A stretch of DNA of 64,000 nucleotides, taken from an uncultured Flavobacteriaceae bacterium. GTDB lineage: Bacteria > Bacteroidota > Bacteroidia > Flavobacteriales > Flavobacteriaceae. Where the stretch lies: positions 62,001-126,000 of the forward strand of contig CANMSA010000005.1 of the NCBI GenBank assembly GCA_947500385.1, written 5' to 3'. The stretch's first letter is position 1, and each line of letters opens with the position of its first letter. This document shows, piece by piece, positions 1 to 64,000 of this stretch. Position numbers and translations under genes: made by a program. The notes below the pieces were generated by a model, which was not told the DNA's origin, searched no databases, and was given only the letters and a program-made list of their open reading frames with translations.

Positions 1-295
1 AAATAGACCGTACCTGCGCAAATACGTGCCCATCCAATACGGTAATAAAACCGGCATCGGCCCAGTGTTCCATTTCGGTGGGTTCGTTCGTAAGCGGATG
101 TAAAAAGGTCAAAACCCACCCAACACGCAGTGGAGCGCCCCCTTTTACATATTCGTTTAATGCTTCAAGACTGCCTGTCATCTTTTGTCCTTCCCTATTC
201 GCCTCATAAATAATATCATATCCGCTTTGGGAAAAAAGGAGACCCGTTATCGAAAGGCAAATAAATAGGCTAAGGATGTTCTTGTGTTTTCTCAT
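1..295 (-). CDS. partial secreted protein of unknown function (3' end outside window)
   Basis: The reading frame is open from an ATG at 295 to the window edge, giving 98 residues with no stop, so the gene continues beyond base 1. The N-terminus (MRKHKNILSLFICLSITG, then LLFSQ) looks like a signal peptide with likely cleavage after FSQ. The mature part contains VGWVLTFLHP and HWADAGFITVLDGHVFAQV, which suggests a compact beta-rich periplasmic domain. I do not recognise the family. It lies downstream of the M1-like lipoprotein gene on the same strand with a 167-base gap, so it may be a separate unit. The start was chosen because the signal peptide begins there directly. Confidence 0.7.
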   Translation of the reverse strand, partial: MRKHKNILSLFICLSITGLLFSQSGYDIIYEANREGQKMTGSLEALNEYVKGGAPLRVGWVLTFLHPLTNEPTEMEHWADAGFITVLDGHVFAQVRSI

Positions 296-362
296 TTTTC
301 TAGGTTTTAAGCGATGAACGCTGTTCGTTTTTCCAAGATATCAACCTTTGATAAGCTTAATC

Positions 363-388
363 GTTAATGACTGTTAACTACTGTTAAC
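363..388. repeat. three GTTAA(C/T) boxes at 10-bp spacing
   Basis: GTTAAT at 363-368, GTTAAC at 373-378 and GTTAAC at 383-388 repeat with an exact 10-base period in the gap between the M1-like gene and the partial secreted gene. They lie on one face of the helix, as a multimeric regulator site would. No matching regulator was identified, so the role is inference. Confidence 0.35.
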
Positions 389-462
389 CATTTCACCATC
401 TGTATTTGAATCACGGTATGCCGTCCCTTCCCAAATTTTCTACCGTCAACAAGTGTATGGGG

Positions 463-3045
463 CTATTGCGCGGCGTTGAATCGATCTTCAAGCGTTTTAA
501 TAGCGGCCAGTGTTGCTGGTTCTTTCCCGAATTTCTGACGAAGCGTTTCAAAAACAATCTTGCCTTCTTTCACTCCCAAGATCGATACCAACTGGGTATT
601 GTAAAAAATATCATTGATGTGCCCCTGCGCCATTGCATCCGTAAATTGTTCAAAAACCAAAGGGTATCCCTTTTCCGCCATTCCAATGGCGACCAAGGTA
701 TGGGTGGCCGCCAATCGATGGTCCCAAATAGGGGTGCCTAAATTCCAATGCGGATTATCGGAATCGGTCAAGGAATTGATCGCCAGTTCATACGCGCGTT
801 CGTCTTCCAGTTCTTTTAGTCCATACAAAGCGCTGATCAGGCTTTGGTTTTTCCAAGAAGGTTTATTGGGTAAGTGGGTCAGGGCCTCGAAGGCGCGGGG
901 ATCACCACTTTTTCCCAAAGCGATGGCCGACATAAAGACCACCCGGTCGCTGTAATCTTTCAATCCGTCGAGATAGAGGGGTACATATTTTTTGCTGCGT
1001 GTTAGGCCCAAAAGATTGATCACCCATGCCTTGAGCCAGGATTGTTCTTTTTCGACCAAGCTTAACACGACTGCTTCCGTATCGGCATCCAAAGGAATCC
1101 CATCCTTCCCTCCTTTTGCAGATAGCAGCTGCGTTAATTGGCTGATGGCCATTAGGCGCATGCGCCAGTAGGGCTCATCGAGGGCCGATTTCCGTAGGGA
1201 GGCGGCAATTTCCGATACCTGCTGCTGCCCCGTGGCCGTATCCGTCGCGATAGGGCCCAACGCCCGTATCATTTCAAGGCGGTGCAGGGCATCGGTACTT
1301 TTTTGTACTTCCCGCAACCGTTCTTCCAACGATTTTTCGAAAGAGGCTTCCTTTATCCAGGCATCCTCAAAATCAAAATTGACCACTTCGGGGAGCGCAT
1401 CGGCAGCAAAGGTGAACGTTTGTTCTTTTTTGGCCTCAAGCTTTACCGCTTTCAGTACCCCATCGATCTCAATAGCCATATGCCCCTTAAAAAAAGGAAT
1501 CTTTTTTCCTTGAACGATCGAATCTACTTGTTGCGTTTGCACTATGGAAAGTCGTAGTTCCTTTTTCTCCCCATCATAGTTTTGGCGTACCTTGAAAATA
1601 GGGTGCCCTACTCCATACACCCATTGGCCAAAAAACCAATCCATCGGTTCCCCATGGATCTCGTTCACCAATTCCACAAAATCGGCTGTGGTAACCAACT
1701 TCCCTCCATAACGGGACACATAATTTTGAATCAACTTTGACCATTGCGCTTCCCCTAGTTCTTTGCGCAGCATGTGTAATACCCTGGCGCCTTTGGCATA
1801 GGGTGCATTGCCATTTACGAAGGCTTCCATGTTTTCGATGCTTTCTGGAACTACAATGGTTTCCAAGCCAGCCTTCCAATCACCCAAATAGGTGGAGAGA
1901 TCAGGGGAAAGTTGATAGGTCAAGAATTCTGTATTTCCATTTTTGTATTGGTTGTACAATCCAGCAAAATACCTACTAAAGCCCTTGCTTAACCAAACAT
2001 CGTTCCAACCAACAGGCTGCAAGTATGCTCCAAACCATTGATAGGCCAAAGCCTCCCCTTCTGTTAGATCCCATCCATACAGAAAATCTTCATGTGTGGT
2101 TTTGTCATCGATCATGTTTTCGGTGATCAGGGAGCTTCCCAAACCGGGTTTCCAACCTCCAAAATCTTGCACGAATATCTGGGAATACCTACCAAAGGGA
2201 TACGTTTGCCCCGTAATTTCCGAGAAAAACCGCATCATATCGGGCAAACGAACTACACTCTCCTTGGTACCGATGTACTCGTCCGGATACCCATAGTTAT
2301 GCAATTGAACCTGCTTGTAGGCCTGCTCATACACCTTGTACTCACCCACTACCAAGGAGGTCAGGTGTGGCGGATGCGCGATTTCCGTTTTCCAATGGAA
2401 GGTAGTCGTCCCATCTTCATGATCCGTTTTGCGCTGTAGCGTTCCATTGCCAAGAGCCATCAAGGGCTGCTCTACCCTTGCCTTTAGCTCGGTAGTTCTT
2501 AGGTCGTTCGGGGCGTTGCTCCCCGGGAACCAATAGCTTCCCAGACTTGGTTCGCTTACCGCCCATAATTGTTTTCTACGTTCTTTTTCGGTAGCGCTGG
2601 GTTCAAAAAATCGGATTCCTTTCCCAAAGCTACCCCAAATGTTTTGCGGGTCGGACTGATTCACCCACTGGGTACAATACGCTATTTTTAGCGTGACCGC
2701 TTCCTGGGAAGCATCGGTTTGATCCAAGCTTACCTTCAATACCTTTTCGTCTTCATAGGCAAACTGCAAATCGGTACCGTTCACCAATGCCACATTTTCG
2801 ATAGCCAGTATGGTAGCATCGAGATACAAGGTATCTGAACCGCTCAAATTCACAAGGGTAATTTCTGTAAAGCCACATGCCTGTTGCAGTTCCCAGTTGA
2901 AGGTTAGATCGATCAATTGATGTTTGATATCGACCGTGTTCTTCGGCCCCTTGCCCTTCAAAGGGGCCTCTTTCTTTTCACAGGATACCAACACGGCACT
3001 TAGTAGTATGGTACAGGCTAGGGTATTGGTAAAGAATCGTTTCAT
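463..3045 (-). CDS. M1-peptidase-like lipoprotein with lost zinc site and C-terminal helical repeats
   Basis: 860 residues. The N-terminus ends in a lipobox (SAVLVSC, Cys about 22), so this is a lipoprotein. Residues about 40-480 follow the M1 aminopeptidase fold: N-terminal beta domain, then QWFG at 336-339, GWNDVWL at 346-352 and YAKGA at 416-420. The catalytic positions are replaced. The HExxH slot (331-335) reads EALAY, the third zinc ligand Glu expected 23 residues after the first His is Lys354, and the GAMEN-like loop reads GGWKP (296-300). The proton-donor Tyr position (Y416) is kept. Residues about 580-860 look like HEAT-type alpha repeats. Family knowledge says such a protein cannot bind zinc in the usual way, so a binding or scaffold role is inferred. 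It is last in a compact operon, 11 bases after the GNAT gene. Confidence 0.85.
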   Translation of the reverse strand: MKRFFTNTLACTILLSAVLVSCEKKEAPLKGKGPKNTVDIKHQLIDLTFNWELQQACGFTEITLVNLSGSDTLYLDATILAIENVALVNGTDLQFAYEDEKVLKVSLDQTDASQEAVTLKIAYCTQWVNQSDPQNIWGSFGKGIRFFEPSATEKERRKQLWAVSEPSLGSYWFPGSNAPNDLRTTELKARVEQPLMALGNGTLQRKTDHEDGTTTFHWKTEIAHPPHLTSLVVGEYKVYEQAYKQVQLHNYGYPDEYIGTKESVVRLPDMMRFFSEITGQTYPFGRYSQIFVQDFGGWKPGLGSSLITENMIDDKTTHEDFLYGWDLTEGEALAYQWFGAYLQPVGWNDVWLSKGFSRYFAGLYNQYKNGNTEFLTYQLSPDLSTYLGDWKAGLETIVVPESIENMEAFVNGNAPYAKGARVLHMLRKELGEAQWSKLIQNYVSRYGGKLVTTADFVELVNEIHGEPMDWFFGQWVYGVGHPIFKVRQNYDGEKKELRLSIVQTQQVDSIVQGKKIPFFKGHMAIEIDGVLKAVKLEAKKEQTFTFAADALPEVVNFDFEDAWIKEASFEKSLEERLREVQKSTDALHRLEMIRALGPIATDTATGQQQVSEIAASLRKSALDEPYWRMRLMAISQLTQLLSAKGGKDGIPLDADTEAVVLSLVEKEQSWLKAWVINLLGLTRSKKYVPLYLDGLKDYSDRVVFMSAIALGKSGDPRAFEALTHLPNKPSWKNQSLISALYGLKELEDERAYELAINSLTDSDNPHWNLGTPIWDHRLAATHTLVAIGMAEKGYPLVFEQFTDAMAQGHINDIFYNTQLVSILGVKEGKIVFETLRQKFGKEPATLAAIKTLEDRFNAAQ

Positions 3046-3056
3046 AAATCTCTGAA

Positions 3057-3512
3057 TTAAAGGGTTTGAAAAAAGCGTTCTTTGCGTTTAGAGGTTGCAC
3101 CCAAACGATGGTAAAATTTAATGGCCCGTTCGTTAAACTCCGGGGTCTGCCATTGCACTGAGGAACAACCCAGGGTACGGGCTTCCCTTGCTATTCTACG
3201 CATCAATTTCTCGCCTATGCCCAAACCCCGCGCACATTCTTTTAGGAAGAGGCAGTCCATGTACAGATAGTAGTCGGCATCCCAGGTAGCGTATTGTTTC
3301 ATGTAGGTGGCATAGCCGATCAATGCGGCATTGCTTTCTACCACCAGGCAATGGACTATTGGGTCGGGAGCGAACAAATCGGCTGTAAATTTGATGGCCT
3401 TCCCCGTTTTGTCATACGGGGCCTTTTCATAGGTCGCATGCAACTCGCAGAGACCTATGAGCGCTTTTACATCGGTTTTTTGGGCGAAACGTATGGTAGG
3501 TATGATCTTCAT
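3057..3512 (-). CDS. GNAT family N-acetyltransferase
   Basis: 151 residues, a single GNAT domain. The acetyl-CoA pyrophosphate-binding motif is RGLGIG at 95-100, preceded by the beta strand LYMDCLFL (83-90). The C-terminal motif AIKFYHRLGA (about 130-139) contains the usual late Tyr. The N-terminal part (IRFAQKTDVKALIGL) is the typical first strand and helix. The substrate cannot be told: GNATs acetylate amines on small molecules, peptides or proteins. It sits 22 bases after the DUF5916 gene and 11 bases before the M1-like gene, so it is co-transcribed with two envelope proteins although it is itself cytosolic (no signal peptide). Confidence 0.9.
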   Translation of the reverse strand: MKIIPTIRFAQKTDVKALIGLCELHATYEKAPYDKTGKAIKFTADLFAPDPIVHCLVVESNAALIGYATYMKQYATWDADYYLYMDCLFLKECARGLGIGEKLMRRIAREARTLGCSSVQWQTPEFNERAIKFYHRLGATSKRKERFFQTL

Positions 3513-3534
3513 TTTTGTGCGTATGTTTACAGGG

Positions 3535-6168
3535 TTATCTTAAAAAACGATAGGTGGCCTTTAATAGGAATATATGCTGTGGACGGCTGATATTGTCTTG
3601 CAAACCCTCTGTTAAGCTTTGGTTGAAATCCCCGAAACTTGAGAGGTCTTGGCTCCAGACCAGATAGAATTCCGAACCGGGAATATATTCCCAACGCAGT
3701 ACCAGATTCGAACGCCATTGTACAAATGCAAAATCGGGTTGCGAAAAGGCGAAGTCGGTCGTTCCATCCAGATCTTCATCAACCGAATAGCCACCGTCGA
3801 CCAAGCGCAATTGTTCGGTCCGAAACCGTTGAAAACGATCCTCAAAATTGGAGGCCAGGGGGTTTGTTATGTATTTAAAATCCTTGTAACGTCCTCTGGA
3901 AATAAAAGGCTGTCCCCAATATTGGATGCTTAGGTTGGGCTTCAAAATATAATCGATCCGCAAGGGTAGGTTCAAGGTGCGTTGGGAGATGGTCGCGTTG
4001 ATATATCTGGGCGTACCCCTAAAATCCTGGGTACTTACATACTGCAGCCGATCATCATTTTCACTGTACGAGGGAAGCAAGGATACTTGCAAGGCATTGG
4101 TGGGCTGGTAGGTCAATTGCCCGCTCAGTCGAAACGCATCATAAGCGTTTTCACTCCCTTGATTTACGCTGTAGTTGGCCGTTAACCGCAACTTTTTCCT
4201 ACCGTCTGAAACGATCCCCATTCGATAGGAGAAATCGTTGGGCAGTTGCAACCTGGGGCCCCCTCGCAAGGCAAAATTTGAAAACTGTACCGGCTTGAAG
4301 TTCACCCCCCCGTTAATAAACCAATTATTGTTGAGATTCACCCAACCATTGGTCCCCGCTGTAAAGTCGTTTAGATTGCCTCCAAAATCAAAAGCGGCGG
4401 CTTGCACATAGTTGATCAAGAAAGCCCGTATAGATTCTCGTGCCTTCGTAGTGCGGTATTGCCCCCACGCGTACTGCCGGTAGTCATCGGCGCGTAGTTG
4501 AAAACCGATATCGTTCAGCTCCAGTTCGGGAGAATGCCATAGCACCCCGGTCTCAAACCGCCAATTGCCGGCCGCCTTCCCTATTTGCAGGTTGCCTCCC
4601 GAACCGGTCAGGGAGGTTTTTGTGGGATCTACTGTCAAATAAGAAGCATCCTCCCGTTGAAACAAGCGGGTAATGGATTGTTGGGTATTTGAAATTGCCT
4701 GTGAGGAGCCTTGCACATTGCTAAAAATAAAATTCCCTTTTGCATACCATTTTCGATTCTGCCATTGGTGGGTAATATCGATTCCCGCCGTATAGGCCGC
4801 CCGGTGCAAAAAGGAGAGATTCTCAGGCAAATCTCTATTCACGGCAGTTAGTATGCCGCCAATAAAGGTGTTGTTATTGTTAAAATCTTTCTGTACCCTA
4901 CCCACAAAATAGTTGGTCAGGGGCTCCACTGTTTCTTTGCGGTCGGCAGCAGGGCCGCGTATCACTGCCGATTCTTTGGCCGTAACACTTTCCAAAACCC
5001 CGATACTCCAACCGTCTCTCGTTTTTCCACTAAATTTGGCCGCCCCCAAGATAGTGCTCACGTCGGGTACCTCTGCAAATTCGTCGGCTTCCAGGTTGGG
5101 AGTTCCTTGCGGGGCCCTTCCAATCCTACGGGAATAAAACAGGTTGTTGAAACCAAAGGTATTTCCTGAAAAAGAACTAGCATAGCGATAGTCGAAAATA
5201 TTTTTATTCTCAATAAAGAAAGGTCGCTGCTCGGGGAAAAAGATTTGAAACCCATCCAACGCAATGGCGGAAGGATCCGCCTCTACCTGCCCAAAGTCGG
5301 GGTTTACGGTAAAGTCGAGGGTTAAATCGTTGGTGACCCCTATTTTACCATCCAAACCGACATCCAAACGCGAATCGCGGCCATCCCTGAAAGGATTACC
5401 GGGTTCTGCCTCATAGGTATTCAAGGCACTAACAATATAAGGTTGTATCTCAAGCTGTTTTTGCGGTTGCAAATTTTTCAATCCTTTCAACAAGCCAAAA
5501 GTACTGACCCAACCCGCCGCGTTTTGCGGACTTCGTTGCCAAACGGAACGTTCTTCTTTTCGGAAGTAACGTCGGGTAGATTGTATGCCCCAGACCTGAT
5601 CTTTGGCTTTGCCAAAACGTAATTGGGATAGGGGTATTCGAATCTCGGCGGTCCACCCCTGCGAATCTATATTTGTTTTAGCATACCAAATGGGATTCCA
5701 TGTATTGTCCCAATTCGCCCCATTGTTCGTAATGTATTCTTCGCCTTTTACCCCCGAAACCGAAATGGTAAAGGAATATGCCGTGCGTTCATCGCCCAAA
5801 CTGGCGATATTGATCTCTACCCAATCACCATCGAAACCATCGCGCCTCGACAGTCTTTTTACAATTTTGGAAGGCTCTTTGTCATAACATCTAAACGCGA
5901 CGTAGACATTCTTTTGATCATAGAGAATCTTTAGTTTTGATTGTTCGGTCGGGGCGGTATTCTCCTCTGGGCTCCATTCGACATAATCGCCACTCCAATC
6001 GACCAAACTCCACGCGCGATCTTCTAGCAACCCATCTATTTTAGGCGCCGTGAGGGTATCGATGTGGGTCGTGGTATAGGTTTTCTTCGGCAGGGTATCC
6101 TGCGGCATGCCATATTGCATGATCAATATCCCCGTTAGCACCAGCAATGTTTTGATGGGCCTGTTCAT
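3535..6168 (-). CDS. DUF5916 outer-membrane protein with CBM9-like N-terminal domain
   Basis: 877 residues with a signal peptide (MNRPIKTLLVLTGILIMQYG, cleavage near MPQD). Residues about 30-230 resemble a carbohydrate-binding family 9-like beta sandwich (IDGLLEDRAW, VYVAFRCYD, WTAEIRIPLSQLRFG). The rest matches the DUF5916 pattern, with FFPEQRPFFIEN and NLFYSRRIGR followed by many amphipathic strands, and it ends in Phe-Leu-Arg, consistent with an outer-membrane barrel. The ligand is unknown. The ATG overlaps the stop of the NTF2-like gene by four bases (ATGA), indicating translational coupling. A second DUF5916 protein lies at 17254-19425. Confidence 0.88.
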   Translation of the reverse strand: MNRPIKTLLVLTGILIMQYGMPQDTLPKKTYTTTHIDTLTAPKIDGLLEDRAWSLVDWSGDYVEWSPEENTAPTEQSKLKILYDQKNVYVAFRCYDKEPSKIVKRLSRRDGFDGDWVEINIASLGDERTAYSFTISVSGVKGEEYITNNGANWDNTWNPIWYAKTNIDSQGWTAEIRIPLSQLRFGKAKDQVWGIQSTRRYFRKEERSVWQRSPQNAAGWVSTFGLLKGLKNLQPQKQLEIQPYIVSALNTYEAEPGNPFRDGRDSRLDVGLDGKIGVTNDLTLDFTVNPDFGQVEADPSAIALDGFQIFFPEQRPFFIENKNIFDYRYASSFSGNTFGFNNLFYSRRIGRAPQGTPNLEADEFAEVPDVSTILGAAKFSGKTRDGWSIGVLESVTAKESAVIRGPAADRKETVEPLTNYFVGRVQKDFNNNNTFIGGILTAVNRDLPENLSFLHRAAYTAGIDITHQWQNRKWYAKGNFIFSNVQGSSQAISNTQQSITRLFQREDASYLTVDPTKTSLTGSGGNLQIGKAAGNWRFETGVLWHSPELELNDIGFQLRADDYRQYAWGQYRTTKARESIRAFLINYVQAAAFDFGGNLNDFTAGTNGWVNLNNNWFINGGVNFKPVQFSNFALRGGPRLQLPNDFSYRMGIVSDGRKKLRLTANYSVNQGSENAYDAFRLSGQLTYQPTNALQVSLLPSYSENDDRLQYVSTQDFRGTPRYINATISQRTLNLPLRIDYILKPNLSIQYWGQPFISRGRYKDFKYITNPLASNFEDRFQRFRTEQLRLVDGGYSVDEDLDGTTDFAFSQPDFAFVQWRSNLVLRWEYIPGSEFYLVWSQDLSSFGDFNQSLTEGLQDNISRPQHIFLLKATYRFLR

Positions 6169-6527
6169 TGTACTATGTGCACCTTTCGAAAGGCATTCTT
6201 TTCTTTAATGCGGTCTCCTTCGAACTTAAAGAAATCGCACCCCTTTCTAGTTTCATTGTTCGACAGCTGGTAAGACCATTCCCAAAAACCATATTTTTCG
6301 CAAAGTACAATTCCCATAATTTCACTGCTGACCGTTTCATCAAATTGCCACATGCTCTTAATTCCTTCGGCCACCTGCTCTTTTCCCGAATAGGTAGCGC
6401 CGGGTTCCGCTCCTGCAGAAGCCTTATAAACACAATCGTCCGTGAAAAAGGTCAACACCAATCTCAAATCTTGGCTGGCCCAAGCATCGGCAAATTCGAA
6501 CAAGCGTTGTTGCGTCATTACATTCAT
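6165..6527 (-). CDS. NTF2-like (SnoaL-type) small protein
   Basis: 120 residues from the ATG at 6527. A longer frame exists upstream, but this start overlaps the stop of the preceding gene in the coupled form ATGA, and the protein then begins directly with the first helix of the NTF2-like cone fold (QQRLFEFADAWASQDL). LTFFTDDCVYKAS and ATYSGKEQVAEGIK are typical of SnoaL-like domains. The family includes small-molecule isomerases, hydratases and inert binding proteins; no active-site set was recognised. It is coupled to both neighbours by 4-base overlaps. Confidence 0.8.
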   Translation of the reverse strand: MNVMTQQRLFEFADAWASQDLRLVLTFFTDDCVYKASAGAEPGATYSGKEQVAEGIKSMWQFDETVSSEIMGIVLCEKYGFWEWSYQLSNNETRKGCDFFKFEGDRIKEKNAFRKVHIVQ

Positions 6528-6982
6528 AACACATCGTTTAAATAGGCGGTAAAATTTGGATTTTCGACCAGGACATGCCGTACCCAAGCGTTGCGCTCGT
6601 GCGCAAAAACCTCCAATTCCCATACACAGAGCAGCGCATTTGTTTGATAGGGAGATTTTTTGATGACAATCGGATGCTCAAATGCCGCAAAGAGGACTTT
6701 CGTGCGCAACATTTCACCCCCGGTCCACCAGCTAAGCAATATCCAGACCCCTTCGCGTCCTTCATGTACAATGAGAAATGCCTTTTTGTATACCGCTAGG
6801 GTCGATTCGGCCGCCTCAAGCAACAAATCAGGAAGTAATTCCTTGGCTTTTTCTAATATTTCAAGGGAATCGAAACGATTTTTATTACTAATCGTATACA
6901 CTTTTACACTCCATTCCTGTTTCTGAAACAACTCAGAAAAATGGATGGTCCTCGGCTTGTACTTTTCAAATGTGGCGATCAT
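6524..6982 (-). CDS. conserved-looking hypothetical protein, first of the M1-like operon
   Basis: 152 residues, no signal peptide or membrane segment. Two acidic/hydrophobic helical stretches (residues about 40-65) are followed by beta-rich segments (VWILLSWWTGGEM, LLCVWELEVFAHERNAWV). I do not recognise the family. It reads as a genuine gene because its stop overlaps the start of the NTF2-like gene by four bases and its codon use matches its neighbours. Such coupling suggests that it works with the NTF2-like protein, possibly as a partner subunit. Confidence 0.75.
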   Translation of the reverse strand: MIATFEKYKPRTIHFSELFQKQEWSVKVYTISNKNRFDSLEILEKAKELLPDLLLEAAESTLAVYKKAFLIVHEGREGVWILLSWWTGGEMLRTKVLFAAFEHPIVIKKSPYQTNALLCVWELEVFAHERNAWVRHVLVENPNFTAYLNDVL

Positions 6983-7036
6983 ATGTTCCAGGTATTATTG
7001 TTTACACAGTATTGTAGGCAATCAAAAGACCCTTGC

Positions 7037-7567
7037 TTAGAGGTACTTTTCTCGAATCGTATCCATATGCCAAATTTCATGACCTACGATGGTAAAAGCG
7101 GCGGCTCTCGCCGACATATCCCCCCCATTGGCGTTTCCGATGTTTTGGAGATCCGCATCCGTAATACTATCCAAGAAGACAATCGAATTTGTTCGCATCG
7201 CGGTGTATTCCGAAAGCAAGGCGGTACGTGTTTTGTCTTTTGCGTTCGAGGGATCTATATAGATATTCTGATCATAACCGGCCAAGGCAGTCCGATCATT
7301 GCGGGCAATTCGAAAACAGCGATACATAAAAACATGCTCGGTATCGATCAGGTGTTGTAAAATTTCTTTGCAATCCCATTTACCGGGTGCATAGCGATAC
7401 GACAGCCGTTCTTCCGGGATAGAGTCGAAAAATTGGGGAATATGAACCAAGCCTTGCTTAAAACCGTCACGTAGATGTTCGGTTTTCGAAAACTTGTCAA
7501 TATAACGTCCGTAGTAGGGATCAAACTCGTTGGATTTCAAATCTTGTGTTGTCATAAAAAAAATCAT
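7037..7567 (-). CDS. DinB/YfiT-like putative metal-dependent protein
   Basis: 176 residues. Four-helix DinB-like fold with the probable metal triad His72 (ILQHLIDTEH) and His163/His167 (GHEIWH). WDCKEILQHLIDTE, YRCFRIARND and the closing HMDTIREKYL are characteristic. Members include bacillithiol or mycothiol-dependent transferases and stress proteins; the substrate here is unknown. A second in-frame ATG at 7555 (MTTQDLKS) may be the true start, as the first four residues (MIFF) fit poorly. It lies 54 bases upstream of the unknown gene at 6982 and is divergent from the Lrp gene. Confidence 0.87.
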   Translation of the reverse strand: MIFFMTTQDLKSNEFDPYYGRYIDKFSKTEHLRDGFKQGLVHIPQFFDSIPEERLSYRYAPGKWDCKEILQHLIDTEHVFMYRCFRIARNDRTALAGYDQNIYIDPSNAKDKTRTALLSEYTAMRTNSIVFLDSITDADLQNIGNANGGDMSARAAAFTIVGHEIWHMDTIREKYL

Positions 7568-7643
7568 ATTTAGTTGTGATCAAAATTCGCTATTCTAACA
7601 CGAATATCAAATTAGATAATAATGCGATATAAATTTTTTATAT

Positions 7644-7651
7644 TATTTTTG
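7644..7651 (+). promoter_or_regulatory. probable -7 promoter element of the Lrp gene
   Basis: TATTTTTG matches the Bacteroidota -7 consensus TAnnTTTG exactly and lies 28 bases before the Lrp ATG, in an AT-rich divergent intergenic region. No clear TTTG is seen at the ideal upstream distance. Confidence 0.5.
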
Positions 7652-7679
7652 AACGACTTAATTCATAAAATCCTTATAA

Positions 7680-8123
7680 ATGAAGATTGATTCGGTTAAT
7701 TGGAAAATTTTAGAAATTCTACAGGAGAATGCACGAACATCGCTAAAAGACCTTGCGAAAGCGGTTGACCTCTCTTCCCCTACCGTGGCAGAGCGCATTC
7801 AAAAAATGGAAGAAAACGATGTTATTGATAGCTATGGCATACGGGTCAATATGCATACGTTGGGATACAAGCTGGGCGTATATATTTCTATTAAAATACG
7901 ATTCGGTCAGGTACAGCGTTTTGAGGAATTTATACAGACCGTTCCTGAAATTTCGGAGTGTCATAAATTGACAGGGCACGATTGTATGTTAATGAAGGGG
8001 CATGTTCGCGACCCGAAACACTTAGAAGATTTAAACATGCGATTATCGGCCTACGGGGAACTAACGACCTCTTTGATCCTAAATTCGATCGTAGATCGGA
8101 AGGTGTACAATACGGCTTTCTAA
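7680..8123 (+). CDS. Lrp/AsnC family transcriptional regulator
   Basis: 147 residues. The N-terminal winged HTH (DSVNWKILEILQENARTSL, then LAKAVDLSSPTVAERIQKM) covers about residues 1-60. The C-terminal ligand-binding RAM domain runs from about 65 to 145, with YISIKIRFG and ECHKLTGHDCMLM. Such proteins form octamers and usually respond to amino acids. The next gene on the same strand is L-serine dehydratase, so control of serine breakdown is plausible, although a terminator-like hairpin and 237 bases separate them. It is divergent from the DinB gene. Confidence 0.93.
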   Translation: MKIDSVNWKILEILQENARTSLKDLAKAVDLSSPTVAERIQKMEENDVIDSYGIRVNMHTLGYKLGVYISIKIRFGQVQRFEEFIQTVPEISECHKLTGHDCMLMKGHVRDPKHLEDLNMRLSAYGELTTSLILNSIVDRKVYNTAF

Positions 8124-8207
8124 GCTTTTTTAGCACAAAAATCCATCCCAACCGGTAAGCTCCGTACTGTATACGCACGATGCATGATTCCTAGCGCTAT
8201 ATGCGGG

Positions 8208-8239
8208 CAGGAACGGTATTGACCGTACCCTGTTTTTTT
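8208..8239 (+). terminator. Rho-independent terminator after the Lrp gene
   Basis: A stem ACGGT/ACCGT around the loop ATTG extends outwards through an A-A mismatch to CAGG/CCTG (one bulged C) and is followed by seven Ts (8233-8239). It would separate the Lrp transcript from the serine dehydratase gene. Confidence 0.6.
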
Positions 8240-8360
8240 CCTTTAAATGGCAAAAACAACTGATTTTCTATTTCCCTATTTAAATTCTCTGAAGTAGGTA
8301 GGTCAACTCGAATATTGCGCTTATTTTTAAATATTCTAACGCCATAACCAATACATCGGG

Positions 8361-9782
8361 ATGGAAAGTATCAGTATCTTCGACATGCTAAAAATAGGGG
8401 TTGGCCCTTCGAGTTCCCATACCCTCGGACCGTGGCGAGCGGCGCAACGTTGGATCAAGGAACTGAAGACCAATGGCTCGTTTGAAACGCTGTCGGCCGT
8501 GCAGGTCGATCTATACGGATCTCTTTCCCTAACAGGAAAAGGGCACGCGACCGATTACGCAGTACTGTTGGGTTTACACGGTGAAGATCCGGAAACAATA
8601 CCGACCGCCAACATCAATGGGATTATTAAGAATATCAAAGAGAGCGGAACACTGCTGCTGAATGGGGAACGTCAAATTCCCTTCAGCTTTGAGGACGACC
8701 TCGTCTTCAACAAAAAATTTCTTCCTTTTCACGCGAATGGCCTATCCTTTACGGCTATGGTGAAGGCTAAAAAACTGCGGTCTACCTTTTACTCCATAGG
8801 GGGTGGTTTTGTAGTAAAAGAGGAGCGAAAAAACGCCAAAAAGAACATCGATACCTTCAACACGTTTCCATACCCGATTCATAAGGGGGCAGATTTATTG
8901 ACCTACTGCAACGATACAGGCAAATCGGTTTCGGAAATTGTACTGGCAAATGAAAAATCGCTCTTATCGGAAACGGCAATCGATTTTCAACTTCGACGCA
9001 TATGGGACACGATGCTCGATTGTATGTATACCGGTTGCCACACGCAAGGTACGCTGCCGGGTGGACTCAATGTACGGCGGCGCGCACATGACATGCACGA
9101 AACCCTAAAAAGCGAATTGCCATACGACAATCCCAACGAGTGGTTGGAGACCATTCGAAAAACAACCGTAAAATTCAGACAAATTTTAAAATGGGTCAGC
9201 TGCTTCGCCTTGAGCGTAAATGAGATAAATGCCTCTTTAGGCCGCGTGGTTACCGCACCGACCAATGGAAGCGCAGGCGTTATCCCGGCCGTTTTAATGT
9301 ACTATTTGGTCATTGAAAACCACCAGGCCGGCTTTGCCGAAATAAAAAAGTTTTTACTGGTCGCAGGAGAAATCGGGAGTATTTTCAAAAAGGGAGCGAC
9401 CATTTCCGCAGCCATGGGCGGGTGCCAAGCAGAAATCGGGGTTTCGTCGGCCATGGCCGCGGCAGCCCTTTGCGAGTTATCGGGAGGTACTCCCGCACAG
9501 GTAATGATGGCAGCAGAAATTGCCATGGAACATCATTTGGGACTTACTTGTGACCCCATAGGAGGCTTGGTACAAATACCCTGCATCGAACGCAACTCTA
9601 TGGGCGCCATCAAAGCGATCAATGCGGCAGAACTTGCTTTGGACACCGACCCTGAAAATGCAAAGGTGCCTTTGGACAAGGTGGTGGATACCATGTGGAA
9701 AACGGCCAAGGACATGCATGCGAACTACAAAGAAACGTCCGAGGGCGGTTTGGCGGTGACGGTGGGACTGTCCGATTGTTAG
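8361..9782 (+). CDS. sdaA: L-serine ammonia-lyase, single-chain iron-sulfur type
   Basis: 473 residues, the usual length for one-chain L-serine dehydratases, which deaminate L-serine to pyruvate and ammonia using a [4Fe-4S] cluster. GVGPSSSHTLGPWRA (about 13-27) marks the start of the beta domain. TAPTNGSAGVIPAVLMYY (about 298-315) and AMGGCQAEIGVSSAMAA are alpha-domain motifs. Cys355, Cys397 and Cys408 have the spacing (42 and 11) of the three cluster ligands known for this family. The final residue is Cys473, matching the C-terminal Cys that occupies the active site in some family members. Cytosolic; probably autonomous, possibly under the Lrp regulator upstream. Confidence 0.96.
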   Translation: MESISIFDMLKIGVGPSSSHTLGPWRAAQRWIKELKTNGSFETLSAVQVDLYGSLSLTGKGHATDYAVLLGLHGEDPETIPTANINGIIKNIKESGTLLLNGERQIPFSFEDDLVFNKKFLPFHANGLSFTAMVKAKKLRSTFYSIGGGFVVKEERKNAKKNIDTFNTFPYPIHKGADLLTYCNDTGKSVSEIVLANEKSLLSETAIDFQLRRIWDTMLDCMYTGCHTQGTLPGGLNVRRRAHDMHETLKSELPYDNPNEWLETIRKTTVKFRQILKWVSCFALSVNEINASLGRVVTAPTNGSAGVIPAVLMYYLVIENHQAGFAEIKKFLLVAGEIGSIFKKGATISAAMGGCQAEIGVSSAMAAAALCELSGGTPAQVMMAAEIAMEHHLGLTCDPIGGLVQIPCIERNSMGAIKAINAAELALDTDPENAKVPLDKVVDTMWKTAKDMHANYKETSEGGLAVTVGLSDC

Positions 9783-9877
9783 GAATAGCCAATGGGCTAT
9801 CTATCGATACTACAAGGCATATAACGGCTCCTCCCCTCGGGTGCAAACAGCCACTGAGTTTAGAAAAATCGCATGGG

Positions 9878-10576
9878 TTAGGACAGTAATTTTCGTATGG
9901 TAGCCTTATAGGTCTGGCCTATGGGGATACGATGGTTTTCAAGTATAATTCTGTTGCCCTCTATGGTCTTTATATGCGCTTTGCTTACGATAAAGGATTT
10001 ATGACTTCGAATAAATTTAGCCGAAGGCAAAATACGTTCGAAATTAGAGATTTTCTCATGTGTTATCAGGGACTCATTTTCCAACACCACCTTACAATAA
10101 CTCCCTACGGATTCTACAAAAAGAAGTTCGTTCAAGGCTATTTGGTGGTGTTTTTTATCTCCTTTGACAAATATGCGTTCTGTCTGCGGCACCGCGGTAG
10201 ACGCGGGCACCTCCTTTTTAATTGATTCGTTGGTGGCTACCTTCTGTATTGCTTTAGCAAACCGTTCGAACGAAAACGGTTTTAAAAGGTAATCGGTTAC
10301 ACTTAGCTCGTACCCTTCCAACGCATATTCTTCATAGGCAGAGGTGATAATTACTTTTGGGGGCATTCGGAGCATCTTAATAAATTCCAAGCCCGGAATT
10401 TTGGGCATATTAATATCCAAGAACATCAACGCAACATCATTTGTACGCAAAAACTCCATCGCTTCCATGGCACTATAGCAGTTGTGCATCAGCTTTAAAT
10501 GCGAAAATTCATTGGCAAAACCTTGGATAATGCGATGCGCTATAGGCTCATCATCGACAATAATATACGGTATCAT
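9878..10576 (-). CDS. LytTR response regulator (first pair)
   Basis: 232 residues. The receiver domain (1-115) has the acidic pair VDDE at 7-10, phosphoacceptor Asp54 (MFLDINMP) and Lys99 (LLKP). The LytTR DNA-binding domain covers about 130-232 (IFVKGDKKHHQIALNELLFVE, cut here after LFVE; RSHKSFIVSKAHI). The gene starts one base into the stop codon of its histidine kinase (TAATG), so the two are coupled. The pair is divergent from the ABC/M1 operon at 11723, which is its most likely target by position. It converges on sdaA, 95 bases away. Confidence 0.93.
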   Translation of the reverse strand: MIPYIIVDDEPIAHRIIQGFANEFSHLKLMHNCYSAMEAMEFLRTNDVALMFLDINMPKIPGLEFIKMLRMPPKVIITSAYEEYALEGYELSVTDYLLKPFSFERFAKAIQKVATNESIKKEVPASTAVPQTERIFVKGDKKHHQIALNELLFVESVGSYCKVVLENESLITHEKISNFERILPSAKFIRSHKSFIVSKAHIKTIEGNRIILENHRIPIGQTYKATIRKLLS

Positions 10577-11604
10577 TAGGCTAAATTTAAGGATAATTCC
10601 GCTCTGTACACCCCCTCGTATCGTGATAGGCTAAGTTGGTGTTTTGCTGGAAACAACAATTCCAAACGCCTTCGTAAATTAACCAATCCGATCCCCTGCT
10701 GCTCGTTACGCGATTGATCATAGTTGTTTTCTACCACAAAATCCAATAGCTTTTTAGTGGTCGTAATCCGAAGTTTGATCCAAGCCTTAGAATCTAGTTT
10801 TTCAGCGCCGTGTTTAAACGCATTCTCCAATAGATTAATTAGCAATAAGGGAGGAATCTCAAGATGGGGATCTTCAATATTGGTTTCAAAGGAGAGCGTA
10901 AGCTTGTTGTGATATCGGATCGAATGCAAATCATTATAGTTCTCCAAAAATTGCAATTCGTCTTTTAAAAACACCTTCGGTTTTTTACCATCGTAAATAG
11001 TATACCGCATCATTTCTGACAATTTCAAAAGCATTTTTGGCGTCTCCTTGGACTGTTCTATCGCAAGACCGTATAAATTATTAAGGGTATTAAAAAAGAA
11101 ATGGGGATTCACTTGGGCCCGAAGCAAGGATAGCTCAGAGTGCAGCCTTTCATTTTTTAACTCTCGAATGGTCTTTATTTTCTCGTAGACCCATGAAAAA
11201 ATCAAGTACGCGAGTACCAAAAATAGGATACCCATCAACATCAATGGCAAGCTGCGAACGGCATCATTGATTGTAAACTGAATAATGGCCACAACCAACA
11301 GTACCAATAAAAAAATAGATTTTTCGTATCGCACGGCAAACAATTCCTTATGGATATAATCCGTTGTTTTGGAAACAATAAAATACAGAGCGTATCCCGT
11401 ACTAATGATAATAGAGATAACATTCGGACTTAATACGATAAGACCAAACCCGACCACCCCTAGGACCAATATAAAGAGGCTGAGTAAAAAAAGTTTCGAC
11501 CGTATGAGTTTCATAAGGCAAAGAACGTCATAAAAGGAATCTCGACCATTCATTTTTAACAAACCACTCGATTTCTTCAATGAACGGGTGCTTTTTTGAA
11601 ACAA
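10576..11604 (-). CDS. LytS-type sensor histidine kinase (first pair)
   Basis: 342 residues from the longest start. Several membrane segments lie between residues about 37 and 140, followed by the His_kinase domain of the LytS/YpdA class with phospho-acceptor His168 in NPHFFFNTLNNLYGLAIE, and an ATPase part with the N-box NLLENAFKHG. The true start may be an internal ATG at 11553 (MNGRDSF, with the A-rich leader GTTAAAA) or at 11514 (MKLIRSK); the first 17 residues look non-essential. There is no large extracellular sensor domain, so it probably senses within the membrane or through a partner such as the neighbouring transporter. Confidence 0.9.
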   Translation of the reverse strand: MFQKSTRSLKKSSGLLKMNGRDSFYDVLCLMKLIRSKLFLLSLFILVLGVVGFGLIVLSPNVISIIISTGYALYFIVSKTTDYIHKELFAVRYEKSIFLLVLLVVAIIQFTINDAVRSLPLMLMGILFLVLAYLIFSWVYEKIKTIRELKNERLHSELSLLRAQVNPHFFFNTLNNLYGLAIEQSKETPKMLLKLSEMMRYTIYDGKKPKVFLKDELQFLENYNDLHSIRYHNKLTLSFETNIEDPHLEIPPLLLINLLENAFKHGAEKLDSKAWIKLRITTTKKLLDFVVENNYDQSRNEQQGIGLVNLRRRLELLFPAKHQLSLSRYEGVYRAELSLNLA

Positions 11605-11666
11605 AACAGCTTCGTTCGATTTTCAACCCTATTGATAGCGACAAAAAGCAAGTTGATCAAATAAGT

Positions 11667-11697
11667 TTTGCAAGGTTTCTTTATAAAAATAGGTTTG
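11667..11697 (+). promoter_or_regulatory. consensus Bacteroidota promoter of the ABC/M1 operon
   Basis: TTTG at 11667-11670, exactly 19 bases, then TAGGTTTG at 11690-11697. Both elements and the spacing match the known Bacteroidota sigma-ABfr consensus. Transcription would start near 11703, leaving about 20 bases before the ATG at 11723. It is the best promoter match I found in the window. Confidence 0.75.
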
Positions 11698-11722
11698 CAT
11701 TGTAATCTTTAAAAACAATCAT

Positions 11723-12616
11723 ATGAATACATTGGAAATCAACTCCCTGGTGAAGGAGTATACAAACGGAACTATTGCATTAAACGGGGTGCAGCTAAGA
11801 ATCACCAATGGCATGTTCGGCTTATTAGGACCCAATGGTGCTGGCAAATCGACCTTAATGCGCACCATTGCAGGACTTCAGCTACCTTCAAGCGGTTCGA
11901 TAGTTTTTAACGGCCATGATATCACAAAAGACCCACAAAAGATTCGGGAACATTTGGGGTATCTCCCGCAAGAATTTGGGGTATACCCCAGAATTTCAGC
12001 CTACCAACTCTTGGAGCATATCGCTATTTTGAAAGGGGTCCTGAACAAGGGGGAACGCACACAACAGATTACCGCACTCCTACAAAAAACAAATTTATAC
12101 GACTACAGAAAAAAGAATGTAAACACGTTTTCAGGCGGCATGCGGCGGCGTTTTGGAATCGCACAAGCCTTGCTCGGCAACCCTAAAATAATCATGGTCG
12201 ACGAACCAACGGCAGGTCTTGACCCTGAAGAGCGCAATCGCTTCTTTGATGTGTTATCGGAGGTCTCATCATCTATTATTGTTTTGTTATCTACCCATAT
12301 TGTTGAGGATGTACGGGTGTTATGTTCCGATATGGCCATCCTGCATGGAGGGCTCATTCTAGAGCAGGGCAACCCAAAACATCTTATCGAACAACTAGAA
12401 GGGCATATTTGGCGAACCCCCGTGACCAAACAAAAGCTCCACACCCTTAAAAACACCCATAATGTTATTTCTACCAGGCTTTCGGCGGGAAAGACCAATG
12501 CCTACGTATTCTCAAATGAGACGCTATCGACCGATTTTGAATCGGTTCCCACAGACCTGGAGCACGTATACTTCCACACCTTAAAAACCGCAAAAACCAA
12601 TCGCTATGCTGCCTAA
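11723..12616 (+). CDS. ABC transporter ATP-binding protein (partner of the M1-fused permease)
   Basis: 297 residues. Walker A GPNGAGKST at 36-44, Q-loop YLPQEFG (about 80-86), signature FSGGMRRR at 136-143, Walker B IIMVDEPTAGLD with Asp160-Glu161, and switch His192 (LSTHIVED). The Phe-Ser-Gly-Gly-Met signature is common among ATPases paired with ABC-2 permeases. The C-terminal 60 residues are a family-specific tail. Its stop lies 11 bases inside the permease-M1 gene, so the two are translationally coupled and form one transporter. Confidence 0.94.
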   Translation: MNTLEINSLVKEYTNGTIALNGVQLRITNGMFGLLGPNGAGKSTLMRTIAGLQLPSSGSIVFNGHDITKDPQKIREHLGYLPQEFGVYPRISAYQLLEHIAILKGVLNKGERTQQITALLQKTNLYDYRKKNVNTFSGGMRRRFGIAQALLGNPKIIMVDEPTAGLDPEERNRFFDVLSEVSSSIIVLLSTHIVEDVRVLCSDMAILHGGLILEQGNPKHLIEQLEGHIWRTPVTKQKLHTLKNTHNVISTRLSAGKTNAYVFSNETLSTDFESVPTDLEHVYFHTLKTAKTNRYAA

Positions 12617-15600
12617 ACTCGTTTCTTTCGAATGGAGGTTCCATATCAAACAACCTTCCTATATCTTGTTTTCCCTTCTCTTTTTTCTGGGCGGCCTATA
12701 CTTTGGCCTACAAGATGGCGCAATACACCCCGACAATGCCTATAACCTACATCTATTCGTAGGTATGATAAGCCTTGCCGCTGTTTTTCAAATCGTGTTT
12801 CAAACCGCTTATACCTTGTTCAGGGATTTAAATGCGAATGCAACACAATACATACACACCACGGCTGTGGGGAAGGGTCAGTTCCTAATAAGCCGATTCA
12901 TAGGTATCTTCTCAACGGCCACACTTTCTTCTTTGTGCTATGTACTAGGGCTCTTACTTTCGGTTACTATCGATATTTTTTCCATACACCCAGATGGCCC
13001 TATAACACTCTTACGCTTTGTAAGGCCGTGGTTGGTGATCGTAGTTCCGAATATCTTTATCATTTGTAGTATGCTCTTCTTGATTGCCGTGATTAGCAAA
13101 AAAATGCCCGTTGTTTTCATCGTTGGCTTTGTGCTTTTCGCATCTTTTTGGATACATAATGGGTACATAGGGTCGCCCATTGGAGGAGGGCGCTTGGTCG
13201 TACCCCAGGAAGCGATCCACACCGCGGCGCTTTCGGATATGTTCGGTCTTTGCGCCTCCCATGCCCAAACACAATTTTGGACGCCATTGCAAAAAAGCTC
13301 ACAGCTTCTTTCCTTAAACGGACTGCTTCTTTTCAACAGATTGCTATGGATAGGTACTGCCTTCGTATGTCTTCTTGTTTCCTATGTATGTTTTTCATTC
13401 CGCGTAACAACACGAAAAGTAAATGGTATGAGATTGCGCATACGTTTCCAAACAAAACGGGGCGGGAAGAAAGAAAAAAAGCTTCCGAAACTATCCTACT
13501 TCCCCATATTTACCGAAAAGAAATCATTCCTTGCCAAGGTCGGTGAGTTTGTCACCTTGGTAAAGACAGACTTTACAACGACCTTGTTTAGCAGAACATT
13601 CCTTTTGCTGGCACTGGGTTGGACCGTTATCCTATTTATGGCAATTAGTCACAATCTAAACGGGCAAGAAGTATATGGGAACACCCTGCCCACCACGGGT
13701 CTCATCGTTGGCCTTATCTTGGAACCCCTCTCCTATCTCGGGTTATTCTTAATGATTTTTTACGCCGGAGAGCTCGTTTGGAATTCAAGAAAGCATCGAT
13801 TTCATGAAATTCTTGATAGTACCCCGGCAAAAAACGAATTGCTTTTAGGAGCGAAGTATACCGCACTTTTTCTGATACCGATAACCCTTATAGTCTTGGC
13901 AATCCTAATCGGGTTGGCATTTCAATTGCTATCGGGATACACCGCTATCGACTTCTCACTTTACTTGAGTATTTTCTATTATGGTGGTACTTCCTTGCTG
14001 ATCTACGGCATCCTTTCTATATGTATTCAGCAGCTATCGACCCATAAATATTTGGGCATGCTAACAAGTCTCATTATAATCTACGGAGCCGCCAATGTAT
14101 TGCCGCTTTTCGGTATAGACCATCCCCTTGGGCAACTTTTTAACCTTCCAAAAATAGGAGAAGGGTATTCTTCCTTTATCGGTTTTGGATCACAAGGAGC
14201 GCTATTCAATCGGTTTAGTTTGCTCTGGATCACCGTAGCTTTGCTTGTAGCCTTCATTAGTTTTAAGGTCTTTAAACGCAATAGTGAATTGGTACTGAAA
14301 GAACAATTACAGAAGTTGTTGCAATTATGGAGTCCTATCCAACGGATTTTAGTGGGCATTTTTGTACTGGTCATCTGCATTTCTGCGGGCCTTATCGAAC
14401 ATGATCTTCGAAAAGACACGACATTAACTGGTCAAAACGAACTTCTAAATTTCAGGGAACTGTATGAAAAACGGTATAAGCCATTGTCCAAACTTCACAT
14501 GCCCGCAATTACTGATATTAAAACCAAGGTGCAGTTATTCCCAAAAAGCAGGTCATACCAGGTCATAGGGGATTACACCTTCAAAAACATTGCTACAAAG
14601 CCTATTGACACTATTGTTCTTACGGCACGTCATAAGATAGATTCGCTGGCAATACAGGGAGCGCGAACACTGCGGCGGGATCTTGCCTCCATAGATGCTC
14701 GCATCATGGTACTAACACCTCCCATGCAACCGGGGGAAAGTAGACAGATGCACTTTAAAACCATTAAAAAAGTAGGTGTCTTCGAAACACAAAGAGATAT
14801 ATTACAAAATGGAACCTATCTTCGAAACAGCACCTTCGAACCTCGTTTTGGGTATCAAAAAGCCTTGGAAATTACCACTCTATCGGAACGAAAAAAACGG
14901 GGGTTGCCAGAGGATCGAGAATCGGAGTTTATCGAAAATGACTTACGGACACATCCAAAGCAAGCGTTTGAAACCTGGGTAACAACGGACAAAGGACAAA
15001 TCGCCATCGCCCCGGGAAAATTGCTCGATACCTTACAAATAGGCAATCGCATGCAATACCATTACAAATCGACCCAAAAAACCGACAACAACCTTTCCTA
15101 CTTTTCAGCTTCCTATAAGAAACAAACGGTGCACTTTAAAGGCATAACGATCGAAGCCTATTTTCTTCCCGAACATAACGCCAATATTACGGCCCTTCTA
15201 AAAGCCGCGGTCAAGACCTTGGAGTATGGTACCGCCCATTTTGGCGATTACCCATTGGATCATCTAAGGATTGCGGAAGTACCCTCGCATTGGAAATTTG
15301 GAGGTCATGCCCTACCCGGAACCATCGCGCTTCAAGAACGCTTTTTTACCCAAGACGATGAAGATCCGCTGAAAGGAATCAATCAACTTACCCGGGTGGT
15401 TATTCATGAGATAGGACATCAATGGTTCGGTCATCAAATGGCCCCTGCTCCCGGTCCGGGAGGGAACATGCTCAATGAAACAATGGCAAACTATGTGGAA
15501 GCACAGGTGTTGGAAGGTTTGTACGGGAAAACTATGGTACGACAGTTGGCCAATTTCAATCGCCGAAGGTATTTTGCCTTCCGCTCTTCATCCGAAACGG

Positions 15601-16172
15601 AAGAGCCCACCCTTCATAAGGTCGCCAATGAAACCTATGTAGCCTATAGAAAGGGATTTCTGGCCATGCAGTCCCTAAAGGAACTTATAGGAGAAAAACG
15701 ATTGAACCAATGTTTAAAAATGCTCATCGAAAACCACCATGTAGAACAGTCGGCAAGCGCTGAAGATTTTCTGAACCTCCTGAAAGAAAATGCCAGTCAA
15801 CATGAAATTGCCTTAATTTCCGACTGGTTCGAAAACAGGTATCAGTATGCCATTAAAGGAGCGCTCCTCTCGATCAACAACCACGCACAAACCCATGCGA
15901 TAGCCATTAAGGTAACGGCCAATCGTTTCCAAACGAACCCAGCGGGAATAGAACAAGAAGTTCCGATCAATGAGTCAATAACTGTCGGGTTCTATCAAAA
16001 AGATCCTGCCGATCCAACGGCGCGGCCTTATTTTAAAAAAATAAGGTTATCCAAACGGGTACAAGAAATCACATTTCAATTGAAAACACTGCCCAACTAT
16101 GTTGTATTGGACCCTATGATTACTCGTTTGGACAAAGACATACAAGACAATCTAATTGTCATTGAGCACTAA
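12606..16172 (+). CDS. ABC permease fused to a periplasmic M1 family aminopeptidase
   Basis: 1188 residues. Residues about 1-600 hold two ABC-2-like membrane halves with about twelve hydrophobic segments and a charged linker near 280-310. Residues about 620-1188 form an M1 peptidase. HEIGH at 934-938 is followed by Glu958 in NETMANYVE (third zinc ligand), and GGHALPG stands in the exopeptidase-loop position. The catalytic set is complete, in contrast to the M1-like lipoprotein at 463-3045. The peptidase is expected on the periplasmic side and the ATPase at 11723 should power the permease. This fusion type is known in Bacteroidota, but its substrate is not, as far as I know. Roles in peptide export with trimming, or in defence against peptides, are inference. 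Confidence 0.92.
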   Translation: MLPKLVSFEWRFHIKQPSYILFSLLFFLGGLYFGLQDGAIHPDNAYNLHLFVGMISLAAVFQIVFQTAYTLFRDLNANATQYIHTTAVGKGQFLISRFIGIFSTATLSSLCYVLGLLLSVTIDIFSIHPDGPITLLRFVRPWLVIVVPNIFIICSMLFLIAVISKKMPVVFIVGFVLFASFWIHNGYIGSPIGGGRLVVPQEAIHTAALSDMFGLCASHAQTQFWTPLQKSSQLLSLNGLLLFNRLLWIGTAFVCLLVSYVCFSFRVTTRKVNGMRLRIRFQTKRGGKKEKKLPKLSYFPIFTEKKSFLAKVGEFVTLVKTDFTTTLFSRTFLLLALGWTVILFMAISHNLNGQEVYGNTLPTTGLIVGLILEPLSYLGLFLMIFYAGELVWNSRKHRFHEILDSTPAKNELLLGAKYTALFLIPITLIVLAILIGLAFQLLSGYTAIDFSLYLSIFYYGGTSLLIYGILSICIQQLSTHKYLGMLTSLIIIYGAANVLPLFGIDHPLGQLFNLPKIGEGYSSFIGFGSQGALFNRFSLLWITVALLVAFISFKVFKRNSELVLKEQLQKLLQLWSPIQRILVGIFVLVICISAGLIEHDLRKDTTLTGQNELLNFRELYEKRYKPLSKLHMPAITDIKTKVQLFPKSRSYQVIGDYTFKNIATKPIDTIVLTARHKIDSLAIQGARTLRRDLASIDARIMVLTPPMQPGESRQMHFKTIKKVGVFETQRDILQNGTYLRNSTFEPRFGYQKALEITTLSERKKRGLPEDRESEFIENDLRTHPKQAFETWVTTDKGQIAIAPGKLLDTLQIGNRMQYHYKSTQKTDNNLSYFSASYKKQTVHFKGITIEAYFLPEHNANITALLKAAVKTLEYGTAHFGDYPLDHLRIAEVPSHWKFGGHALPGTIALQERFFTQDDEDPLKGINQLTRVVIHEIGHQWFGHQMAPAPGPGGNMLNETMANYVEAQVLEGLYGKTMVRQLANFNRRRYFAFRSSSETEEPTLHKVANETYVAYRKGFLAMQSLKELIGEKRLNQCLKMLIENHHVEQSASAEDFLNLLKENASQHEIALISDWFENRYQYAIKGALLSINNHAQTHAIAIKVTANRFQTNPAGIEQEVPINESITVGFYQKDPADPTARPYFKKIRLSKRVQEITFQLKTLPNYVVLDPMITRLDKDIQDNLIVIEH

Positions 16173-16193
16173 AACCAATCTAAAAAAAGTAAA

Positions 16194-17201
16194 ATGAAAA
16201 CAATTATAATTCTCATAAACATCCTCCTGATCACCTTCTGCAACCCGCTACTTTCTCAAAAGCCCCCTAAAAAGGAGTTGGTAACCCCTTTCGGGTTTAA
16301 AGAACATAACCTTGTGACACCAAATGACACTATTCATTACTACAGTTTTCAAAAGAATCCTGAAAACACGGTCAAAGGCCTCGTGGTGTATGTACAAGGA
16401 AGTGATCCCAGTCCGCAATTTTTTTATCAGCTGAAGGAAGGGAAGGTACTACCCGGTGCTTGGATAAAGAGTGATTACAAGCGTATTCCGGATGACCACA
16501 TGTACATCATAGTTGAAAAGACCGGGTTCGAAGGGGTCTTTGAAATGAAGGACACCCATATTCCTGCGAAGTACCATCGGAAAAATTCACTGCACCATCG
16601 CGTTTCAAGAATCAGTGCCGTTATTACATTTCTTCATCAACAATATTCACCACAAAAACTGATCGTATACGGCCATTCGGAAGGAGCTCCCGTAGCTGCA
16701 AAGCTAGCCACGCTAAACAATCATATCACCCATTTGGGCTTCTGGGCGGGCAATGTGCTACCAGACTTCTTTGATTTTGCCCTACAAAGCCGTATTGCCT
16801 TTTACAAGGGAACGCAGACTGACCTGGAGAGCCAAGAAAGTGTTCATGAGGCCATTGACTATTTTTCAAAAGTTGTTGCAAAAGATACTTCGAGTAGTGC
16901 GGTCGATGATTTTGGATATACCAATAAAAGATGGTGGAGTTATGCGGAGCCGCCCATTAATTATTTGATTCAACTTACCATTCCCGTGTACGTTCAGGTT
17001 GGCACGCAAGATCAAAGTGCGCCCATTGAAAGTTCTTATCTCATCCCATTAGAATTTGCACGTCTGGGAAAGAAAAACCTAACCTACAAGGTTTGCCAAG
17101 GGTGCGATCATGGTTTCTCCGAAACCTTGCCCAACGGCTCCAAAAGAAAGCATTGGGATACGGTTTTCGATACTTTTTTAAAATGGACCTCAGTTAAATA
17201 A
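16194..17201 (+). CDS. secreted alpha/beta hydrolase
   Basis: 335 residues with a signal peptide (MKTIIILINILLITFC, cleaved near LLSQ). The nucleophile elbow is GHSEG with Ser162. A probable acid lies in VGTQDQSAP (about Asp269) and the catalytic His in CDHGFSE near residue 310. LVVYVQGSDPSPQFFY gives the strand and oxyanion region. It resembles periplasmic esterases or peptidases of the dienelactone-hydrolase/S9-like group, but the substrate is unknown. It is 21 bases after the permease-M1 gene, so it is part of the same operon and may act on the same periplasmic substrate. Confidence 0.87.
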   Translation: MKTIIILINILLITFCNPLLSQKPPKKELVTPFGFKEHNLVTPNDTIHYYSFQKNPENTVKGLVVYVQGSDPSPQFFYQLKEGKVLPGAWIKSDYKRIPDDHMYIIVEKTGFEGVFEMKDTHIPAKYHRKNSLHHRVSRISAVITFLHQQYSPQKLIVYGHSEGAPVAAKLATLNNHITHLGFWAGNVLPDFFDFALQSRIAFYKGTQTDLESQESVHEAIDYFSKVVAKDTSSSAVDDFGYTNKRWWSYAEPPINYLIQLTIPVYVQVGTQDQSAPIESSYLIPLEFARLGKKNLTYKVCQGCDHGFSETLPNGSKRKHWDTVFDTFLKWTSVK

Positions 17202-17253
17202 ACAGGATGTTAAAAAGCGGCCCTTTGAAAAGAACAAGATGACCGAGAACGAA

Positions 17254-19425
17254 CTAAAAATCAAAACGATAATTCATTTTAAGCGCTATACCCCAATTGT
17301 TGCGGCTTAGTCGCTGGTTGTAATTATCGCTTACCACAAGGTACAGATACGACAGCGGCTTGTATTCCCATTGCAAGCGGCTGTTGATATTGAAATTATC
17401 GAATTGGGTATTGTACTGCACATAAGTGGTCCAATTCAATCGATTTGAAAAGAAAACCTCTCCGGTAAAACGGGCCAAGTGAAAAGTGGTATTGCCCAGT
17501 TCGTTTAAATCGATCGAGTTGATCTCATAGGAGGCTTGAAAGTTGGCAAAAGGTTGCAAGCGATAATTGAAATTGATCAAGGCACTGGTATTGGTACCGC
17601 TGTAATACTGCCCGTATTGCACATACGTATTGTACACCAATTTGGTATTCCGTACGGAGTTAAAACCAACTTTCATCTTGGCGTACCTATAAATACCAGG
17701 TACAATGGCATTGCCGTTCCCCAAAGGGTCAAAGGCATACTTTAAGCGCTCATAATCATAGTACAAATTTGCATAAACAGCGGAGAGGTTCTTAAAAAAC
17801 AAGGCCGTGTTATAAAAGCTCGAGGATTGTGTCACCTTGCCTTCTTCGTCCCAATACGTGTTATTGATCGCGAATAAATAGCGGTATGAATTAAGGGTAT
17901 TCGAATTTTCATAGTACTTGGTCATTTCGGTCTCGACGGCCGATTGGGTATAGCCCTCGCGCACCACCGTTTCGGTAATCGCATCATAATTATTCAAACG
18001 GGGAACGAAACCCACATCGGCCAAATAGTTTTTCCCGAGGTTCTTGACAGACGCATTCCAAGAAAAACCGCGTGTGTTGTACCAGATTCCACCATGGTAA
18101 AAGTTGTTTTCCCCGTTGATCGAATCGTTGTAGCTCGTTCCAAAGTTGGCGAGGCCTATCCATCGGTTGTTGGTCGACTTGTAATTGAGATTAAGTCCGG
18201 TCACGCGATTGTATTCATCGATAAAATTGAACCCTTCGGTAGCCTGTCTATTGATTAAAAATGCGGTAGTGGTTATCTTCTTGGATAGTTGTTGCTCCAC
18301 CACCAGGGCCCCATAGTTCTGAGAGGGAATTTCATCGTTCCGATCGCTTTGGGCATTTAAAATTCCCAAGCGGGTCTTTGCCCCTAGATTACCGGAAAGC
18401 TTCAAGCCAAACTGAATGTCGCTATTGGCGCCGATTCGCCGTGAGTAGAACGGATTGACCCCGGCCACCCCGAGATTGGCGAACAAATCTGCGTTTTCCA
18501 AAAAAAAGTTGCGCCGCTCCGGAAAAAACAAGGCAAACCGGGTTAGGTTGGTCACTTGCTGATCCACATCTATCTGGGAGAAATCGGGATTTAGGGTGGC
18601 ATCCAGTTTTAGAGAAGAAGTGAGATTGTACTGCACGTCCAGGCTTGGCTTTATGCTGGTATCATTCGTGTTTTCAAGTACATCTTCCTGGTAGTTCGCC
18701 GTCAAGGAAGGGGTTACCGCAAAGCGCGACAAGGTGGAGTTAGAAAGGTTTTCGACCGCAAAGGCTTGGGTAAAACGAAGATCATAGAGTCGAAAATTTC
18801 GTTTTACGTTTTTGAAAATCGTCCATGAGTTGTTTTTGATATCCCGCATGTAGAACTGCGCACCAAAGACGGGATTGTTTTGATTGTAATTCAATGATTT
18901 TAATGGAATTTCGATTTCATAACGCTTTTGATGTCCATCGACCGAGGTATTGGCGGTCCAAACGGCATTCCAACTAGTATTGATACCATAGCCATCGGCA
19001 TCACCGATCCGTTCAATAAGGCCATCGGTCTGTGCCGCCCCAATATTTACCGCAAAATAGTAGGCGCTTTGCTGCTGATATTGGGTATCCAAAATCAACA
19101 CAAAGGTATCACTAGCGGCTACGGTATTCCCAATATCATCTCTTTTTAAGGAACTTATTTGGGTTCGTGCCACACTGTCTTGGTAGGTAGCGGCAATATA
19201 CAAATGGGTGCCATTATGAAACATCTTGACCGATGTCTGGTTCTTCGCCAGCCCTTCATCGGTGGGAAGATAGTTATAAAAGCCCGTGTACTCCGGAAGG
19301 TTTTCCCAGGCGTTCTCGTCGAAAGCGCCGTCTACCGTTACTACTTGTTCTAGAAAAGGAATGGTAGCCTGCTGGGCCAAACCCATTGCAGATAGGCCAA
19401 CTAGGAAGATAATAAGTACTCTCAT
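17254..19425 (-). CDS. DUF5916 outer-membrane protein (second copy)
   Basis: 723 residues from the ATG at 19425. A frame extends 41 codons further upstream, but this start places the signal peptide MRVLIIFLVGLSAMGLAQ at the N-terminus. Residues about 25-225 resemble a CBM9-like sandwich (VDGAFDENAWENL, LYIAATYQD, YEIEIPLKSLNYN). LFFPERRNFFLENADLFAN and NPFYSRRIGA are DUF5916 hallmarks, followed by a predicted barrel ending in MNYRFDF, a typical C-terminal aromatic of outer-membrane barrels. It is divergent from the second LytS/LytTR pair. Confidence 0.88.
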   Translation of the reverse strand: MRVLIIFLVGLSAMGLAQQATIPFLEQVVTVDGAFDENAWENLPEYTGFYNYLPTDEGLAKNQTSVKMFHNGTHLYIAATYQDSVARTQISSLKRDDIGNTVAASDTFVLILDTQYQQQSAYYFAVNIGAAQTDGLIERIGDADGYGINTSWNAVWTANTSVDGHQKRYEIEIPLKSLNYNQNNPVFGAQFYMRDIKNNSWTIFKNVKRNFRLYDLRFTQAFAVENLSNSTLSRFAVTPSLTANYQEDVLENTNDTSIKPSLDVQYNLTSSLKLDATLNPDFSQIDVDQQVTNLTRFALFFPERRNFFLENADLFANLGVAGVNPFYSRRIGANSDIQFGLKLSGNLGAKTRLGILNAQSDRNDEIPSQNYGALVVEQQLSKKITTTAFLINRQATEGFNFIDEYNRVTGLNLNYKSTNNRWIGLANFGTSYNDSINGENNFYHGGIWYNTRGFSWNASVKNLGKNYLADVGFVPRLNNYDAITETVVREGYTQSAVETEMTKYYENSNTLNSYRYLFAINNTYWDEEGKVTQSSSFYNTALFFKNLSAVYANLYYDYERLKYAFDPLGNGNAIVPGIYRYAKMKVGFNSVRNTKLVYNTYVQYGQYYSGTNTSALINFNYRLQPFANFQASYEINSIDLNELGNTTFHLARFTGEVFFSNRLNWTTYVQYNTQFDNFNINSRLQWEYKPLSYLYLVVSDNYNQRLSRNNWGIALKMNYRFDF

Positions 19426-19601
19426 TATTTTCGGTTTTGAGGCGAATTTAGACCGAAGCAGGCCTGTGTTTTTAAAAAGTAGACGAAGCGGTCCTGAAAG
19501 ACGATCAAACCCTGTTTTACCCTTGGTTTCCCTTAATTCACGGTTCATAGACCTTCTTTCCCCGTTCGTATACTATTTGTCGCAAACGGCATTTTATACG
19601 T

Positions 19602-19609
19602 TACTTTTG
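19602..19609 (+). promoter_or_regulatory. probable -7 element of the second LytS gene
   Basis: TACTTTTG matches TAnnTTTG and ends 11 bases before the ATG at 19621, predicting a very short leader of about 6 bases. A TTTG at 19576-19579 lies 22 bases upstream, a little more than ideal. Confidence 0.5.
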
Positions 19610-19620
19610 TAGGCGATCAT

Positions 19621-20688
19621 ATGAGCAGCCTCAAAACATATTGGAACAAACCCTTCCTACGACATATCGTATTTTGGAGTGGGGTATTCCTATACTTTTT
19701 TCTAGTGGCCAATAGTATCAACTATGCTAGTACACGCCATATTTTAGAGACCTATGCGCTCATTGTGGGTTTACAGATGGTGACCGCATACACCTGTCTT
19801 TATTTTCTAATGCCCCATTTTCTGAATAAGGGAAAGCCATTGCTGTTTGTTCTTTTAATGGTTTTGTTGCTTGTTGTTCTGTTTATCATCTACAATGTGT
19901 GCAAGGTGTATTATTTTGACCCTACCTATTCAGAGTCCTATAGTGCGCTTTCAAAAGCATACGCAAAATTGCCACTTGCCGAACGGATCATGAATTTTCA
20001 GGTATTATTGAGCAAGGGAATTATGTATGCCAGCCCAACGGCATTTCTATTACTGCTGCGGTTTTACCGAAATCAACAGAAATATTTAAAGTTGAACGAA
20101 CAAAAAAAGGTCGCGGAACTCAGTGCGCTAAAAAATCAATTGAATCCCCATTTTCTCTTTAACACCTTGAACAATTTGTATGCCTTGGCCATTGCCAAAT
20201 CGAACAAGACCCCGGAGGTGATTGAGCGTCTTTCCGATATGCTCGACTATATGCTATACCGTTGCAATGACACCTATGTTTCGTTACAAAAGGAAATTGG
20301 CCTTATCGAGAACTACTTGGCCCTGGAAAAAGTTCGATACGGCAAAAGGGTTGCGGTCACCTTTGAACATGATATCAATAAAAAAGTACAGATTGCCCCC
20401 TTGCTATTGCTAACCTTTGTAGAAAATGCTTTTAAGCATGGGGTACGGCAAGAATTAGAACAAGCAGAAATTACGATTTCGATTCAACTAGATGCCGATA
20501 CGATCCAATTTAACATCGACAATACCATTCCGGTTGGCGGCAATCTATACGAGCCGAAGACCACCGAACCCTTGGGTATCAAGAATGTACGACAACAGTT
20601 GAACCTTCTTTACCCAAATACACACAAACTACGTATTGAAGCTTCTAAAAACAGCTATTCCGTATCCTTAATATTACAGCAAAAATGA
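19621..20688 (+). CDS. LytS-type sensor histidine kinase (second pair)
   Basis: 355 residues. Four likely membrane segments lie at about 12-32, 42-64, 72-94 and 130-148. A short linker leads to the His_kinase motif with His177 (NQLNPHFLFNTLNNLYALAI) and the N-box LLTFVENAFKHG. This is the small LytS/YpdA type without a large sensor domain. Its stop overlaps the regulator start by four bases (ATGA). It is divergent from the second DUF5916 gene across about 195 bases, suggesting that the outer-membrane protein is part of its regulon. Confidence 0.93.
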   Translation: MSSLKTYWNKPFLRHIVFWSGVFLYFFLVANSINYASTRHILETYALIVGLQMVTAYTCLYFLMPHFLNKGKPLLFVLLMVLLLVVLFIIYNVCKVYYFDPTYSESYSALSKAYAKLPLAERIMNFQVLLSKGIMYASPTAFLLLLRFYRNQQKYLKLNEQKKVAELSALKNQLNPHFLFNTLNNLYALAIAKSNKTPEVIERLSDMLDYMLYRCNDTYVSLQKEIGLIENYLALEKVRYGKRVAVTFEHDINKKVQIAPLLLLTFVENAFKHGVRQELEQAEITISIQLDADTIQFNIDNTIPVGGNLYEPKTTEPLGIKNVRQQLNLLYPNTHKLRIEASKNSYSVSLILQQK

Positions 20689-21392
20689 TGTATTCCTGTG
20701 TAATTATCGACGATGAAGAATTGGCAAGGAACCTCATCGAAAACCATCTTTCCCAGCTCGACAATTTTAGACTGGTCGCTGCTTGCGGAAGTGCAATAGA
20801 AGCCAGTAAAGTACTGAAGAACGAATCTGTTGACCTGCTCTTTTTAGACATCGAAATGCCCGTACTCCGGGGCACCGATTTTTTCAAGAATCTCATTCAT
20901 AAACCCAAGGTGATTTTTACGACCGCCTATCGAGATTATGCCTTGGACGGCTTTGAACTGAATGCGGTAGACTATCTGCTGAAACCAATCTCTTTTGGCC
21001 GGTTTTTCAAGGCGGTGGAAAAGTTTTTGGAACAACAAAAACCACCACCGACCACTCCTTTGCCCTCCACTAAAGCACCAAACGCCGCCGAATATGTATT
21101 CATTCGCAAAGACCGCAAACGCATTAAAGTTTTTTTCAAGGATATTCAATATATTGAAAGTGTAAAGGACTATATAAAAATAGTGACCTCCTCAGAAAAT
21201 CATTTGATCAAACACAGTATTTCCGCGTTCGAAGAACAACTCGACGAACGGTTTGTGCGCACCCATCGTTCGTATATTGTCAACTTTGAAAAAATAACGG
21301 CCTATACCAAGCAAGATGTAGAAATAGGCGCGCTCGAAATACCTATCGGGGATAGTTATAAAACAAATGTGCAAAAACGTCTCGAAAGCTAA
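20685..21392 (+). CDS. LytTR response regulator (second pair)
   Basis: 235 residues. The receiver has IIDDEE (7-12), phosphoacceptor Asp55 (LFLDIEMP) and Lys100 (DYLLKP). The LytTR domain covers about 135-235 (EYVFIRKDRKRIKVFFKD; RTHRSYIVNFEKI). It is coupled to its kinase by a 4-base overlap and ends 11 bases before the convergent alpha/beta hydrolase stop. Confidence 0.94.
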   Translation: MMYSCVIIDDEELARNLIENHLSQLDNFRLVAACGSAIEASKVLKNESVDLLFLDIEMPVLRGTDFFKNLIHKPKVIFTTAYRDYALDGFELNAVDYLLKPISFGRFFKAVEKFLEQQKPPPTTPLPSTKAPNAAEYVFIRKDRKRIKVFFKDIQYIESVKDYIKIVTSSENHLIKHSISAFEEQLDERFVRTHRSYIVNFEKITAYTKQDVEIGALEIPIGDSYKTNVQKRLES

Positions 21393-21403
21393 GGAAAATG
21401 TAT

Positions 21404-22411
21404 TTATCGTAACGCTGACAACCCTACTATTTCTTCTAAAAAACGAATTGTTTCCGATCGAACGGATGCTAGATCTTCAGAGGTTATGGAAGAGGCCATT
21501 ACATGATCATTTACATTGGGAAAAGCTACTTTCCTTTTCTGGTCGGAAGGCGTACCAAGTTCCTCATACATCTTTAGCATAGCGGGGACGGATACTACAT
21601 GGTCTTGAATACTATCGTTCTTATAAAAATACCCCATAAAAGCGGGTCTTTTCATTTTCTCAAAAGTTTCTTTGTTCATCGTATGATCGATCATCGCCTG
21701 CAAATGGGTAAGCCCTTCTATTCGATACTTGGTAGTCCAATAACGTTTCTTTAGCGCACTGGCCTCAAATTCATGATAGTCCCCTCCTTTGACCAACCGC
21801 GCTAGCTGCAACCCCCAGGGCCCTGCCAACAAGGATGCCTTCTCATCAAAAATCGCCACATTGGGAGAGTACAATACCAAGCCCGCGATATCGCTGTCAT
21901 TGCCTATCAAATGCAAGGCTAGCGTGCCCCCTGTAGAAGTCGCCATCACGATTACTTGATCACCCAATTGCTTTGCGATGGCAATGGCCTCTTTCGCCGA
22001 GTCGATCACCGCATCGGCCGTAAGATCCAACATCGCTTCTTTCTCGTTCAAACCGTGCCCTGCCAATCTAGGCAAATACAAATTACAGCCATACCGTTTT
22101 GCCATTTCCAAATGCAAGGGGTCCCCTTCCTTAATACTTGCGGACCAACCGTGCAGGTATACTATGCTATAGTCGGTTTTCTTTGGAATACTATCGAACC
22201 AAACGATCCGTGATTCGTTATCGGGTTTTACCAAGGTATTTGCGCCTTCCCGATCTTGGATCATCTGCTCAAGTGTCCTAAGATCTGTAGGCACTTCCGG
22301 GAGGGTAACATCCATATTCGGGGTATCGACCCTTGGTCCAAGAAAATACCCTATGACCAATAGGATTATCAAAACAAACAGGCCTTTTAAAATTTTTAAG
22401 AGTATTTTCAA
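21404..22411 (-). CDS. membrane-anchored alpha/beta hydrolase
   Basis: 335 residues. A single N-terminal membrane segment (about 6-24) anchors the enzyme on the periplasmic side. The oxyanion region is VYLHGWSAS (about 84-92) and the nucleophile Ser159 sits in ATSTGG, so the first elbow Gly is Ala. RLAGHG (115-120) is the lid region typical of carboxylesterase or monoglyceride-lipase-like members. The C-terminal part (FPNVNDHVMASS) supplies the catalytic His. An esterase or lipase is likely, substrate unknown. Confidence 0.85.
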   Translation of the reverse strand: MKILLKILKGLFVLIILLVIGYFLGPRVDTPNMDVTLPEVPTDLRTLEQMIQDREGANTLVKPDNESRIVWFDSIPKKTDYSIVYLHGWSASIKEGDPLHLEMAKRYGCNLYLPRLAGHGLNEKEAMLDLTADAVIDSAKEAIAIAKQLGDQVIVMATSTGGTLALHLIGNDSDIAGLVLYSPNVAIFDEKASLLAGPWGLQLARLVKGGDYHEFEASALKKRYWTTKYRIEGLTHLQAMIDHTMNKETFEKMKRPAFMGYFYKNDSIQDHVVSVPAMLKMYEELGTPSDQKRKVAFPNVNDHVMASSITSEDLASVRSETIRFLEEIVGLSALR

Positions 22412-22525
22412 AACAGGATGGATTAAGGGTTACATAATTTCAATCGTAAAATTGTTTTAAGGTAAGAAACATTTTGCACTCCTCTATTGCCAACGTTGCC
22501 TTAAGGTTAAAAAGAAAACACTGCT

Positions 22526-22555
22526 TTTGCATCCCCTAGAGAACGACTATCTTTA
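22526..22555 (+). promoter_or_regulatory. probable promoter of the SanA/YdcF-like gene
   Basis: TTTG at 22526-22529, 18 bases, then TATCTTTA at 22548-22555 (one change from TAnnTTTG). The -7 element ends 7 bases before the ATG at 22562, so the transcript would have little or no leader. Confidence 0.5.
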
Positions 22556-22561
22556 TAACGC

Positions 22562-23197
22562 ATGAAAAGAAAACTTTCCAAACTACTTTTGATCATTCTA
22601 AGTGTTCCGTTGCTCTTATTATTGGTCTGCAATTACACGATCAATAAGGCGGCGGAGGGAAAAACATTTACCACGAGCGAAGCAATCCCTAAAAATCGAG
22701 TGGGACTTGTTTTAGGAACATCCAAAAAACTGGTTAATGGTCGCCCCAATCTATATTACAGTTATCGCATAGATGCCACCATCGCCCTCTTCAAGGCCGG
22801 AAAAATAGATTTTGTATTGGTGAGTGGGGACAATGGTACCGTTTACTACAACGAACCGACAACCATGCAGAAAGATCTTATTAAGGGAGGCATTCCTACT
22901 GAAAAGATTTTTTTGGACTATGCCGGTTTTCGCACCTTGGATTCTATGGTTCGCGCCAAAGCGGTTTTTGGTTTGGATACCATTACCGTCATATCCCAAA
23001 AGTTCCATAATGAACGGGCCATTTACATCGCCGAAAAAAAAGGGCTCAAAGCCATCGGTTTCAACGCAAGGGATATTTCCACACAACAGGGATTGAAAGT
23101 ACAGTTGCGAGAGTACTTTGCCAGGGTGAAGGTATTTATAGACCTTATGTTCAACACCCAACCTAAGTTTTTTGGGGATACCATTGAAATAAAATAA
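22562..23197 (+). CDS. SanA/YdcF family (DUF218) envelope protein
   Basis: 211 residues with one N-terminal membrane segment (about 8-26). The DUF218 domain shows VGLVLGTSK (48-56), FVLVSGDNG, a conserved segment AGFRTLDSMVRAKAVFG and SQKFHNERAIYIAEKKG. SanA-type proteins act in the cell envelope, where in enterobacteria they affect the permeability barrier; the biochemical reaction is not settled. The protein stands alone on its strand before the NRAMP-like gene, with 70 bases between. Confidence 0.9.
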   Translation: MKRKLSKLLLIILSVPLLLLLVCNYTINKAAEGKTFTTSEAIPKNRVGLVLGTSKKLVNGRPNLYYSYRIDATIALFKAGKIDFVLVSGDNGTVYYNEPTTMQKDLIKGGIPTEKIFLDYAGFRTLDSMVRAKAVFGLDTITVISQKFHNERAIYIAEKKGLKAIGFNARDISTQQGLKVQLREYFARVKVFIDLMFNTQPKFFGDTIEIK

Positions 23198-23266
23198 TGA
23201 CCTGCCCCTTCTAAATGAAGGTAAACGCCACAAAATTTCTTACTTTAGAAAACCCAACCAACCCAA

Positions 23267-24520
23267 ATGTCGAAACTGAAAGCATTTATCAAAAACCTAG
23301 GTCCCGGATTGCTTTTTGCAAGCATGGCCATAGGCACTTCGCATCTGGTATTATCGACCAAAGCCGGTGCACAATATGGGTGGGTCATGGTCATCCCCAT
23401 CATTTTGGCGAACCTGTTCAAATACCCTTTTTTTGAGTTCGGTGTTCGGTATACCCACCTCACGGACAAAACATTAATAGAGGGGTACTTAAATAGAGGG
23501 AAGGGGTACCTATGGTTTTATGCAGCGATTACACTGGTGACAACCTTTACGATACTTGCCGCACTCTATACGGTCACAGCCGGCCTTTTTATAAACCTGT
23601 TCAGAATTGCGTCATTTTCAATTGCCGAAGTTGCTTTTGGTTTGTTCGTACTGATCAGCGCCTTGTTGATCATAGGTCGGTATAAGCTGCTTGAAACCTC
23701 TCTAAAAGTCGTTGTTTCCATTTTATTCGTTGCCCTAATTACTACCACTACCTTGGTCGTGTACAAGGGGCAGGTTTCCCCGGTGGCCGATTTTGTACCG
23801 CCTACCATTTTTAATGAAGCGGGCATCTTGTTCTTGATCGGTCTTATGGGTTGGATGCCGACTACCGTAGAAGCTTCTAGTTGGGTAAGTCTTTGGAGTA
23901 TTGAAAAATGGCGTGGCACCCAACAGAAACCCTCACTGGCACAATCACTTCAAGAATTTAATACCGGGTATTTTTTAACGGCAATTTTAGCGGTGTTCTT
24001 TTTACTGATCGGATGGTTTACACTGTATGGAACCAATACGGAACTCAGTGGCAATGCGGTCACTTTTGCCGACCAAGTAGTAACGCTGTTTACGACACAT
24101 ATCGGCTCTTGGGCGTATGTGTTTATAGCAGTCTCCGCCTTCGCTACCATGTTCAGCACTTGTATGACAGCCCATGACGCGGTAGCCCGGGTAAGCCTTG
24201 ATACCATCGACCTGTTAACTCCTAAAGTGAAGCTTGGCGGCCAAAAAGGCCCTTTTGCCTTCGCGATCATCATACTGGCGTTGATCAACTTTATCGTCAT
24301 TGCCATCTTTGCGGCGAATATGGGATTTCTGGTGGCTTTGGCCACTTTTGTATCCTTTGTGGTAGCCCCCATTATCGGCTATATGAATTTAAAGAATGTA
24401 ATGAGCGAAGACCTTCCCGCCGAACATCACCCGAAGAAGTGGTTGCAATGGCTTACTTATGCCGGTATTTTATTCTTATCCCTATTCTCCCTGCTTTACT
24501 TTTGGATGATCGTTTTCTAG
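23267..24520 (+). CDS. NRAMP-fold transporter lacking the canonical metal-site motifs
   Basis: 417 residues with about eleven membrane segments, the usual size and pattern of NRAMP divalent-metal transporters. The family opening GPGLLFA (12-18) and AGAQYG (33-38) are present. The TM1 metal motif DPGN is replaced by Gly23-Thr-Ser-His26, and the TM6 MPH motif reads Met197-Pro-Thr-Thr. The Met ligand is thus kept while the Asp and Asn ligands are lost. In known transporters the Asp is essential, so the substrate is probably not the standard manganese/iron pair, or the coordination differs. The gene converges on the OmpA/PD40 gene with only 18 bases between stops. Confidence 0.88.
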   Translation: MSKLKAFIKNLGPGLLFASMAIGTSHLVLSTKAGAQYGWVMVIPIILANLFKYPFFEFGVRYTHLTDKTLIEGYLNRGKGYLWFYAAITLVTTFTILAALYTVTAGLFINLFRIASFSIAEVAFGLFVLISALLIIGRYKLLETSLKVVVSILFVALITTTTLVVYKGQVSPVADFVPPTIFNEAGILFLIGLMGWMPTTVEASSWVSLWSIEKWRGTQQKPSLAQSLQEFNTGYFLTAILAVFFLLIGWFTLYGTNTELSGNAVTFADQVVTLFTTHIGSWAYVFIAVSAFATMFSTCMTAHDAVARVSLDTIDLLTPKVKLGGQKGPFAFAIIILALINFIVIAIFAANMGFLVALATFVSFVVAPIIGYMNLKNVMSEDLPAEHHPKKWLQWLTYAGILFLSLFSLLYFWMIVF

Positions 24521-24538
24521 ATGGAAACTTCTAAACCG

Positions 24539-26476
24539 TTATTGATTCAAATCTTCGTAATTGAGTACTACGAATTGGGTTCTGGCATTTTGATCATGTA
24601 AAAAATCCAGGCAATAAACACCGTTCTTACAACTGTTCAGTATTCGCTCTTCTCCATACCCAATGACCGAGGAAATATTTTCCGCAGGAACTCCTTTTTT
24701 CAACAAATAGGCTTTTATTCCGTTGACCCTTGTTTGTGATATACGTTTGTTAGAACTGGTACTTCCCCGGCTATCGGTGTGATTTTCAATACGAAGTCGT
24801 ATCTGGGGAAACTGACCAACAGCTGCGACTACCTTATCTAACTGCGCAGAAATTACCGCATCGATATTGGATTTTCCCCTTTCAAAGACAAAGTCATCCA
24901 ACCGCAGCACGGTTTGCCCTTCTTTTTCCTCTACCACCTCACTTACCGCGGCAATCTCGATATTCAAAGGACTCTTTTGCACGGCATCTAAGGCTGTTCC
25001 CTGATAAAATGAAGAAAACATAGAATGCCTAGACTTATAAACACGTAGGGTTACCTCATCGCGCCAAGGCACTTCCAATTGATAGTTCCCATCTGCCCTA
25101 GTAAATATTTCCTTTAGTATGGAACCTTCTTTATCATAAAGCTGCACGGAGGCCCCTGAAATACCTTCTCCCGATTTTGAATTGGTTACTTGCCCCTTAA
25201 AAAGCAAGGTTTTTAAGCCAGGGGTTCTAGAAATAGTAAAGCCATACACATCATCGTTACCGATACCTCCCTTTCTGTTTGAGGAAAAGTAACCAATATA
25301 GCCCAAATCTTGGTCGTTTTTGACGATAAACCCAAAGTCATCGGCCTTCGAATTAATACCTGTCCCCAAGTTTACCGGGGTACTATAACTATCATCTGAT
25401 TGTAAATTCGCCTTATATACATCCATACCGCCTTTGCCATAAAAAATATCGGATGAAAAGTACAAACTGCCCTCATGAAAGAAAGGGGCAATCTCATTTC
25501 CCGGCGTGTTGATCCTTGGTCCCAAATTAATGGGTTCCGACATCACCTGCATGTTGTTGGTATGCACGTAGTACAAATCTGTACCGCCATATCCATCCGG
25601 GAAATTGGCCGCAAAATAAAGTCTATCTGAACCAGCATCATAAAATGGGTAATAAAAAGAGGTACTTAGATCTTTTAAAACAAAACGGGAGGTTCCATTT
25701 TGCGGCACCAATCCAATTGCAAGACTGTTCTTCCCTTTGTCATCAAAAGTGAGTTCCCCATCTTCTTCATTTGATAAAATATAAAAAAGCGTACGTTGTT
25801 CGCTTGAATAGAAGGGCGTTGCCTTGTGATAGGGAGATTTTGGAATTCCATCGAAACGATTCGGATTATACACCTTGCCACTGTTGCCTATTCTCCCAAC
25901 ATAAATATCCATATAGGACTCCCCTGAGGGACCATATACTTTCTTGGATTTTGCCTTACGGCTGCTGCTAAAAAGGAGCTTATCTTTGTAAAAAGAGGGG
26001 CCAAAATCTGCTTGAGGGCTATTAATGGGAAGCGTAATGATCTTAAAATTGGCATTATCGATCTCAGGGGCTTCCAACAATTCATAATTGAAATTGGCAT
26101 TCTCCATAAGTTCACTTGACAAGGAAGCACCTTTCGATTTCATAAAAGCCTTTACCCGCTCGGGTTCAGAAGTCTTTGCAAGACTCTGTAACATGTTATT
26201 AAAGCGGTTATTGGACATAATGGTGTCTTTTCTATATACCTCTAAGTACAACTTTGAGGCATTGCTATAGTCGCTGGTCTTAAAGTATGAATCGGCAAGG
26301 TTTAGAAATTGGTAATTCGATAAGGGAATACCCTTTTGCATGTCTTTTTGATATTCCTTAATGGCATCACTATAGGCATACCCATAGAAATACTTGTCTG
26401 CATTGGTCTTGATTTCCTGTGCCCAGGAAGCAAGGGAGATCGCTAAAAATAACACTATGAAAACTGGTGTACGCAT
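24539..26476 (-). CDS. OmpA family protein with TPR and PD40 repeats (type IX secretion related)
   Basis: 645 residues with a signal peptide (MRTPVFIVLFLAISLASWAQ). TPR-like helices cover about 25-110. WD40-like PD40 segments follow (about 160-420: LLFSSSRK, RLYFAANFPDGYGGTDLY, LYFSSDIFYGKGGMDVY, GYFSSNRKGGIGNDDVYGF). A carboxypeptidase-regulatory-like beta domain lies at about 430-500. The C-terminal OmpA domain (about 530-645) contains RIENHTDSRGS and RVNGIKAYL, the peptidoglycan-binding signature. This architecture is that of PorE-like proteins that work with PorP/SprF at the outer membrane. It is third in the adhesin cassette, 12 bases after the PorP/SprF gene. Confidence 0.92.
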   Translation of the reverse strand: MRTPVFIVLFLAISLASWAQEIKTNADKYFYGYAYSDAIKEYQKDMQKGIPLSNYQFLNLADSYFKTSDYSNASKLYLEVYRKDTIMSNNRFNNMLQSLAKTSEPERVKAFMKSKGASLSSELMENANFNYELLEAPEIDNANFKIITLPINSPQADFGPSFYKDKLLFSSSRKAKSKKVYGPSGESYMDIYVGRIGNSGKVYNPNRFDGIPKSPYHKATPFYSSEQRTLFYILSNEEDGELTFDDKGKNSLAIGLVPQNGTSRFVLKDLSTSFYYPFYDAGSDRLYFAANFPDGYGGTDLYYVHTNNMQVMSEPINLGPRINTPGNEIAPFFHEGSLYFSSDIFYGKGGMDVYKANLQSDDSYSTPVNLGTGINSKADDFGFIVKNDQDLGYIGYFSSNRKGGIGNDDVYGFTISRTPGLKTLLFKGQVTNSKSGEGISGASVQLYDKEGSILKEIFTRADGNYQLEVPWRDEVTLRVYKSRHSMFSSFYQGTALDAVQKSPLNIEIAAVSEVVEEKEGQTVLRLDDFVFERGKSNIDAVISAQLDKVVAAVGQFPQIRLRIENHTDSRGSTSSNKRISQTRVNGIKAYLLKKGVPAENISSVIGYGEERILNSCKNGVYCLDFLHDQNARTQFVVLNYEDLNQ

Positions 26477-26488
26477 ATCTATTGCTGA

Positions 26489-27481
26489 TTAGAAAAATCT
26501 TGGTGTATCGATTTGTTTCGGTTTTCCTTTCAGGTTCGTTTTTCCACTTCTATTCGTTCCGTTACCTTTTCTTCCTAAATAAAATTTCAATACAAACTCT
26601 GGGGTTCCGCTGTTGTATTCTCCAAGACCATTGGTATTGTAATCATAAGACACACCGAAAAAAATTGGGTCCGAAATATGAAAACCGGCGAGCCCGCTTA
26701 CCGCATTTCCTACACGATACGATGCCCCTACGACAAATCGCTCACTGAACAAAAAGTTTGCCGAAATATTAAAATTAATAGGAGCACCCGCAATATAGTT
26801 GGCCAAAAAGGCAGGCTTGAACTTCGTATTATCGGAAAGGTCGAACACATACCCCCCGATCATATTAAACTGAATTTTGTCTTCGATTACAGTTGCCACC
26901 TCATCATTGTATATACCGTCTGTTAAAAAGTTGGGAATGGAGAGCCCTAGATACCAATTTTCTTGATACATGAACATTCCTGCCCCTATGGTCAGGTAAA
27001 ACTTATTGATGTCCTCTCTATCCAAAATGGGTTCTCCCGGGTTCTCGAAACTTCCTTTTGAAAAGTCAACATCGAGCAATGATCCGCCCACATCCATCCC
27101 AAATGACAACTTTGTATTGTCGGATATGTTAAACTGATAGCTGTACGCCAAATCAATATACGTTTGGCTGACCGGTCCCAATTGGTCATTAATGGCATTG
27201 ATTCCCAAGCCAGTCTTTTCATTGGAAAAAGGAATATTGGCACCTAACCTTAAAGTTCTTGGAGCGCCTGGAATGCTTAACCATTGTGCCCGATACATCG
27301 TTGAGATCTCCGGTGTTTCCGTCGTACCCACGTAGGCCGGATTAAACCCTCCGATATTGTACATATACTGGGTATATTGCGGCTCTTTTTGACCAAAGGA
27401 AAAACCGGTCAACAATATTGCAAATAAGAGGCAGAGCTGGTATTTAAAATTCTGTATTGTATGAACCATTGACCGTATCAT
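26489..27481 (-). CDS. PorP/SprF family type IX secretion membrane protein
   Basis: 330 residues from the ATG at 27481, which overlaps the stop of the adhesin gene as ATGA. The frame extends further but overlaps the adhesin. The signal peptide (FKYQLCLLFAILLTGFSFGQ) is followed by the hallmark QYTQYMYN...FNPAYVG region and a barrel of about 14 strands (FGVSYDYN, LKFYLG near the end). PorP/SprF proteins are needed for secretion or surface attachment of CHU_C-type (T9SS type B) cargo, and this one is directly coupled to such a cargo gene. Confidence 0.94.
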   Translation of the reverse strand: MIRSMVHTIQNFKYQLCLLFAILLTGFSFGQKEPQYTQYMYNIGGFNPAYVGTTETPEISTMYRAQWLSIPGAPRTLRLGANIPFSNEKTGLGINAINDQLGPVSQTYIDLAYSYQFNISDNTKLSFGMDVGGSLLDVDFSKGSFENPGEPILDREDINKFYLTIGAGMFMYQENWYLGLSIPNFLTDGIYNDEVATVIEDKIQFNMIGGYVFDLSDNTKFKPAFLANYIAGAPINFNISANFLFSERFVVGASYRVGNAVSGLAGFHISDPIFFGVSYDYNTNGLGEYNSGTPEFVLKFYLGRKGNGTNRSGKTNLKGKPKQIDTPRFF

Positions 27482-30400
27482 CTTATCAGCTGTATCCAGC
27501 CTTTTTGGATTTGAGCACTTTCTTCGCCGCTTATCAACACATTGAGCACATAGTAATAAGTGCCATCGGGAACTTGTTTTCCTTCCCAGGTACCATCCCA
27601 AATTTCCTCTTCCTCTTTGTTTTGTGCAGTAAACACGCTGTGCCCATACCTATTAAAAATTTCGATAGAATATGTTAAGTCGACCATGCTATTGGGTTGT
27701 GTACTAAAATCGATTTTGTTTATTTTCAGTACGTCGTTTACGCCATCGCCGTTGGGTGAAAATTGATTGTAAAGAATTCCTATATCTATTTGGTTTCGCT
27801 CCCCAATATTGACGGTTGCGGAAGAGGAACTATCCTCATCTTCGGCCGTACTCTCGGCCGGGGACGAAGAGGTTACCGTAGCCGTATTGATAATGGTGCC
27901 AGGTTCGCTGCATAAGAATGTAAGGACCAACTGTTTCTCTTCATCTACCAATAAACTCGAGGCAATGGTCCAAATACCGGAATCCGAATCGAATAGGGTA
28001 CCTTCATCCGCTTCGGAGTTTATCAAATCAAATTGAATACCGGCCGTGTTGGTCAAAACATCGGTAACACGTATGTTGGAAACTTCGTTCGCGACCGATT
28101 TGTTGGTCACAGTGATTACAAACTCGACCTCTTGCCCAACCAGCGGGTTGGCTTCTTGGCCTGCGTTAGCCCCTGTGATACGGGCCAGTTTTTCAACCAC
28201 TATATTAATTCCTTCAGGCCGTTCAATGTTTAATTCAATGGTGGCAACGTTATTGGCTGCATTTCCATCTAAGGGAACCGACTCTAGCAATTCGGCAGTA
28301 TTGGAATAGGAGCCTCCTTCAAGAACAGTTACCGTAATTTCCAAAATTGCGGCTTCCAAGGGTAGGATTTCAAAAATTTCCCACTCCCCTATTTCCGGAT
28401 TATAACTCCCCAACGAGGCCGTATGGGATACATATTCAAAACCACTTTCCAGTAACTCCCCTATTCTGGTACCCCTCACTTTTATATCCGACAGATTGGT
28501 AGCGGTAATCTTAAAAGTAATGGTGTCCCCCAATGTGGCCTCCTCATTGTCGACCTCTTTGGCAATTTCCAAATCGATTTCCGCATCGCAATTTTCATTT
28601 TCCGGATCAGGATCACAGGCATTGTTAGGGTCCGTGCCATTCGCGATTTCCTCTCCATCAACAATACCGTCCTCATCGGTATCACACAGACTACTATTGT
28701 TATTTGGAATACATGGATTGCTATTAGCCTCGTCCAATTGATCCACTACCCCGTCACTATCGGTGTCCGCAATATTTGAATCCAGTGCGTCAATAATCCC
28801 ATCCCCGTCTTCATCCAAGGGGTTGTTTTGGTCAGGCCCTACTTCATCGCCATCGTTGATACCATCCTCATCGCTATCGGGGTTATTCGGGTCTGTACCC
28901 AAAGCGGCTTCCGGTCCGTCGAAAAGGCCATCGCCATCGGTGTCTACATCACAATCGTTTACCGATATGGTTACACTGACCGCTTCATTGACACAGGGCG
29001 CTTGGGCACCGGTGGTAGTATAGGTAAACTCATAGTTGCCATCTACACGGCCTTCAAAATTCACCAAGTTCCCTGATAATATGATCAGGTTTCCTGAAGG
29101 ATCTTCCGTAACGGTCCAAACACCTTCATCTTCCCCACTAAGGCGATCATCTAAATCAATAATCGAAATGCCGTTCGAGGGGACACTGCACGCAGAAGCG
29201 TTTGTCGGCGTTCCGGCAGATGGCTGTGGCTGTACCGTTGCCGTTACCGGAATCCTAGGTGAGGTGGCACAACCATTTTCAGTTGCTTCCACATAAAAGA
29301 TAGTCGTTTGAGATAAGTTGACCGTAAAATTAGCACCCGTACCCGCCAAGGTACCACCGGTAAGATCGGTATACCAATTGTAGGTCGGGTTTCCCGTAGC
29401 CGTAACACTCAAAGTCACAGGGCCGGTGCCACAACGTTCATCGCTAACGGTATTGGTAATCGCGGGAGTCGTATTTCGAGTGAGTTGCACCTGTAGGGCC
29501 GGACTTGCACAGGCGTTCGTAGCATCCCAAAAGAACCCAAAGTACGTTCCAGGTAGGGGGTCCGCAACCTGCGCGGCATTCAAATGCGCATTTACATTGG
29601 TCAAGGTCGAAGAGGTACTCCAAGTAAGCGTAGTGCCTGCAGGGGGTGTGGTATTGGTATAATCGTTTAAACTGACGTCTATATCATCACAAAAAATGGT
29701 GGGTACATCGGGTATTAAATCGGGTGCGGCATTCCCTGCAATACAAGGATCACAGTTCGATACAGGTACCGTAACTTCGATAGACTGTTGCGGACATGGT
29801 GGTGCGGAAAGGGTATAGCTAAAAACATAATTACCTTCCGGACGATTATTGAAATTAACTCCGCCATTGGCGCTGGGCGTGACCGGCGCACCGGGACCCG
29901 AGACATAGGCCCATACGCCTCCGGGCGTGCTGCCCGAAAGGGTGTCGTCGAGATCTAAGGTCGTAGTCCCTCCAAAATCGGTGGTATTACAACTAAAAAC
30001 ACCACTGTTTACCGTACCAATACTTGGGGTATCGGCAAACGTAACCACCACTGCGGCACTCGCAGGACTAAAGCAAGCCCCTGCCGCCGAATAGTAAACG
30101 GCATAATAGGTATTTGCGGTACTTACGGTACTATTGGTCAGTAAATCCCCCACAACCGTTGGTGCCTCCAGAAGGCTCCATCGCAAGGTGGCCCCGGCTG
30201 GCGGACTCTCATCTACAAAGTCGTCCAAATCGATGCTAGCGACATCGCAAAACTCAGAAGGATCCCCATTGAGTTCGGGCGCGTCACTACCAGCGGCACA
30301 ATCATTGTCCGATATGACCACCTCACCGGTTGCCGGCGTACCAATACTGAACAGGGCGCTGCTGGGAGTAGCCAAATTTAAAATGACCGTTTCATCTGTT

Positions 30401-31125
30401 TCCGAAAGGGCATCATCAATAGGAATAATTCGCAAAGTACGGGCCAACACAGGGGTTGCGTTGCCCGAAGGAAACGTAAAAATTGCTTGACCCGTCGTAG
30501 TATAATCCGCTGCCCCGCCTCCCAAGGTAGCGGAACCGGTAAGGGTATAGGCCACTGTTACCGTTGAACCTGTGGCATTTTCCTTATCGAGCCTCACCAC
30601 AAACCTTCCTTCGTTGGAAGCTTCTTCCGCCGCATTCGCATCGGTCACATCTACTATGAGGGTTCCGACATCATTATCGGTAATGGTCGCATCGGCCTCA
30701 CTATTCAGAAGATCCACGGTATACCCTATACCATCTAACAATCGTATTGTAAGGGTTTCTGTAAGCTCTATTAAATCGTCATCCGTTATTGTAACAACGA
30801 TATCGGCAGTGGTGGCACCACCAAGCGGCAACGTGACAGTTTCTGCTAATAATGGATAATCCTCTCCATTCGCGGTTGTCCCATCTATTTCATAGCTGAC
30901 CACCCGAGGAGAAAGGGTAAAAGGGGTAGCACTTTTGGTGACCCTAAAGACAATGTCATTTTGGGCTCCGGTGCTTACCTCTGCCCCTATCGGATCTGGT
31001 ACGGAAAGTGACATGACCTGCGCCTTTACAGAAATGCTGGTAACAATACCCAGCAAAAACAGGCATATTTTCAATATAGCGTGATTTTTCTTGGCAGAAA
31101 AACCAATTTTTCTTTTCAATTCCAT
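27478..31125 (-). CDS. large CHU_C surface adhesin with Calx-beta, TSP3 and DUF11 domains
   Basis: 1215 residues. The signal peptide spans about residues 15-36 (ILKICLFLLGIVTSISVKAQ). Two Calx-beta-like domains cover about 40-270, with acidic DDDLIELTE and NDNDVG-type motifs. Ig-like repeats lie at about 280-720, each opening with a Cys-rich segment. A run of thrombospondin type-3 calcium repeats (DTDGDGLFDG, DSDEDGINDGDE, DEDGDGIID, DTDSDGVVD, DTDEDGIVDGEE) covers about 725-850. Two DUF11 domains (about 865-1110) precede the gliding-motility-associated C-terminal domain (about 1125-1215: NQFSPNGDGVNDVLKI, IEIFNRYGHSVF, WDGTWEGKQVPDGTYYY), the type B sorting signal of the type IX system. Predicted calcium-stabilised surface adhesin, exported with the PorP/SprF protein that follows. 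Confidence 0.92.
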   Translation of the reverse strand: MELKRKIGFSAKKNHAILKICLFLLGIVTSISVKAQVMSLSVPDPIGAEVSTGAQNDIVFRVTKSATPFTLSPRVVSYEIDGTTANGEDYPLLAETVTLPLGGATTADIVVTITDDDLIELTETLTIRLLDGIGYTVDLLNSEADATITDNDVGTLIVDVTDANAAEEASNEGRFVVRLDKENATGSTVTVAYTLTGSATLGGGAADYTTTGQAIFTFPSGNATPVLARTLRIIPIDDALSETDETVILNLATPSSALFSIGTPATGEVVISDNDCAAGSDAPELNGDPSEFCDVASIDLDDFVDESPPAGATLRWSLLEAPTVVGDLLTNSTVSTANTYYAVYYSAAGACFSPASAAVVVTFADTPSIGTVNSGVFSCNTTDFGGTTTLDLDDTLSGSTPGGVWAYVSGPGAPVTPSANGGVNFNNRPEGNYVFSYTLSAPPCPQQSIEVTVPVSNCDPCIAGNAAPDLIPDVPTIFCDDIDVSLNDYTNTTPPAGTTLTWSTSSTLTNVNAHLNAAQVADPLPGTYFGFFWDATNACASPALQVQLTRNTTPAITNTVSDERCGTGPVTLSVTATGNPTYNWYTDLTGGTLAGTGANFTVNLSQTTIFYVEATENGCATSPRIPVTATVQPQPSAGTPTNASACSVPSNGISIIDLDDRLSGEDEGVWTVTEDPSGNLIILSGNLVNFEGRVDGNYEFTYTTTGAQAPCVNEAVSVTISVNDCDVDTDGDGLFDGPEAALGTDPNNPDSDEDGINDGDEVGPDQNNPLDEDGDGIIDALDSNIADTDSDGVVDQLDEANSNPCIPNNNSSLCDTDEDGIVDGEEIANGTDPNNACDPDPENENCDAEIDLEIAKEVDNEEATLGDTITFKITATNLSDIKVRGTRIGELLESGFEYVSHTASLGSYNPEIGEWEIFEILPLEAAILEITVTVLEGGSYSNTAELLESVPLDGNAANNVATIELNIERPEGINIVVEKLARITGANAGQEANPLVGQEVEFVITVTNKSVANEVSNIRVTDVLTNTAGIQFDLINSEADEGTLFDSDSGIWTIASSLLVDEEKQLVLTFLCSEPGTIINTATVTSSSPAESTAEDEDSSSSATVNIGERNQIDIGILYNQFSPNGDGVNDVLKINKIDFSTQPNSMVDLTYSIEIFNRYGHSVFTAQNKEEEEIWDGTWEGKQVPDGTYYYVLNVLISGEESAQIQKGWIQLIR

Positions 31126-31273
31126 TGCTGTTCTATTGAACTATCATGAATTCAACATCTAAGCCTAGCAGCAGGTTCTCGCATAAAATGGGCCTCAATG
31201 ATACTAAAAAAAACCGCCAACACCTGAAATAATAGCTTTAAATATAAGATTATCCGCTAAACGACATGATGGC

Positions 31274-32158
31274 CTATGCGATTACCGCCGAAGCAGTTTC
31301 GCTTTCTTGTGAGATTTTCTTTACCAACCCCTGAAGTACTTTACCCGGCCCTACTTCTGTAAACAAGGTGGCCCCATCCGCAACCATTTGTTGAATACTT
31401 TGGGTCCATTTGACCGGGGCGGTCAGTTGAGAAATTAAGTTTTCTTTGATTTCCGCGGCATCGGTTACCGCTTGGGTGGTAACATTCTGGTATATAGGGC
31501 AACTGGGGCTGTTAAAAGTAGTCGCTTCTATAGCGGCGGCCAACTCCTCCCTGGCGGGCTGCATTAAGGGGGAATGAAAGGCCCCTCCTACCGGGAGTAC
31601 AAGCGCCCTGCGAGCACCCGCCTCCTTCATTTTCTCGCAGGCTATTTGGATCGCGTCTACTTCTCCCGATATCACCAGTTGTCCTGGGCAATTATAATTT
31701 GCCGCAACCACGACGCCGGGCGTTTCTTCACAAATCTTTTCCACCACCGCATCTTCAAGACTCAATACGGCAGCCATTGTTCCGGGTTGTAGCTCACAGG
31801 CTTTTTGCATGGCCATAGCCCGTTGCGCCACTAAATTAAGACCGTCTTCAAAAGTAAGCACCCCATTGGCCACCAATGCCGAAAACTCCCCCAAAGAATG
31901 GCCGGCCACCATATCCGGTTTAAAGGCCTCCCCCATCACTTTGCGCAATACCACTGAATGTAAAAAAATGGCAGGTTGCGTTACTTTTGTTTGCTTTAAA
32001 TCTGCTGCTTCGCCCTCAAACATAATATCGGTTATAGAGAAACCGAGTATCGTATTGGCTTGTTCAAACAATTCTTGCGCTACCGGATAATTCTCATAGA
32101 GATCAAGTCCCATACCCACAAACTGGGCACCTTGTCCTGGAAAAATATATGCGTTCAT
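31274..32158 (-). CDS. fabD: malonyl-CoA:ACP transacylase
   Basis: 294 residues, typical length. It transfers malonyl from CoA to acyl carrier protein, the entry step of fatty-acid chain extension. FPGQGAQFVGMG (6-17), nucleophile Ser88 in GHSLGEFSALVA (86-97), Arg113 (AQRAMAMQ) for the malonyl carboxylate, and catalytic His195 (GGAFHSPLM). Cytosolic. It stands alone, without other fab genes next to it. Confidence 0.97.
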   Translation of the reverse strand: MNAYIFPGQGAQFVGMGLDLYENYPVAQELFEQANTILGFSITDIMFEGEAADLKQTKVTQPAIFLHSVVLRKVMGEAFKPDMVAGHSLGEFSALVANGVLTFEDGLNLVAQRAMAMQKACELQPGTMAAVLSLEDAVVEKICEETPGVVVAANYNCPGQLVISGEVDAIQIACEKMKEAGARRALVLPVGGAFHSPLMQPAREELAAAIEATTFNSPSCPIYQNVTTQAVTDAAEIKENLISQLTAPVKWTQSIQQMVADGATLFTEVGPGKVLQGLVKKISQESETASAVIA

Positions 32159-32177
32159 TTTATTTTTTTTGATGGCG

Positions 32178-32185
32178 CAAATTTA
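32178..32185 (-). promoter_or_regulatory. probable -7 element of fabD
   Basis: On the minus strand TAAATTTG matches TAnnTTTG exactly and ends 19 bases before the fabD ATG. No TTTG is seen at the ideal upstream distance. Confidence 0.5.
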
Positions 32186-32267
32186 GTGTTTTAGTTGAAT
32201 GGTTTTACATGTTCCGAACAAAACAGGCAATGCAAGTTCGAAACTGTATAAAAAACACCAAAAAGAA

Positions 32268-32786
32268 CTACTCTTCCGTTTTAAACCAACCGGAATACAT
32301 TACATAGCTTTCCGCGATGCGATCAATTTCCCCACTGCTGAGTTCGGGGCTTATGTCCTTTATTTTTTTTGCGGGCACCCCGGCGAATATCGTTCCTTCC
32401 GGCACATGGGTTCCTTTTGCCAAAACGGCACCAGCGGCTACAATACTATGTGATTCTACGATACAATCGTCCATCACGATACTCCCCATGCCAATAAGCA
32501 CATTATCTTTTATGGTACACCCATGTACAATGGCATTGTGGCCAATAGATACATTATTGCCTATGGTTGTTGGGGATTTCTTGTAGGTACAATGCACTAC
32601 CGCGCCATCTTGCACATTTACTTTATCACCCATTTTGATATAGTGAACATCGCCCCGCAGTACGGCATTGAACCAAATACTACACTGATCGCCCATGGTG
32701 ACTTCGCCCACAATGGTGGCATTCTCAGCGATATAACAATCTTCCCCTATTTGTGGTGTTTTACCATTAATGGTCTTAAATATCAT
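32268..32786 (-). CDS. gamma-class carbonic anhydrase family protein
   Basis: 172 residues, left-handed beta-helix of hexapeptide repeats. The residues needed for the archaeal gamma-carbonic anhydrase are present with correct spacing: Arg44 and Asp46 (LRGDVHYI), Gln59, and zinc ligands His65, His83 and His88 (SIGHNAIVHGC). This is the short CaiE/YrdA-like form without the acidic loop that carries the proton-shuttle Glu, so activity may be low or absent. It lies between fabD and the third LytTR regulator on the same strand. Confidence 0.92.
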   Translation of the reverse strand: MIFKTINGKTPQIGEDCYIAENATIVGEVTMGDQCSIWFNAVLRGDVHYIKMGDKVNVQDGAVVHCTYKKSPTTIGNNVSIGHNAIVHGCTIKDNVLIGMGSIVMDDCIVESHSIVAAGAVLAKGTHVPEGTIFAGVPAKKIKDISPELSSGEIDRIAESYVMYSGWFKTEE

Positions 32787-32818
32787 ATTTTGGGTTTCAT
32801 TGGATAAAAATATTGTTT

Positions 32819-33547
32819 TCAGAAATAAGCCAACAGTTCTTTCTTTTTGGAGGCCGAGACCAAGAGTTCCTTTCCATTGGATACGACCACACTACCACCT
32901 TTTCCCTTTCGATACTTGACTACTTCGTTCACATTTACCAGGTAGGATTTATGAATACGGGCAAAGGCAAAGTTTGATAAGGCCTGCTCAAAGTACTTCA
33001 AGGTTTTGCTCACCAATATTTTCTTGTTTTCAAGATAAATTTCAGTATAATTATCATCGGCTTTGCAATAGAGGATGTCTTTTACGTTCAACACTTGAAA
33101 ACCATCTTGTTGCGGCAAGGTAATCTTCCCTTCAACCGAGTTCAACTTGGGCTGCAATACGCGGTCTTCCAAAGCGTCTTCCTTTTGTCGAATTTCCATT
33201 ACATAATCCACTGCCTTTACCAACTCATCAATATTGATCGGTTTCATTAAATAGTAGGCCGCATGATGGTTGAGCGCGTCAACGGCATATTGGTTATACG
33301 CAGTTACAAACACCGTTTCAAACGTGCGTTCAGGCACTTGATCCAACAGGTCAAAGGCATTTCCAAACGGCATTTCAACATCTAGAAAAACAAGGTCCAA
33401 CGCATTGTTCTTTATAAGAACCAATCCCTCTTGAATAGAGGCCGCTTCCCCTACCAATACAATGTCCGGGCAGTATTTTGCCAAGTAGTTACGTAAAATT
33501 TCACGACTGTTGGCCTCGTCTTCTACTATAATCGTTTTTAACTTCAT
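32819..33547 (-). CDS. LytTR response regulator (third pair)
   Basis: 242 residues. Receiver with IIVEDE (6-11), phosphoacceptor Asp56 (VFLDVEMP) and Lys102 (YLMKP). The LytTR domain covers about 140-242 (GKITLPQQDGFQVLNVKD; RIHKSYLVNVNEVVKY). It lies 51 bases after its TPR kinase on the same strand and is read from the same transcript. Confidence 0.94.
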   Translation of the reverse strand: MKLKTIIVEDEANSREILRNYLAKYCPDIVLVGEAASIQEGLVLIKNNALDLVFLDVEMPFGNAFDLLDQVPERTFETVFVTAYNQYAVDALNHHAAYYLMKPINIDELVKAVDYVMEIRQKEDALEDRVLQPKLNSVEGKITLPQQDGFQVLNVKDILYCKADDNYTEIYLENKKILVSKTLKYFEQALSNFAFARIHKSYLVNVNEVVKYRKGKGGSVVVSNGKELLVSASKKKELLAYF

Positions 33548-33598
33548 GCTAAACTGTTTCCTTGCTACTTTACTGGAGCCCTTAGCGGCTCTTTACAT

Positions 33599-35800
33599 CT
33601 AGTCTCTTTTAAGTATAAATTCTACCTTGGTGCCCGTACCATCTTTTAATAAATCGGTAATATGTACATCAACTTTGTCTTTGTGCATATCGTTCAAAAT
33701 AGCGATTCGCTTCTTGATATTTCCCATCCCTTTTGATTTTTGCTTCTTCTGGTTTTGCGTCTTTAAAGCGGCCGATTTTTTCCTGCCAATGCCATTGTCT
33801 GCAATCGTAATGGCCAAGGTATCCTTATCTTTTTGCACCAAATCGATATGCAAATACCCCTTCTCCTCCTTATACCGCAAGCCATGCCAGATCGAATTTT
33901 CTATATACGGTTGTAGTAACATCGGGGGGATTTGAAAAGCGTCGATATCCAAATGTGGATCGATGTTGATCTTATACTCGAATTTTTCCGGAAAGCGCGA
34001 ATGCTCTAACTTCACATACAGGCCCAGTAACTCCAATTCTTTGGATAAAGGGATAAAATCTTCTTCCGAATTTTCCAGAACAGACCGCATCAAGGTCGAA
34101 AATTCACTCAAATACCGATTTGCACTGCGTTCATCACTTTTGGCAATATAGTTGTTCACCGAATTGAGCGCGTTAAAAATAAAGTGCGGGTTCATTTGTG
34201 ATCGCAGCGACTTTAAAGCCAGTAGGTTATTCGCCAATTTTTGTTGTTGGTTGCTCCTATAAAAAAAGAAAGCGGCGAGTCCCAATAAAATCATTCCGAA
34301 GATCAGGGAGTAAATGACCCATTTCTGTCGTTTGTAATTTTCCTCGACCAATTGCTGTTCCGTCAAAGCAAGGTCATACTTACTTTCCGATAACTCCCGA
34401 TCTTTCTCCAAACCGGATATTCTGCTTTGCTTGGAAACAATTTCCCGATTAAAGCGTGCCGCTCTGGACAATTCCTGTTCTTTTCTAATGTATAAGGTGT
34501 CTACCAAAGCTACATATTCTTGGTATGTTTTAAAGGCCTTGGTGTAATCCCCTCGATACTCATAGATTTCGGACAACTTTCTAGTGGCGTCTTTTTGCAC
34601 GATCAGATCTTCATCTTCATTGGCTTCTACAATACTCTTTTGTAAGTATGGAACCGCCTCGTCATACTTGTCCTGTGCAATATAGGCATTGGCAATTTTG
34701 TAGTTGATGCGCTGTGCCGTAATGGTATCCAAAGTGCTAAAGCCATAAGTCCCCTCTACCTTTTCATCGGGAATCTTCTTTAATTCGTCCAAACTTCGTT
34801 TTCGCATCTGAATTTCTTCAGGATATCGATTCTTTTGATTGTAGAAGTCAGCGACTTTTTCTTTTTCCTGAATGGATCTTTGGGGTGCTTGTTTTTCGGC
34901 CAGTTTCAATGAATTTTGGTAAAAACCCTCCGCCTCTACCCCTTGGTCATCAACCGCATAGGCATCGGCGATTTTGGAGTTCAAATCGGCCATTTTAGGG
35001 GCAATCTGGTTTTTGCCGGCCACCTTTAAACCTTCCTCATAAAAGGAAACGGCGCTGGCAGTATTTCCCAAACCTTTCTCTGCATCCCCCAATCGTTCGT
35101 ACAAGGATACTTTTTGATACGGGACCATACTGCGGATTTTTAACATTGGGGTCAAAACAGCTTTTGCTTCCGAAAAGTCCCCGTTAAGGTTATATACTTC
35201 TCCTAACAGCAAACTGGTCCTGGTTGCTTTGTTGGCCTCCAGGGCGTCCTTTAAATTGGCAATAGCAAGATCGTACTGCTGGTGATAAATATAGATTTCC
35301 CCTAATACCACCAATGATTTTGCCAAAAGTTTCTTATCGGCACGTTTGCCAAGCTGGGTAATGGATTGGGTAATAAAATCGATGCTCCGTCGAATATCCG
35401 ACTTTTTGTATACGTTGGCGGAATCAATAAAGGACTGATGCAGCGCCCCTGCATTGGCCTCACCCTTTCGGGTAACCATTCGTTTGTTCGTATCAAGACC
35501 TTCTACCAACACCGTAATATCCTGCCCATCCTTTATCGTGTAACGCACTGTCTTAAATTGAGCGCTCTCAATAATCAACTCATCCCCGACCGCTACTTTG
35601 ATTCGAAATTCCCCCAAACCATTGGTACGGGTATAGGCACCGGAATTAGCCCTAACATCGACCCCTGAAATAGGAACATGAGTATCCTTGCCCTTAACAG
35701 CGCCCTTTATCTCTATTTCCGCTACCGCCCTTGATACTTGGCTAAAAGTTGTTGGGGCCGTAAGAAGAAGAAAGACCAGTATGTGATAAAACTTCGACAT
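33599..35800 (-). CDS. TPR-containing sensor histidine kinase (third pair)
   Basis: 733 residues. Signal peptide (MSKFYHILVFLLLTAPTTFSQ), carboxypeptidase-regulatory-like beta domain (about 25-105: IKGAVKGKD, GLGEFRIKVAVGDEL), then a tetratricopeptide array (about 125-440), a coiled linker, one membrane segment at about 494-514 (VIYSLIFGMILLGLAAFFFY), and a LytS-type kinase core with His539 (SQMNPHFIFNALNSVNNYIA), an N-box near YIENSIWHG and a glycine-rich lid (ADNGIGRKKS). The periplasmic TPR domain suggests sensing through protein contacts. Divergent from the DUF4349 gene. Confidence 0.94.
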   Translation of the reverse strand: MSKFYHILVFLLLTAPTTFSQVSRAVAEIEIKGAVKGKDTHVPISGVDVRANSGAYTRTNGLGEFRIKVAVGDELIIESAQFKTVRYTIKDGQDITVLVEGLDTNKRMVTRKGEANAGALHQSFIDSANVYKKSDIRRSIDFITQSITQLGKRADKKLLAKSLVVLGEIYIYHQQYDLAIANLKDALEANKATRTSLLLGEVYNLNGDFSEAKAVLTPMLKIRSMVPYQKVSLYERLGDAEKGLGNTASAVSFYEEGLKVAGKNQIAPKMADLNSKIADAYAVDDQGVEAEGFYQNSLKLAEKQAPQRSIQEKEKVADFYNQKNRYPEEIQMRKRSLDELKKIPDEKVEGTYGFSTLDTITAQRINYKIANAYIAQDKYDEAVPYLQKSIVEANEDEDLIVQKDATRKLSEIYEYRGDYTKAFKTYQEYVALVDTLYIRKEQELSRAARFNREIVSKQSRISGLEKDRELSESKYDLALTEQQLVEENYKRQKWVIYSLIFGMILLGLAAFFFYRSNQQQKLANNLLALKSLRSQMNPHFIFNALNSVNNYIAKSDERSANRYLSEFSTLMRSVLENSEEDFIPLSKELELLGLYVKLEHSRFPEKFEYKINIDPHLDIDAFQIPPMLLQPYIENSIWHGLRYKEEKGYLHIDLVQKDKDTLAITIADNGIGRKKSAALKTQNQKKQKSKGMGNIKKRIAILNDMHKDKVDVHITDLLKDGTGTKVEFILKRD

Positions 35801-36003
35801 TCGGTTCTTTAAACAACGTAAACTTAGCGGATTTATGCGGTACTAAAAAATGTAAAAAGCGCGTAACTAGCGGTTTTAAAAGCTTATTTACATGCTTTAC
35901 AAACTGTTAAGCACGGTTCACTCATTGAAAGGGCCGTTTTACTCAATGGTCTTTTTACTTGAAAAACTTCGCCCCTACTTTTACCCTATAAATCAATACA
36001 ATA

Positions 36004-36849
36004 ATGGGACAATTTTTAAAAAAGCGAATTAAAAAAATACTGGCACTTTTACTGTTGGTCTTTCTTGCCTTGTTTTTGTTTCGTTTGGCTTATGGCTATA
36101 AAAAGGTAAAAACCAATCAACTAGAATTTGTGCAGGTAGATGTATCGGAAACCCTATTGGGATTGCGAAAAAATTATGCTTCCAAAAAGTATAAACCTGT
36201 AGCGGGACAGCCTCAGGCCAAAATGGATCAGAAGTATGAAAAAATTGCCGACATCGGAGCCATGTCCACGCATTTTGAACGTGAAGAAAACAGCATTCGA
36301 AAACAGATCGCCGATCACAATGGGCTGGTTCAGTTCGAAGATAAAACCGGAAATAAGGGCCATCGCAAACTGAACCTTGTCATAGGGGTACCGCCAGAAA
36401 AATTTGATTCGCTCTATCGGCGGTTGACCAAAATCGGAGAAGTGCAACGCAAGCAGATTACCAAAAAAGACAAGACCAATGAATACAAAGAACTCAATGC
36501 TAAAAAAGCCTCTCTGGAAAAAATAAGGGAGTCATTGATACAATTAAAATCGAAAGGCGGAAAAATTGCAGAATATATACAACTTGAAAATCGAATTCTT
36601 GACATAGACCAACAGCTTCAGGGGCTTGGAGTAAGCTTAGGAAACTTCGACGATGAGAACGAATTCTGTACGGTTAAATTTTCCCTGACCGAAGGCAAAG
36701 AAATAGCCATTAGTCTGCTCCAAAGGGTGAAAGTGGCATTGGAATGGACCATCATCACCTATCTAAAGTTAATGGCGGCACTCACTTTTATGACCTTGTT
36801 TGCCTATTTATTACTTGCGACTATCGAAAAACTTCGTCCAAAATTATAA
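36004..36849 (+). CDS. DUF4349 membrane protein
   Basis: 281 residues. N-terminal membrane segment (about 11-29) and a second near the C-terminus (about 247-270), with a periplasmic domain between. The domain contains VIGVPPEKFDSLYRRLTKIGEV and RKQITKKDKTNEYKEL, typical of DUF4349, followed by a coiled coil (about 155-205: LNAKKASLEKIRESLIQLKS). The role is unknown; some relatives are annotated as lipoproteins of the cell surface. It is followed 101 bases later by the vWA lipoprotein on the same strand. Confidence 0.85.
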   Translation: MGQFLKKRIKKILALLLLVFLALFLFRLAYGYKKVKTNQLEFVQVDVSETLLGLRKNYASKKYKPVAGQPQAKMDQKYEKIADIGAMSTHFEREENSIRKQIADHNGLVQFEDKTGNKGHRKLNLVIGVPPEKFDSLYRRLTKIGEVQRKQITKKDKTNEYKELNAKKASLEKIRESLIQLKSKGGKIAEYIQLENRILDIDQQLQGLGVSLGNFDDENEFCTVKFSLTEGKEIAISLLQRVKVALEWTIITYLKLMAALTFMTLFAYLLLATIEKLRPKL

Positions 36850-36950
36850 GTAAACAAACTCTGGGACTTCGTCGGCCATAATGGCAACCTGAAGGCAGGC
36901 GTTAGAGTACTTAAATCTCAATTATTTAATAAACGTACATAAAACATATT

Positions 36951-38135
36951 ATGAAAAATCTACATCAAATCATCGGCATCGGACTATTGGCCTTAACCAT
37001 GACCACCGCCTGCGGCTGTGAAGTAAAACCTAAAAAAAATATATCCCCCATTTTGGTGGCCGAGGCCATTGATCCGGATAAAAAAGCAAGTAACAATACG
37101 GTAAAGATCGCCTTGTTATTAGATACTAGTAATAGTATGGATGGGCTTATCAACCAGGCAAAAGCACAGTTGTGGGATATCGTAAACAAGTTTACCCATG
37201 CCAAATGCGGAAACGAAACCCGCCCCAAATTAGAAATCGCCTTATATCAATATGGCAATGACGAGCTTTCCTCCCGAGAAGGCTACATTCAGCAAGTATT
37301 GGATTTTAGTGGCGATCTCGATGAAATCTCTGAAAAACTATTTTCATTGACCACCAATGGAGGGGAGGAGTTTTGCGGAGCGGTTATACAGACTTCTTTA
37401 AAGCAACTCGACTGGGGAAAAAATCCCGACAACCTTAAAATGATCTTTATTGCGGGTAATGAGCCTTTTGACCAAGGAAAGCTCAACTATAAGGATGCGG
37501 TTACCAATGCCAAGGAGAAGGACGTGGTCGTCAATACCATTTTTTGTGGCAATTATCAACAAGGGGTCAATACAGATTGGAAAAACGGCGCCCAGCTTAC
37601 CGGTGGGGAGTACATGGCCATTGATCATAACCGGCGTGTAGTACATATCGATACTCCTTATGACGAAATCATTATAAAACTAAATGGGAAATTAAATGGC
37701 ACCTATGTTTCTTACGGGGCAATGGGACAACGAAAAATGGCGATGCAGTCTACGCAAGACGCAAACGCTATGGAAATGGAAGAAGCGGTTGCCGTAAAGA
37801 GAGCGGTAAGCAAGAGTTCGAGCCTCTACAGCAATGCAACCTGGGATTTGGTTGATGCCGTCGAAGATGATGAAATAGATGTCTCAACATTGGAAGAAAA
37901 AGACCTACCCAAAGAACTCAAAGGCAAATCGACCTCGGAAATAAACAGCTATATCGACGCCAAGAAGAAAGAACGTATTCAGATTCAAAAAGAAATACAA
38001 GAACTGAACAAGAAGCGAGAGGCCTATATCGCAAAAAACCAGAAAGAAGAAAGTAAGGGCGAATTGGAAGGTGCGATGCTGAGGGCCATTAAAAAGCAAG
38101 CTGAAAAGAAAAACTATACTTGGGAAAATGAGTAG
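36951..38135 (+). CDS. von Willebrand factor A domain lipoprotein
   Basis: 394 residues. Signal peptide with a lipobox-like end (LTMTTACGC, Cys21 or Cys23). The vWA domain starts at about 51 with the metal-ion-dependent adhesion motif DTSNS (58-62); other motif segments are GGEEFCGAVIQTS and FIAGNEPFDQG. Residues about 235-300 form a linker and about 320-394 a strongly charged coiled coil (KKKERIQIQKEIQELNKKRE). Predicted protein-protein interaction module on the envelope; no partner is known, but the DUF4349 protein upstream is a candidate. Confidence 0.88.
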   Translation: MKNLHQIIGIGLLALTMTTACGCEVKPKKNISPILVAEAIDPDKKASNNTVKIALLLDTSNSMDGLINQAKAQLWDIVNKFTHAKCGNETRPKLEIALYQYGNDELSSREGYIQQVLDFSGDLDEISEKLFSLTTNGGEEFCGAVIQTSLKQLDWGKNPDNLKMIFIAGNEPFDQGKLNYKDAVTNAKEKDVVVNTIFCGNYQQGVNTDWKNGAQLTGGEYMAIDHNRRVVHIDTPYDEIIIKLNGKLNGTYVSYGAMGQRKMAMQSTQDANAMEMEEAVAVKRAVSKSSSLYSNATWDLVDAVEDDEIDVSTLEEKDLPKELKGKSTSEINSYIDAKKKERIQIQKEIQELNKKREAYIAKNQKEESKGELEGAMLRAIKKQAEKKNYTWENE

Positions 38136-38155
38136 TGTTTTGACCATCCTTTCGA

Positions 38156-38183
38156 CTTTCTCCCTTGGGAGGGGTTGAGAAAG
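38156..38183. terminator. hairpin between convergent genes
   Basis: CTTTCTC (38156-38162) pairs with GAGAAAG (38177-38183) just after the vWA gene stop and ahead of the convergent repeat lipoprotein. No T run follows, so a role as a bidirectional terminator is only possible. Confidence 0.3.
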
Positions 38184-38240
38184 ACAGTAGGTTGGTGTTT
38201 GGTAAGTGGGTCTATCTAAAAATTAGGTAGGCCTACTTTC

Positions 38241-41200
38241 TTAGTTAGGACAAAGAATCGGGTTCCCGTCACCATCTATATTATCTACACATCTAATCTC
38301 GTCTCCATCAAAACAAAGCTGTTGACCAGCAGGGCAGGTTTGGGTAACCGTGACGGTCACCGTGGCGGTATCGCTTCCGCCATTTCCATCTATAACGGTG
38401 TATTCGAACGTATAAGTCCCCGTAGCCACAAGAATTGTTGCACCAACATCATATAGCAGGGTTTGTGTTCCCGGAGTTTGGGTAACGGTTCCCATACTGG
38501 GCTGTGTAAAAGATTGTATCGTTAAAGGATCATTATCTGGGTCAGTATCATTACCAATTACTGGAATACTAAGTGTATTATTACCGTCCACCGCATTCAA
38601 GGTACGTGAATCATCTACTGCATTGGGTGGTGAATTGGGTGACGGGATCACCACAACCGTGGAGACCGATGCGCTGACACCTCCCCTATTATCCACAACG
38701 ACCAAACTCACTGTATAACTGCCCTCAGTATTAAAGGTGTGCGAAGTATTCGGGCTGGTCTCCACAGCCGTATTGTTCGCCCCGGAACCTGGGTCGCCAA
38801 AATTCCATTGATATTCCACAATCGTATCACCTGCATCGGGATCGGTCGAGTCATTACCATTAAAGAAAACAGTATCCGGGGCACCATCCAAAATTCCATT
38901 CTCGACGGTAATCACAGCGGTCGGAATTTGATTTGCTGCGGTAACGGTTATGGTCAGCTGAGCCGTATCGTTTAACTGTGGGGTACCATTATCGGTGACG
39001 GTCAACGTTACGTTGTAGGTACCTGGCGTACCAAAGGTATAACTGGGATTCGCAGAAACATTCGAATTTCCACCATCGTCATAATTCCACAAATAACTAA
39101 TAGTATCTCCCGCGTCAGGGTCCGAAGATTGATCTCCTGTAAAATTAACGGTCAAAGGAGCCGATCCCGTAAGCACATTGGCACTTGCCACGGCCGTTGG
39201 TGCCTGATTCGTTGGTGGCAATACTGTCACCGTCACGGTATATTGGGCTTCTGAACCATCTTGAGCAGTTACTGTATAAATTACCGGAGCACTGAAGTTC
39301 TGCGCCACGCCTGAATTCGGACTAAGAGATGCCCCTGTAAAGGTGATACTCGGTACCAAGGCCGATACATTCGTACCATTTGGTACACTTAATGCAATAG
39401 CCGTACCTGTGATGGTACCTGCAATACCGTTGATGCTGAAGCTGTCGATCGTTTTTGTGGAACTGGCAGCTGTAGTCACACTTACCGTGTATTGTATTTC
39501 CGAGCCGTCTTGCGCGGTCACCGTATAAACAACGGGGCCACTAAAATTCTGGGCGACACCCGAATTCGGACTGATCGATGCTCCCGTAAATGCAATTACG
39601 GGCGAAAGGGACGCTAAGTTCGTGCCTGCCGGCAACACCATCGTAATGGCAGTGCCCGTAATCGTACCGGCTACTCCATTAATGCTAAAACTATCAATGC
39701 TTTTGGCTGAACTGGCAGCCGTGGTCACACTTACCGTATATTGTATCTCTGAGCCGTCTTGCGCGGTCACCGTATAAACAACGGGGCCACTAAAATTCTG
39801 GGCGACACCCGAATTCGGACTTATAGACGCTCCTGTAAAAGCAATCACGGGCGAAAGGGACGCTAAGTTCGTGCCTGCAGGCAATACCATCGTAATGGCC
39901 GTTCCCGTAATGGTGCCGGCTACTCCATTAATGCTAAAACTATCAATACTCTTGGCTGAACTGGCCGCAGTGGTCACACTTACCGTATATTGTATCTGCG
40001 AGCCGTCTTGTGCGGTCACCGTATAAACAACGGGGCCGCTAAAATTCTGGGCGACACCGGAATTCGGACTGATCGATGCTCCTGTAAATGCGATTACGGG
40101 CGATAAGGACGTTAAATTCGTACCAGCCGGCAACACCATCGTAATGGCAGTACCTGTGATGGTACCGGCCACCCCATTGATGCTAAAGCTATCGATACTT
40201 TTGGCTGCGCTGGCACTGACGGTTACATTCACGGTCCACACCTGCTGATCTCCATTCCCTGCGGTTACCGTATACGTTACCGGGCCGTTAAAATCCTGTA
40301 CCGCACCAATACCGGGCGTTACACTGGATCCAGCGGAGATACTTAAAATAGCAGGAGCTACATTTAGATTTGTGCCATCTGCAACGTTTATCGTAACGGT
40401 ATGGTTTACATTATCAACTACCGAGCTATTTTGCACAGGCAGCGAAAATGCGGTGATATCCGTCCCGTTCGGTTGTGGTCCACCAGTAATGTTCACAACG
40501 ATGCTACCGCTCACCTCCGGATCGGAGACCGATATCGCTGTAATGACCACACTGCCGGCGGCAACGCCGGTCAATAGACCGTTGGCATCTACGGTAGCGA
40601 TACTTTCGTTACTAGAGGCCCAGGTAACAGAGGGGTCCGTAGCATTATCGGGGAGTACGGTGGCGATCAACTGTCGAATAGGCCCCGTTACACTTGGATC
40701 TTCTTGTGATACTGTAATACCGGTAACCGGTACTCTGGGTGTTCCTACCACGGTCACTTCTACGGTTGCGGTTGCATTCGGGTTAGAAGTGCTGGTGGCG
40801 GTAATAGTAGCGGTTCCTTCGATAAGCGCTGTTATATTTCCCAGGGCATCTACCGACACCACACCTGGATTACTGGAAACCCATGCAAGATCTTGATCGG
40901 TAGCATTCGCAGGGTTAAAAGTAACCGGGCATTCGCGAGTGGATCCCAGTAGCATTTCCAACGCATCATGCTCACCGAGATCAATGGAAATAACGGGCAC
41001 ATTCTGAACAACTTCAAATTCGACCGAAGTTTTCAACTCTTGGCCATTTTCATCCCTCAGTAAAAAGACAATTTCAACACTGCCCAGGCCATCTGGAACA
41101 AAAGAGAATTGATATACTCCTGGTAAAATGGTATTGTAATTGGCGTCTAGAGTGACCCCACTCACGTCGGAGGGTGTCAAAGAACCGCTTCCTGACACGA

Positions 41201-41735
41201 ATTGAAGTGCCGCTTCATAGTTTACTATTGGTGAGGCAGCCTGGGTCTGCAAAGTTACTGTCACGGGCGCAGCCTCTCCAAGCTCAATCTGGGAAATGGT
41301 ACTGGCAGCGGTCCAAACCACTGGCACATCTTCCAAGGTATAGGACAATTCCAATTCTTCGGTAAATCCGAAATTATCCGAACCGACTACTTTTACGCGG
41401 TGTGCCCCTTTCTGCTCCCCAACGTACATTAAGGAGGCGGTAAACGGATCAAAAGGGAATTCGGTGCCACTTTCAATTCGATTCCCATCGGCATCTTCAA
41501 AATGGCCAATACCACTTAAACTTTCGTAGACAAAGGAATAGGTATATCCTTCTAGTTCTGCCTCCGGAATTACGGTGACCGTCGTAGAAAGACCTTGATT
41601 TACAAATCCTTCGGCCGTATGGCGTTCTACCAATTCGAACTCTACTTCGGTAACTAGCGCAACCTCTTTGGTACAGGCCAAAATGACCATCAAAGTAGCC
41701 AACGCATATCCGACTATGTTCGAGAACTTTTTCAT
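38241..41735 (-). CDS. large Ig-like/DUF5018/PKD repeat lipoprotein
   Basis: 1164 residues. Lipobox at the N-terminus (LMVILACTKE, Cys about 21). Domains in order: an unknown beta domain (about 25-240); two BIG2-like Ig domains (about 250-420: TDQDLAWVSSNPGVVSVD and TDPSVTWASSNESIATVD); five DUF5018-type repeats (about 430-870), of which four are spaced exactly 83 residues apart and three are nearly identical; two PKD domains (about 875-1045: YLWNYDDGG, YQWNFGDPGS); a cadherin-like Ig domain (VIGNDTDPDNDPLTIQSF); and a short Cys-rich tail with four cysteines. Likely exposed on the surface. It follows a PorP/SprF gene on the same strand after 196 bases but has no CHU_C domain. Confidence 0.9.
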   Translation of the reverse strand: MKKFSNIVGYALATLMVILACTKEVALVTEVEFELVERHTAEGFVNQGLSTTVTVIPEAELEGYTYSFVYESLSGIGHFEDADGNRIESGTEFPFDPFTASLMYVGEQKGAHRVKVVGSDNFGFTEELELSYTLEDVPVVWTAASTISQIELGEAAPVTVTLQTQAASPIVNYEAALQFVSGSGSLTPSDVSGVTLDANYNTILPGVYQFSFVPDGLGSVEIVFLLRDENGQELKTSVEFEVVQNVPVISIDLGEHDALEMLLGSTRECPVTFNPANATDQDLAWVSSNPGVVSVDALGNITALIEGTATITATSTSNPNATATVEVTVVGTPRVPVTGITVSQEDPSVTGPIRQLIATVLPDNATDPSVTWASSNESIATVDANGLLTGVAAGSVVITAISVSDPEVSGSIVVNITGGPQPNGTDITAFSLPVQNSSVVDNVNHTVTINVADGTNLNVAPAILSISAGSSVTPGIGAVQDFNGPVTYTVTAGNGDQQVWTVNVTVSASAAKSIDSFSINGVAGTITGTAITMVLPAGTNLTSLSPVIAFTGASISPNSGVAQNFSGPVVYTVTAQDGSQIQYTVSVTTAASSAKSIDSFSINGVAGTITGTAITMVLPAGTNLASLSPVIAFTGASISPNSGVAQNFSGPVVYTVTAQDGSEIQYTVSVTTAASSAKSIDSFSINGVAGTITGTAITMVLPAGTNLASLSPVIAFTGASISPNSGVAQNFSGPVVYTVTAQDGSEIQYTVSVTTAASSTKTIDSFSINGIAGTITGTAIALSVPNGTNVSALVPSITFTGASLSPNSGVAQNFSAPVIYTVTAQDGSEAQYTVTVTVLPPTNQAPTAVASANVLTGSAPLTVNFTGDQSSDPDAGDTISYLWNYDDGGNSNVSANPSYTFGTPGTYNVTLTVTDNGTPQLNDTAQLTITVTAANQIPTAVITVENGILDGAPDTVFFNGNDSTDPDAGDTIVEYQWNFGDPGSGANNTAVETSPNTSHTFNTEGSYTVSLVVVDNRGGVSASVSTVVVIPSPNSPPNAVDDSRTLNAVDGNNTLSIPVIGNDTDPDNDPLTIQSFTQPSMGTVTQTPGTQTLLYDVGATILVATGTYTFEYTVIDGNGGSDTATVTVTVTQTCPAGQQLCFDGDEIRCVDNIDGDGNPILCPN
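39214..40209 (-). repeat. four tandem 249-bp coding repeats (DUF5018 units)
   Basis: The IDSFSING segment recurs at 40189, 39940, 39691 and 39442, exactly 249 bases apart each time. The first three units are nearly identical in DNA, including long shared runs around the ITGTAITMVLPAGTN and SPNSGVAQNFSGPVVYTVTA coding segments. The last unit has diverged. In-frame expansion or contraction by recombination is expected. Confidence 0.9.
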
Positions 41736-41931
41736 TTGTTATATCACCTGTCTAATGCCCAAATAATCATCGTCTCCTAAGCATAAAGCTACTTATTTGA
41801 AGTATCATTTGTAAGATTCTTCGGCGTATCTATAGAAAATCGCGATAAAAGTAACACTAAAATGGCCTATGAAGGGTTGCGGGGGTTTATAGCTATTTCT
41901 AGTTTACTACCAATGGCAAAGGTACTAATTG

Positions 41932-42954
41932 TTACTGTGCGGCCGGACAGTAACAATCGTATTTTCGTTCTGGTTGTCCAAAATCGTATCCCAGGGTAAT
42001 CTGATGAAAACCACCATTAGACAAAGTAAGAGCACCTGATTGGTACGAATAGTTGTACGAAACCATAAAGTTCTTAAAATTCGCGCCCACTATTGGCGTG
42101 AAAAGTTGAAGATTTTGTTCACCAAAGTTATCTCCATCTATGAATTGGGCACCGTCGAAACTTCTTCGATACGAAATACCACCCCAAATCCTACCAAAAT
42201 CCACATCTTTATAGATTTTAAAATTGATATCGAATGTCTTTTCTTTTGTGAAGTCCGTAAGCTGGAACAATACTGACGGTTCAAGTTGCACCTCATTTCT
42301 TCCAAATATATACCCCACAGAAAAAAGATACCTTCTCAAATTATCTATGACTGGGACATTATTGGGATCCAATCTTCCAACCCTATAGAGGCTTCTTTCC
42401 GTACTCAAAAGATTTAAAGCCGCAACATGCGCATAAAACTCCATGAAATTATAGGACATCCCTAGATCAACATTGTAATAGGCCTCGCTAATTTTGGCGC
42501 CTGTTATTGCTGGGTCATTAATGTTATTTGGAGAAAGAAATTCAGTTTCATCCAAACTACTTTGCAAATAGGTTGGACTCAAACCAAAAGAAAGTTGGTT
42601 CAATGCCCTTACGTCCCCGGCCAGTTTCAAGTGGTACGCATAGGTTAACTTAACACCAGTTTGCGCATGGTAGCCATTGGCATCGTTAAAAATAATCGCA
42701 CCGATACCCGTATTCGTGTCGCCCAATCTAAAATGGGCATTTAGCGTTTGCAAGTTCGGGGCATCTTGCACATCAAACCATTGTTGACGTATCGTGGCCC
42801 TTATTTTACCGCCTTGACCAATACCCGCCATAGACGGATACACGAGGTAGTAGTTATCCGCTAGGTAATCAAAGTATACGGGGATGCCCTCTTGTGCAAA
42901 AGATTGAAAACCAAATGCAAAGACCGACAGCAAAACAAGTAAACGTTTTTTCAT
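41932..42954 (-). CDS. PorP/SprF family type IX secretion membrane protein (second copy)
   Basis: 340 residues from the ATG at 42954, where the signal peptide MKKRLLVLLSVFAFGFQSFAQ begins; a frame extends 20 codons further upstream without a better start. The family features are DYLADNYYLVYPSMAGIG, ATIRQQWFDVQDAPNLQ and NAHFRLGDTNTGIGAIIF, followed by a barrel ending at HQITLGYDFG. The short tail KYDCYCPAAQ contains two cysteines. It precedes the large repeat lipoprotein and may help place it on the surface. Confidence 0.92.
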   Translation of the reverse strand: MKKRLLVLLSVFAFGFQSFAQEGIPVYFDYLADNYYLVYPSMAGIGQGGKIRATIRQQWFDVQDAPNLQTLNAHFRLGDTNTGIGAIIFNDANGYHAQTGVKLTYAYHLKLAGDVRALNQLSFGLSPTYLQSSLDETEFLSPNNINDPAITGAKISEAYYNVDLGMSYNFMEFYAHVAALNLLSTERSLYRVGRLDPNNVPVIDNLRRYLFSVGYIFGRNEVQLEPSVLFQLTDFTKEKTFDINFKIYKDVDFGRIWGGISYRRSFDGAQFIDGDNFGEQNLQLFTPIVGANFKNFMVSYNYSYQSGALTLSNGGFHQITLGYDFGQPERKYDCYCPAAQ

Positions 42955-43046
42955 TATGGGATTTTGGGAATAAAAGTCGTCTAAATATAAAGTATAACGA
43001 ATGAAATACCACATTATTATATAGTTATTGCCTTGGAAAATGATTG

Positions 43047-43054
43047 TATTTTTG
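43047..43054 (+). promoter_or_regulatory. probable -7 element of the Nfu gene
   Basis: TATTTTTG matches TAnnTTTG exactly and ends 13 bases before the ATG at 43068. An ATTG at 43027-43030 lies 16 bases upstream. Confidence 0.5.
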
Positions 43055-43067
43055 CATAAAACGATTT

Positions 43068-43982
43068 ATGATGAAAGAGTTTAACATTACTGTTCGGGAA
43101 ACCAACAACCCCGCGATTCTCAAATTTGAGACCAATCATTTTCTTACCCAACATGCCAATTACGAATTCAAAAATATAGATGAGGCCAAAAATTCCCCTT
43201 TGGCCCAACAGCTTTTTTACCTTCCATTTATTAAAACGGTCTATATTTCCGGGAACTTTATTGCGCTCGAAAGGTATGACATCGTACAATGGAACGACGT
43301 TAAAGACGAGGTCGCGCAACAAATGGTGGAATATCTAAATGCCGGTGAACCGGTGGTAGTCGAAGTGGAAAAAGAACAAACGGCCAAAAAGCTGCCGGTA
43401 ACCGTCTATGCAGAGGTTACTCCCAACCCATCGGTCATGAAATTCGTAGCCAGTCGACGGATTGTTCCTGCTACGTTGGAATATAAGAATATTGACGAGG
43501 CCAAAGACTCCGAATTGGCTAAGGAATTGTTTCATTTCCCCTTTGTAAAAGAGGTGTTTTTTGATGAAAACTATGTGTCGGTTACAAAATTTGATGTGGC
43601 CGAATGGGAAGACATTACCTTGGAATTGAGGGAACACATTCGAGATTTTATCGCTGATGGCAAAGAAGTTGCCTCTACTCAAAGCATTGTTCAAAAATCG
43701 AAAGAAGCACCGGCCCAATTGATGAAAAGCGCAGGTTTAGACGACACCTCCAAGCAAATCATCGACATTCTTGAGGAATACGTAAAACCCGCGGTCGCAA
43801 GTGACGGAGGAAACATCCTTTTCAAGTCGTATGAGGAAGCTGACAAGCGTGTGAACGTTATTCTTCAAGGTGCCTGCAGTGGTTGCCCCTCCTCTACCTT
43901 CACGCTAAAGAACGGTATCGAAACTATGCTCAAAAATATGATGGGGGATAAAGTGAACGAAGTGGTTGCGATCAACGGTTAA
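43068..43982 (+). CDS. NifU-like iron-sulfur cluster scaffold with two Nfu N-terminal domains
   Basis: 304 residues. The frame is open 8 codons further upstream, but 43068 was chosen because the -7 promoter element at 43047-43054 would otherwise lie inside the gene. Two Nfu-N domains are seen: about 3-90 (ETNNPAILKFETN, DEAKNSPLAQQLFYLPFIK) and about 113-205 (EVTPNPSVMKFVA, DEAKDSELAKELFHFPFVK). The C-terminal NifU domain (about 230-304) carries the cluster-binding CxxC in GACSGCPSSTFTLKNGIE. It assembles or carries [4Fe-4S] clusters in the cytosol. The internal duplication of the N domain is clear from the parallel motifs. Dodecin follows after 70 bases. Confidence 0.93.
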   Translation: MMKEFNITVRETNNPAILKFETNHFLTQHANYEFKNIDEAKNSPLAQQLFYLPFIKTVYISGNFIALERYDIVQWNDVKDEVAQQMVEYLNAGEPVVVEVEKEQTAKKLPVTVYAEVTPNPSVMKFVASRRIVPATLEYKNIDEAKDSELAKELFHFPFVKEVFFDENYVSVTKFDVAEWEDITLELREHIRDFIADGKEVASTQSIVQKSKEAPAQLMKSAGLDDTSKQIIDILEEYVKPAVASDGGNILFKSYEEADKRVNVILQGACSGCPSSTFTLKNGIETMLKNMMGDKVNEVVAING

Positions 43983-44052
43983 TTTCTAATAAGACGAACC
44001 CGGATTCAAATTTTATTTTGGTACCTTGTAGTAAATATTAAAAACACTAATT

Positions 44053-44253
44053 ATGGCAGTTTTAAAAGTAATCGAAGTATTGGCGAATTCCGATAAAAGT
44101 TGGGAAGATGCCGCTAAAAAAGCCGTTTCACACGCATCAAAATCCGTAAAGAACATTCGTTCTGTGTACATTAACGAACAGAGTGCCTCTGTTGATGACG
44201 GAAAGTTGACGGAATACAGGGTGAATGTAAAAATTACTTTCGAAGTAAAGTAA
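44053..44253 (+). CDS. dodecin family flavin-binding protein
   Basis: 66 residues, one beta-alpha-beta-beta unit. VLKVIEVLANSDKSWEDA and YRVNVKITFEVK match the dodecin fold, which assembles into a hollow dodecamer storing riboflavin or FMN in bacteria. The flavin-stacking Trp is at residue 17 (KSWEDA). It lies 70 bases after the Nfu gene and is closed by a strong terminator. Confidence 0.95.
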   Translation: MAVLKVIEVLANSDKSWEDAAKKAVSHASKSVKNIRSVYINEQSASVDDGKLTEYRVNVKITFEVK

Positions 44254-44282
44254 TCGTATTTACCATCCTATTTTGATACAAA

Positions 44283-44310
44283 GCATCGGTCTGGTACCGA
44301 TGCTTTTTTT
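44283..44310 (+). terminator. Rho-independent terminator after dodecin
   Basis: Perfect 8-bp stem GCATCGGT/ACCGATGC with the loop CTGGT, followed by seven Ts. It ends the Nfu-dodecin transcript, so the next gene needs its own promoter. Confidence 0.93.
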
Positions 44311-44326
44311 ATATATGCAGTTCCCG

Positions 44327-44334
44327 TAGTTTTG
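44327..44334 (+). promoter_or_regulatory. probable -7 element of the DUF255 gene
   Basis: TAGTTTTG matches TAnnTTTG and ends five bases before the ATG at 44339, in the 28-base space after the dodecin terminator. It predicts a transcript starting at or next to the start codon. Confidence 0.45.
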
Positions 44335-44338
44335 ACAT

Positions 44339-46447
44339 ATGCTACGAACTTTTTCAATTTTAGTGTTCCTTTTGTTCGTACCAGTACTGCATGCCCAAAA
44401 ATCCGAGACCATGAACCACGACTATACGAATGCACTCATTAACGAGACCAGTCCGTATTTACTTCAACACGCCCATAACCCCGTGAATTGGGAAGCATGG
44501 AGCCCGCAAACACTACAAAAGGCTCAGGAAGGAAATACCTTGCTATTGATCAGCATCGGATATGCAGCCTGCCATTGGTGTCACGTAATGGAACATGAGT
44601 GTTTTGAAGATCCGGCGGTGGCAGAAACCATGAATGCCAACTTCGTGAATATTAAAGTGGATCGAGAAGAACGCCCTGACATCGATCATATTTACATGGA
44701 TGCGCTTCAGATGATGACCGGCAGTGGCGGCTGGCCGCTAAACATTGTGGCTTTACCCGATGGACGTCCCTTCTGGGGAGCAACGTACGTAAAAAAGGAA
44801 GATTGGATCAGGGTTTTGGAACAACTATCCGATTTATATAAAAAAGACCCGGCAAAAATCGAAGCCTATGCCAAAGACATGGCGCAGGGAATCAAGACGA
44901 TCAATATAGTGGAATATAAGACGGGAAATGCCCTTGTTGATGTGGCTGCCCTTAAGGATGCGGTAAAAAACTGGTCTCGCTATTTCGACACCTATCTGGG
45001 CGGTTACAAACGCGCACCCAAATTCATGATGCCTACCAATCTTAACTTTTTGCTACATTATGGTACAAGCCAACACGACCAAGAGGTGCTTGAATATGTG
45101 CATACAACCTTGACCAAAATGGCTTGGGGCGGTATTTTCGATCATTTGGGGGGTGGCTTTTCGCGTTACGCGGTCGATACCAAATGGCATGTTCCCCATT
45201 TCGAAAAGATGTTATATGACAACGGACAGTTGGTCAGTGTATACGCTCAGGCTTATGCGGCCACAAAAAACGATTTGTACAAACATGTGGTGGAAGAAAC
45301 GGTTCGTTTTGTGACCGAAGAACTTACGGATAAAAGTTTTGGTTTTTACTCTTCCCTTGATGCCGATAGCATTGACGAAAAAGGGGATCTCGAGGAGGGT
45401 GCGTACTATGTTTGGGAAAAAGAAGCACTCGAAAAACTATTGGGTGCACATTGGCCTATTTTTAAAGATTACTTCAATATCAACCGATATGGCCTTTGGG
45501 AACACGGAAAGTACGTGTTGATCCGCGACGCCTCCAAAGCAGAAATTGCCAAAAAACATGGGGTGTCGTTGGAAGCGTTGAATCATGTCATTTCCGAGTC
45601 GGTCGCTATTTTGACCAAGGAAAGAAAGAAAAGAAATGCCCCCCGCCTAGATGATAAGATATTGACTTCATGGAACGGACTTATGTTAAAAGGTCTTGTA
45701 GATGCCTATCGCTATGTGGGCAAAGAGACCTATTTGAACCTTGCCCTGAAAAATGCAGGCTTCATTGAGCAAAACATGACACGACCCGATGGGGGGCTTT
45801 TCCATAACCACAAGGAAGGCAAGAGTACCCTCAATGGATATCTAGAAGACTATACCGCCATCATTGAGGCATATATTGGTTTGTTCGAAGTGAGTTTTGA
45901 CGAAACCTGGTTGTTCCGGGCAAAGGCATTGACCGATTATTGTATTGAACATTTTTCAGATTCCGCTAGCGGTATGTTCTTTTTCACCAATACCCAGGAC
46001 TCCTACGTGATCCGTAGAACCCTGGAGGTGTCCGACAACGTAGTGCCTGCATCAAATTCTATGATGGCCAAAAACCTATTCAAATTGTCCCGGTTTTTTC
46101 CAGAGGGACCCTATGGCGCATTGGCCGAACAAATGCTCAAGAATATGCAGGATAATTTTCATGAACAAGGGCAAAATCATGCAAATTGGATGCAATTGGG
46201 CTTGTATATGAGCCAACCATTTTACGAAATTGCGGTAGTCGGAAATTCCTATAAGGAAACAGCCCAGAAAATAGGTGCCGCCTACTTGCCGAATGTACTG
46301 TTGGCAGGAACGGAAAAAGAAGGCACCCTGGGGATGTTAAAAAATCGTTTTCAACCGGAAGAAACACCTATCTACATCTGTACGAAAGGGGTTTGTAAGC
46401 TACCTTTGCATACCATGGAAAATGTATTGGAGCAGGTACGGTTTTGA
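44339..46447 (+). CDS. DUF255 thioredoxin-like/glycoside-hydrolase-fold protein, exported form
   Basis: 702 residues. Signal peptide MLRTFSILVFLLFVPVLHAQ, then the DUF255 thioredoxin-fold domain (about 26-190: NETSPYLLQHAHNPVNW, CxxC at 78-81 in ACHWCHVMEHE, VDREERPDIDHIY, GGWPLNIVALPDGRPF). The remainder is an (alpha/alpha)6-barrel like that of the SSP411/YyaL family (FDHLGGGFSRYAVD, HFEKMLYDNGQL, WNGLMLKGLVDAY). Function of the family is unsettled. Many members are cytosolic and would start near MNHDYTNAL (44411); here the signal peptide argues for the longer form in the periplasm. A -7 element lies five bases upstream of the ATG. Confidence 0.9.
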   Translation: MLRTFSILVFLLFVPVLHAQKSETMNHDYTNALINETSPYLLQHAHNPVNWEAWSPQTLQKAQEGNTLLLISIGYAACHWCHVMEHECFEDPAVAETMNANFVNIKVDREERPDIDHIYMDALQMMTGSGGWPLNIVALPDGRPFWGATYVKKEDWIRVLEQLSDLYKKDPAKIEAYAKDMAQGIKTINIVEYKTGNALVDVAALKDAVKNWSRYFDTYLGGYKRAPKFMMPTNLNFLLHYGTSQHDQEVLEYVHTTLTKMAWGGIFDHLGGGFSRYAVDTKWHVPHFEKMLYDNGQLVSVYAQAYAATKNDLYKHVVEETVRFVTEELTDKSFGFYSSLDADSIDEKGDLEEGAYYVWEKEALEKLLGAHWPIFKDYFNINRYGLWEHGKYVLIRDASKAEIAKKHGVSLEALNHVISESVAILTKERKKRNAPRLDDKILTSWNGLMLKGLVDAYRYVGKETYLNLALKNAGFIEQNMTRPDGGLFHNHKEGKSTLNGYLEDYTAIIEAYIGLFEVSFDETWLFRAKALTDYCIEHFSDSASGMFFFTNTQDSYVIRRTLEVSDNVVPASNSMMAKNLFKLSRFFPEGPYGALAEQMLKNMQDNFHEQGQNHANWMQLGLYMSQPFYEIAVVGNSYKETAQKIGAAYLPNVLLAGTEKEGTLGMLKNRFQPEETPIYICTKGVCKLPLHTMENVLEQVRF

Positions 46448-46473
46448 CCGCATCACCGACACTGTTACTTTTT
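46443..46473 (+). promoter_or_regulatory. probable promoter of the MscS-type channel gene
   Basis: TTTG (46443-46446), 19 bases, then TACTTTTT (46466-46473), one change from TAnnTTTG. The TTTG overlaps the stop codon of the DUF255 gene. The predicted start of transcription is about 20 bases before the ATG. Confidence 0.6.
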
Positions 46474-46498
46474 TTAGAACCCATAAGACCGTAATCAA

Positions 46499-47320
46499 AT
46501 GAAGGAACTTACCAATTACCAGGAACACATAGACAATGCGATCGATTGGTTGTGGGCCGCATTGCCCAATCTTATTTTGGCCATTTTTATTTTCTTTGTT
46601 GGTTTGTGGGTCATGCGGGTCATTAATCGGTTGGTTGCCCGTTTCTTTGAAAAGAAAGACTATGATCTTACCCTAGAATCGTTCTTACAAAGTTTTATCC
46701 GCATTGCCCTAAAAGTAATTTTATTTGTAATCGTAGTGACACAGTTAGGGGTGAAGTCATCTTCATTAGTGGCTATGGTAGGAGCTGCAGGGCTGGCCAT
46801 TGGCCTAGCGTTGCAGGGCTCTTTGGCAAACTTTGCGGGCGGCGTTCTTATTTTAATCTTCAGACCCTTCAAAGTGGGCGATTTTATCTCTGCGCAGGGC
46901 ATAGATGGGGTGGTGAAGGAAATTACCATTTTTACCACCAAACTCAATACATTTGGAAATCAAGTAGCCATTATCCCCAACGGACAATTAAGCAATAACA
47001 ATATAGTCAACTACAACGCCGAAACCACCCGAAGGGATAAAATTGATATAGGTATTGGATACAATTCCAATATCAAAACTGCGAAAGATATTCTCTTGCA
47101 AATTTGCGCCGAACATGAAGGAATTATGAAAGAGCCCGCACCAGAAGTTTATGTGGGGGAATTGGGCGATAGTTCCGTAAATCTAACCTTGCGTTTTTGG
47201 GCTACCAATGATGATTTTTGGGCGGCCCATTTTCATGTTTTGGAAACCTTGAAATATGAATTTGATACCGCCAATATCGAAATTCCTTTCCCGCAAAGAA
47301 CCGTGCACACGGCAGAATAG
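46499..47320 (+). CDS. MscS-type small-conductance mechanosensitive channel
   Basis: 273 residues, close to the E. coli MscS length. Three membrane segments lie at about 17-40, 62-82 and 88-115, the last rich in Gly and Ala (VAMVGAAGLAIGLALQGSLANFAGG), the pore-lining TM3 pattern of the family. The cytoplasmic beta domain follows (FKVGDFISAQGIDGVVKEI, IPNGQLSNNNIVNY) and the alpha/beta vestibule ends with FDTANIEIPFPQRTVH, the typical C-terminal motif. It releases solutes on hypo-osmotic shock. No other osmotic gene is adjacent. Confidence 0.96.
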   Translation: MKELTNYQEHIDNAIDWLWAALPNLILAIFIFFVGLWVMRVINRLVARFFEKKDYDLTLESFLQSFIRIALKVILFVIVVTQLGVKSSSLVAMVGAAGLAIGLALQGSLANFAGGVLILIFRPFKVGDFISAQGIDGVVKEITIFTTKLNTFGNQVAIIPNGQLSNNNIVNYNAETTRRDKIDIGIGYNSNIKTAKDILLQICAEHEGIMKEPAPEVYVGELGDSSVNLTLRFWATNDDFWAAHFHVLETLKYEFDTANIEIPFPQRTVHTAE

Positions 47321-47422
47321 CACCTCTTAATCGCGAAGTAAGGAACACCTGCATTCTGGCTCGATTATTGTGGCTATTCATTTGGTTCCCAGAGGTTTTA
47401 ATCTATTCAAATTGCTTTTATC

Positions 47423-48121
47423 ATGAAAAAAATTACACTGCTTTGCCTTATTACCGTCTTTTCTGCCACTGCACTATGCGCACAGGACAACCCCATCGGT
47501 TTTTTCAATAACAATCCTTTATGGGGACAATTCTACCATTTAGAGGATAAACCGGTGGCCTATATTTTAAAAGACACCCCCTATACTACGGAAGAATACC
47601 AAGAAGGGACTATATCCATACACGGGGAAATAGCTTTTTCCGCTCCGATTCGATATAATGCGACAAAGGATTTGATCGAGTTTTTAGATGAGGATAATGT
47701 AAAGCGAGAACTGCTGCGTAGGTCTTATATTACGGCCACCTTTGAGAATGGAGCACGCTATCATGTAAATTCTTACTGGGATGAAGAGCACAATACGGAA
47801 AAAAATGGCTATTTCACCTCCTTAAACGAAGGCGAGACCCAGCTGTTGTTCCGCCCTAAGAAAGCAATTAGAATGGGTAAAAAGAAATATGGAAACACGC
47901 TAATCGAAGTGTCCGTAAAATACTCGGACCTATCTGCTTTCTACCTCAAAAAAGGGGAAAAGCCGTCTAAAAAGGTGAAATTGAATAAAAAAACAGTGCT
48001 TGCCTTGCTAGGGGATAAACGGCCTGCCTTGGAGTATTTCATCGATAAGGAAAAATTGAATCTCAGAAAAGAAAAAGATGTTGTAACCTTATTGGACTAT
48101 TACAATTCCTTACAATCATAA
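47423..48121 (+). CDS. secreted protein of unknown function
   Basis: 232 residues with a signal peptide (MKKITLLCLITVFSATALCAQ). The mature part is mixed beta and charged, with YILKDTPYTTEEYQEGTISI, ATFENGARYHVNSYWDEE and a Lys-rich stretch (EKPSKKVKLNKKTVL). I do not recognise the family. It lies about 100 bases after the MscS gene on the same strand and converges on tsaB, 36 bases away. Its size and secretion suggest a small periplasmic or outer-membrane-associated beta protein. Confidence 0.8.
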   Translation: MKKITLLCLITVFSATALCAQDNPIGFFNNNPLWGQFYHLEDKPVAYILKDTPYTTEEYQEGTISIHGEIAFSAPIRYNATKDLIEFLDEDNVKRELLRRSYITATFENGARYHVNSYWDEEHNTEKNGYFTSLNEGETQLLFRPKKAIRMGKKKYGNTLIEVSVKYSDLSAFYLKKGEKPSKKVKLNKKTVLALLGDKRPALEYFIDKEKLNLRKEKDVVTLLDYYNSLQS

Positions 48122-48157
48122 GTTTGAAAAAAGGGCTGAAAATGTCTTCATACGAAA

Positions 48158-48844
48158 CTAGACAAGCTTTTTCTTTTTACCGCCGGTCAGTACAAAATCT
48201 TTGAGGTAAAACGGTTCAAAATAGGCAACATCCTCTAACTCCATTGCAACGAATTTGGCATAGGAAAGCTGTGCCATTTCCCTTGCGGAAGGTACCAGTT
48301 CGCTTTTAAAAGAAACGGTACCGTGCTCTAGTATGCTCTTACACTTTTCGGCACCACTGCCTATCAATACCGTTTTCCCTTTTTCTAAAAAGGAGGCAAA
48401 CGAATTTTGTTCCACGATTTCCGCGCGGGTCTCCCGTAGCATTTTACGATTCGTATCGAACACCGCCGAATACACTTCCATACGTCGTGCATCCAACAGG
48501 GGAATAATCACATCGTACCCATCAGCTTCGGTGGTATGGGCCAAACTTTCCAAAGTAGGTATTGAAATCAACGGGACGTCCAAAGAGAAGCACAGACCCT
48601 TTGCAGCTGAAACCCCAATGCGCAAGCCCGTATAGGAACCTGGTCCTTTACTAACGGCAATCGCATCCAAATCCGTTAATTGCAACCCCGCATCGCGTAC
48701 CACTTCATCTATAAAAACGTGTAGCTGTTCTGAATGGGAATAGTTGGGCGTATTGTGTTCTTTTATTCCCAAGACCACCCCTTCTTTTGCAACACTTACC
48801 GAGCAATTGGTCGTTGCCGTCTCCAAATTTAAAATTAGCCCCAT
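48158..48844 (-). CDS. tsaB: tRNA threonylcarbamoyladenosine biosynthesis protein TsaB
   Basis: 228 residues. ASKHA-fold partner of TsaD in making t6A at position 37 of ANN-decoding tRNAs. LNLETATTNCSVSVAKEG (6-23) and GPGSYTGLRIGVSAAKGL (about 68-85) are hallmarks. The zinc-ligand histidines of TsaD are absent, as expected for TsaB. It is downstream of the TolC gene on the same strand but has its own promoter-like element overlapping the 3' side of the gap. Confidence 0.95.
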   Translation of the reverse strand: MGLILNLETATTNCSVSVAKEGVVLGIKEHNTPNYSHSEQLHVFIDEVVRDAGLQLTDLDAIAVSKGPGSYTGLRIGVSAAKGLCFSLDVPLISIPTLESLAHTTEADGYDVIIPLLDARRMEVYSAVFDTNRKMLRETRAEIVEQNSFASFLEKGKTVLIGSGAEKCKSILEHGTVSFKSELVPSAREMAQLSYAKFVAMELEDVAYFEPFYLKDFVLTGGKKKKLV

Positions 48845-48848
48845 ACCG

Positions 48849-48856
48849 CAAAGGTA
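48849..48856 (-). promoter_or_regulatory. probable -7 element of tsaB
   Basis: On the minus strand TACCTTTG is a full match to TAnnTTTG, and its final G lies five bases before the A of the tsaB ATG. The element sits within the 20-base gap after the TolC stop, so transcription would begin at or next to the start codon. Confidence 0.5.
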
Positions 48857-48864
48857 GCAGTTCC

Positions 48865-50214
48865 TTAGTTTAAGGAAATAGGAATTCCGAAGTAAAATTC
48901 CAAAATCTTCAATCGAAAAATATAGTTGTATTTGGTACGAACTACTTCTGCCTCGGCATTATCTACCTGCGATTGTGATTGACTAAAATCGAAGGCATTC
49001 ATAAGCCCCACATCAAAACGCTCTTTGGAATAATTATAGGCCAAACGCCGCGCTTCCAATGTTTTCTCGGCTGCCTCATAGGCCTTGTAAAAAGTAGTAA
49101 CATCTACATAGGCCTGTTGAACGGTCGTTTCCAAATCTAACTTATCCTGCTCAAATTGCAATTTTGCTTTTTCGAGGCTAATCTTTGATCTGTTAATGTT
49201 GTTGCGAACACTAAAACCATTGAAAATAGGAATGTTCAACTGCACCCCATACGAAATACCATCAAAAATCCACAATTGATCTATAAAATCAGGTGTAAAA
49301 AGCATTCCGGTAGCATTCGGAATTTCGGTTACGTCGGAATATCGTGATCCATAGTTGGCAAACCCTACCAGTGTGGGGTATCTAGCCCCTTTGGAAATTT
49401 TTAAGTCCTTTTCGGCCAATTCAACATTTGCCATTGAAAACTTTATATCGTTTCGAAAGGTCAACGCCTTGTCAAAAATAACTTTGGCCGAATTTGATAG
49501 GATATCGGAAGGCGGAATATCAAACTCATCATCTGCAATCTCAAAGTTCTCATAATCGGTAATTTGCAACAATTGTGCAAGGCTTACTTTTGAAATCAAC
49601 ACCAAACTTTCCCCGTTCACGATCTGTTGTTCCTGTGTGGCAGCAGTGGCTTCTATCTCTAACAGATCACCCCTTGCCACAACTCCAGATTCTACCAATT
49701 CCTTGGTCCGTTTCAGATCCTGTTCCGTTGCTGCATATTGTGCCCTTGATACCTTTAACGCTTCTTTATTGGAAAGCACTTGTAAGTAGGCATTGGCAAC
49801 ATTTAAACGAATATCATCCTTGATATCATCTAAACGATATTGGTTGGCAATCGTGTTCATCTTCGCACGATTCAGCCTGTGAATGTTTCGCAAGCCATCG
49901 TATAAGACAACATTTGAACTGATACCAACATTTATATTGTTCGCAGTGCTGCTTGTAGGGGCATTGTTCGTAGGGTTAATGGAAAAACCAGTATTGCTCG
50001 AAAGGGTATTGCTAGAATTCAAATCTGGCAAAAAAGCGCCAAAAGCATCCGATTCATCGATTGCGACATTTTGCAAATCCAATTCAAACTGAGCGATGGA
50101 CAAGTTATTTTCGACCGCGTAGGTAACACACTCTTCGAGTGTCCATTTCTTTTGCTGTGCCGATAGTATACCAATGGTAAAAACCATCAGTAAAGCTGTT
50201 AATTTAAATTTCAT
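48865..50214 (-). CDS. TolC family outer-membrane efflux protein
   Basis: 449 residues, signal peptide MKFKLTALLMVFTIGILSAQ. Two repeated helical-hairpin/strand units as in TolC: WTLEECVTYAVENNLSI at the start of the first and an equivalent Ala/Gln-rich helix in the second (QLNIPIFNGFSVRNNINRS). It forms the trimeric outer-membrane duct. It is the last gene of the MacB-type export operon, 38 bases after the second adaptor, and supplies the exit channel for both permease sets. Confidence 0.95.
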   Translation of the reverse strand: MKFKLTALLMVFTIGILSAQQKKWTLEECVTYAVENNLSIAQFELDLQNVAIDESDAFGAFLPDLNSSNTLSSNTGFSINPTNNAPTSSTANNINVGISSNVVLYDGLRNIHRLNRAKMNTIANQYRLDDIKDDIRLNVANAYLQVLSNKEALKVSRAQYAATEQDLKRTKELVESGVVARGDLLEIEATAATQEQQIVNGESLVLISKVSLAQLLQITDYENFEIADDEFDIPPSDILSNSAKVIFDKALTFRNDIKFSMANVELAEKDLKISKGARYPTLVGFANYGSRYSDVTEIPNATGMLFTPDFIDQLWIFDGISYGVQLNIPIFNGFSVRNNINRSKISLEKAKLQFEQDKLDLETTVQQAYVDVTTFYKAYEAAEKTLEARRLAYNYSKERFDVGLMNAFDFSQSQSQVDNAEAEVVRTKYNYIFRLKILEFYFGIPISLN

Positions 50215-50252
50215 GTGATTCTATTTTCTTGATTATTGATTGATGTCATTTA

Positions 50253-51365
50253 TTATCCCTGGTCGTCATCACTTCGCTCCAACTCGTTCCAGATCTTTAT
50301 CTTATCATCTTTTTCCAAGCCCGAAACGATTTCTACATCAATGCCATCGCTCACGCCCAATTCGAGTTCTTTTCGTTCAAATTCATTTTCACCCGTTTCA
50401 ATTTCAACATAAGGTTTTTGGGTTTCCTTATCGAATTGCAAGAGTGCTTCTTTCATAGCCAGCACATCTTTTTTCTCTTCTAATACAATAGATGCATTGG
50501 CACTATAGCCTGCCCGTACATAAGCGGTATCGGTGACCACCAAATCGCCTTCGATCTTAAACTGTACGGCACCTTCCTCCTCGACGCCTTTGGGTGCAAT
50601 GAATTTGAGTTTGGCGGAATAGTTGGATTTTTCCAAGGCTCCCAAATTAATTTCCAAGGGCATCCCTAATCTCAATTTCCCCACTTCGGACTCATCCACT
50701 TCGCCTTCGAAGATCATTTTTGTCATGTCGGCTATCGTCGCAATGGTCGTACCATCATTGAAATTATTACTTTGAATTACTTGATCCCCTTCTTTTACGG
50801 GAATCTCCAAAATAGTACCCGAAACCGTGGAACGTATATTCGTATTGGCGCTCGAAGAACCTCCTGCCGACCCTACCCGAATAATACGGTAATCGTTGCG
50901 CGCATTGTCTAGCTCTACGTTGGCTTGATCATACACCAATTTAAGATCATTAAAGTCTTTGCTGGCCACCACCCCTTTATCAAAAAGGGTCTTGTTGCGG
51001 TCATATTCCAATTTGGCATTCGCCAAACGCACCTCTGCATTTCGCACACGACCGCGCGCGCTCGCCAACGACTGTTCGTTGGGTACTACTTTGATCGTAG
51101 CAATCAAATCTCCCTCTTTGATCTGTGCCCCTTCTTCTAAAAATACCTTGTTGATGATACCAGAAATCTGTGGCTTAATATTGATTTCATCTTCCGGGAT
51201 GACCTTCCCGGTAACAATGACCTTGTTGACAATATCTTTCGTTTCCAGTTCTGCTGTTTCATATAGCTTAAGCGGTGTGCTGTTCTTTTTCAAGAAAGAA
51301 ACCACTGCGAATAAGACCAGCACTACTACCAGTCCGATTAATCCGTATTTTACGTACTTGTTCAT
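50253..51365 (-). CDS. periplasmic adaptor of the MacB-type exporter (second copy)
   Basis: 370 residues. N-terminal membrane anchor (about 5-26), barrel-sandwich lipoyl halves (VIPEDEINIKPQISGIINKV; SAVSGTILEIPVKEGDQV-like region near 175-195), an alpha hairpin (about 105-165: ASARGRVRNAEVRLANAKLE), beta-barrel domain and membrane-proximal domain (ELELGVSDGIDVEIVSGLEK). It links the inner-membrane permeases to TolC. It is clearly paralogous to the adaptor at 54689-55807 throughout its length. Confidence 0.94.
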   Translation of the reverse strand: MNKYVKYGLIGLVVVLVLFAVVSFLKKNSTPLKLYETAELETKDIVNKVIVTGKVIPEDEINIKPQISGIINKVFLEEGAQIKEGDLIATIKVVPNEQSLASARGRVRNAEVRLANAKLEYDRNKTLFDKGVVASKDFNDLKLVYDQANVELDNARNDYRIIRVGSAGGSSSANTNIRSTVSGTILEIPVKEGDQVIQSNNFNDGTTIATIADMTKMIFEGEVDESEVGKLRLGMPLEINLGALEKSNYSAKLKFIAPKGVEEEGAVQFKIEGDLVVTDTAYVRAGYSANASIVLEEKKDVLAMKEALLQFDKETQKPYVEIETGENEFERKELELGVSDGIDVEIVSGLEKDDKIKIWNELERSDDDQG

Positions 51366-51409
51366 TGTTTTTGATTTGATTATTATTTGATTCTTTTAGC
51401 TATCTCTAT

Positions 51410-52666
51410 TTATTCTTCGCGCAAGGCGTCAATGGGTTTTACACGCACCGCCCTGTTTGCCGGTATCAAACCTATTAAAAGGCTTAAACTGACCATCAGC
51501 AAAAAGGAAAACCCAAACTGTGGAATGGTCACCATCGGATTGCGGAAAGGAGCATCGTTCCCCTGTGCAAAATTCGCATCGATTAGATTTAAAAGCCCGA
51601 TGGAAATAGCGAAACCGACCATTCCTGCAAAAATTGTGATCACCGCAGCCTCCAAAATCACCTGTCTTCTCACGACCCTTGGGGTAGCTCCCAATGCTCT
51701 TCGCACCCCGATTTCCTTGGTGCGTTCCTTTACGGTAATGAGCAATATATTGCTTATCGCAATAACGCCTGCAAGTAATGAACAAATTCCAACGAATAAG
51801 GAGACTATTTTTAAAACCAGTGTAAAAATTGAAACACTTTTAAATACCTCCGACATATCGAAACTGCCAATGGCCCGTTCATCAGTTGGGCTAATATCGT
51901 ACTTGGCTTTTAGTACCTTCTTGATTTTTGCCTCTACGATCGGTACTTCGGTTTCATCACTAAAGGAAATGGCCATCCATCCCATGCGATCACCCGAGTT
52001 AAAGGCTTTTTGGAAAGTGGTAAAGGGGATGAAAACCGCATTTTCCCCATCAATGTTAATATTATCATTGGGTTTGTAGATTCCTACAATACTAAAGAAC
52101 ACCCCATTGATCCGAACATCTTCCCCTATGGCTTCCTCTCCCTTATCAAAAAGTAGCTTGTAGGTTTCCTCACCGATCACACAGACCTTTTTTGAGTTGT
52201 CTGTATCTGAGCGATTTAAAAAACGGCCTTCGACCAGTTTCTTTTTCATGATATCATCGATCTCGGGATAGTCCCCATATACGGAAGAACCACTGGTACG
52301 TCCGTTTCTATACACCGTGGCTATGCCTCGATGGCTCCCCAATTCTATGCGTGGGGCCAGCACATCTATTTCAGGAATCTGTTTTCTTAAGATATCGGCG
52401 TCCTCGGTCTTAAACTTGATACGACGCCCCCGCTCAAAGCCTTTATAAGGTTCGGAGGTGCTCTGACTCCAGACAAATAGGCTATTGGAAGAAGTACCGG
52501 CAAATAAATTATTGAACCCATTGGCAAGCCCATTTGAGGACCCTAACAACAGCATTAAAATCACCATGGCAAAAATAACCCCTAGCATGGTTAAAAACGT
52601 GCGAAACAGGTTTTTCCCCAATGTGTTAAAAACCTCACTCCATAAATCTCTGTCGAATAACCACAT
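51410..52666 (-). CDS. MacB/FtsX-type ABC permease, type B (second copy)
   Basis: 418 residues. N-terminal motif RDLWSEVFNTLGKNLFRTFL, first membrane segment (about 20-42), a large periplasmic MacB_PCD domain (about 50-270), then three membrane segments in the FtsX domain (about 285-410), with VKERTKEIGVRRALGATP as the coupling region and RVKPIDALREE at the C-terminus. No ATPase domain is fused. The type B ending RVKPIDAL pairs it with the permease at 55871. It starts one base after the stop of the type A permease upstream. Confidence 0.94.
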   Translation of the reverse strand: MWLFDRDLWSEVFNTLGKNLFRTFLTMLGVIFAMVILMLLLGSSNGLANGFNNLFAGTSSNSLFVWSQSTSEPYKGFERGRRIKFKTEDADILRKQIPEIDVLAPRIELGSHRGIATVYRNGRTSGSSVYGDYPEIDDIMKKKLVEGRFLNRSDTDNSKKVCVIGEETYKLLFDKGEEAIGEDVRINGVFFSIVGIYKPNDNINIDGENAVFIPFTTFQKAFNSGDRMGWMAISFSDETEVPIVEAKIKKVLKAKYDISPTDERAIGSFDMSEVFKSVSIFTLVLKIVSLFVGICSLLAGVIAISNILLITVKERTKEIGVRRALGATPRVVRRQVILEAAVITIFAGMVGFAISIGLLNLIDANFAQGNDAPFRNPMVTIPQFGFSFLLMVSLSLLIGLIPANRAVRVKPIDALREE

Positions 52667-52667
52667 A

Positions 52668-53897
52668 TTATTTATCGTTTAATGCTACAATGGGTTTTAT
52701 TTTTGCCGCCTTCATAGCGGGCAATAGGCCGGCAAAAAAACCGGCAATGATCAAAATTATTGTTGATATCAGAATGGTGGAAAAATCCACAGAAGGGTTC
52801 TTAAAAGCTGGAGCTTCGATTAAGGGCCCCACAACAGCAAGAATACCGGAAGCTATAAACAAGCCCATAAAGCCAGATAAAGCAGTAATAAAAACCGATT
52901 CTAACAGTACCAATTTAATAATTTGAATGGGTTTCGCCCCTAGCGCTTTTCGCACCCCAATTTCCTTGGTTCGTTCTTTCACCGTAAAGACCATAATATT
53001 GCCGATTCCAACAATTCCAGCGGTTAAAAGTAGCATCACCACAAATATTGCCCCAGTATCGAGAATCCCCGTAAAATTACTGATGTCGGAAAACGCCTCG
53101 GCATAATTCCAGATACGGATTCCCCCCTGATCTTTCGGTGCAACCTTGTGTCTTCGCTTTAAGATGGTTTCCAACCGCCCGGAAAACTCCAGCGCCTTGG
53201 TCAAATCATAGGAAGAATTGTACGTAAGTGCTATTTGATCTACATCATCGGTATTGCTATAAATACGTTGGTAGGTAGAAATCGGTGCTAAAATCCCTCT
53301 TTCGGCATTGTCATCCCCATCATCGGTAAAAATTCCTATCACCCGAAACGGCAAACCATTGAACTCAACAAACTTCCCAAGGGCCTCCTCTTCCTTGAAA
53401 AGATCTTCTTTCACTTTTCTACCTATTACGGCAACTTTCGCCCCTGAAACCAAATCATTGGTGTTGACGAACCGCCCTTTGGTAATGATCGTTTTTTCGA
53501 TTACCTGAAAATCGGGATGCACCGCTTGCACCGTATAAGAACCCGTTTCACTTTTATAACGGGCGGTGGTTCTTCGGAACATGCGCCCACTAATATTCTC
53601 AAAATCATCAGGGAAGCTCTTTCGGATATACTCAATATCATCGTTTTTCAATTGAATTCGACGTTCCGCCTCAAAACCCGCATACGCGATCGAAGTACTC
53701 CCTGGGCGAATAAAGATTGAATTCGTAGCATCGTCGTTGAACTGGCTATGGAACCCATTGGTCATCCCGTTCACGGAACCCAACAACAATACAAGAATAA
53801 AGATTCCCCAGCCTACGGAAAACCCGGTGAGGAAGGTGCGTAGTTTGTTGTTCTTGATACTATTGAATATCTCGACCCAAATGTCTCTATCAAACAT
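52668..53897 (-). CDS. MacB/FtsX-type ABC permease, type A (second copy)
   Basis: 409 residues with the same architecture: N-terminal RDIWVEIFNSIKNNKLRTFL, membrane segment, MacB_PCD periplasmic domain, FtsX domain with VKERTKEIGVRKALGAKP, ending in KIKPIVALNDK. The KNNKLRTFLTG start and KIKPI end make it type A, the closest relative of the permease at 57166. Its start lies eight bases inside the ATPase gene, indicating tight coupling with the ATPase. Confidence 0.94.
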   Translation of the reverse strand: MFDRDIWVEIFNSIKNNKLRTFLTGFSVGWGIFILVLLLGSVNGMTNGFHSQFNDDATNSIFIRPGSTSIAYAGFEAERRIQLKNDDIEYIRKSFPDDFENISGRMFRRTTARYKSETGSYTVQAVHPDFQVIEKTIITKGRFVNTNDLVSGAKVAVIGRKVKEDLFKEEEALGKFVEFNGLPFRVIGIFTDDGDDNAERGILAPISTYQRIYSNTDDVDQIALTYNSSYDLTKALEFSGRLETILKRRHKVAPKDQGGIRIWNYAEAFSDISNFTGILDTGAIFVVMLLLTAGIVGIGNIMVFTVKERTKEIGVRKALGAKPIQIIKLVLLESVFITALSGFMGLFIASGILAVVGPLIEAPAFKNPSVDFSTILISTIILIIAGFFAGLLPAMKAAKIKPIVALNDK

Positions 53898-54591
53898 GTT
53901 CGGAAGCTCTTACCTGTTTTACTTTTTTATCTTCTACTATCACCCCATCTTTCAAATGCACGATGCGCTTGCACATATCGGCAATGTCGGGTTCGTGTGT
54001 TACGACCAAAATCGTATTCCCTTCGTCGTTAATATTCTGGATCAGCTCCATTACTTCGTAAGACGTTTTACTATCCAAGGCTCCTGTAGGCTCATCGGCC
54101 AATAGTACTTTTGGTTCCGCGGCCATCGCCCTAGCGATCGCAACCCGTTGTTTTTGCCCCCCAGAGAGCTCGCTAGGCAAGTGGGTAGCCCAGTCTTTAA
54201 GGCCTACTCTACTTAAATAATTCACCGCTTTTTCTTGGCGTTCCTTTCTTCCTACTTTCTGATAATACAAGGGCAAGGCCACATTTTCCATGGCGTTCTT
54301 GTAATTGATCAAATTAAAAGATTGAAAAATAAAGCCCAAGAACTTGTTTCGGTATTGCGCCGCTTTGGTCTCGTTCAAGTTTTCTATCGGTACCCCATCC
54401 AAGACATAGTCACCCGAATCCGGATTATCCAACATTCCCAGTATGTTTAACAAGGTAGACTTACCAGATCCCGAAGACCCCATGATAGCCACTAATTCCC
54501 CTTCTTCTACCGAAAAGTCGATCCCCTTTAGCACGTGAAGGGAATTGCTTCCCATTTTATAGGATTTGTGAAGATTTTTTATTTGAATCAT
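53890..54591 (-). CDS. MacB/LolD-type ABC ATPase, the only ATPase of the export operon
   Basis: 233 residues. Walker [10 protein letters not shown] at 38-46, Q-loop FIFQSFNL (about 87-94), signature LSGGQKQR at 142-149, Walker [13 protein letters not shown] with Asp166-Glu167, and the switch His in VVTHEPD. It powers mechanotransmission rather than transport through the membrane, as in MacB. It stands between the two permease-permease-adaptor modules, so it probably serves both. Confidence 0.96.
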
Positions 54592-54688
54592 ATTGAATCA
54601 GATTAGTAGTTTGGTGCCTTTCGAAGCTGGTTCTGCTATAAGACACTTAAGACGTTCATTTGTTACAAGAAATGTTTATTTTTTTTAA

Positions 54689-55807
54689 CTAGTTGTTATC
54701 TGCGAACTCCTGAGGCTTTATCTCGTTCCATACCTTTACTTTGTCACCTTCCGAAATGCCCGACTTTATCTCTACATAGATACCATCACTGATGCCCAAT
54801 TCAATGTCTTTGCGTTCGAACTCCTGGTCTCCCTTTTCCACTTCTACGTAGGGCTTTTTGGTAACCGAATCAAAATGCACCAACGCCTCTTTGAGAGCGA
54901 GTACGCTATCTGCCTTTGCAAGAATGATGGAAGCATTGGCGCTAAGTCCCGCTCGAATAAAGGTCGTGTCACTTTTGGTCAGTGTCCCTTTAATTTCAAA
55001 TTGTATCGCACCGTTTTCCTCATTGCCCTTCGGGGCGATATAATCTAATACGGCATCAAATTTTTGGTTTTCGATGGCCCCTACGGTTATTTCCAATGGC
55101 AGGTTTTCCGAAATTTTCCCCACTTCGGACTCATCCACCTTGCCTTCAAATATCATTTTCTCCACATCGGCGATCGCCGCAATGGTGGTTCCTTCGTTGA
55201 AATTATTGCTTTCGATGACCTGGTTTCCAACCTCCACGGGCACTTCCAGCACCATACCGCTCACAGTGGCACGAATTTGGGTGTTGGCCGCACTCCCGTA
55301 CCCTTTGGCCGTTCCGGTCTTCACGATATCGTACCTTTTATTTGCGGCCCCATAGGCTTGTTTGGCCTGGTCAAAACTTACCTCGGCCCGTTCCAAATCA
55401 ACCTTTGAGATCACCCCTTTGGCAAAAAGGCTTTTCTGGCGATCCATGTTCCGCTTCTGGTCATCCAAACTAATTTTAGCTTCATCAATGGCATTACGGG
55501 CATCGTTCAAAGCATTTAAATTGGGAACTACTTTTACACGGCAAATCAAATCGCCCGATTTCACATAGTCGCCACCTTCGACAAAGACCTCTTCGATAAC
55601 GCCGGAAATGTTCGGTTTGATCAATACCTCTTCCAAGGGAAGAATACTCCCAGTAGCGACCGTTTTCCTGACAATATTTTGTTTGGAAGGCTCCTCGACT
55701 TCATAGCGCACGGGATCCTCGGTATTTTTCTGATATAGGTAATACATTGCCCCCCCAAAAGCCAGTACGAGGATAAGCAAGATTGCGATGGTGACTGTTT
55801 TTTTCAT
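54689..55807 (-). CDS. periplasmic adaptor of the MacB-type exporter (first copy)
   Basis: 372 residues with the same order of parts as the adaptor at 50253: N-terminal anchor (about 4-24), lipoyl half (PLEEVLIKPNISGVIEEV), alpha hairpin (about 100-165), second lipoyl half (RATVSGMVLEVPVEVGNQV), beta-barrel (MIFEGKVDESEVGKI) and membrane-proximal domain (IELGISDGIYVEIKSG). The two adaptors share many identical segments, so they come from a module duplication. The 97-base gap to the ATPase gene shows no clear promoter. Confidence 0.94.
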   Translation of the reverse strand: MKKTVTIAILLILVLAFGGAMYYLYQKNTEDPVRYEVEEPSKQNIVRKTVATGSILPLEEVLIKPNISGVIEEVFVEGGDYVKSGDLICRVKVVPNLNALNDARNAIDEAKISLDDQKRNMDRQKSLFAKGVISKVDLERAEVSFDQAKQAYGAANKRYDIVKTGTAKGYGSAANTQIRATVSGMVLEVPVEVGNQVIESNNFNEGTTIAAIADVEKMIFEGKVDESEVGKISENLPLEITVGAIENQKFDAVLDYIAPKGNEENGAIQFEIKGTLTKSDTTFIRAGLSANASIILAKADSVLALKEALVHFDSVTKKPYVEVEKGDQEFERKDIELGISDGIYVEIKSGISEGDKVKVWNEIKPQEFADNN

Positions 55808-55870
55808 TTTGTATGCAGTTTGATTTGATTGATGTTAGCTAAATTATTTTTTCTGTCTTGAAGCGTTCAA

Positions 55871-57127
55871 CTATTCTGATCGTAAGGCTTCTATTGGGCG
55901 TACTCGTATGGCGCTGTTCGCTGGGATAAACCCGGCCAAAAGGCCTGAAACAATTAAAATCATCAAAGCGATCACCACCACTCCCAAGTTTACATTGGGG
56001 TTGGCGAACATATCTACAGGGCCATTCATATCGAGTACATAATTGATTCCATAAATTAGTAAGGTACCAAAAACAATCCCGGCCATTCCCGAAATGATGG
56101 TCAGGAAAATCGACTCCATCAACACTTGTTTTTTAATCGACCAAGGGCCCTCGCCCAATGCCCGGCGAATTCCAATTTCTTTCGTACGCTCTTTCACCAC
56201 GATCAACATAATATTGCTGACACCGATAATTCCCGAAAGTAATACCAAGATGCCCACAAAGTACGCAACAAATTCCAAGGCTCCGAACAAACGAACCACT
56301 CGGCTGAATTGTTCGAACAAATCAAAATGTCCTATGGCCCGTAGGTCTTGAGGATGTATGGTATGTCGTTCCTTCAAAAACGAAAATATCTGTTCCTTAA
56401 GCACTGTAATGGGTGTGCCGTCTACAGCGGTGATGGCCATCCACCCCACATTGTTCGCACGATTAAACACCTGGGAAAAGGTTGTAAAAGGTGTATAGAT
56501 ATCTTGTTGTGCTTGGTTGTTGCCATTTGCATTGCTTTTATGATACGTACCAATGATCATAAAATTTACCCCGTTTACCTTGATGTAGGTGCCTAAGACC
56601 TCTTCGCCTTTCTCATATAAACTTTTACGCACATCGGTACCGATTACCGCCACTTTTCGGTTTTCCTTTATATCGGAATGATTAATGAACCTGCCCGAGG
56701 TGATATCCATGGGTTGCTGTCGAATAATTTCGGGATAATCGCCGTAAATACTGAAAGAACCGCTCTTTAAACCCCTTATTACATTGTTATTGCCTTGGAA
56801 CCCGCCCGATTGATTTCGAGGCGATACATATCGCAACCCGGGAATATTGTCCCATAGTGCATCTACATCCTCGATCTTGAAGTTAAAGTTACGGTCTTTG
56901 GGTAGCCCTTTGTACGATTTCGTGACCCCTTGAGACCACATAAACATGGTATTGGTAGCAATATCGCCAAAGTCGGCACGAATTCCGTTTTCCAGTCCTT
57001 TACCGGCCGCAAGAAGTATGATTAAAATGAAGATGCCCCAAAACACTCCAAAAGCGGTCAGCACCGTTCTGAACCAATTGGCGGTCAGCACCTGTAAAAT
57101 CTCTCCCCAGCGATCTCTATTAAACAT
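55871..57127 (-). CDS. MacB/FtsX-type ABC permease, type B (first copy)
   Basis: 418 residues. N-terminal RDRWGEILQVLTANWFRTVL, MacB_PCD periplasmic domain, FtsX domain with VKERTKEIGIRRALGEGP, ending in RVRPIEALRSE. It matches the type B permease at 51410 in ending and in loop sequence (FINHSDIKENRKVAVIGTDV resembles FLNRSDTDNSKKVCVIGEET). It lies 38 bases after the type A permease and 63 bases before its adaptor. Confidence 0.94.
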   Translation of the reverse strand: MFNRDRWGEILQVLTANWFRTVLTAFGVFWGIFILIILLAAGKGLENGIRADFGDIATNTMFMWSQGVTKSYKGLPKDRNFNFKIEDVDALWDNIPGLRYVSPRNQSGGFQGNNNVIRGLKSGSFSIYGDYPEIIRQQPMDITSGRFINHSDIKENRKVAVIGTDVRKSLYEKGEEVLGTYIKVNGVNFMIIGTYHKSNANGNNQAQQDIYTPFTTFSQVFNRANNVGWMAITAVDGTPITVLKEQIFSFLKERHTIHPQDLRAIGHFDLFEQFSRVVRLFGALEFVAYFVGILVLLSGIIGVSNIMLIVVKERTKEIGIRRALGEGPWSIKKQVLMESIFLTIISGMAGIVFGTLLIYGINYVLDMNGPVDMFANPNVNLGVVVIALMILIVSGLLAGFIPANSAIRVRPIEALRSE

Positions 57128-57165
57128 GGTTGGTTTGCTTGTTAGTTAATGTTCGTGGCGTTTTC

Positions 57166-58413
57166 TTATTCATCGCGCAATGCAATAATCGGTTTGATAC
57201 GGGCGGCTTTCCAAGCCGGGAAAAAGCCCGCCAGTGCCCCTGCACCAATCAATAGAAAAACGGTTACCAAGGCTACGTTAAAATCGATGGACGGATTCAC
57301 GATATAGTCTATTTCGACCATTGGCCCGAAAATCTCTAAAAGCCCCATACTAAAAATGAGGCCCCCAAACCCAAAAACAGCGGTCACAAAAACCGCCTCA
57401 TGTAAAATGAGGCCAATAACCGATATTGGTTTTGCCCCAAGGGCCTTGCGAATACCTATTTCCTTCGTTCGTTCTTTTACGATGATCAGCATCACATTGC
57501 TTACCCCAACGATTCCTGCTATGATGGTACATATACCCACAAACCAAAAGAAAAATTCAATGCCGCCCGAAAGATTGTGAAAGCGTTTTACCTCTTCCAA
57601 CGTATTAAAGGTATTGATAGCACTGAGATCGTCCGGCGCTACTGTGTGTACTTGTTTTAAATAGGTTTTGAGCTCATTGGTGAATTTTTCGGAATCCACT
57701 AACGATTGTTCAAAGTTTTCAGCGGGTTTCAGGGTAAAATATAGCATATTTAGACGGTCCGCACCATTGAATACTCCTTGGGCGGTAGAAACGGGCATAT
57801 AAATCTTTTCTTCTTCCCTTCCTCCCCCAACATCACCGTACACCCCGACGACTTGAAAGCTCAAGCCGGAAATCTCGATATGTTCCCCGATCGGATCTTC
57901 GATACTTCCCAGAAGCTCTTTATGGATTTTGTTGCTAATTACAACTACTTTCGATTTCTGACGCTGATCGCTATAGTTTAAAAACCGACCATACGACATA
58001 TAGGCATTCTCTAACTGTTGAAAGTCGGGCGAGGTACCCCAAATCGAGTAGGCCCCCGATTCTTTACCGTAATTAATGGAAGCTTGAAAAACCCGATACA
58101 TGGGAGATTTGTACTCTAACTTGTCTTGGTGCACTTTTTCAACCACCTCGTAGTTTTCGTCTCTTAGTTGAATTACACGGCCCGGATTAAGGCCTTTATA
58201 TTCTTTGGTGGTGACCTGGGTCCAAACCCCGATCATGTTGCTGGCATCTCTTTGGAATTCTTTATCGATCCCATTTTGCATGCCTTGCCCAAACCCCAAT
58301 AAAATAACTAGAATAAATATTCCGGATGCAACGGAGACCCCCGTAAGAAACGTTCGTAATTTGTTTTTACGAATCGTATCAAAGATTTCCTGCCACCTTT
58401 CGATGTCGAACAT
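57166..58413 (-). CDS. MacB/FtsX-type ABC permease, type A (first copy), first gene of the export operon
   Basis: 415 residues from the ATG at 58413. A frame extends 16 codons upstream, but this start gives the family N-terminus FDIERWQEIFDTIRKNKL shared with the other three permeases. MacB_PCD periplasmic domain, FtsX domain with VKERTKEIGIRKALGAKP, ending in RIKPIIALRDE (type A). It opens an eight-gene operon A-B-adaptor-ATPase-A-B-adaptor-TolC. Confidence 0.93.
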   Translation of the reverse strand: MFDIERWQEIFDTIRKNKLRTFLTGVSVASGIFILVILLGFGQGMQNGIDKEFQRDASNMIGVWTQVTTKEYKGLNPGRVIQLRDENYEVVEKVHQDKLEYKSPMYRVFQASINYGKESGAYSIWGTSPDFQQLENAYMSYGRFLNYSDQRQKSKVVVISNKIHKELLGSIEDPIGEHIEISGLSFQVVGVYGDVGGGREEEKIYMPVSTAQGVFNGADRLNMLYFTLKPAENFEQSLVDSEKFTNELKTYLKQVHTVAPDDLSAINTFNTLEEVKRFHNLSGGIEFFFWFVGICTIIAGIVGVSNVMLIIVKERTKEIGIRKALGAKPISVIGLILHEAVFVTAVFGFGGLIFSMGLLEIFGPMVEIDYIVNPSIDFNVALVTVFLLIGAGALAGFFPAWKAARIKPIIALRDE

Positions 58414-58531
58414 GTGATTGGTTTTTTTGATTGATGAGCGCAACACAGGGGATTGTTGCACTTCAATAAGACTTGGAGCGTTGACAATTGTTACAACTTC
58501 AATTCTTAAAAAAATGTTAAATAAAAGCTAT

Positions 58532-58747
58532 TCAGCTTTTCATTTTCTTGTATACCACAAAAAATAACACGGCAACCAAAACATATGGAATAGCCATGAG
58601 GTATACGATACCGTTGTTTACCGCCTCTGCGGTAGAGATATTTTCTTCACTCTCGAGCACCGCTCTGCACATCGCGCACTGCGCCGTTACCAGCTGTGGA
58701 GCCAACCACCATACAAATACCAAGAGTGTGCTTATTTTGTTCTTCAT
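58532..58747 (-). CDS. small membrane protein with CxxC, oxidase cluster
   Basis: 71 residues from the ATG at 58747; a frame extends 14 codons upstream. An N-terminal hydrophobic segment (about 8-22) ends at TAQ, like a signal peptide, followed by CAMC (about 24-27), and a second hydrophobic segment (about 50-67, YLMAIPYVLVAVLFFVVY) ends with a Lys-rich tail. Its position just after the DUF420 gene in a cytochrome oxidase biogenesis cluster suggests a copper or thiol role, but I do not recognise the family. Confidence 0.75.
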   Translation of the reverse strand: MKNKISTLLVFVWWLAPQLVTAQCAMCRAVLESEENISTAEAVNNGIVYLMAIPYVLVAVLFFVVYKKMKS

Positions 58748-58805
58748 CTTTAACCAGATCGATCGTGCCACTACCATTTTTTTTACCACATCAAAACCAC
58801 AACCA

Positions 58806-59336
58806 TCATTGGTAGTAAGGAGAGATCATGGCATAGACCACAACCCCTGTAACCGCTACATACAGCCAAATGGGGAATGTAATCTTGGCAATTTTTCGAT
58901 GTGCTTCATATTGCTTTAAATAGGCACGTGCATAGGTTTTCAATACCAAGGGTATAATAACGATACTCAGTAAAATATGGGATATCAATATAAAAAAATA
59001 CACATAACGGAGCACACCTTCCCCTCCGAAAGAAGTGGACTCCGACGTCATATGATACGCTATATACATTAGTAGGAATAAGGCCGACAATACGATACAC
59101 CCTGTCATTAGATTTTGATGTAGCCGTCGTTTTCCATTCTTGATCGCCCATACGGCCATGATCAATAAAACTGCTGTAAGGCCATTGATCGAAGCGTATA
59201 TAGGAGGCAAAAAACCGAGACGCTCTACGTTCGGTATTTTAACCCCAAACAAAATCGCGACTACCAAGGGCACCACAATAGATACCACCGTAATTATCCT
59301 ATTAAATTTTTTCTCCTTTGTTGTAACTGCCTCCAT
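58806..59336 (-). CDS. DUF420 membrane protein, cytochrome oxidase biogenesis
   Basis: 176 residues with five membrane segments (about 12-30, 42-62, 74-92, 108-130 and 152-172). HQNLMTGCIVLSALFLLMYI, ISHILLSIVIIPLVLKTYAR and HRKIAKITFPIWLYVAVTGV match the DUF420/CtaM-like family, implicated in oxidase assembly. It starts one base inside the SCO stop codon (59336 shared), so it is coupled with the SCO gene. Confidence 0.93.
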   Translation of the reverse strand: MEAVTTKEKKFNRIITVVSIVVPLVVAILFGVKIPNVERLGFLPPIYASINGLTAVLLIMAVWAIKNGKRRLHQNLMTGCIVLSALFLLMYIAYHMTSESTSFGGEGVLRYVYFFILISHILLSIVIIPLVLKTYARAYLKQYEAHRKIAKITFPIWLYVAVTGVVVYAMISPYYQ

Positions 59337-60070
59337 TATTCCGCCAGTAATTTTTTGATATCCTCCCGCAAGATAGAAATCTGTTCAGTCTCACCTTCTC
59401 TATTCGTTCCCTGTTCTTCTGAAATCATTCCGCGATAATACACAATAGGATTCCCAAATTGATCGACTCGCGACCGTATGTATCCGTTTTTGTCTATTAA
59501 CGCAAAGAGTCCGGAGTGCTCAAAACCACCGGGGGCCTCTGCATTTTCGGCCGCAAAAATGTAAAACCCGGCATTGGCCAACTCGTATATTTTGTCTCGA
59601 TCCCCGGTCATTAGGTTCCAGTCTAAATCGGTAATTCCGTAGCGTTCGGCGTATGCCTTCAGAACCGAGGGCGTGTCATAATCAGGGGTGATGGAAAAGG
59701 AGGCAATGCCAAAATTTTCCTCCGTCCCAAATTCTTTTTGAATCCCTACCAGGTTCTTGTTCATGATTGGGCAAATCGAAGGACAACTTGTAAAAAAGAA
59801 CTCAACCACATATACCTTGCCGTGGTAATCTTTATCTGAAACCAATAAACTATCTTGGTTCAAGAAGGTAAAAGAAGGCACCCGCCTCTTTTTACCGTTT
59901 TGCAGAATATACGCCAAAGGATCATCATTCGTTTTAAGGTTCATTCGATCATTCTGCACCACCTTTTCGCTTCGTATACGATCTACAATTTTCGGAATAA
60001 CGATAATACCAAATATGAGGACAATCAGGGAAACCCAGACATAGGTATAATTTTTTTTGCCCATACACAT
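59336..60070 (-). CDS. SCO family copper chaperone (SCO1/SenC type)
   Basis: 244 residues; an in-frame ATG two codons in (60064, MGKKNYTY) is an equally good start. N-terminal membrane anchor (about 10-26), then a thioredoxin fold with the copper-binding CxxxC at 96-100 (FFTSCPSICPIM) and the distal His185 (FEHSGLFAL). ITPDYDTPSVLKAYAERYG is typical. It delivers copper to the CuA site of cytochrome oxidase subunit II on the periplasmic side. It is followed by DUF420, and a cysteine-free relative lies upstream. Confidence 0.96.
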   Translation of the reverse strand: MCMGKKNYTYVWVSLIVLIFGIIVIPKIVDRIRSEKVVQNDRMNLKTNDDPLAYILQNGKKRRVPSFTFLNQDSLLVSDKDYHGKVYVVEFFFTSCPSICPIMNKNLVGIQKEFGTEENFGIASFSITPDYDTPSVLKAYAERYGITDLDWNLMTGDRDKIYELANAGFYIFAAENAEAPGGFEHSGLFALIDKNGYIRSRVDQFGNPIVYYRGMISEEQGTNREGETEQISILREDIKKLLAE

Positions 60071-60138
60071 TTCTATTTATTGGATTCCCTAAAAAGCACC
60101 GCAAAAAACACGGAGATGTACATTAGGTCATTGTCCAA

Positions 60139-60771
60139 TCATTCCTTTTCTTTCAGATTATTCTTCTTCAAAGCCAACCGATACTCCGCCAATATAATCT
60201 TGACATCATCGACCATTTTATTATTCAGCTCTGCCACTGAATTTGCATTGAATCCATACTTGGTACCTTCATCTTCATCCGCTGTACGCCCTCGTAGGTT
60301 TAGTTCTTTGTCTACAATGAACACATAGGGAGTCGCCAATTGTTCATCTAGTTCTAAATCTGTCTTCAAGGAAGCAAACACTTTCTTAATGGTATCTTCA
60401 CCAGTGGCTATGAACCGCCATTTTTGCACATCGGTAAAAGTACCCAACTCTTCTTTTAAATCGGTCATCTGTGCTTCACTCCCCTTCGGAGACAGCATTA
60501 TGAACTGCAGGTCGTTGAACTCGTAAAAGCGCTTGTATATCTTTTCATTTAGGTTAAATGCACTTGCTTTTTGACTTGCCACATCGGCTCCCATAAATCC
60601 TAAAATAGTGATTTTGCCTTTCAACACTTCGTTATTTCCCGAGTCGGTCACATCGCTGACCTGTTCGGTAAGGGTAGGAAGCTTTCCGAAATTATACGTT
60701 CCTGATAAAAAAAAGAGGTAGGCCACAATGGGCAGGACAAAAAGTGTGACAAGGACAAGTGTTTTTTTCAT
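60139..60771 (-). CDS. SCO/thioredoxin-like membrane protein without any cysteine
   Basis: 210 residues. N-terminal membrane anchor (about 3-22), then a domain whose order of strands resembles SCO proteins: GKITILGFMGADVAS where SCO has the FTSCPSICP segment, LQFIMLSPKG, TGEDTIKKVF and YVFIVDKELNLRGR. There is no Cys in the whole protein, so it cannot bind copper in the SCO manner. It lies 68 bases upstream of the true SCO gene. Possible roles are a structural partner or a regulator. The SCO relation is my inference from segment order and position. Confidence 0.8.
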   Translation of the reverse strand: MKKTLVLVTLFVLPIVAYLFFLSGTYNFGKLPTLTEQVSDVTDSGNNEVLKGKITILGFMGADVASQKASAFNLNEKIYKRFYEFNDLQFIMLSPKGSEAQMTDLKEELGTFTDVQKWRFIATGEDTIKKVFASLKTDLELDEQLATPYVFIVDKELNLRGRTADEDEGTKYGFNANSVAELNNKMVDDVKIILAEYRLALKKNNLKEKE

Positions 60772-60850
60772 CTTCTGCTACTTGTTTTATCGCGGAATAG
60801 GCCGGAAAACCCAAAAAAGATTTATCGTAAACAGCATACTGTTACCTAGT

Positions 60851-60886
60851 ACACAAAAATAAAAAAGACGGTGTTGAAACCGTCTT
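60851..60886 (-). terminator. Rho-independent terminator after the oxidase subunit IV gene
   Basis: On the minus strand an 8-bp stem AAGACGGT/ACCGTCTT with the six-base loop TTCAAC is followed by the run TTTTTTATTTTTG. It ends the oxidase subunit transcript and separates it from the SCO genes. Confidence 0.92.
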
Positions 60887-60918
60887 ATGATGTTGTTAAT
60901 TTTATATAATAACGGTCC

Positions 60919-61302
60919 TTAGAAGTTCCACTTTACAAAACCTTCCTTATATACGGTATATACATAATCGGCTTCGAACAAAAGAATAAATACCAAATAA
61001 GCGACCAAGAAAATAGGGGTCCATACAATGGCTCTTCTCAAGGAAGATTTTTCATCACGAAGGTGCATAAAATCCCAGGCAATATAATAGGCTTTCACCA
61101 AGGTTAGAATAATGAAAATCCAATTCAACAATTTCATTCCCAAAAAGGAATTACCGGTAAGCATTTGAGGCTTGGTGATACCCAAGGCTACTTCCACGGC
61201 CGTTATAATGGATAAGAAAATCAAAACACCCCAAATTTTGGAGGTATTGGATTTGAACTTCAAAAGTCCTCTGAAAATCTCTAATTTATGTTCGTGTGCC
61301 AT
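60919..61302 (-). CDS. cytochrome c oxidase subunit IV family protein
   Basis: 127 residues with three membrane segments (about 22-42, 54-74 and 90-110). WGVLIFLSIITAVEVALGI and FIILTLVKAYYIAWDFMHLRDE match the bacterial COX4-like/CyoD family, a small accessory subunit of haem-copper oxidases; IVWTPIFLVAYLVFILLFEA is the last segment. It lies 55 bases after the subunit III gene and is followed by a strong terminator. Confidence 0.95.
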   Translation of the reverse strand: MAHEHKLEIFRGLLKFKSNTSKIWGVLIFLSIITAVEVALGITKPQMLTGNSFLGMKLLNWIFIILTLVKAYYIAWDFMHLRDEKSSLRRAIVWTPIFLVAYLVFILLFEADYVYTVYKEGFVKWNF

Positions 61303-61357
61303 TTACTAAAATATTAAGCCTTTACTTGTTATCAACTCTCTTTTCCGAAAGCAAAAA

Positions 61358-62344
61358 TTACACTAGATAGAAGAAGGTAAATACAAATACCCATACCAAA
61401 TCTACAAAGTGCCAATACAGTCCTACCTTTTCAACCATTTCATAATGCCCACGGCGCTCGTAAGTACCTAGGATTACATTAAAGAAAATAATAATATTGA
61501 TGATGACTCCGGAGAATACGTGAAAACCGTGAAAACCGGTAATGAAGAAAAAGAAATCGGCAAACAATCTACTACCGTACTCATTACGAATCAAATTCGC
61601 CCCTTCTACCACTAGTGCGGCATCCTTCATTTTTTCTAAAGTAGCAGCTCTACTGAGTACCGTTTTTTCACCTTGCTTTTCTCCTTCCTGGACAATGGCC
61701 TCCGTACGGATCAGTACATCATCATTGGCTTTTAAACCAGCCATCACTTCGTTTACAGAATAAGATGGAACGTAGCCCTCATTGAAAAACCATACCCCAT
61801 TTTTACGTTCGTGATTCGTTCGCTCACTGGCGATTTCCGTCGCAAAATCGTCTAAGGCAACGCGCTCTCCTGTTTCCGCACTCACAAATTGTAGAATACG
61901 CCCGCCCTTGGTTTCGATCGCACCGTAATCACCCTTGATAAAGGTTGCCCATTCCCAGGCCTGTGAACCCACGAAAATCGCTCCTCCGATAATGGTTAGG
62001 AACATATACCATATCACTGCGGTCTTTTTATTGTTATGGCCCGCATCTACCGCCAATACCATGGTTACAGACGACATAATCAAAATAAAGGTCATGAACG
62101 CCACATAGTACATCGGGAAATTCCCGTGAAAAAAGGGAACGTGAGTGAACACCTCATCTGCAATGGGCCAAGTTTCAATAAATTTAAACCTCGAAAAACC
62201 ATATGCGGCCAAAAAGCCCGAGAATGTCAAAGCATCCGACACCAAGAAAAACCACATCATTAATTTACCATAGCTGGCATTTAGTGGTTTATTACCGCCT
62301 CCCCAAACGTTCTCTTCCGAAGCTGTTGTTACCGATGAATCCAT
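61358..62344 (-). CDS. cytochrome c oxidase subunit III with a long loop insertion
   Basis: 328 residues, long for subunit III. MWFFLVSDALTFSGFLAAYGF (split here as MWFFLVSDALTFSGF and LAAYGF), GSQAWEWATFIKGD, FFITGFHGFHVFSGV and YWHFVDLVWVFVFTFFYLV-type ends are family hallmarks. Between the segments at about 138 and 258 lies an insertion of roughly 120 hydrophilic residues (ASERTNHERKNG, EGEKQGEKTVL) that ordinary subunit III lacks. I believe it is shared by flavobacterial relatives, but could not check. It starts its own transcript to judge by the promoter upstream. Confidence 0.93.
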   Translation of the reverse strand: MDSSVTTASEENVWGGGNKPLNASYGKLMMWFFLVSDALTFSGFLAAYGFSRFKFIETWPIADEVFTHVPFFHGNFPMYYVAFMTFILIMSSVTMVLAVDAGHNNKKTAVIWYMFLTIIGGAIFVGSQAWEWATFIKGDYGAIETKGGRILQFVSAETGERVALDDFATEIASERTNHERKNGVWFFNEGYVPSYSVNEVMAGLKANDDVLIRTEAIVQEGEKQGEKTVLSRAATLEKMKDAALVVEGANLIRNEYGSRLFADFFFFITGFHGFHVFSGVIINIIIFFNVILGTYERRGHYEMVEKVGLYWHFVDLVWVFVFTFFYLV

Positions 62345-62372
62345 AAATTATAAAGTCTGGTTAAAGTTTGTG

Positions 62373-62401
62373 CAAATTTACATTTTTTTCGTGCAAACAA
62401 A
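62373..62401 (-). promoter_or_regulatory. probable promoter of the subunit III gene
   Basis: On the minus strand TTTG (62398-62401), 17 bases, then TAAATTTG (62373-62380), a full match to the -7 consensus. The element ends 28 bases before the ATG at 62344. It would drive the subunit III-IV transcript. Confidence 0.6.
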
Positions 62402-62496
62402 AGCTGAATTGTAATCAAAACAGACTTTCATTTAAAATATTATTTCAATAGGTCGCAAATACCCTATTATTTATGTTTTTGTGTCGATTTACCCTT

Positions 62497-63078
62497 CTAC
62501 TTAACGAACGTCATAAACAGCATGAGGTAAATCCATAAAAGGTCTAAAAAATGCCAAAAGGTCGCCCCCAGCGAAAGTCCTAGATATTCCTCTGAAGAAT
62601 ATCGCCCTTTCAATTGCTTGTACAGGACCACCGATAATGAGATGATCCCCGCGACCACATGGGCAATATGCACTGCGGCAATCAGAAAAACATAGGACAT
62701 CTTTATATTACTGGTGGGGCCTGTGAAATAATACCCGTTGGCAAGCATTTCTTCAAACCCTCGAAACTGTAAAAAAATAAATACAAACCCCAAACCCAAA
62801 GTGATAAAGAGCATGGCGGTACATAAGGCTATTTTGTTTTGTTCAATGGCTTTTCTCGCCGTGAAATAGGTAACACTGCTCATGAGTAATACGGCCGTAC
62901 TAATCAAAAAAGAATTCGGCAATACCAATTCTGAAATCCAATCCTCACGACTGCTGCTAACAATGTAGGCGCTGGTCCACCCGGCGAATCCCATTAGTAG
63001 GCTCACGATACCAAACCAGAGCATCATTTTCTTGGCCCGGTCTGTCTTGTGCTTTTCGCTTCCCTGAGTTAAATCCAT
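62497..63078 (-). CDS. cytochrome c oxidase subunit III-like heme-copper oxidase protein
   Basis: 193 residues with five membrane segments (about 20-40, 52-72, 84-104, 128-148 and 170-190). IAAVHIAHVVAGIISLSVV and ATFWHFLDLLWIYLMLFM are subunit III motifs. This is the short five-helix form (CyoC-like), in contrast to the longer protein at 61358. Two subunit III genes side by side are usual in flavobacteria, to my knowledge. It follows the farnesyltransferase gene with a one-base gap. Confidence 0.92.
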   Translation of the reverse strand: MDLTQGSEKHKTDRAKKMMLWFGIVSLLMGFAGWTSAYIVSSSREDWISELVLPNSFLISTAVLLMSSVTYFTARKAIEQNKIALCTAMLFITLGLGFVFIFLQFRGFEEMLANGYYFTGPTSNIKMSYVFLIAAVHIAHVVAGIISLSVVLYKQLKGRYSSEEYLGLSLGATFWHFLDLLWIYLMLFMTFVK

Positions 63079-63079
63079 A

Positions 63080-63979
63080 TCATATCAATTTATCTGCCAC
63101 ATAGACCACTTGCATCAACGTAATGTAACTAACACTGGCCAACATTAACTTCCTGGCCGTAGCATTATCGCGCTTTTCATAGAGGCGAAATGCAAACATC
63201 AGCATGACCATTCCCATTAAAAAAACCACAATTGCGGCCGGAATCGACAGCTGTAGGCTCCCTGTAATCCCAAAAACCGGAATCACGGAGATCAACAACA
63301 TCCATATCGTATACATAATGATCTGCAAAGCGGTCGCCCCGTCTTTTTTCCCCGTAGGGAGCATTTTAAAACCTCCTTTTTTATAATCCTCATCGAGCAT
63401 CCAACCCAGTGCCCAAAAGTGTGGGAACTGCCAAAAAAACTGAATCATGAACAAGGTACCCGGTTCGATACCAAAATCATTGGTAGCGGCCACCCAGCCC
63501 AGCATAAACGGAATAGCTCCCGGAAATGCCCCCACAAACACTGCCAGCGGCGTCTTGGTCTTTAATGGGGTGTACACACTCGTGTATAAAAAAATGGAAA
63601 TAGCACCAAACATGGCGGTTTGTGCATTTAAAAAATAGAGGGCCACGACTCCGACTAACGTAAGCGTAATGGCAATGCCCATTGCTTGGTTCACCGACAT
63701 TCTCCCGGCAGGTATCGGCCTGTTTTTGGTGCGATCCATCAAGGCGTCCAAATCACGTTCGATGACTTGGTTGTAGGCATTTGAAGCTCCTACCATACAA
63801 TACCCGCCAAAAGCCAATAAGGCAACGGAAATCCAGTTAATTTCTTCGGCTCCCAAAAAATAACCCGCTATCGACGAAAACACGACACTAACGGCAAGCC
63901 GTGCTTTGGTAATTTCCTTAAAATCGGAAAAAACCGCGGCAAACGTATTCGTTTTTGCAGTACCTACTGCCGTTTTCAT
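63080..63979 (-). CDS. ctaB: protoheme IX farnesyltransferase
   Basis: 299 residues, with about nine membrane segments of the UbiA-type prenyltransferase fold. It adds a farnesyl group to haem b to make haem o, the precursor of haem a. The first Asp-rich motif is NQVIERDLDALMDRTKNRP (about 70-88) and the second, DEDYKK, lies near residue 200. ITKARLAVSVVFSS is the typical N-terminal segment. The leader AAAGAAGCG just before the ATG may serve as ribosome binding site. The gene pairs with the subunit III-like gene one base downstream. Confidence 0.95.
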   Translation of the reverse strand: MKTAVGTAKTNTFAAVFSDFKEITKARLAVSVVFSSIAGYFLGAEEINWISVALLAFGGYCMVGASNAYNQVIERDLDALMDRTKNRPIPAGRMSVNQAMGIAITLTLVGVVALYFLNAQTAMFGAISIFLYTSVYTPLKTKTPLAVFVGAFPGAIPFMLGWVAATNDFGIEPGTLFMIQFFWQFPHFWALGWMLDEDYKKGGFKMLPTGKKDGATALQIIMYTIWMLLISVIPVFGITGSLQLSIPAAIVVFLMGMVMLMFAFRLYEKRDNATARKLMLASVSYITLMQVVYVADKLI

Positions 63980-64000
63980 CGCTTCTTTTTTAGGGTCTTT

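Follow-up and report, generated by a model that had tools for sequence, protein, structure and literature searches.

An M1 aminopeptidase homologue without catalytic residues, and its family of probable binding proteins in Bacteroidota and Acidobacteriota

The gene at 463-3045 of the window (the whole stretch of DNA analysed, 64,000 nucleotides from an uncultured Flavobacteriaceae bacterium) encodes a homologue of M1 aminopeptidases in which each of the three zinc ligands has been replaced, as have the Glu acting as general base and the Glu of the GAMEN motif. It belongs to one maintained family, in every row of which the first His, the general base, the third ligand and the GAMEN Glu are replaced. 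Catalytic loss shared by orthologues is combined here with purifying selection, and the two together support the pseudoenzyme proposed in the initial annotation. The window protein is probably a binding protein and not a decaying enzyme.

Architecture and catalytic site of the window protein

The gene and its relevant parts are located in the window as follows.

463-3045, minus strand: probably exported lipoprotein of 860 aa, M1-aminopeptidase homologue without catalytic residues
2980-2991, minus strand: lipobox, LVS followed by Cys22, recognized by eye and with a loose pattern
2551-2553, minus strand: Glu165 (E 14, D 1 of 15 clade rows; aligned with a Glu that 15 of the 16 close active relatives share)
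2146-2160, minus strand: GGWKP, residues 296-300, in place of GAMEN (Glu absent in 15/15 clade rows)
2044-2118, minus strand: NMIDDKTTHEDFLYGWDLTEGEALA, residues 310-334, the most conserved 25-residue stretch of the inactive clade, partly clade-specific
2041-2055, minus strand: EALAY, residues 331-335, in place of HExxH
1984-1986, minus strand: Lys354, where active enzymes have the Glu that is their third zinc ligand (K in 8, R in 6 and N in 1 of the 15 clade rows)
1798-1800, minus strand: Tyr416, corresponding to the transition-state tyrosine (Y in 12 and K in 3 of the 15 clade rows)
706-1065, minus strand: HEAT repeats, residues 661-780, with stronger conservation within the inactive clade than among 16 active relatives

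The frame starts with ATG and runs through 860 codons without a single internal stop, so the intact frame reported earlier was borne out, on the minus strand; a plus-strand translation of these positions is interrupted by many stops. Pfam recognizes Peptidase_M1_N at residues 45-225, Peptidase_M1 (PF01433) at 269-475 with 68.6 bits, above the curated cut-off of 27.7, and HEAT_2 at 661-730, the last of which corresponds to the helical repeats noticed initially. NCBIfam gave sub-threshold matches only, the best of them to PepN models. The lipobox of the initial annotation is likewise in place, and the window protein is probably exported. A point against an exported binding role is that the lipobox pattern occurs in 6/6 Flavobacteriaceae rows of the clade but in 1/9 of its other rows.

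In a sequence search of the PDB, the best E-values belonged to designed HEAT-repeat proteins, matched through the HEAT part, and M1 aminopeptidases came next. We also modelled the protein with AlphaFold2 from 9 sequences and without templates. Mean pLDDT of the model is 79.4, reaching 85-90 over the blocks covering residues 331-360 and falling below 50 in the loops 296-301 and 310-317. The top Foldseek match was PepN (5dll; E = 1.1e-29), and VIA-align superimposed 765 residues on the same structure with a Z-score of 33.7 and an rmsd of 6.1. Comparison with M1 structures, suggested at the outset as a check, thus matched the M1 fold over the whole chain of the predicted model. A second PepN structure, 2hpo, gave a Z-score of 27.8. 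Despite this likeness of predicted fold, the window protein and bacterial PepN are only ~16-17% identical, and the zinc site has been lost in the former. Sequence and predicted fold together identify the window protein as an M1 homologue, a member of the family by descent.

Of the hallmarks of active M1 enzymes, HExxH, the third-ligand Glu 23 residues further on and GAMEN are absent from the window protein, which retains none of the four H-E-H-E positions; the transition-state Tyr is present. The individual replacements had been read correctly from the translation: EALAY stands at the HExxH site, Lys354 has the spacing of the third ligand (331+23), GGWKP occupies the GAMEN-like loop and Tyr416 follows the first ligand position by 85 residues (331+85). 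The surrounding motifs said to be retained were found as well, QWFG at 336-339 and GWNDVWL at 346-352. Across 15 clade rows, position 331 is E in 12, N in 2 and Q in 1, and position 332 is A in 13 and T in 2, while position 335 is free to vary (H 5, S 3, Y 2, R 2, F, A and N). Invariance is accordingly incomplete at Tyr416 (12/15), Glu331 (12/15) and Lys/Arg354 (14/15). Wherever a clade row has Glu331, residue 354 is K or R, a pattern compatible with an ion pair at the empty zinc position; two rows with Lys354 and Asn331 and one row with Gln331 and Asn354 speak against such a pair. Glu165 aligns with a Glu that presumably holds the N-terminus of the peptide in active enzymes.

From these replacements we infer that the window protein would hold no catalytic zinc and would not act as an aminopeptidase. 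That it is still an active zinc enzyme with substitute ligands is very improbable: QW, WL and Tyr416 are indeed retained in the window protein and the second His is kept in 5 of the 16 inactive loci described below, but the first ligand, the third ligand and the general base are replaced in all 16, and the GAMEN Glu is lost in every one of the 15 rows.

A single loss shared by two phyla

A scan of genome contigs retrieved 11 relatives. Eight of them (L009-L016), the closest, come from Flavobacteriaceae and Vicinamibacteria (Acidobacteriota) and share 41-54% identity with the window protein; in each of the eight, E-A-L-A occupies the HExxH site and the third ligand is replaced by K or R. Profile searches of 396 Acidobacteriota genomes (the phylum of L016) and 395 Bacteroidota genomes (the phylum of the window), with motifs inspected at 30 loci in each, added the inactive loci L051, L052 and L081-L085. 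The motif table of these loci was confined to rows scoring above 60 bits against the clade profile, and L003, L005, L007, L008 and L019 are not in it. A tabulation of 105 rows comprises 99 distinct sequences, distinct meaning different in the last 500 residues. The four residues H, E, H and E are present in 85 rows (83 distinct). In 20 rows, corresponding to 16 distinct loci from Bacteroidota and Acidobacteriota with the window gene among them, three residues have been lost jointly, namely the first His, the general base and the Glu of the third ligand. None of the 99 distinct sequences inspected has lost just one or two of these three positions; intermediates or further inactive copies may exist among the weaker, uninspected matches. 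In another set of matches, 29 of the 36 non-window matches were inspected and all 29 have HExxH.

The replacements are not due to chance, as E and A at the first two HExxH positions and K or R at the third ligand position recur in all eight close homologues and 16 distinct loci show the loss. The initial annotation had asked whether orthologues share the replacements and had named orthologues keeping HExxH as the observation that would speak for recent decay; the same core loss was found in 16/16 distinct loci, and the full HExxH in none of them (0/16).

To place the loss, we built a tree of 68 proteins, omitting L013, which is nearly identical to L011. The trees are quick, midpoint-rooted ones with SH-aLRT support and no bootstrap. 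The 15 inactive rows form one clade (SH-aLRT 100), and the same value was obtained once the alignment columns of GAMEN, HExxH, the third ligand and Tyr had been taken out. On the tree with all columns, nine Acidobacteriota homologues, L053-L061, are its sister group; they resemble the clade in having frames of 869-892 aa with M1 and HEAT parts that align, but differ in that HELAH, NESF and GGGMEN are intact. More intact-motif proteins lie outside. Because both the sisters and the proteins further out keep the motifs, the loss is a derived state. It looks like a single event. Multiple independent losses are not favoured, one change being sufficient on both trees. On the tree without motif columns, the phylum label also needs one change within the clade.

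Four pairs of inactive genes gave dN/dS values of 0.25 (L009/L012), 0.13 (L081/L082), 0.15 (L084/L085) and 0.18 (L015/L016); L011 and L013 were too alike for an estimate. Active control pairs gave 0.03 (with dS of 2.5, near saturation), 0.14 and 0.11, and a fourth pair was saturated. The frames used span from stop to stop, so that some upstream non-coding letters are included in these values. The range of 0.13-0.25 in four pairs indicates purifying selection, and the inactive clade is constrained, perhaps a little less than the active controls. A decaying gene or a sequencing error is therefore scarcely credible. The distribution is patchy, the gene being present in 1 of 10 genomes of the host genus, namely the window genome, but the frames of the clade remain open over ~850-950 aa, the replacements are common to two phyla, and the dN/dS values are low. 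The match in L085 was listed with one internal stop; the L085 gene itself is an open frame of 845 aa. Recent decay was rejected on the grounds that the loss is common to all 16 distinct clade loci and that dN/dS lies in the above range.

The window genome contains 12 matches to M1 domains, and HExxH is found in 10 of them, the exceptions being the window gene and the weakest match, which scores below the Pfam cut-off. A further M1 domain in the window itself (15201-15818, plus strand; 1195-aa frame) keeps HEIGH together with the NET third-ligand motif. Elsewhere in the genome, a 956-aa frame (L147, at G000:C15:72458-72883, plus strand) encodes a second M1-like protein without HExxH, just below the Pfam cut-off and thus possibly a further M1 homologue that is inactive.

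Redistribution of conservation and possible binding roles

Conservation within the inactive clade is distributed differently from that in its active relatives. Over the whole chain, pairwise identity is 0.45 in the clade and 0.52 in 16 close active relatives. The proportionally deepest drop is at residues 331-360, the old zinc helix (0.55 versus 0.85), whereas the HEAT segment 661-780 is better conserved in the clade (0.54 versus 0.43), as is, to a smaller extent, 781-860 (0.39 versus 0.34). Against the nine sisters alone, identity at 661-780 is slightly higher (0.54 versus 0.51), that at 781-860 is lower (0.39 versus 0.51) and the rest of the clade chain is far lower, the shift of 661-780 being in this comparison one relative to the remaining chain. 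Measured relative to residues 37-570, the shift of 661-780 has Mann-Whitney p-values of 5e-11 with all 16 relatives, 1e-15 with the nine sisters and 1e-5 with the other seven, computed per alignment column with columns treated as independent. This is the pattern expected of a function that has moved from catalysis to binding.

Within the clade, the stretch 310-334 ranks first in conservation and 727-751 of the HEAT domain second. N310, D313, H318, W325, W670, Y691, W767, W774 and D775 are among the residues that are invariant in the clade but vary in the relatives; most of the stretch 765-776 is a gap in active relatives. Conservation thus distributed favours a role in binding that involves both the HEAT domain and the rim of the former cleft. 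The role of peptide-binding sensor or scaffold put forward initially may be of this kind.

The reading we put first, with about an even chance of being right, is that of an exported pseudopeptidase that binds a ligand between the old cleft and the HEAT domain. A small or peptide ligand would occupy the chamber that separates the former active-site face (310-334) from the HEAT-repeat domain, its free amino group perhaps held by Glu165, and the empty zinc position would be filled by the ion pair of Glu331 and Lys/Arg354.

A lesser contender, possible though we regard it as unlikely, is a pure scaffold in which the old cleft is dead space, the M1 part is a rigid body and the HEAT repeats bind a protein partner such as an S41 peptidase or a DUF5916 protein. 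Among the segments compared, the clade indeed exceeds the 16 active relatives only at 661-780 and 781-860. The second of these falls below the nine sisters alone. Against a pure scaffold, the top-conserved stretch adjoins the old active site, and Glu165 is retained in 14/15 rows.

The conserved polar residues near the old site could alternatively form a new active or metal site (e.g. His318, Asp313, Asp314, Asp320 and Glu331) serving another hydrolase or a metal-related role, which we consider improbable. Asp313, Asp314, His318 and Asp320, which might also supply the alternative zinc ligands named initially as a second refuting observation, are identical across the clade table, and N310, D313, H318 and D320 are each found in 15/15 clade rows. 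Yet active relatives, whose zinc is bound elsewhere, also keep D320 (16/16) and D314 (at least 14/16), Glu331 varies to Q and N, and these residues lie in or beside a poorly modelled loop (pLDDT <50 at 310-317).

Gene neighbourhood and known non-catalytic relatives

Upstream of the M1 gene in the window lie the following genes.

3057-3512, minus strand: GNAT acetyltransferase, separated from the M1 gene by 12 bp; found in 6/7 Flavobacteriaceae loci
3535-6168, minus strand: CBM9-like and DUF5916 protein, 877 aa; at most 1.6 kb from the M1 gene in 7/7 Flavobacteriaceae loci
6165-6623, minus strand: SnoaL-like protein, with relatives in 7/7 Flavobacteriaceae loci
6524-6982, minus strand: 152-aa protein without Pfam or NCBIfam match; its family occurs in 11/16 inactive-M1 loci
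7037-7567, minus strand: DinB_2-family protein; its family occurs in 13/16 inactive-M1 loci
7680-8123, plus strand: Lrp/AsnC-family regulator, divergent from the cassette

Two of these neighbours recur beyond Flavobacteriaceae. The DinB_2 gene accompanies 13 of 16 inactive loci versus 0 of 6 active sister loci (Fisher p = 0.001, kinship ignored), and the ~150-aa family 11 of 16 versus 0 of 6 (Fisher p = 0.012, kinship ignored); the 16 include non-independent loci, with L011 and L013 nearly identical and L009 and L012 95% alike. The six active sister loci have other neighbours, and in five of them these are genes grouping with methionine synthase, DUF937 and NHL-repeat genes. The DinB_2 gene is on the strand of the M1 gene in 12 of the 16 inactive loci. 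In Flavobacteriaceae, it and the ~150-aa gene are 3-6 kb from the M1 gene with other genes between; in L113, the DinB and M1 genes share a few bases of overlap, and L112 and L116 have neither neighbour. Three His residues of the DinB_2 protein (His72, His163 and His167) are invariant in 12 aligned relatives.

The ~150-aa family has an invariant WW pair, CVWE and ER in 10 aligned members. Its representative matched no solved structure by sequence with an E-value better than 1.1 and no PHROGs family better than 0.24, and its AlphaFold2 model (pLDDT 73.6) gave no Foldseek match at E <= 0.001, which does not imply a new fold. Ten of 395 Bacteroidota genomes contain the family, as do 5 of 376 genomes of Acidobacteriota. 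Within the 395 Bacteroidota genomes, the inactive M1 protein was found in 6 (from the loci inspected), the ~150-aa family in 10 and both in 4 (Fisher p = 3e-6, kinship ignored), while among the three genomes of the 396-genome Acidobacteriota sample in which inactive M1 was found at the inspected loci (G407, G459 and G471), only G471 has the family. Strict co-occurrence is refuted, since just 4 of the 10 Bacteroidota carriers have both. Downstream of the M1 gene, a 178-aa protein without notable Pfam or NCBIfam match (L122:6760-7296, minus strand, reaching window positions 1-295) has relatives in six loci including that of the window, in some of them in multiple copies.

The remaining neighbours depend on lineage. 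Besides the genes listed above, the seven Flavobacteriaceae loci have an S41 peptidase gene in five cases and a divergent Lrp regulator in six. Five other Bacteroidota loci have a DJ-1/PfpI gene close by, AraC-fused in some, and the two Vicinamibacteria loci have nearby a gene that groups with a GntR-aminotransferase (MocR-type) gene. Proximity to DUF5916 genes in all seven Flavobacteriaceae loci and to S41 genes in most of them is what a scaffold for one of these proteins might show, but no such clustering was found at the nine loci outside Flavobacteriaceae. A literature search found no paper linking DUF5916 with flavobacteria.

The cassette also exists without the M1 gene. In L139 (6075-12876), the order is divergent Lrp, DinB, DUF1272, ~150-aa family, DUF5916, GNAT and S41, with S41 directly after GNAT, and parts of the cassette without an M1 gene are found in L140 and L141. 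The M1 protein is thus an optional member of a reshuffled cassette. Lrp, MocR and DJ-1/AraC regulators usually respond to amines and amino acids, and the kinds of regulator nearby therefore hint at an amino compound or a peptide as the ligand. If so, the neighbours (DinB-family, ~150-aa family and GNAT proteins, with Lrp, DJ-1/AraC or MocR-type regulators depending on lineage) would handle the same signal, and the M1 protein would be an accessory binding or scavenging module of this response cassette, with an amino compound or peptide as the substance that it senses or takes up on behalf of the cassette. The M1-free cassettes, the two loci with neither neighbour and the 3-6 kb spacing in Flavobacteriaceae count against this link.

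Non-catalytic M1 proteins are known from eukaryotes. TAF2 of TFIID (PDB 7edx and 30ff) was among both the sequence and the structure matches of the window protein. TAF2 uses the M1 fold without catalysis and is not known to have a zinc site; unlike the window protein, it is a eukaryotic nuclear protein. TAF150 proteins are described as containing an aminopeptidase domain (PMC1199594). According to a review, yeast Tma108 is an M1 homologue thought to bind the N-terminus of nascent chains and retains all active-site residues but one (PMC11266112). As described there, it differs from the window protein in being a yeast, ribosome-linked protein with a near-complete active site. By analogy, the window protein may work like such non-catalytic M1 proteins. 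On the tree, the nearest relatives of the clade are bacterial intact-motif homologues.

Pseudoenzymes in general are well known. The M1 examples that we met are eukaryotic, namely Tma108 (PMC11266112) and TAF2. No paper on a bacterial M1 pseudopeptidase was found among the matches listed in searches of open-access literature, which for one query were the best 12 of 97. As a tentative wider proposal, which we hold to be possible rather than likely, Bacteroidota and Acidobacteriota would share a family of bacterial M1 pseudopeptidases in which a Glu-Lys/Arg ion pair has taken the place of zinc, the HEAT lid has become the main newly selected surface, and a former exopeptidase now serves as an extracytoplasmic receptor or scavenger linked with a response cassette of DinB, unannotated-family and GNAT genes that is reshuffled and possibly mobile. 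Loss of the zinc site in bacteria, next to a sister clade in which it is intact, would provide a before-and-after pair for the passage from zinc exopeptidase to binder, and the recurrent DinB and ~150-aa neighbours offer a testable genetic setting for it.
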